Below are positions 1 through 20,977 of a stretch of 20,977 nt of DNA, in pieces. Within the stretch, counting starts at the first letter, position 1. Every line of letters begins with the position of its first letter. The stretch comes from Halocafeteria seosinensis (Eukaryota > Sar > Bigyra > Bicosoecida). The notes under the pieces were generated by a model that had not been told where the DNA came from, did no database searches, and worked only from the letters and a program-made list of their open reading frames with translations. The position numbers and the translations under genes were made by a program. Location of the stretch: contig LVLI01001623.1 of the NCBI GenBank assembly GCA_001687465.1, forward strand, positions 1-20,977, read 5' to 3'.

Positions 1-140
1 GCTTTGAAGTCACTCGTTTATGCTGCCTCTCTCCTAGTGGAACAGCGGGCCTGTAGCTGCCAGACACAGGCGCCAGCTGCTACCTAAGTGTAGCGGCTAA
101 CATCCAGCTGCCGGTGGGCCATCAGTCACATCTTCGTCGT
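1..140 (+). repeat. Element A, copy 1 (cut by window start)
   Basis: The first 140 bases match 16081-16220 at 138 of 140 positions, in the same orientation. The match stops at a shared right end (TTCGTCGT at 133-140), after which the flanks are unrelated. The left part of the element lies outside the window. Two hairpins are visible: stem I pairs 49-54 (GCCTGT) with 66-71 (ACAGGC) around an 11-base loop, and stem II pairs 79-83 (GCTAC) with 90-94 (GTAGC) around a 6-base loop. The palindrome CAGCTG occurs on both sides of stem II. A third copy lies inverted at 19772-19958. No transposase or other enzyme is encoded, so it would have to move non-autonomously if it is mobile. Confidence 0.9.
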
Positions 141-633
141 GGCTCAGATGTTGAAAGGCGACGTCCGTGATGTGTGGATGCCACCCTCGAGGTTCCAAAG
201 AAGCCAGGCCAGAAAAATGTCTGAAAAAGAAGTCGGTTAGTCGATAACAACAATCCAGTAGAAGAGAATGAATAGCAGAGGGAAAACCGCAGAACGCATC
301 GTCCGCCAAATAGAAACCAATGCTATCTGTGGCTGTGTAAACTATTAGTCGTCCCTCGAAATTGATATGGCGGCGCCGTAGAGCTCGTAGGTTGTCTACG
401 ACATGCTGGGCATCGTCGGTGAGTTCTTGACGATCGTTGCAAATACAGTAGCGCGGCCATGCCAATAGATTCAAATTATTCAATGGAGAGTTCTGGGGAT
501 CACCGGGACTATGACAACTCTTTGTTGGCGGACGTTCAGAACCGGTCCAATATCTTACTTCACTTGCCAACGTATCCAGTTCAAACCTTGGTTTATGGGG
601 GCGATATTGATACCACGTTTGCAAATACACCAT
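97..633 (-). pseudogene. Possible coding remnant, 178 codons, ending inside element A
   Basis: The minus strand is open from an ATG at 633 to a TAG at 97-99. The last 15 or so codons (below about 140) are made of element A sequence, so the C terminus is not native: either the repeat inserted into a gene or the ORF is chance. The predicted product is 178 aa, with a middle part of mixed, protein-like composition and a Phe/Leu-rich patch near residues 115-150. I recognise no family or motif. An ORF of this length is only marginally unlikely by chance in 21 kb at this base composition. An in-frame TGA lies just upstream of the ATG. Treat it as a candidate gene fragment interrupted by the repeat. 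Confidence 0.22.
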
Positions 634-640
634 GAGCAGC

Positions 641-1434
641 GATGCTGCATGTCACGTGCTTGTGTGTCCTCCTCATCGCCAGGATCTCAAGAAGTTGTTT
701 AACAACAATTGTGTACTAGTGCTGTCTCTTTCTCTCTATCGGATCCCGCGTCATTGGATAGATACATCATTAGTGTAGCCCTTTGTAGTTGCGGTGAGAT
801 GCGAACCTGATACACAGCTGGTTCCTTCCGACTCCTGAGTGCGGACAGATGGAGGAAGAATCGGTTACCAAACTTGCCAAGAAAGTAAAAGAGGAAATTT
901 CCTTAGCGAAGAAGGCGGCTGGGAGCTCTAACAATAGCAGTGAAGGCGATGGAAACATGCAGCAACTTTTCATAGTACTCCACACGAGCGTGACGAGCAG
1001 CACCAGCAGAAATGGCAATCCGTACAATCATACAAAGAAGGAAGTAGTGTATACGAGAGTTGAGACGCATGTTCTTATATTTATCTATCTGTAGCGCACC
1101 AAAGCAGTAAAGTGTACATGGAGTGGTGATGGTACCAAGAATTGAATGGGGTTGACGTTGAATGTTCTCGCTCGGGCATTGGGTGCCAAGATAAACAGTA
1201 GAAACATGAATTATGTAAGCTAAGCATCATTTGGGGTTACTGCTCATTGCCTTGGGTCGACGTCTCGTCTGTGTCGTTTTGTACGACAACCTAGCGACAG
1301 ACTTTGACAACCACTATCCCGCGTTGCAAGTCCGAATCCTTGGCGAGATAAAAACAAGGCACCTGTGTATAAAAGTGGGTTTTTATTATCGTCTTTACCT
1401 CATCGGCCAGACAAAGATTTCCACAACGACAGAA
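641..1434. other. Intergenic stretch with one weak exon candidate
   Basis: No gene is clear in this stretch, which lies downstream of the WD40 gene's stop codon. The only candidate is a short plus-strand ORF at 849-1094 (81 codons from an ATG). Its first 38 residues are Lys/Glu-rich and helix-prone. It could be an exon, because ACAG directly precedes the ATG, but no GTANGT donor follows in frame. No RNA gene, terminator or repeat was seen. Confidence 0.4.
849..1094 (+). CDS. Weak small ORF or exon candidate, Lys/Glu-rich
   Basis: This 81-codon ORF begins with acidic residues and continues as an amphipathic Lys/Ala/Glu stretch, then a Ser/Asn-rich segment, and ends with a hydrophobic run near the stop. 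The first half resembles a real charged helix, while the second half does not look protein-like, so only part may be an exon. No family is recognised. The overlapping minus-strand reading frame looks like noise. Confidence is low because neither splice sites nor neighbouring exons could be fixed. Confidence 0.15.
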   Translation: MEEESVTKLAKKVKEEISLAKKAAGSSNNSSEGDGNMQQLFIVLHTSVTSSTSRNGNPYNHTKKEVVYTRVETHVLIFIYL

Positions 1435-3551
1435 CTATCGCATGTCCCACATGAGCACGTTGCCATCATCTCCACTAGCGACGAGCGTGCTCTCAGTTGC
1501 GCCAATGCAGCGCACAGCAGCTCTGCACATCAAAATTTTGTGGCACCAATTCACTGGGAATTAACTCAAAAACGACTTACTTATTCGCGCCAATGGCCCA
1601 TAGGGGTTGAAATGTACTTAGATCATGTGTTATCATTGTGCCATCACCAGCACCGCTAAAGGCTAAAGACCCAACGGTGTGCATAGAGTACACAAAGTCT
1701 CTGAAATAAACGCGCAGAAGATCAGACGAAGTGATCTGTGAAGTCATAGAACGTTGGACGAACTTACCTATGTTCAGTGAAAGTATGTGCCACTTCGAAT
1801 CCTTTTCTCGGGTCCAATACACACACGCCCTTGTCAGCTCCCGCAGTAACTACAAAATCACTCCCTGTCCCTGGGTCTGTAGGGTCTGTTCCTCCACTCA
1901 CTGTTGTAGAGCGGATTTCTCCGACAGCTCCAGTACCGGATGAGTGAGCGTGAGCCCCTATGTTGGCTACGCAATTTTTCATTCGACAATCCCAGGCTCT
2001 CACATGCCCATCTTGGGCTCCTGTTAATATTAAATCAGCATCCGAAGGCAGACCGGGACCAGAGCGAAGCCAGCCTACCGCCGTTAAATGTCCTTTATGA
2101 CCGAGTAGTTTCCCCTTCGACGATCCTGACATTGTCAAGAAGTAAACATATTGAGAAGAAAGACTTCAACAAGCATTCTTCACCAAGAATTCTTACCTGT
2201 TTGTAGATCCCAGACCATGCCTACACCGTCTCTATCACCACTCACTGCCATAGTACCTCGCGCTTCTAATGCGAGGACCGGCGCTGAGTGACCTTTGCAC
2301 AGAGCCAACTGTGAAGAGGAGCTGTGGAGCACAGATAATCCAGCGATAAGGATTGCAAAGTCAAGAAAACACATAGGCAAATTTCACATACTTTGCATCC
2401 CACAGCCTAACAGTTTTATCATAGCCTGCGCTCACTACCACCTGGTTGACGCTATCCACACAGGATACGCTTCCAAAATGCCCCTCTAAACTGGTACATC
2501 GCACTCCCCGGGTATCCCATACACATAATCTGGCGTCCATAGCACCAGAGGCAATTCGTCCATCGCTTAAATGAGTAACACAAGTAACCCATTCGGTGTG
2601 ACCATATCTGTGGCGGGATACAGCTTCATCTTTGCAGACCCAAGAGACTTTTGAGCACAACACATACCTTTTCGTATAAAGAGTTCTTGCTTTCCGTCGC
2701 GCATTCAAATCCACAGTGTAAAGAGCATGATCACTTCCTCCTATCACTGCTTCCCCTCGGTTTATATCCACGCTCATGCACAACAGCGGGCGGTCGCTGA
2801 GGTCAACGAGGTCTCCTTCTGGGTTCTGAGGCCCATGGCAAAACTGGTCTGGGAGACTTGCCAGTTCGAGTTTCGGATCCAAACCACTCGCAGTCGTTCT
2901 TCCCTGGGCCTCCTGCAAAATAGGGATGGATTTATTTCCTGCTGGTACGCCTCCTGAGGAAGATGACTTTTGGGAAGCAGCTCCAGCTCCCTGAGTTCCT
3001 CCTCCTGGTCCTCGAATCTGCTGGCGAGCGTAGGAAGATGACTGCCCTGTGGCACCATGGATACGTTTATAGCTCTCCTCTTGCGCAGCTGCCACCTCAC
3101 TATCTTCTCCGTATAATTGCTGGTAGGCTTTATCCCAATCTCGCATGTAAGCATCGTTCAAATGATGGGACTGGGAAGCATGGTATTTCGGAGGACCACC
3201 TCCTCCTTTGGCTGCACCACCCATTGTTCATAGATCCTACGAGCAAAATCGAGCATACAGAATCTACTGCTTACATCTCTGTCCTGTGACGACGCCTCCT
3301 CGGCCACCTCCACGCCCTAAACCGGAGGATACAACCCCAGATCCAGTGCCCCGGCCTCCTCTCCCACGGCTTTGTGGCGTCCCATAGTCAGCAGGGGGAG
3401 GTCCACGAGGTCCTCCAGTACGTGTGGATGCTTTCCTGGAAAACGCATCGGCGAGTTGGTCTAACTCGGAAGTCTCCTTTTGCTTTTTGCGGGTGTGAGG
3501 ATCCATGAATTCCTCCTGCGATCCTCGCTCGTCCTCACCGCGGGGATCCAT
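1435..3551 (-). CDS. WD40 repeat protein with RGG-rich N terminus, seven exons
   Basis: Exons in coding order are 3551-3275, 3211-2668, 2607-2392, 2321-2197, 2125-1768, 1700-1581 and 1522-1435. They sum to 1728 nt, or 575 aa plus TAG. The six introns are 58-71 bp, with donors GTAAGC, GTATGT, GTATGT, GTAAGA, GTAAGT and GTAAGT, and all acceptors end in AG. Phases agree across every junction. Residues 1-92 are charged and then rich in Gly and Arg (RGRGGRG), and a Gly/Ser/Gln-rich linker follows. Seven or eight WD blades follow, with GH starts and WD-type ends such as YDKTVRLWDA, SGDRDGVGMVWDL and ASGDDGNVLMWDM just before the stop. This is a complete beta-propeller. WD40 propellers are protein-interaction scaffolds, and the RGG region suggests RNA binding by inference. 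I cannot name the orthologue. The start is the first ATG in frame and the gene appears intact. Confidence 0.9.
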
Positions 3552-4378
3552 TCTTCCTTGCTGGACGACACTGGGAAAGGACTACAGGAAGCAAATGGGC
3601 AACAACAGCACTCTGTGCGATGTCTGCTGGTTGTAAAACGACATACATAGACAACCCTATACTGAAATTGACAACTGATCAGTAACATACACGTTGTACC
3701 AGACGTTCAACGTCCTGTGGTTCAAACGCTTGGAATTTCTGAATGAGTTTCCCAGTCACTCTGCAAGTTGCAACAGGCAGGGACTATAAACACTCCTGAG
3801 CTACCAAGAACTACCCGGTACTGGTTGCGGAGAGTGGAGGGCCCGACTACTGCAGCAGCAACAAGAAAGTACAACTTTTTAGGCAGCCTTACTTTTAGGG
3901 TACTGTACTTTAGAAACGTCTGAATGACTTCCTATCAGGAGTTCTTCACCCAATGTTCTCGTTAAGCCCTGCTTCGCGTACAACGCACACTTTGGAAGAC
4001 ATACGATACCTGGATACATGTAGCTGACTGGTTCTGATATGAGCCAGTGTACATGTCTATCCACCTCCTTGACAAGTTACCCTGCCAACTCAGTATTGGT
4101 ACTACAGTTTGTACCGTTCTGGCCTCGTTCGACATGCGATTTTCTTCTATATTCGAAACTGTTTATGTCGACACAGTTCTTCTTGGCGCACTGTAGACGA
4201 GATTACCCCGCGAGTTGGTGTACTTCCCGACCACTGAACGTTCCCGCTTCCGCTTGGATTGTCCAAGGATTGTTGGTTTGTTCAGAATTGTTCTTCGCAC
4301 AGACCCGCAACTTCAACAAGATCCTATCTTTGTTTGTGGAATCGTAGGAAAAGAGACGCAAGGAAAAAGAAGAAAACG
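3552..4378. promoter_or_regulatory. Divergent intergenic region between WD40 and dioxygenase genes
   Basis: About 830 bp separate the two start codons, which point away from each other, so both promoters and 5' leaders must lie here or in upstream exons. The ORFs within it are short and mutually inconsistent. I see no convincing TATA box, repeat or RNA gene. An in-frame ATG at 4259 extends the dioxygenase frame upstream by 40 codons, but that extension is Arg/Lys/Ser-rich and unlike the family, so I treat it as leader sequence. Confidence 0.5.
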
Positions 4379-5885
4379 ATGCAGTCTATCGGATCTGCCA
4401 CTCGCATGAAGAATGGAGGGGGGAAACAGGACATGCAATCCAAAAGCAGCGAGGCGGCCGAGCGCGCCATGCACAAGGGATCCCGAATCGAGTATATCGA
4501 CAATTCTCCCGTTCCTGTGATTGATTTCGGTCCCTTTGTGGATCCCAAAGCCTCCCACGAGGATCGTAAACGAGTGGTGGAGGCCATCAAAGAGGCCTGT
4601 GAGAAAATAGGATTCATGGTCCTATTCAACCATGGGGTCAATCAAGAGTACGTCCAATACCATACCAGTATTACGCACGCCCACTGAATACTTTGATATT
4701 GTGTATGTTTGTCGACACGGACGACAGAGTCATTGAGCGCTGCTGGCAGAAAACACGGGAGTTCTTTGACTTGCCGCCCCAGGAGAAAGCTAAATGGAAG
4801 AGTCCCAACGAAGAAGAATACCCATTCGGTACGTCCCATCCCCCGGGTGATCCACCATCGTGTGCAACCACAAGAAGAAGATGAAAGCAACTTATGCAGG
4901 TTATGTTGGTTACGGCGAGGAAACACTCTCCTATGGGAAAGAGCAAGAAGAAAGTCGGGAGGGAGAATCCCAGAAGAAGAGCAATGAACCCAAAGTCTCT
5001 GCTCCGGACCTCAAGGAAAACTTTAGCATGGGACCCTACAACCCTGCCAGTGGACTACCTGCACCAAGACTGCCAGAAGATAAACCCGAAGGCTTCAAGC
5101 AAGCGTGGATGGACTACTACAAAGTAAGTTTAACGTGCTTCAACATGCAGAATTGGGATGTGTTTCATCGCTGCCCTTGTGTAATGTGCAGGAGATGGAG
5201 AAGGTCTCCGAGAAACTCCTACAGACATTTGCCGAGGCACTGGACTTACCATCGAATTGGTATGTATTGGGCTATTTATTAACTTCTTTGTTTTTTTCTC
5301 TTTAGCAAGGAATGGGCGCAGGTTTGAGGACAAGATTGACAAACATCGTTGCGCTCTTCGAGCGTTGTAAGTGAGGCATGCGCTACAGAGGCCCTTTGAT
5401 GGATATATGCAGGTAGTGTGTGTTGCAGGAACTACCCTGATCTTGATAAGCCTCCTCTAGAAGGTCAACTACGTGCCAGCGCTCACACAGATTATGGAAC
5501 ATTAACTATCCTATTGCCGGATGATGCCCCCGGCGGACTACAAGTGAAAGCCCGTGGAGATGACCGCTGGCTTCCTGTACCACATGTACCCGGTGCGTTC
5601 GTAATCAATCTGGGAGACCTCATGCGTCGCTGGACCAATGACAAGTGGGAATCGACTCTACATCGCGTCGTTCCGCCATCTGAAGATGCCGAAGGTAGCA
5701 CTCGTCGCCAGAGCATTGCATTCTTCCACAACATCAACGCCGATTACGTCGTCGAATGCATTCCCACCTGCACTGACAAGGATAATCCTCCAAAGTATCC
5801 TCCCATCACTGCTCACAATCATTTGATGCAAAAACACCTTGCCAGTTTGGGTAAGAAGCACGAGCCTGCTTCCTCTTCTTCCTGA
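4379..5885 (+). CDS. 2-oxoglutarate/Fe(II)-dependent dioxygenase, six exons
   Basis: The exons are 4379-4647, 4728-4828, 4900-5123, 5192-5259, 5322-5366 and 5429-5885, totalling 1164 nt or 387 aa. Introns are 62-80 bp with donors GTACGT, GTACGT, GTAAGT, GTATGT and GTAAGT, and all phases agree. Residues 45-90 hold the N-terminal DIOX_N signature (PVPVIDFGPF, then GFMVLFNHGV). The double-stranded beta-helix core carries the iron ligands His255, Asp257 (AHTDYG) and His314 (LHRVVPP), and the 2-oxoglutarate-binding Arg329-x-Ser331. Every catalytic residue is present. The layout resembles the plant/fungal group of isopenicillin-N-synthase, gibberellin-oxidase and ISP7-like enzymes, which hydroxylate or desaturate small molecules using O2 and 2-oxoglutarate. 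The substrate cannot be read from sequence. No signal peptide is evident, so it is probably cytosolic. The start ATG is followed directly by the Lys/Ser-rich leader that precedes the domain. Confidence 0.93.
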
Positions 5886-6324
5886 TCCTGTTTAGTACAG
5901 TATTCACCGCCGCATAATAGGACACACGCATGGTACATACTACCTACGTTCCTGTTGTACAGTTACATGAGTTCCTTTCTGTTTTTTGTTGCACACCGTT
6001 TTTTCACAAACACTAACATGGGTTTGCGTTGCACAACCTCTGGAATCAACTTGACTCCGGAACTACAGGATCCCATCCCGAACCCAAAGATATCGGATTG
6101 AGTCACTCCCGGAGCCACACATAGATTCAGTATTTCCTGCTTCCACCTCGGTTTGACAGCTTCCAGAGAAATAAGCCAGCTACGAATACGTTTCACTTTC
6201 ACTTTGCGTTTGTGTATGTGTGCGTGTCTATCTGTCTGTCTGTACTATACGCTCCAGCAAGGAGGACGAAAGAGCTCGAAAAGCGCGCGTAAAATCCAAA
6301 AACATACGTATTCACTCTGTCAAG
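5886..6324. other. Intergenic, dioxygenase 3' to acyl-CoA synthetase 5'
   Basis: About 440 bp lie between two genes on the same strand. A short microsatellite of TCTA followed by three TCTG units lies at 6227-6242, next to a TG-rich stretch. I see no supported gene here. The region should contain the dioxygenase 3' end and the acyl-CoA synthetase promoter. Confidence 0.5.
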
Positions 6325-9039
6325 ATGAACATCTGTGGTTCCCCGGACAAGGACACTCTGGGAGAGGTATGTGTCTTTACATTTTCGTCGGAATCCGAAG
6401 GCGAAAAGTGGGCAACACCCCCATTTGAGGCCTCGTGAATGGAACAAAAGAACATCCGCTAGGGGCTCGGAGGCTATCTAACGTCATTATAGAGGCCAGC
6501 AGCGGTATCATGCACCCGCATCGGAAATTGAGATGTTATTACTTTTGTTTCCTTTATTAGACTTTACGCGCACATGCATACGGTGTGAAAAGTGGCATTG
6601 AGCCGCAACTTGTTGGGATCGACAAAAAGGGTCTCAAAGGGGAAACCAGGGGAAGGAGGGGTGAACAACACTGTTTTATTTTCCAAAGAAGATGCGCCCC
6701 GCAGCCACCTTACCCCGAGACAACCGGATGCGCTACCTGTGCCTCGTATAGTCAAATCCGATGAAACCATGGGGCGTAATTGTATTGTAATTTTTTTTTG
6801 TTCCTGTTTGGTGATGCGCAGGTCCGGCAGAATTCCGTTGAGCTGGCAAATTCAGCAGATCCCGAGAATGGATTGGTANGTGGATTCTTATCCTCGCTTG
6901 TTTAAAGCAAAAAATAAGGAGTAATGGCGATGCTCTTTCCGCAGGGTGGGATTCGAGTTCGGGAGGGGTTTCAGCATCTTCCTCATACTTTTTTTGAAGG
7001 TGTGACCACCTTGTATGAGGCTTTCGAGCACGGCCGCAACGTGGATAGGGAAGGGTGTGATAGCCCCGGCATAAAGGACTGTCTGGTACGTAAAGGCTCT
7101 ATTTTATTTATTGTTTTCTTTCCCTTTCAATCATTCTAAATTATGTGTGCAGGGTTGGCGAGCTAAGAAAGAAGACGGCACGGCTGGAGACTTCGTTTTC
7201 CAATCCTACGACGAGATCTCTGATCAGAGAAACCACTTAGGAAGCGGAATTCTGCATTTAGATATTTGCAATGCAGGAGATGATGGAAACAAGTTACTTG
7301 GTATCTTTTCAGGCAATCGCTATGAATGGGTTGTGACTGAACATGCATGCTACGCCTACAAGCTCGTCCCAGTACCCTTATACTCTACCTTGGGTCCCGA
7401 TGCCATCTCGTTCATCCTCCAACAAACTCAAATGAAAACAGTTGTTTGCGGCGCCAGCGAAACTGAAATGCTGATTCGTACGAAGCAAGAGAAGCCGGAG
7501 GAGACAGCGAATTTCACGCACATCATTCAGTTCGAAGACGTTACTGACGAAGATTTCAACAAGGCCGGCGACGCGGGGTTGGAATTGTTGAGTTTCGAAA
7601 ATGTCCAAAAGGTAGGACAAGGCAACCTGAAGAAACACATTGAGCCACAGCCCGATGATTGGGCTACCATCATGTATACTAGCGGCACCACCGGAAACCC
7701 AAAAGGTGTTATACTGACCCACAAAAACATCATTGCTGACTCCGCTGGTGCAATGCTTGGTGGGCTCAATCTTTGCCCTGAAACCATCCATTTGTCATAT
7801 CTGCCGCTGGCACATTCATTCGAGCGCCTCGTGTCCAACACTGTGCTATCCTGCGGAGGAAAAATTGGATTTTTCCAGGGAGATGTCAAGAAGATCGTCG
7901 AAGACCTTCAAGCGCTTCGCCCCACGGTTTTTCCGTCAGTACCTCGGCTGCTTAATCGCATCTATGATAAGATTACCACAAAGTTTGCCGACTTTGGGGG
8001 ATTGAAGAAGTGGCTGTTTGAAACGGGTTTGGAAAGTAAGAAATATTACTTGAAACAAAACTCGTTAACCCACAAGTTATGGGACGGTTTGGTCTTCAAC
8101 AAGACGAAAGCAGGCCTCGGTCTAGATCGATGTACTTTGATGGTAACCGGTTCGGCGCCAATTGCTCCCCATGTAATGGAATTTCTTCGCTGCGTGTTTG
8201 GTATCCCTGTTATTGAAGGATATGGACAAACAGAATGCTCTGCTGGTACGAGTCTGGGCCTGGTGGATGATCAAGCTACTCTGGGGCATGTGGGAGCACC
8301 TTTTCCCTGCAATCAGATCAGACTAGAAAGTGTGTCCGATATGGGGTATTTGGTTACAGACGAGTACCATGGACAAGATAAAGAGAACGGACACCAAGGG
8401 GTCCGCTGCTATGGTCGTGGAGAGATTTGTATCAAAGGACCGAACGTTTTCCAGGGGTACTATAAAGAAGAAGCGAAGACGAAAGAAACTTTGGACGAAA
8501 ATGGATGGCTTCACACCGGCGATGTTGGCTACTGGGACAAGTTTGGAAATCTGAAGATTTTCGATCGTATCAAAAACATTTTCAAGCTGTCTCAGGGTGA
8601 ATATGTTGCAGCCGAAAAAATTGAAAATGCATACACCCGAAGTTCTCTGGTTGCTCAAATCTTCGTCTACGGAGACAGTTTCCGTTCTCAACTTGTTGGG
8701 ATTGCAGTTCCAGATCCAGAGTACCTGCAAGCATTCGTCAAGACTGACGCAGGCAAGCAATTTGCGAATCGTGAGATGTCCGATCTGTGCAACGATGAGG
8801 ATTTTAAGAATGTCGTCCTTGCGGATATGAACAAAGTTGCGAAAGAATGTAAGCTTCGTGGTTTTGAACGAGTCGCCGCCATCCACTTGGAACCCGAGAT
8901 GTGGGTGCCTGGGGGATTATTGACTCCGTCCTTCAAGCTCAAACGCGCAGAAGCACGGAAAGTTTACCAAAACGAGATTGATCAGCTCTACAGCGGGCTG
9001 GAAAGCGTGGCAGGGAAAAGTGACATCCGTCAGGAATAA
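6325..9039 (+). CDS. Long-chain acyl-CoA synthetase (AMP-binding enzyme)
   Basis: The preferred exons are 6325-6366, 6822-6875, 6945-7085 and 7153-9039, all joined in phase 0, giving 2124 nt or 707 aa, normal for long-chain acyl-CoA synthetases. Intron 1 is 455 bp; the others are 69 and 67 bp. Intron 2's donor reads GTANGT with an ambiguous base at 6879. Motifs are the P-loop-like YTSGTTGNPKG at residues 254-264, EGYGQTE at 434-440, WLHTGDVGYWD near 531-541, the LACS-type linker FDRIKNIFKLSQGEYVA, and LLTPSFKLKR near the C terminus. The enzyme uses ATP to activate free long-chain fatty acids to acyl-CoA through an acyl-AMP, feeding lipid synthesis or beta-oxidation. The C terminus is not a PTS1 tripeptide, so peroxisomal import by that route is unlikely. 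Exons 2-4 are secure, and the 14-codon first exon is chosen because phase and splice sites fit. Confidence 0.93.
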
Positions 9040-10277
9040 TTATCCCCAAGCCTTAGCTTAGCCCTCCGTCAGTGCTTGCGTTTATATAGTTTTGCTCTCT
9101 TCAATTAATACCAGTCACACCCTCCGCGTGTAGAACCAAAGTAGTGTACCCATGTCTGACGAGCATGCCAGAGACTTAACAACTTCCTCCTGAAGCTACA
9201 TGAGTTCGACTCAGCGTACATCAGTGCGAAGGTGCACCGGATCCTACACTTTCCTCGCGGAGATCCGAAGATTCCTACCTTGGTAGATTGTGTCAACTTC
9301 GGCCACGGGGTCCATCGTTCCTCTTGTCGATTTGGCATAAGGACAGTCGCATTATATGCGCACCAGATCTCAAAAGATATGCTACAATACGGTATATTTA
9401 CCGGAAGAAAGTCTGGTTTACTTGCTACGCTCGACCGTGTGGGAGCGAGGTTCAGCGAACCCTACTAGGAAGTTCGAGTCGGAAGACGTCGTGAAGCATC
9501 AACGTGATGGACAGTTTGGCCATCGTTCAGCGTTCAAAATTCCGTATCGCCCTTGTTTCCCAGTCAACTTGGAACATGCTCGATAAAGTTGGAAGCTTCA
9601 GAGGTGTGCATTTTAGGCTCATTTCTAACAGAAATTCGGGCGATCGTTTACGGTTGTAATTGCTGTGGCTAGCATATTAACAGGAACACCTGGAACGGTC
9701 TACTGTATTTATGCGTTTCTCCATTTCTGGAACTCTTTTATAGCTGTGTTTGGGTTGTGCTGTTCCACTAGCGATTTATTGTATGACTAACTACTTGTAT
9801 CGGCATCTAGTATGCCATCTACTACTGTACAGTACATCTACCAGTATGCATACATGGCATAGTTTTAGCCGCGAAGCTATTGCACCAACTATCGAGGCAA
9901 AACTTTTGCTTCTCTGTTTCTCTTTAGTCCAAAACATACTGATATGCTATATATATTCATCCCATTTGGGCTAGATCAGTACAATAATAGAAATGTTACT
10001 TTTATTTTTGATCAATTGTTTCCAAACTTCAACAAAAAAAGGGTGTTACTTTTATAAATGAACGACTGTAACACTAAACAGCCTCCAAAATGTAGTAGCA
10101 AAAATATATAATATAATGGTACGTCTACTAATTGTCATCTGCCGAAGCGTACAGTGGTACGTGTAAAGAAGTAGCAACCACGCTTGACTAGCATGTCGGG
10201 TTTATCCTATCTCGGAATCATATCTAGAAAACCTTGAGGGAATACGCCGCCTTTGTGTTGCGCTTCAATAGGGTCAA
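9040..10277. other. Intergenic, 1.2 kb between convergent genes
   Basis: This region separates the 3' ends of the acyl-CoA synthetase and the CRN-like gene. It grows AT-rich from about 9930 to 10110. Several short ORFs (for example 9232-9468) have no recognisable features. A small perfect hairpin, GGTTC-AGC-GAACC, occurs near 9452-9464. I see no tRNA, repeat-family copy or supported gene. Confidence 0.5.
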
Positions 10278-12957
10278 TCACAAATCAACTAGAGCAGGGA
10301 CCTCTTGTTTAGTGCAGGTCAACTGGACCACTGGAGCTGATTGCTTGCAAGAACGAGTTATAGGTTTCTTTCTCTCCAGCGCAGCATTCACTCGAGGTAG
10401 TAGTTCTGACGCGAATTCCACATTCGCTTTCTGTGCACGACTCTTCTTATGTAAAAGCACGGGAAAGCCGCCGCCAAATGATACTGCGTTAGTCGCAGAA
10501 TAAGGATGCGAGGGCTCAGTGTCGGAAAGGACACTATCATCGGGAAAAATATACTGAAAATTCTCGAATTTCGGAAGTCTTACGGTGCCTGTGGTGAGAG
10601 CTGCACAGTCGCATCGCATACTCTGGTGTGTGAGCTTGAGCAGTAATAAATGCTGATCCGGTAATACTTCATTCATGGAATTGGCGTACTGGATAAATTC
10701 CTTGCTAAACGGGTGGGTGCAAGCAAGGATGCGAACGGGCTTACACAGTTGAGGGTAGTCTCTCAAAATATCCTGAAAATTGCGATGTGGAGCGCTGTCC
10801 TGTATAGGGTAGTGCTTCAATTGACGGAGGGACTTCAAAGCTGGAACAGTCTTAGTTTCTGGCTCGTTCTTTATTCGAACAATCACCAATACTGAATTCA
10901 TTTCAGTATGACCGCATCGATTTATCTCCACGGTTTCTAGACGATTACTTACGTTTCCCACACTCTCACCACTTGTGCGGGTTCGAGAACGACTTGCTTT
11001 TCCAGATGCTACCGCACCCGCAGCAGTCGCGGTTTCATCGCTGGCTTGGGCCCGGGAACGGGGACGTCCTGACCAGTGACATCGTCGTTGCCGACCCTAA
11101 GACGCTCGGCATATCCCGGAGGAAAAAGCCAAAACGAAATATCCTCGCCCTCAGAGTCTTGGTCTATGTGATGAATAATTTGATAAGGATGTTCGATCAA
11201 CTCGAAGTAATAATCAGATCGTCGATGGAGAACATCTTTTCCGTTTCCCGAAAGATTCAGGGTATATCCGTGGTGCTTTTCTGGAAGGCTGTTTGCCAGC
11301 ACGTCGGAAAACATTGCTTCGATAGGAACGAAGTCACTCCCAAGACTGGCGCGCAACAACCGATATTTGAGCACGAGATAAACAACAAGAACTTCTTCAG
11401 CCAGAGGTCCCTTCCCAAAGATTCTATTCTTATATCCACCTACTACTTTGTTGGAGTTCTTCTTCAGCACTAGGTCGCTATAGTTGCCCCTTACGTGACA
11501 GACGATGAGGTCCAGAACCATTGGTTCCTTGTTAAATGGATAGTGTGCGTCCGGGTATTTTTCTGCTTCTCCAGCCCCTTTCCCTGAACGGACATGAAAA
11601 ACACCCCAGCAAAGGGCATTTGCAAAAGTTTGGGACTAGGGTTCTCCATCATCGCGTACTCATCCCCAAGAACGTATCTGTACGCGAAGGAAGTAACTAA
11701 ATCCTTTGGGGACACCTCGTTTTCGAAACGACCAGGGATCTTCAGGAAACCGTTGATACGCGAAAAAAAGTCTTGTCTAACATCATTCATGCTTGTATTC
11801 ACCGCCTCGTTTAACGGAATTGGTTCAACCGCAACAGTATTTCGGATAAACTGCACCAAGAAGTTCCCCACGATCCCTACTCTACCACAGAGACTCTTTA
11901 TTAGTTCGTCCGACAACATATCCATAACCTTGGTTGTAAGATACCCACGTAGCACTTTTTTGACTTCATTTACTCCAAACGTAGTCCTTTCTGACAAGAA
12001 TATGAGTCCCTCTTGGACAGATGCGCCAGGAGAATGGATGGGCATTTTCACGCCTGTTCCACATAGAACAACTAAATCCCTCTGGCTGAGTGCTCTGATC
12101 TCTTCCCGAAAGTCTAACCACAAGGTGTCGCTGTCCGGCCGATCGGTTCTCTTCTTGCCAAGTAACTTCAATGCCAGTATGTGAGCATCATCAAAGCAGA
12201 GGACAACGTGGCCATTCATCGAGGCACCTGTAGATTCCTGAAAACGCTGCTTGAGGGTTTCCTCCCAAGCTTGGATGTCGTCATCAGGTCTCGTTTTGTC
12301 TTTGTATAGTGTAGCGACGTTGGAAGAACAAAAACCATCGCGAAGAGCTAGTATAAGTACTAGGCGCCAAATATCTTCAACTCTTTCACTTTTTTTGGAT
12401 GCTAGGGACTTCAGAGATTCCTTTTCCTGCACAAGTACCTTAGCAACTAATTCCGCCCAGTCGAAATGGGCCGCTATACAGCGACGAAAACACCTGCTGG
12501 CAAAGTAACTCTTCTCGGATTCAGTCCCTTTATACTCTTGAATGTTCTTCAACACCTCATTCCATACTTCGTGCAGTTGCCCGTCCCTGACTTTGATTAC
12601 AAGCGGTATTCCGCTTGTCTTTGCGAACTCGACAACGCTTCTTGATTTCCCGGAGCTATTCACACCAGTCAAGCTAACGATCGGCTTCCTTTGGGCACTC
12701 TTAGAACCGAAAGTAGAATAACATCGTCGTAGTGCGTTCACTAACGAACAAAAATCGCTCTCGTCGTCATTGTACGTCATGTCCATCAACTCGGGAACGA
12801 TTTCTGGGGTGTCATGCTTACGAAATAACCAAGGCACCGCTTCATGGCATCTTTCCCGGAATGTAGTACCATACCGATTCACTTGATCTGCGTACGTTGT
12901 TTGGCGTAACGAGTCGAGCACTAAATTGACACAAATACCAGCTTCTTTCGCGCACAT
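10278..12957 (-). pseudogene. Crinkler (CRN)-like P-loop NTPase plus nuclease-like protein, frame-broken
   Basis: Three consecutive minus-strand ORFs appear to form one gene of about 2.7 kb. Part 1 has its first ATG at 12957, though the frame is open to about 13062 without another ATG. It carries a Walker A motif (GVNSSGKS, 12666-12643), a Walker B-like segment ending in Asp-Asp-Ala-His (about 12207-12184), and a downstream VVLCGTG segment typical of the CRN-type NTPase. Part 2 (to 11009) continues in another frame after a shift between about 11596 and 11566. Part 3 (to 10278) is reached after a second shift between about 11095 and 11009. Part 3 begins with a Ser/Ala/Thr linker and holds VIVRIKN, which resembles the (D/E)xK strand of restriction-endonuclease-like folds. 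CRN proteins pair such NTPases with nuclease domains and act as effectors in oomycetes and chytrids. No LFLAK-type header is seen. It is a decayed gene or has two sequencing errors. Confidence 0.72.
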
Positions 12958-13420
12958 TTTACGCGTTAGGGTATACGGATCTGTACAAGTACATCTCAAA
13001 AAACATTCTCCACTATATTCACTACAGCTTGTCCCAACCACAGCGGTGTCTCGAGCTAGCAATTATAAAGAAATGGATTACAGGACGGTTACGAAAAATC
13101 AATCTCATCACAGGATCTCACTATGAGCACTGTACCTTGCTCATACAGTAGTTAGTAGCACACTCCTTGAACGAGACTGCTACAAGCATTGATTCCGAAG
13201 TCGTAATCGCATACACAAAACAATCCATACGATTTTTACCAGTTTCCTCTTCGCCTGTTAGAGCTCCGTCCAATACTCCCCCTTGTGGTCAGGTTTCATC
13301 CTCAATACAAGATCTCAACTAACGCCAAAGTACGACCACACGCGAGACAACTACCATATATAATATATACGGTATGTATGGGTAGGTACTTACCTAGCTC
13401 GTGGACGCAGATCTTCTTGA
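12958..13420. other. Intergenic upstream of CRN-like gene
   Basis: The CRN-like frame stays open to about 13062, but only through a non-ATG codon, so this part may be leader sequence or an uncounted exon. The rest, about 13063-13420, contains no supported gene. A short AT-rich tract (ATATATAATATATA) lies near 13355-13370. Confidence 0.4.
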
Positions 13421-13915
13421 TCAAGCTTGCCACGACTCGCTGAGAAGCCGACTGACCTTAGCTTCCTGTCCTTTTGTTAGCTCAAGTAGCTCATGCGCAT
13501 CGGCCTTCTTCATCCATTCTATCACCGTCTTTTGCATTATTCCCATGTCATCCGGAGGGTACACGCTCCAAAGCGTGTTTGCTTCGTACTTGTCCCGAGC
13601 TACTTTATCGGACAAGAGGAAGCAGCCAACGAAAATTCCAGAGGCCAGCTGTGTTCGCTGGAAACCAGTCAATTCCATGTTCCCTTTTTTCTGGCACAGA
13701 CATTCCTGTACTTTCTTAATGTCTTCCGGACGAACCAAATTTCCTTGTCCCAGACAGTCCACAAAGATATTTGAGAAGATTTCCCCTTCTACTTCTGCTT
13801 TCACTTTGCACTTTGCCGGGATAAACCATTCAGGGATTGCCGTAATATCATCATCTAAAGATAGTCCTGGCCTTTGTTGTACAGCAGCCGTTTGTGTCTC
13901 TCCAGCAGCAGCCAT
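13421..13915 (-). CDS. Hypothetical protein, 164 aa, single exon
   Basis: This is a continuous minus-strand ORF from an ATG at 13915 to a TGA at 13421-13423. The frame is open upstream to 13966 without another ATG, so the ATG at 13915 (context ACAATGG) is preferred. The first 25 residues are Ala/Gln/Thr-rich. The rest is a well-mixed, probably helical protein with a Cys pair (ECLC) in the middle and a run of acidic and basic residues at the C terminus. No signal peptide, membrane span or known motif is seen. Its composition and lack of low complexity make it look like a genuine gene, but I recognise no family. It lies about 460 bp upstream of the CRN-like gene on the same strand, and no functional link can be shown. 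Confidence 0.55.
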   Translation of the reverse strand: MAAAGETQTAAVQQRPGLSLDDDITAIPEWFIPAKCKVKAEVEGEIFSNIFVDCLGQGNLVRPEDIKKVQECLCQKKGNMELTGFQRTQLASGIFVGCFLLSDKVARDKYEANTLWSVYPPDDMGIMQKTVIEWMKKADAHELLELTKGQEAKVSRLLSESWQA

Positions 13916-14204
13916 TGTATGGTATTTTCCAGTAAGAGGGTTAACTGTTTGCTCTACGACGCTCAAAATGAATTACACTTTCCAGCTGGGTAACTTCAGT
14001 GTAACTTGAACTTTTTTTGTCGTTCCGAAAGTCCTGCCAAATTACATGGCCATACCGTCGTTTCTTGTGCACTGTCCTATCACACGAGCATAAATGTTAT
14101 TCTACTCGACTGAGGACAACAAAACCTTATAAAAGACCCTTTTGAAGGAGTTCGCCCCCAGGCCCTGGGCGTTAAGGCTCTAAAATGTATGATACAATTT
14201 GAAC

Positions 14205-14220
14205 TTGTACAGCTGTACAA
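14205..14220. repeat. Perfect 16-bp palindrome
   Basis: TTGTACAGCTGTACAA reads the same on both strands with no spacer. It lies about 290 bp upstream of the orphan gene's start at 13915, so it could be a dimeric protein-binding site, but nothing else supports this. Confidence 0.85.
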
Positions 14221-14331
14221 ATATGTAGTCTGCCACGATGGAGACCTCGGAACTGTCATTACGCTCAGTCACTGGGACATAAAGTAGTAATGTCATGTTA
14301 GAACGATTTGAGGGGCATAAGACAAGGGTAT

Positions 14332-14350
14332 ATGCAATACAGTATTGCAT
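14332..14350. repeat. Inverted repeat, 9+1+9 bp
   Basis: ATGCAATAC and GTATTGCAT are perfect reverse complements separated by one A. The repeat lies 112 bp from the 16-bp palindrome in an otherwise empty region. Its function is unknown. Confidence 0.85.
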
Positions 14351-14791
14351 TATCGTTTTAGGTATCAGTTCACTTGTTCACGGACGGTTCGCACTGAAGT
14401 TCAGGAAGTGCTCGAAGCCACACGATGCAATGAAATCGAATTGTTCTCGTCCACTCCTACAACTGGCGTTAACCTTCCAGTAGAATTGTAGAATACCGAG
14501 TATTCCACTTGAACAGTACTGCTTGCTTCACTCCAATATAATACCGCCAGCACCGATAATAATTACAGCATCTGCCCCGTCCTGTGCCCGGTAATACCTC
14601 CTGCTAATCGATCTAGTTTTTCACCAAGGACACGCCAGTTGCACATCAGCACCAAGCGTACTCATGACACATAGGCGACACCTACAGAACACAAGTTCTG
14701 GACCAACAACACTCCAGTAGCGAACACAAACCAAGACAAAAGGAAGCTTCACCGTCTTAAAACTCCTCAGAATTTACTAAGTTGTACTCCA

Positions 14792-14812
14792 CTTTCTTAC
14801 TGAATAAGAAAG
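14792..14812. repeat. Short hairpin, 8-bp stem
   Basis: CTTTCTTA and TAAGAAAG flank a 5-base loop (CTGAA). It is AT-rich and isolated, and no transcript is known to cross it, so a terminator or structural role cannot be assigned. Confidence 0.7.
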
Positions 14813-16033
14813 AAGTCAGTATGGTGGTGCATGTAAAATATCGTCACTGGAGTTCTCTGGTGGGCTCAACCGACTCTGCAACTTTCAAAGCATGAGCTAG
14901 CAAGCATATTCATAGAGAGAGAAAAAAATGCGACAAATATTTAATTGCCGTCAATCATTTGAGCCGCGTAGACGCAGCGTTTTGAGTAAGCCCCGTTGAG
15001 TTACCCTTGGAACGGAAGCTCCAAGGGCAGATGCATTACTGTGCTTATCTACGACCAACCACCTGCACGGATGAAAGAATTGGACTCCAAAGTAGCTACA
15101 AGCACTATAACCTCCCAATGGCGGTGCCCCAACAGAGCTGGCTCCTGATGTTGGGAAATAAGAGGAGTCAGCTAGCCACCACCCACCAAACGTGGAGGGG
15201 CCGTCCGAGGGAAGCGTTCCTCCTCAAACGCTCCCAAGTTGGCTCGAAGTTCCCACAATGACCCCGTCTCGGAAAAACCACTCTGGACGCAGTTCGTCCT
15301 TCCCCCTCCTCGAAAAGGACATACGGCAGACCCAAAGGGACTGTGTCCCGAGGCTGGGCACAAGAGGACATCTTGGCAGGGCCTTGCAAAGGGGACAAAA
15401 AGACCCCGGGGACCCGAGCTTCCCCTTGGGAGCGAGTGACTCTTTGGAACTCTTCCCTCCGGCGACGCCAGCGCGTATACACGCCAGAGCAGTCCATCCT
15501 CTCCATCATGGAGCGCTCCATCGGTTGCTGACCATGGTTGGCCAATGCTACAGCCACTCTATCTTTGCCGAAACACTCTCTCACCCCTCTAGTCCCCCAA
15601 ATGAATGGGAAACAGCAGGGTTCTGTCCCTCCATGTTGGGGATGGCACTCTCTGCCCGAGTGTCCGGGGACTTTCCCGAAGCCATTGACTTGTCGTCCTA
15701 CTCCACTATTCGAACAAACAGTGGGGGGCAACATGGCTCCAAACGCACCTCAAAACCACGCAAATCTACGCGACTAACCTCATGAAGGCAGCCTTAAGGC
15801 TTAGGCCCTTAGGCAGGGGACCCAACTTCAACTTCAACGTAAGCGGCCAGTCAAGCTTTCAGGAATTCGAGTGAGAGATACCATATTTTCCTCTGTCTGG
15901 TGTCTTTCCTTTCACACTGTGTGGTCGGTGCACTGCGGTGCTTGATGCAGTACATGCACATACGGGCACATGCACATCGTGAGGAACTGGCCAACCGACG
16001 ACTTCCTGAACTTCGCACTTCTTGACTTCTTCA

Positions 16034-16222
16034 CATGGGATGTGACGGAAACGGGTACTGAAGTTCGGGTCTGCGCCAATGCTTTGAAGTCACTCGTTTA
16101 TGCTGCCTCTCTCCTAGTGGAACAGCGGGCCTGTAGCTGCCAGACACAGGTGCCAGCTGCTACCTAAGTGTAGCGGCTACCATCCAGCTGCCGGTGGGCC
16201 ATCAGTCACATCTTCGTCGTCG
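16034..16222 (+). repeat. Element A, copy 2 (complete)
   Basis: The match to copy 3 runs from CATGGGATG at the left to TTCGTCGT at the right, 187 bp with 7 differences, and both ends are abrupt. Near the left end GATGTGAC occurs and near the right end its complement GTCACATC, giving a subterminal inverted repeat of 8 bases. The two conserved hairpins lie at 16129-16151 and 16159-16174. TCTTCAC occurs at both edges (16028-16034 and 16223-16229), a possible 7-bp target-site duplication. The left half reads as an open frame that continues into flanking DNA, but it holds no recognisable domain. Confidence 0.9.
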
Positions 16223-16882
16223 TCTTCACGGAGCGCTGCGATTCGAAAGCTCCTGAAGTTGATGGCCAGCAACGTGCTAAAGACATATCGCTAAGTAGTG
16301 TGCCGAGCAGGTTTTCGACGTTCAAGGCTTCACCTGCTCTCTGTAAAAATGCAACCCATGCAAAGAAACCAGTTCAGTGGCGTCACCCACTGACTCAGGA
16401 GGCACACAAGTACAATCGCAAAGTGAAATCAAATGCAATGACTTCTCTTTAGTTAAGGGCAATGCGTAGACTAAAAGGAGTACCAGGGGAAACTTCAGCG
16501 GGCACTGGATGGCGTGCGGAGATCTCCAATCTCAACCAACTGACGGTTTATGCTTGGTCGATTTAGAAAGGTTTATATCTCACGGTCTAGCGTAGTATGC
16601 AGACTAGATGGGCTCAGATGGGCAACACTGTGTGTTGGCAACACACTGAAGACCTACTGGGCCAGGCTGTAAACTTACCTGAGGTTGCACGTGACGCCGC
16701 ACTCTTTCGGTTAAACTCTAAGCGAGAAGTTAATGGATCGAAAACCGCAAGCTACATGCGTAAGCAGAAGTTATATTAACAAGCGAAGCTCCCACATCTC
16801 GTCTTGGGGTCTTAGTAGTTGCTAACCGCGTATTTCACCGATAGGACTTTGGCAGAGTTGGTTATCTGGTTCCGATTGGGAA

Positions 16883-17347
16883 TTGTTCCCTCAAGTGGCA
16901 GTGACGCTCAACTTTCCGCTCATGTGCATATTTCCTCGGATTCGTACAAATTCAGGTGAGTTCACGGAGCTCCCTTGTTCTCACTGGAGCCTTTCGTCTT
17001 GGTTTGAGTTCAGCATGGGACAGTGCAAACCCCATGAACCCATCAGCGAGGAAGAGCTCCTTTTCCAAGGCAGATATCCATGGAATCTATATTAAGGTCT
17101 GAAGAAACTGTATAAAGCAGCCGGAAAATACAAAAAAGAAGCACATAAGAAGAAACTCGGCGAACTACCGTACCGTAACCGTTGGAGCACTGCTGTGAGA
17201 GAGTTATGTCCTGCTCGAAGGAACGGAACAGCCAGTGAGACAGATCATACTGCCCTGGAGAGTGCGTTTACTGGCCAAAAGGCACTGGCGAAGGAAGTGA
17301 CCCACTGCGGCTACGCGCACTGGCGATTCGACCGAACAACCCAGTGA
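16883..17347 (+). pseudogene. Broken ORF, possible gene remnant
   Basis: The frame from 16883 ends at a TAA (17093-17095) and then continues in the same frame for another 83 codons to a TGA at 17345-17347. The part just before the stop is acidic (PISEEELLFQG), and the part after it is strongly basic (KKLYKAAGKYKKEAHKKK). Both look like real protein composition, suggesting one coding sequence with a nonsense mutation. No family is recognised, and chance is not excluded. Confidence 0.22.
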
Positions 17348-17740
17348 TATCCTACGCGGCCCCCCATAATTGCTTGCATCACACCACAAGCAGGTCCCAC
17401 TGGCTTCAGCGTCACTTCAGCGAGGAATTCTATGCCTATTATTTCGTTATTGGTTCACGGCTTTGGAAGTAGTTTTGATACTTCGTGAAACAAAAAATTC
17501 TTATGGATTGGGGAGTCTGAGACAATTACTTTAGAAACGGGTGTGTAGGACTGGGAAGCTACTTTGAGTAATGTGCTTGAACAGCAGCGACGAAATCCGA
17601 AAGACTCGTTTACGAGCATCGAAGACCTTGGTCTAAATGAAAAGGGTACAGACAGGTGCCTCCAAAGCCTATCAAGAGTGGGCGCTGAAATAAAAGCTAC
17701 AATCGCCCTGCCTGAAGTTTATGGTTGTAAATCTTACAGT

Positions 17741-17768
17741 ATTGCCGGATTAGGTATTGCCGGATTAG
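17741..17768 (+). repeat. Two-copy tandem repeat, 15-base period
   Basis: ATTGCCGGATTAG occurs at 17741-17753 and again at 17756-17768, with a two-base spacer. In one frame it would encode a repeated Ile-Ala-Gly-Leu. It is probably a replication-slippage duplication. Confidence 0.8.
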
Positions 17769-19062
17769 CTACGCAAGTGCGAAAGAGTTTGCCTATCCCC
17801 CACCAGTGCCGCTAGTTGTGAATCCAATGGAATTGTACCTCGAGCAGACGGCCAGTCCCATTGTGCGAAGGTCAACAGCGCGGTTTCAGAAGAGGGGTGA
17901 TACCAAATGCAGTCGCCAGAGCATATAGCTCTCAAGCGGGAACGCGTCAACACGATCGATAGACGCAGAGACGTTCCAAACTGGTGAGATCAATTGGGTG
18001 TTCTATATCTCGCAGTGCTAGTGTCAAATATGTATAGAACGCTACTTCACGTATGCGTATACGATAACTATAAGCAGCACGGATCAAGAATAGCCTTATA
18101 ATACTCCTCCACACTCGGAGCCTTGGTACTACTAAAAAATATTGCAGTTCGTGATCATGCATAGAATTAATAGACTTGGAGAGGAGCTGTGGTCTGGGAT
18201 GTATAACCGCTAATTTACTCTCACATCATGAGTCACATGCTTCCATCGGATGTAAGGGATTGTGCTCCCATGCGGGAATGTAATGTGCAGTAAAAGGAAA
18301 GAAAGAAAGATGTACCGGCAGGCATAATGGCTGCTTGTATGCAGCTCTGGATTCCGATGGAAGACTTCAAGGAAAGTCGTATTCATTACTCTCTTATTCC
18401 TAGCTATGACGCTAAGATAACGCTACAACGGCTGTCAAGACCTGTATCCAATTCATGTGTTGCCCGAATTGCCCATACCAGTTGGTTTTCCGTTGCTTTT
18501 TGTATCCATCTGCCGTGTCGGGGTCTTCGCTTTCCCCTGAACAGCTGTAGGGGCAACATACGATGCAAATTCCTGATGCTTACGCTGTGCACTGAGAAAT
18601 CTGCGACCGCGACATATTCTCCTCCCTTGACTTCTCGATACTGTCGTTCCGCTGGTTCCGTTTGAGCTGCTTGATTTCTTCTCGGGCACTCGCAAGTTGC
18701 TCCTTCAGAGATGATGCATTTTCGTCAGCCTCGGAGTAGTTTTCGTTTGTTTGGGAAGCTGTTGGCCTAGTTGCAACACTCAACGGATTCATGTGTGTTT
18801 GCAATGCTGCGGAGGAAGGTCTCCGTGACAACTGCCTGGAAGAACCCGAGGGACCTGTCTTGTATATGTCGACTTGGATTCTCTCTCCGCAAATGACCTG
18901 TCCCATGCACACGAAGAATCTGGTCATGCTTACCCGAGTCTTGTTCCGTCGAAGTAGCATAAATGACAATACTGGAAATGCTATCACATACACTAGCAAT
19001 GTCACTAATCCCAGCGGGAATAACAACCTCAAGTGTACCGGAGTCTCCCTAAACTGAATGTC

Positions 19063-19193
19063 TGTACGACCATACACACACATATGTGACAGATAGCCCA
19101 TCGGCCGGGGAGTTGACTGCATCCTCTTAACGAGGAGCGGTATGCGCCCGTGTTAAGCAGCGACGGGCCCGCTGTTCCTGCATGTTCGACCAT
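19063..19193 (-). mobile_element. Element B, copy 1, with 11-bp target-site duplication
   Basis: Read on the minus strand, ATGGTCGAACA (19193-19183) precedes a 109-bp insert (19182-19074), and ATGGTCGTACA (19073-19063) follows it. The two flanks match at 10 of 11 positions. Removing the insert and one flank rejoins the membrane-protein frame exactly across the site. The insert starts TGCAGGAACAGCGGG and ends in a TG-rich tail, like a small retroelement. It shares the hairpin core of element A and is nearly identical to 20887-20977, which starts at the same TGCAGG. No enzyme is encoded. The insert contains an in-frame TAA for the host gene. Confidence 0.85.
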
Positions 19194-19771
19194 CCATGTA
19201 GAGACTCCCGTCCGGGGGATCGGTAGGTGTACAATTGAAAACTTCCATAGTCATCCGCATCAGGAATATGTAAAGTACGTACATCACAACGATGAAAGAC
19301 GACAATCAACGCGTTCAAATGCGTGTGGCGCTGAGACGCAGGACTCCTCAGAACCAGTAGCTTATACGCATATCGTGCAACATAAACAACCAAGAGCAGG
19401 CCAACAGCTCCCAGAGGAAGACCAATTGTGGCTAACCATCTTTGTTGAAATTCTGGTGGAGGTTTCATGTAGCACCCAGGTGCCGCCAGTTCTAAGTTGA
19501 GATTAAAGAATTATAATGCTTGAAGTGTTCTCTCCATCGCCGTGGGCCACTGAACCCGCGTTCGTGCAAACAGCGCAAGTACCTGGAAGTAGTCCACACC
19601 AATGGGAAACGCAGCGAGACGAATTCCCTTACTGTTGATGATATGTCCGCCAATCACAGCACCGATTGCTGCCAAAAGAAGGAGCACGCGCAAAAGCCAC
19701 GTCACTAGATAGGTAGAGTGGATAATTTATGGCCTACCGGCTGAATATTCTACCTGGTAGTATGCTAAATG

Positions 19772-19958
19772 ACGACGAAGATGTGACTGATGGCCCAACG
19801 GCAGCTGGATGTTAGCCGCTACACTTAGGTAGCAGCTGGCGCCCGTGTCTGGCAGCTACAGGCCCGCTGTTCCACTAGGAGAGAGGCAGCATAAACGAGT
19901 GACTTCAAAGCATTGACGCAGACCCGAAATTCAGTATCCGTTTCCGTCACATCCCATG
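19772..19958 (-). repeat. Element A, copy 3 (complete, inverted)
   Basis: This is 187 bp, matching copy 2 at 180 positions, with the same abrupt ends. It lies in the membrane-protein pseudogene between the Cys-rich block and the first membrane span, in the gene's sense orientation, so it is in an intron or disrupts the coding region. Stem I here reads CCTGT against ACGGG, with one G-U wobble, intermediate between copies 1-2 and the B elements. No clear target-site duplication could be found around it. Confidence 0.9.
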
Positions 19959-20754
19959 GGACCTCCGCATGGCTAGCTAGCAGTTCATTGCTTAATAGGA
20001 TTGGGAGGATCTTGTTGTTAGTTTCCTCTTGCACGTATAAGTCAATTCGTGTAGCTTGCTCTTCGGCTGTTCTCAAATCCGGCTTCCACCCGAGACGTGC
20101 TATCCGTCTCAGTTCTTCGTCCTCCTGGCTCTCGTTCCCCATAGGTGCCATGAAAAGCGACAGCAACATGAAGACTGTCCGGTGTTTTTGCCTTGCTCCC
20201 CACAACAAGCTTGCACATCGAAGGATACACAGGCACGCGATGCAACACACTTCGTTTTTTGCCATCCTTCATCTGAATAAGTTCAGTCCACGAATCGTTC
20301 CCCACCAGGACATACTACACCTGGTTCCTCTTCTGCGCAAAACAAACATTCTTCTCCACTTAAACCATTCCATCCTCGTTTACATTCACTAACAATAAAC
20401 TCCAGCCACTGAGGGAAGAACACCTCCCTTTGAGCAACGGACAGCGTGATGCTCTTGGCACACACTTCGTCAGGTTGGGTTTCACAGCGCGCTTCTCGGT
20501 GATTTATAAGAATCGCAGATGTGCAGGTCAATTTGCGAATCCTAATATCAATTGGTTTGTTCGCCCCTACCGGGCCAAAATTTGAGCCATCAATGGTTAT
20601 AGTTGCACCCTCTGCATCGCGAGTATTTGGCTTCACGTTGAAAATTCGAGGCGGATCATATGAAAATACCCGGGAACGATCTGTCCTGCTACCCACTGTG
20701 ACTGCAACTTCTAGGTCTTTTCCAACGCCCTCGGGAAGTCTGCTTGGACAGTAT

Positions 20755-20886
20755 CTGGCATGTTCCCAGCCACAGCATTAACTCACGTTGGCATCATGCA
20801 AAAGATATATATTTGTGGGGATTCCTACCCGATGCCTCCTGAGCTTAACCAGTGCTGTGTTCCCCCACGGCGCATGTCAGCAAGGC
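20755..20886. other. Intron or upstream part of the membrane-protein pseudogene
   Basis: An acceptor-like CCAG on the minus strand ends at 20755, just before the recognisable IPT coding sequence. The frame is closed by a stop a short way further upstream (near 20780). No exon was recognised here. Confidence 0.35.
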
Positions 20887-20977
20887 TGCAGGAACAGCGG
20901 GCCCGTCGCTGCTTAACACGGGCGCTTACCGCTCCTCGTTAAGAGGATGTGGTCAACTTCCCGGCCGGTGGGCTATC
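20887..20977 (+). repeat. Element B, copy 2 (cut by window end)
   Basis: The sequence from TGCAGGAACAGCGGG onward matches element B copy 1 with only a few differences, on the opposite strand. Stem I pairs 20901-20906 (GCCCGT) with 20918-20923 (ACGGGC), and stem II pairs 20934-20937 (CCTC) with 20943-20946 (GAGG). Its left boundary coincides with the start of the insert in copy 1, supporting TGCAGG as the true element start. The right end lies outside the window. Confidence 0.88.

Follow-up and report, generated by a model that had tools for sequence, protein, structure and literature searches.

A candidate reverse transcriptase recognition structure at the 3′ ends of two LINE-type families in Halocafeteria seosinensis

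Repeat copies and genes in the window

The window, meaning the whole stretch of 20,977 nucleotides analysed here, is the entire contig C548 of a 30.6-Mb, 605-contig assembly. Its proteins include WD40, 2OG-oxygenase and TIG-domain types and, together with an RNase MRP RNA on the minus strand (14971-15763; 77.8 bits, E 2.4e-20), they mark the DNA as eukaryotic. The RNase MRP RNA spans 793 nt against a model of 266 positions, which implies large insertions. A protein encoded in the window, whose matches point to an acyl-CoA synthetase, shares 100% identity with a EukProt entry (transcript GECG01013429.1) across 75% of the query.

Five copies of two repeated elements, termed A and B, were recognised in this DNA, which opens inside A copy 1 and closes inside B copy 2. 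Both B copy 1 and A copy 3 lie within 18580-20777 on the minus strand, where the open reading frames (ORFs), read by eye, make up one apparent membrane-protein gene; a TIG domain is located inside it at 20283-20774. The copies and their parts are as follows.

1..140, plus strand: A copy 1, its 5′ side lost at the contig start
43-46/56-59 (S1), 49-54/66-71 (S2) and 75-83/90-98 (hairpin II), plus strand: parts of A copy 1
113-140, plus strand: 3′ block and tail of A copy 1
16031..16222, plus strand: A copy 2, 5′-truncated
16028-16034 and 16223-16229: TCTTCAC flanks of A copy 2, the first overlapping the alignment by 4 nt
19067..19073: target-site duplication ATGGTCG (minus strand) on the 3′ side of B copy 1
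19074..19182, minus strand: B copy 1, a short 5′-truncated insertion with the tail TATGTGTGTGT
19187..19193: target-site duplication ATGGTCG (minus strand) on the 5′ side of B copy 1
19771..20140, minus strand: A copy 3, including part of an 83-aa (249-nt) repeat unit upstream of the 3′ end
20822..20977, plus strand: B copy 2, a 5′-truncated LINE 3′ end cut by the contig end, starting between 20822 and 20828
20895-20898 with 20908-20911, plus strand: proposed pseudoknot helix S1 of B copy 2, CAGC with GCTG, letters checked
20901-20906 with 20918-20923, plus strand: stem I (S2) of B copy 2, GCCCGT with ACGGGC, letters checked
20928-20937 with 20943-20953, plus strand: hairpin II of B copy 2, ACCGCTCCTC with GAGGATGTGGT, 10 bp and one bulged T
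20940..20942, plus strand: TAA stop codon of the LINE ORF, in frame and in the loop of hairpin II; the frame was read in the window, L087 and L099
20967..20977, plus strand: start of the conserved 3′ block, GGTGGGCTATC(TGTCACAT), the remainder lying past the contig end

The uncertainty in the start of B copy 2 reflects its matches to related genomic copies, which begin at 20822 for L095 and at 20828 for L099 and L094; its last bases and its tail fall beyond the contig end. In B copy 1 the extra bases AACA (19183-19186) precede the target-site duplication. The 91 bases at 20887-20977 are almost certainly the 3′ end of a non-LTR (LINE-type) retrotransposon copy of family B, and A is the 3′ end of a second LINE-type family.

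Two LINE-type families behind the copies

The 19-nt 3′ motif GGTGGGCYATCWGTCACAT had 729 genomic matches with at most three mismatches, a count that pools A and B, compared with 9 for a reversed control. A genome search with the B element as query yielded 420 candidates, and each of the 40 that were scored was 99-100% identical. Among the scored B matches with a known contig extent, 27 of 30 fall within 500 nt of a contig end, indicating that the assembly breaks in this repeat. Copies of B have variable 5′ starts and a common 3′ end, TGTCACATTTG(TG)n, beyond which the DNA is unrelated; copies of A likewise have variable 5′ starts and a fixed 3′ end, here with a (TCG)n tail. Target-site duplications of at least 6 nt flank 10 of 38 copies, compared with 18 of 1406 mismatched pairs, and duplications of 7 nt flank 7 of 38 compared with 4 of 1406. 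Sixty alignments had been dropped before this count (22 whose truncation was not established, 33 whose flanks were short and 5 duplicates). A looser first count found duplications at 12 of 56 copies, compared with 5.5% of 3080 pairs, and the stricter one missed the ATGGTCG of B copy 1, part of which had been removed by tail trimming. The fixed 3′ end, variable 5′ truncation, repeat tails and duplications in excess of chance together identify LINE insertions. Most of the A and B copies are probably dead. A terminal-inverted-repeat transposon had been considered by eye on account of the similarity of GATGTGAC at A ends, and was dropped given the varied 5′ ends.

A further hallmark of a LINE, a reverse transcriptase (RT) in the same element, was found for B through a chain of loci. 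L099 (contig C166), a locus with frame shifts, starts with the C-terminal ~123 codons of the L085 ORF, continues through an RNase H and then a chromodomain, and reaches the hairpins and the tail; the part that it shares with L085 is 95% identical at the DNA level. The L085 ORF carries an RT domain (RVT_1, 55.5 bits). L099 itself is without one, and no copy joining the RT domain itself to the 3′ end was found; the link is made by the frame-shifted L099 and by relatives. Two of these, the metagenomic proteins P0001 and P0002, each carry RT, then RNase H, then a weak chromodomain on a single polypeptide (RVT_1 at 28.2 and 29.7 bits, respectively; cut-off 29.6). An RVT_3-type RNase H scores above cut-off in all four metagenomic relatives (P0001, P0002, P0124 and P0125). 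The chromodomain (Chromo) reaches 30.7 bits, against a cut-off of 25.1, on a stretch of L095 read across one stop codon; it lies below cut-off in P0001 (15.5), P0002 (19.6) and P0124 (20.4), and the domain search saw none in P0125. When a profile of the four relatives and L085 was compared with solved structures, it matched RNase H at E 1e-14 and MPP8-type chromodomains at E 4e-4, with a weaker match to the HP1 chromodomain (0.13).

The segment between RT and RNase H in the B protein has motifs which we take to resemble those of a restriction-like endonuclease. It returned no match in Pfam, NCBIfam or PDB sequences, and the predicted structure of P0002 was too poor (pLDDT 35) for the segment to be read. 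No APE endonuclease was seen in the recovered part of B, a sequence from which the upstream half is missing. DNA of the metagenomic relatives was sought in a viral-contig scan with P0002, which found none. Among the papers listed in our literature searches we saw no report of a chromodomain in a non-LTR element; passages in three papers place it in LTR elements (PMC5348765, PMC5006619, PMC6338049).

The 3′ end of B outlasts its ORF: a copy at C6:65366-65788 has only 70% amino-acid identity in the RNase H/chromodomain part yet matches the 3′ motif exactly and the hairpin II pattern. A divergent relative with 38% identity, L101 (C77:12871-13900), has an RNase H end and two chromodomain-like repeats by eye; these repeats had no Pfam match, and no GGTGGGC-type block was seen by eye in the DNA downstream. 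Other long RT ORFs in the genome, L080-L083 (1188, 1004, 1152 and 592 aa), indicate that it contains more than one LINE lineage; L082 has an RNase H-type match over the cut-off that is N-terminal to RT, and L081 one below the cut-off after RT.

What is known of the body of A consists of an ORF in which an 83-residue (249-nt) unit is repeated in frame and in tandem, varying in number, before the 3′ end (L037, L041, L052). The ORF had no Pfam match, and no RT was found for A. An RT fragment in C464 lies downstream of an A copy and is thus not that copy's own. The A ORF ends in the same final block as B: of the final 16 residues, 10 are the same in the two proteins, which have no resemblance elsewhere. 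Because the known body of A is this repeat-bearing ORF, we rejected its identity as a SINE; ARAGORN found no tRNA in the window.

Architecture of the 3′ module and tests of its fold

A preliminary description of this DNA had proposed that A and B keep the same two hairpins with compensatory base changes. Our analysis supports a relationship between A and B and bears out that both hairpins recur at corresponding positions and still pair where their letters have changed. Its letters for stem I around an 11-nt loop were confirmed in all five copies: CCTGT/ACAGG in A at 39-73 and 16119-16153, CCTGT/ACGGG in A at 19839-19873 (minus strand), and CCCGT/ACGGG in both B copies. The stem comprises 6 bp, GCCYGT/ACRGGC, and so is one pair longer than had been described. 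The second hairpin, said to sit at a like place with another sequence, is present and longer than had been described, with 9 bp in A (AGCTGCTAC/GTAGCGGCT) and 10 bp plus one bulged T in B (ACCGCTCCTC/GAGGATGCGGT, with GTGGT in the copy at 20887). The conserved flanking blocks are also there, and the upstream CAGC is able to pair with the GCTG of loop I as suggested.

Both families read CAGC-GG-GCCYGU-n-GCUG-6 nt-ACRGGC, so that a 4-bp S1 and a 6-bp S2 are separated by loops of 2, 1 and 6 nt. Such geometry obeys the rule for H-type pseudoknots, and we infer that the upstream CAGC and stem I fit a predicted pseudoknot of this type. It is followed by a short hinge, hairpin II, 33-34 nt with the conserved GGTGGGCYATCWGTCACAT, and the tail. 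In both families a TAA stop codon occupies the loop of hairpin II (CTAAGT in A, GTTAA in B), so that the ORF takes in the predicted pseudoknot, with the whole of stem I, and the 5′ strand of hairpin II; the other strand of that hairpin falls past the stop codon, as does the 3′ block.

Hairpin II gave the better evidence of a selected fold. Aligning five typed rows by hand on their structure, two of them from A and three from B, shows that 6 of 9 pairs differ between A and B on both sides, one differs on one side and two are the same, and all nine pair in both. This count takes the two hairpins to be homologous, an assumption that their position and the stop codon common to both favour without proving. 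Against dinucleotide shuffles of the typed majority sequences, the B hairpin was equalled in stability by 4 of 1000 and the A hairpin by 52 of 1000, which is borderline.

Tests of stem I and S1 gave less. Stem I alone was not significantly stable, being equalled by 79 of 1000 and 57 of 1000 dinucleotide shuffles. Across 38 distinct rows, S1 was paired in 96.0% of cells with no two-sided change and has the same letters in the A and B majority sequences; S2 was paired in 97.3% of cells, and its two-sided changes are confined to a single pair (CG:17 UG:14 UA:5), the remaining five having none. Among the 26 distinct A rows this pair is UG in 17, UA in 7 and CG in 2; B has 25 distinct rows, and the 23 of them that could be scored all have CG. 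A genome-wide pattern search gave 11 rows among the matches listed, 9 with CG, 1 with UG, 1 with UA and none broken. Two-sided change in one of the ten S1/S2 pairs was equalled by 146 of 500 shuffles; 16 of the 500 reached the covariation score and 27 the count of two-sided cells, although relatedness inflates this control. Both changes in the stem I series are transitions at CpG sites, and the window is only mildly depleted in CpG (0.86 of expectation), so mutation bias may possibly lie behind them. The stepwise covariation that had been described amounts to one base pair, and we consider it too weak as proof of structure.

Nor did whole-element folding set these copies apart. For the five copies in the window, folding energies do not beat those of shuffles (z -0.38 to -1.39), and the minimum-energy folds contain stem I in two of five and the complete hairpin II in three of five; the A copy at 16119 folds without either. 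In the predicted ensemble of B the pair probability of stem I is 0.04, since GGCCCGT pairs with GGTGGGC instead. When the five typed rows were folded as an alignment, stem I reached 0.53-0.56 and the rival GGCCCGT/GGTGGGC pairing up to 0.44. A third hairpin (GGTGGGC/GTCACAT), possible in both families, was discarded; its letters are identical in the five typed rows and it reached 0.01 in the alignment fold.

Within families, changes at paired and unpaired positions numbered 25/987 and 25/1433 in A and 22/950 and 34/1332 in B, so that stems and loops vary at similar rates. Pairing was kept by 16 of the 25 stem changes in A (9.5 expected), mostly through one inherited pair, and by 12 of 22 in B (13 expected). 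Stem positions thus do vary without compensation inside each family, the pattern that the preliminary description had named as evidence against a selected fold, as expected of dead copies; between families they do not, hairpin II still pairing after change on both sides of most of its pairs. Support for a selected fold is mixed: good for hairpin II, weak for stem I, and ordinary in whole-element energy.

Interpretation of the shared 3′ module

We suggest that the 3′ module, a predicted pseudoknot plus a stem, is quite probably a stringent-type LINE 3′ recognition element common to A and B, and that it likely serves recognition by RT. The sharing of this module means that each element has a partner with a common 3′ end, as is characteristic of stringent LINEs. 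In the proposed mechanism, the last ~100 nt of the RNA would fold into the S1/S2 pseudoknot, the hinge and hairpin II, with the conserved GGTGGGC-GTCACAT block and a short tail of repeats after them. The encoded protein would bind the module and begin target-primed reverse transcription (TPRT) at the tail, and incomplete copying would leave 5′-truncated copies. A would be mobilised by the enzyme of B, on which it may depend, or by a sister enzyme reading the same tag.

Known systems offer precedents. Stringent-type LINE proteins bind a 3′ structure of their own RNA and start reverse transcription there, and the 3′ stem-loop of ZfL2 is bound by ORF2 (PMC4176376). As in UnaL2 and ZfL2-1/-2 in the same report, A and B have a conserved 3′ hairpin at the site where RT would start and a tail common to two elements; those are L2-clade LINEs with a 3′ stem-loop, whereas A has its own ORF and is not demonstrably a SINE. 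Avian and turtle R2 elements use a 3′ pseudoknot-hinge-stem in TPRT; insertion is lost when the pseudoknot is broken and regained when it is restored (PMC12180492, PMC12222951). Like these A-clade R2 elements, A and B have a short 3′-terminal pseudoknot, predicted in their case, followed by a stem near the RT start site. Unlike those R2 elements as described, their module is partly coding with the stop codon in the loop of the stem, and they have 33-34 further nt, a microsatellite tail and dispersed copies. In its domains B resembles Dualen/RandI in being a LINE with RNase H (PMC4640811, PMC3636483, PMC3747384), and a table row in the last of these pairs the Chlamydomonas SINEX-1_CR with RandI-2/DualenCr3. 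The restriction-like endonuclease of Dualen/RandI has a counterpart in B by motif resemblance only, and B differs from what is described of them by an added C-terminal chromodomain, with no APE in its recovered part. Chromoviruses and the oomycete element Chronos also have a chromodomain at the C-terminal side of a retroelement protein; as described, they are LTR elements with an integrase, whereas B has LINE-type 5′ truncation and tails (PMC5348765, PMC5006619).

What is unusual in A and B is that the proposed recognition module overlaps the end of the ORF. One alternative is that the nucleotide pattern reflects the protein. Under such a coding constraint an Arg-rich C-terminal peptide would be selected and the complementarity of stem I would be a by-product: the codons of Ala-Arg ... 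Arg-Ala (GCN CGN ... CGN GCN) are self-complementary. The location of stem I inside the ORF would allow this, as would the confinement of the A/B protein match to the last residues, and in three of the four relatives (P0001, P0124 and P0125) the terminal 24 residues are 92-96% identical, compared with 49-72% for the rest. However, stem I persists in A even though Cys and, in the ACAGG form, Gln take the place of the Arg of B, and parts of the module lie beyond the stop codon in both families. Comparing the 11 shared codons between A (ACGGG form) and B gives three differences, each replacing the amino acid and none synonymous; these are too few for proof, but they are not what protein constraint predicts. 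Moreover, P0002 and P0124 have only 13 of 24 terminal residues in common despite 79% identity elsewhere, while P0001 and P0124 are 96% identical over the last 24 residues and 51% elsewhere. As the terminal residues do not track protein relatedness, the 3′ end seems, from these sequences, to travel as a module apart from the enzyme. This behaviour fits an RNA tag, and it is possible that the Arg-rich peptide is under selection of its own. As an account of the whole pattern we regard coding constraint as unlikely.

Shared descent without structural selection is another explanation, in which template switching or recombination gave A a B-like 3′ end, and pairing is the outcome of chance and low divergence. 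It is in keeping with the near absence of two-sided change from S1 and S2 and the ease with which shuffles match it, with the lack of any such change within either family, and with the ordinary fold energies. It accounts poorly for hairpin II, which has diverged at most positions while retaining all nine pairs in both families, and which in B was so seldom equalled by shuffles; we therefore judge this explanation quite unlikely. The preliminary reading of selection on a fold is partly supported, well for hairpin II and weakly for stem I. It had suggested perhaps a structured RNA, and a free-standing RNA gene or self-cleaving ribozyme now has hardly any credibility: strong hairpins and conserved flanks would suit such an RNA, but the copies are the 3′ ends of LINEs, truncated and bearing tails and duplications, and the block is partly coding. 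An Rfam search of the window gave no match to either family at E up to 1, its sole match being the RNase MRP RNA elsewhere, in agreement with the initial remark that no ribozyme class was recognisable.

Returning to the recognition element, its overlap with the ORF leads us to a more tentative idea, which we consider possible but doubtful. In a lineage of LINEs with a chromodomain, the last ribosome would melt the partly coding handle until translation was over, whereupon the handle would refold for the newly made RT, giving a built-in switch from translation to retrotransposition, in a module that moves independently of the enzyme.

In summary, what had been noted as a series of hairpins is now a testable candidate RT-recognition element from a LINE with an uncommon set of domains (RT, RNase H and chromodomain). 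If the overlap is functional, the end of translation would be linked in cis to the start of reverse transcription, which would bear on the preference of LINE proteins for their own RNA. Because the module is common to A and B, it also poses the direct question of which 3′ tags one RT accepts.
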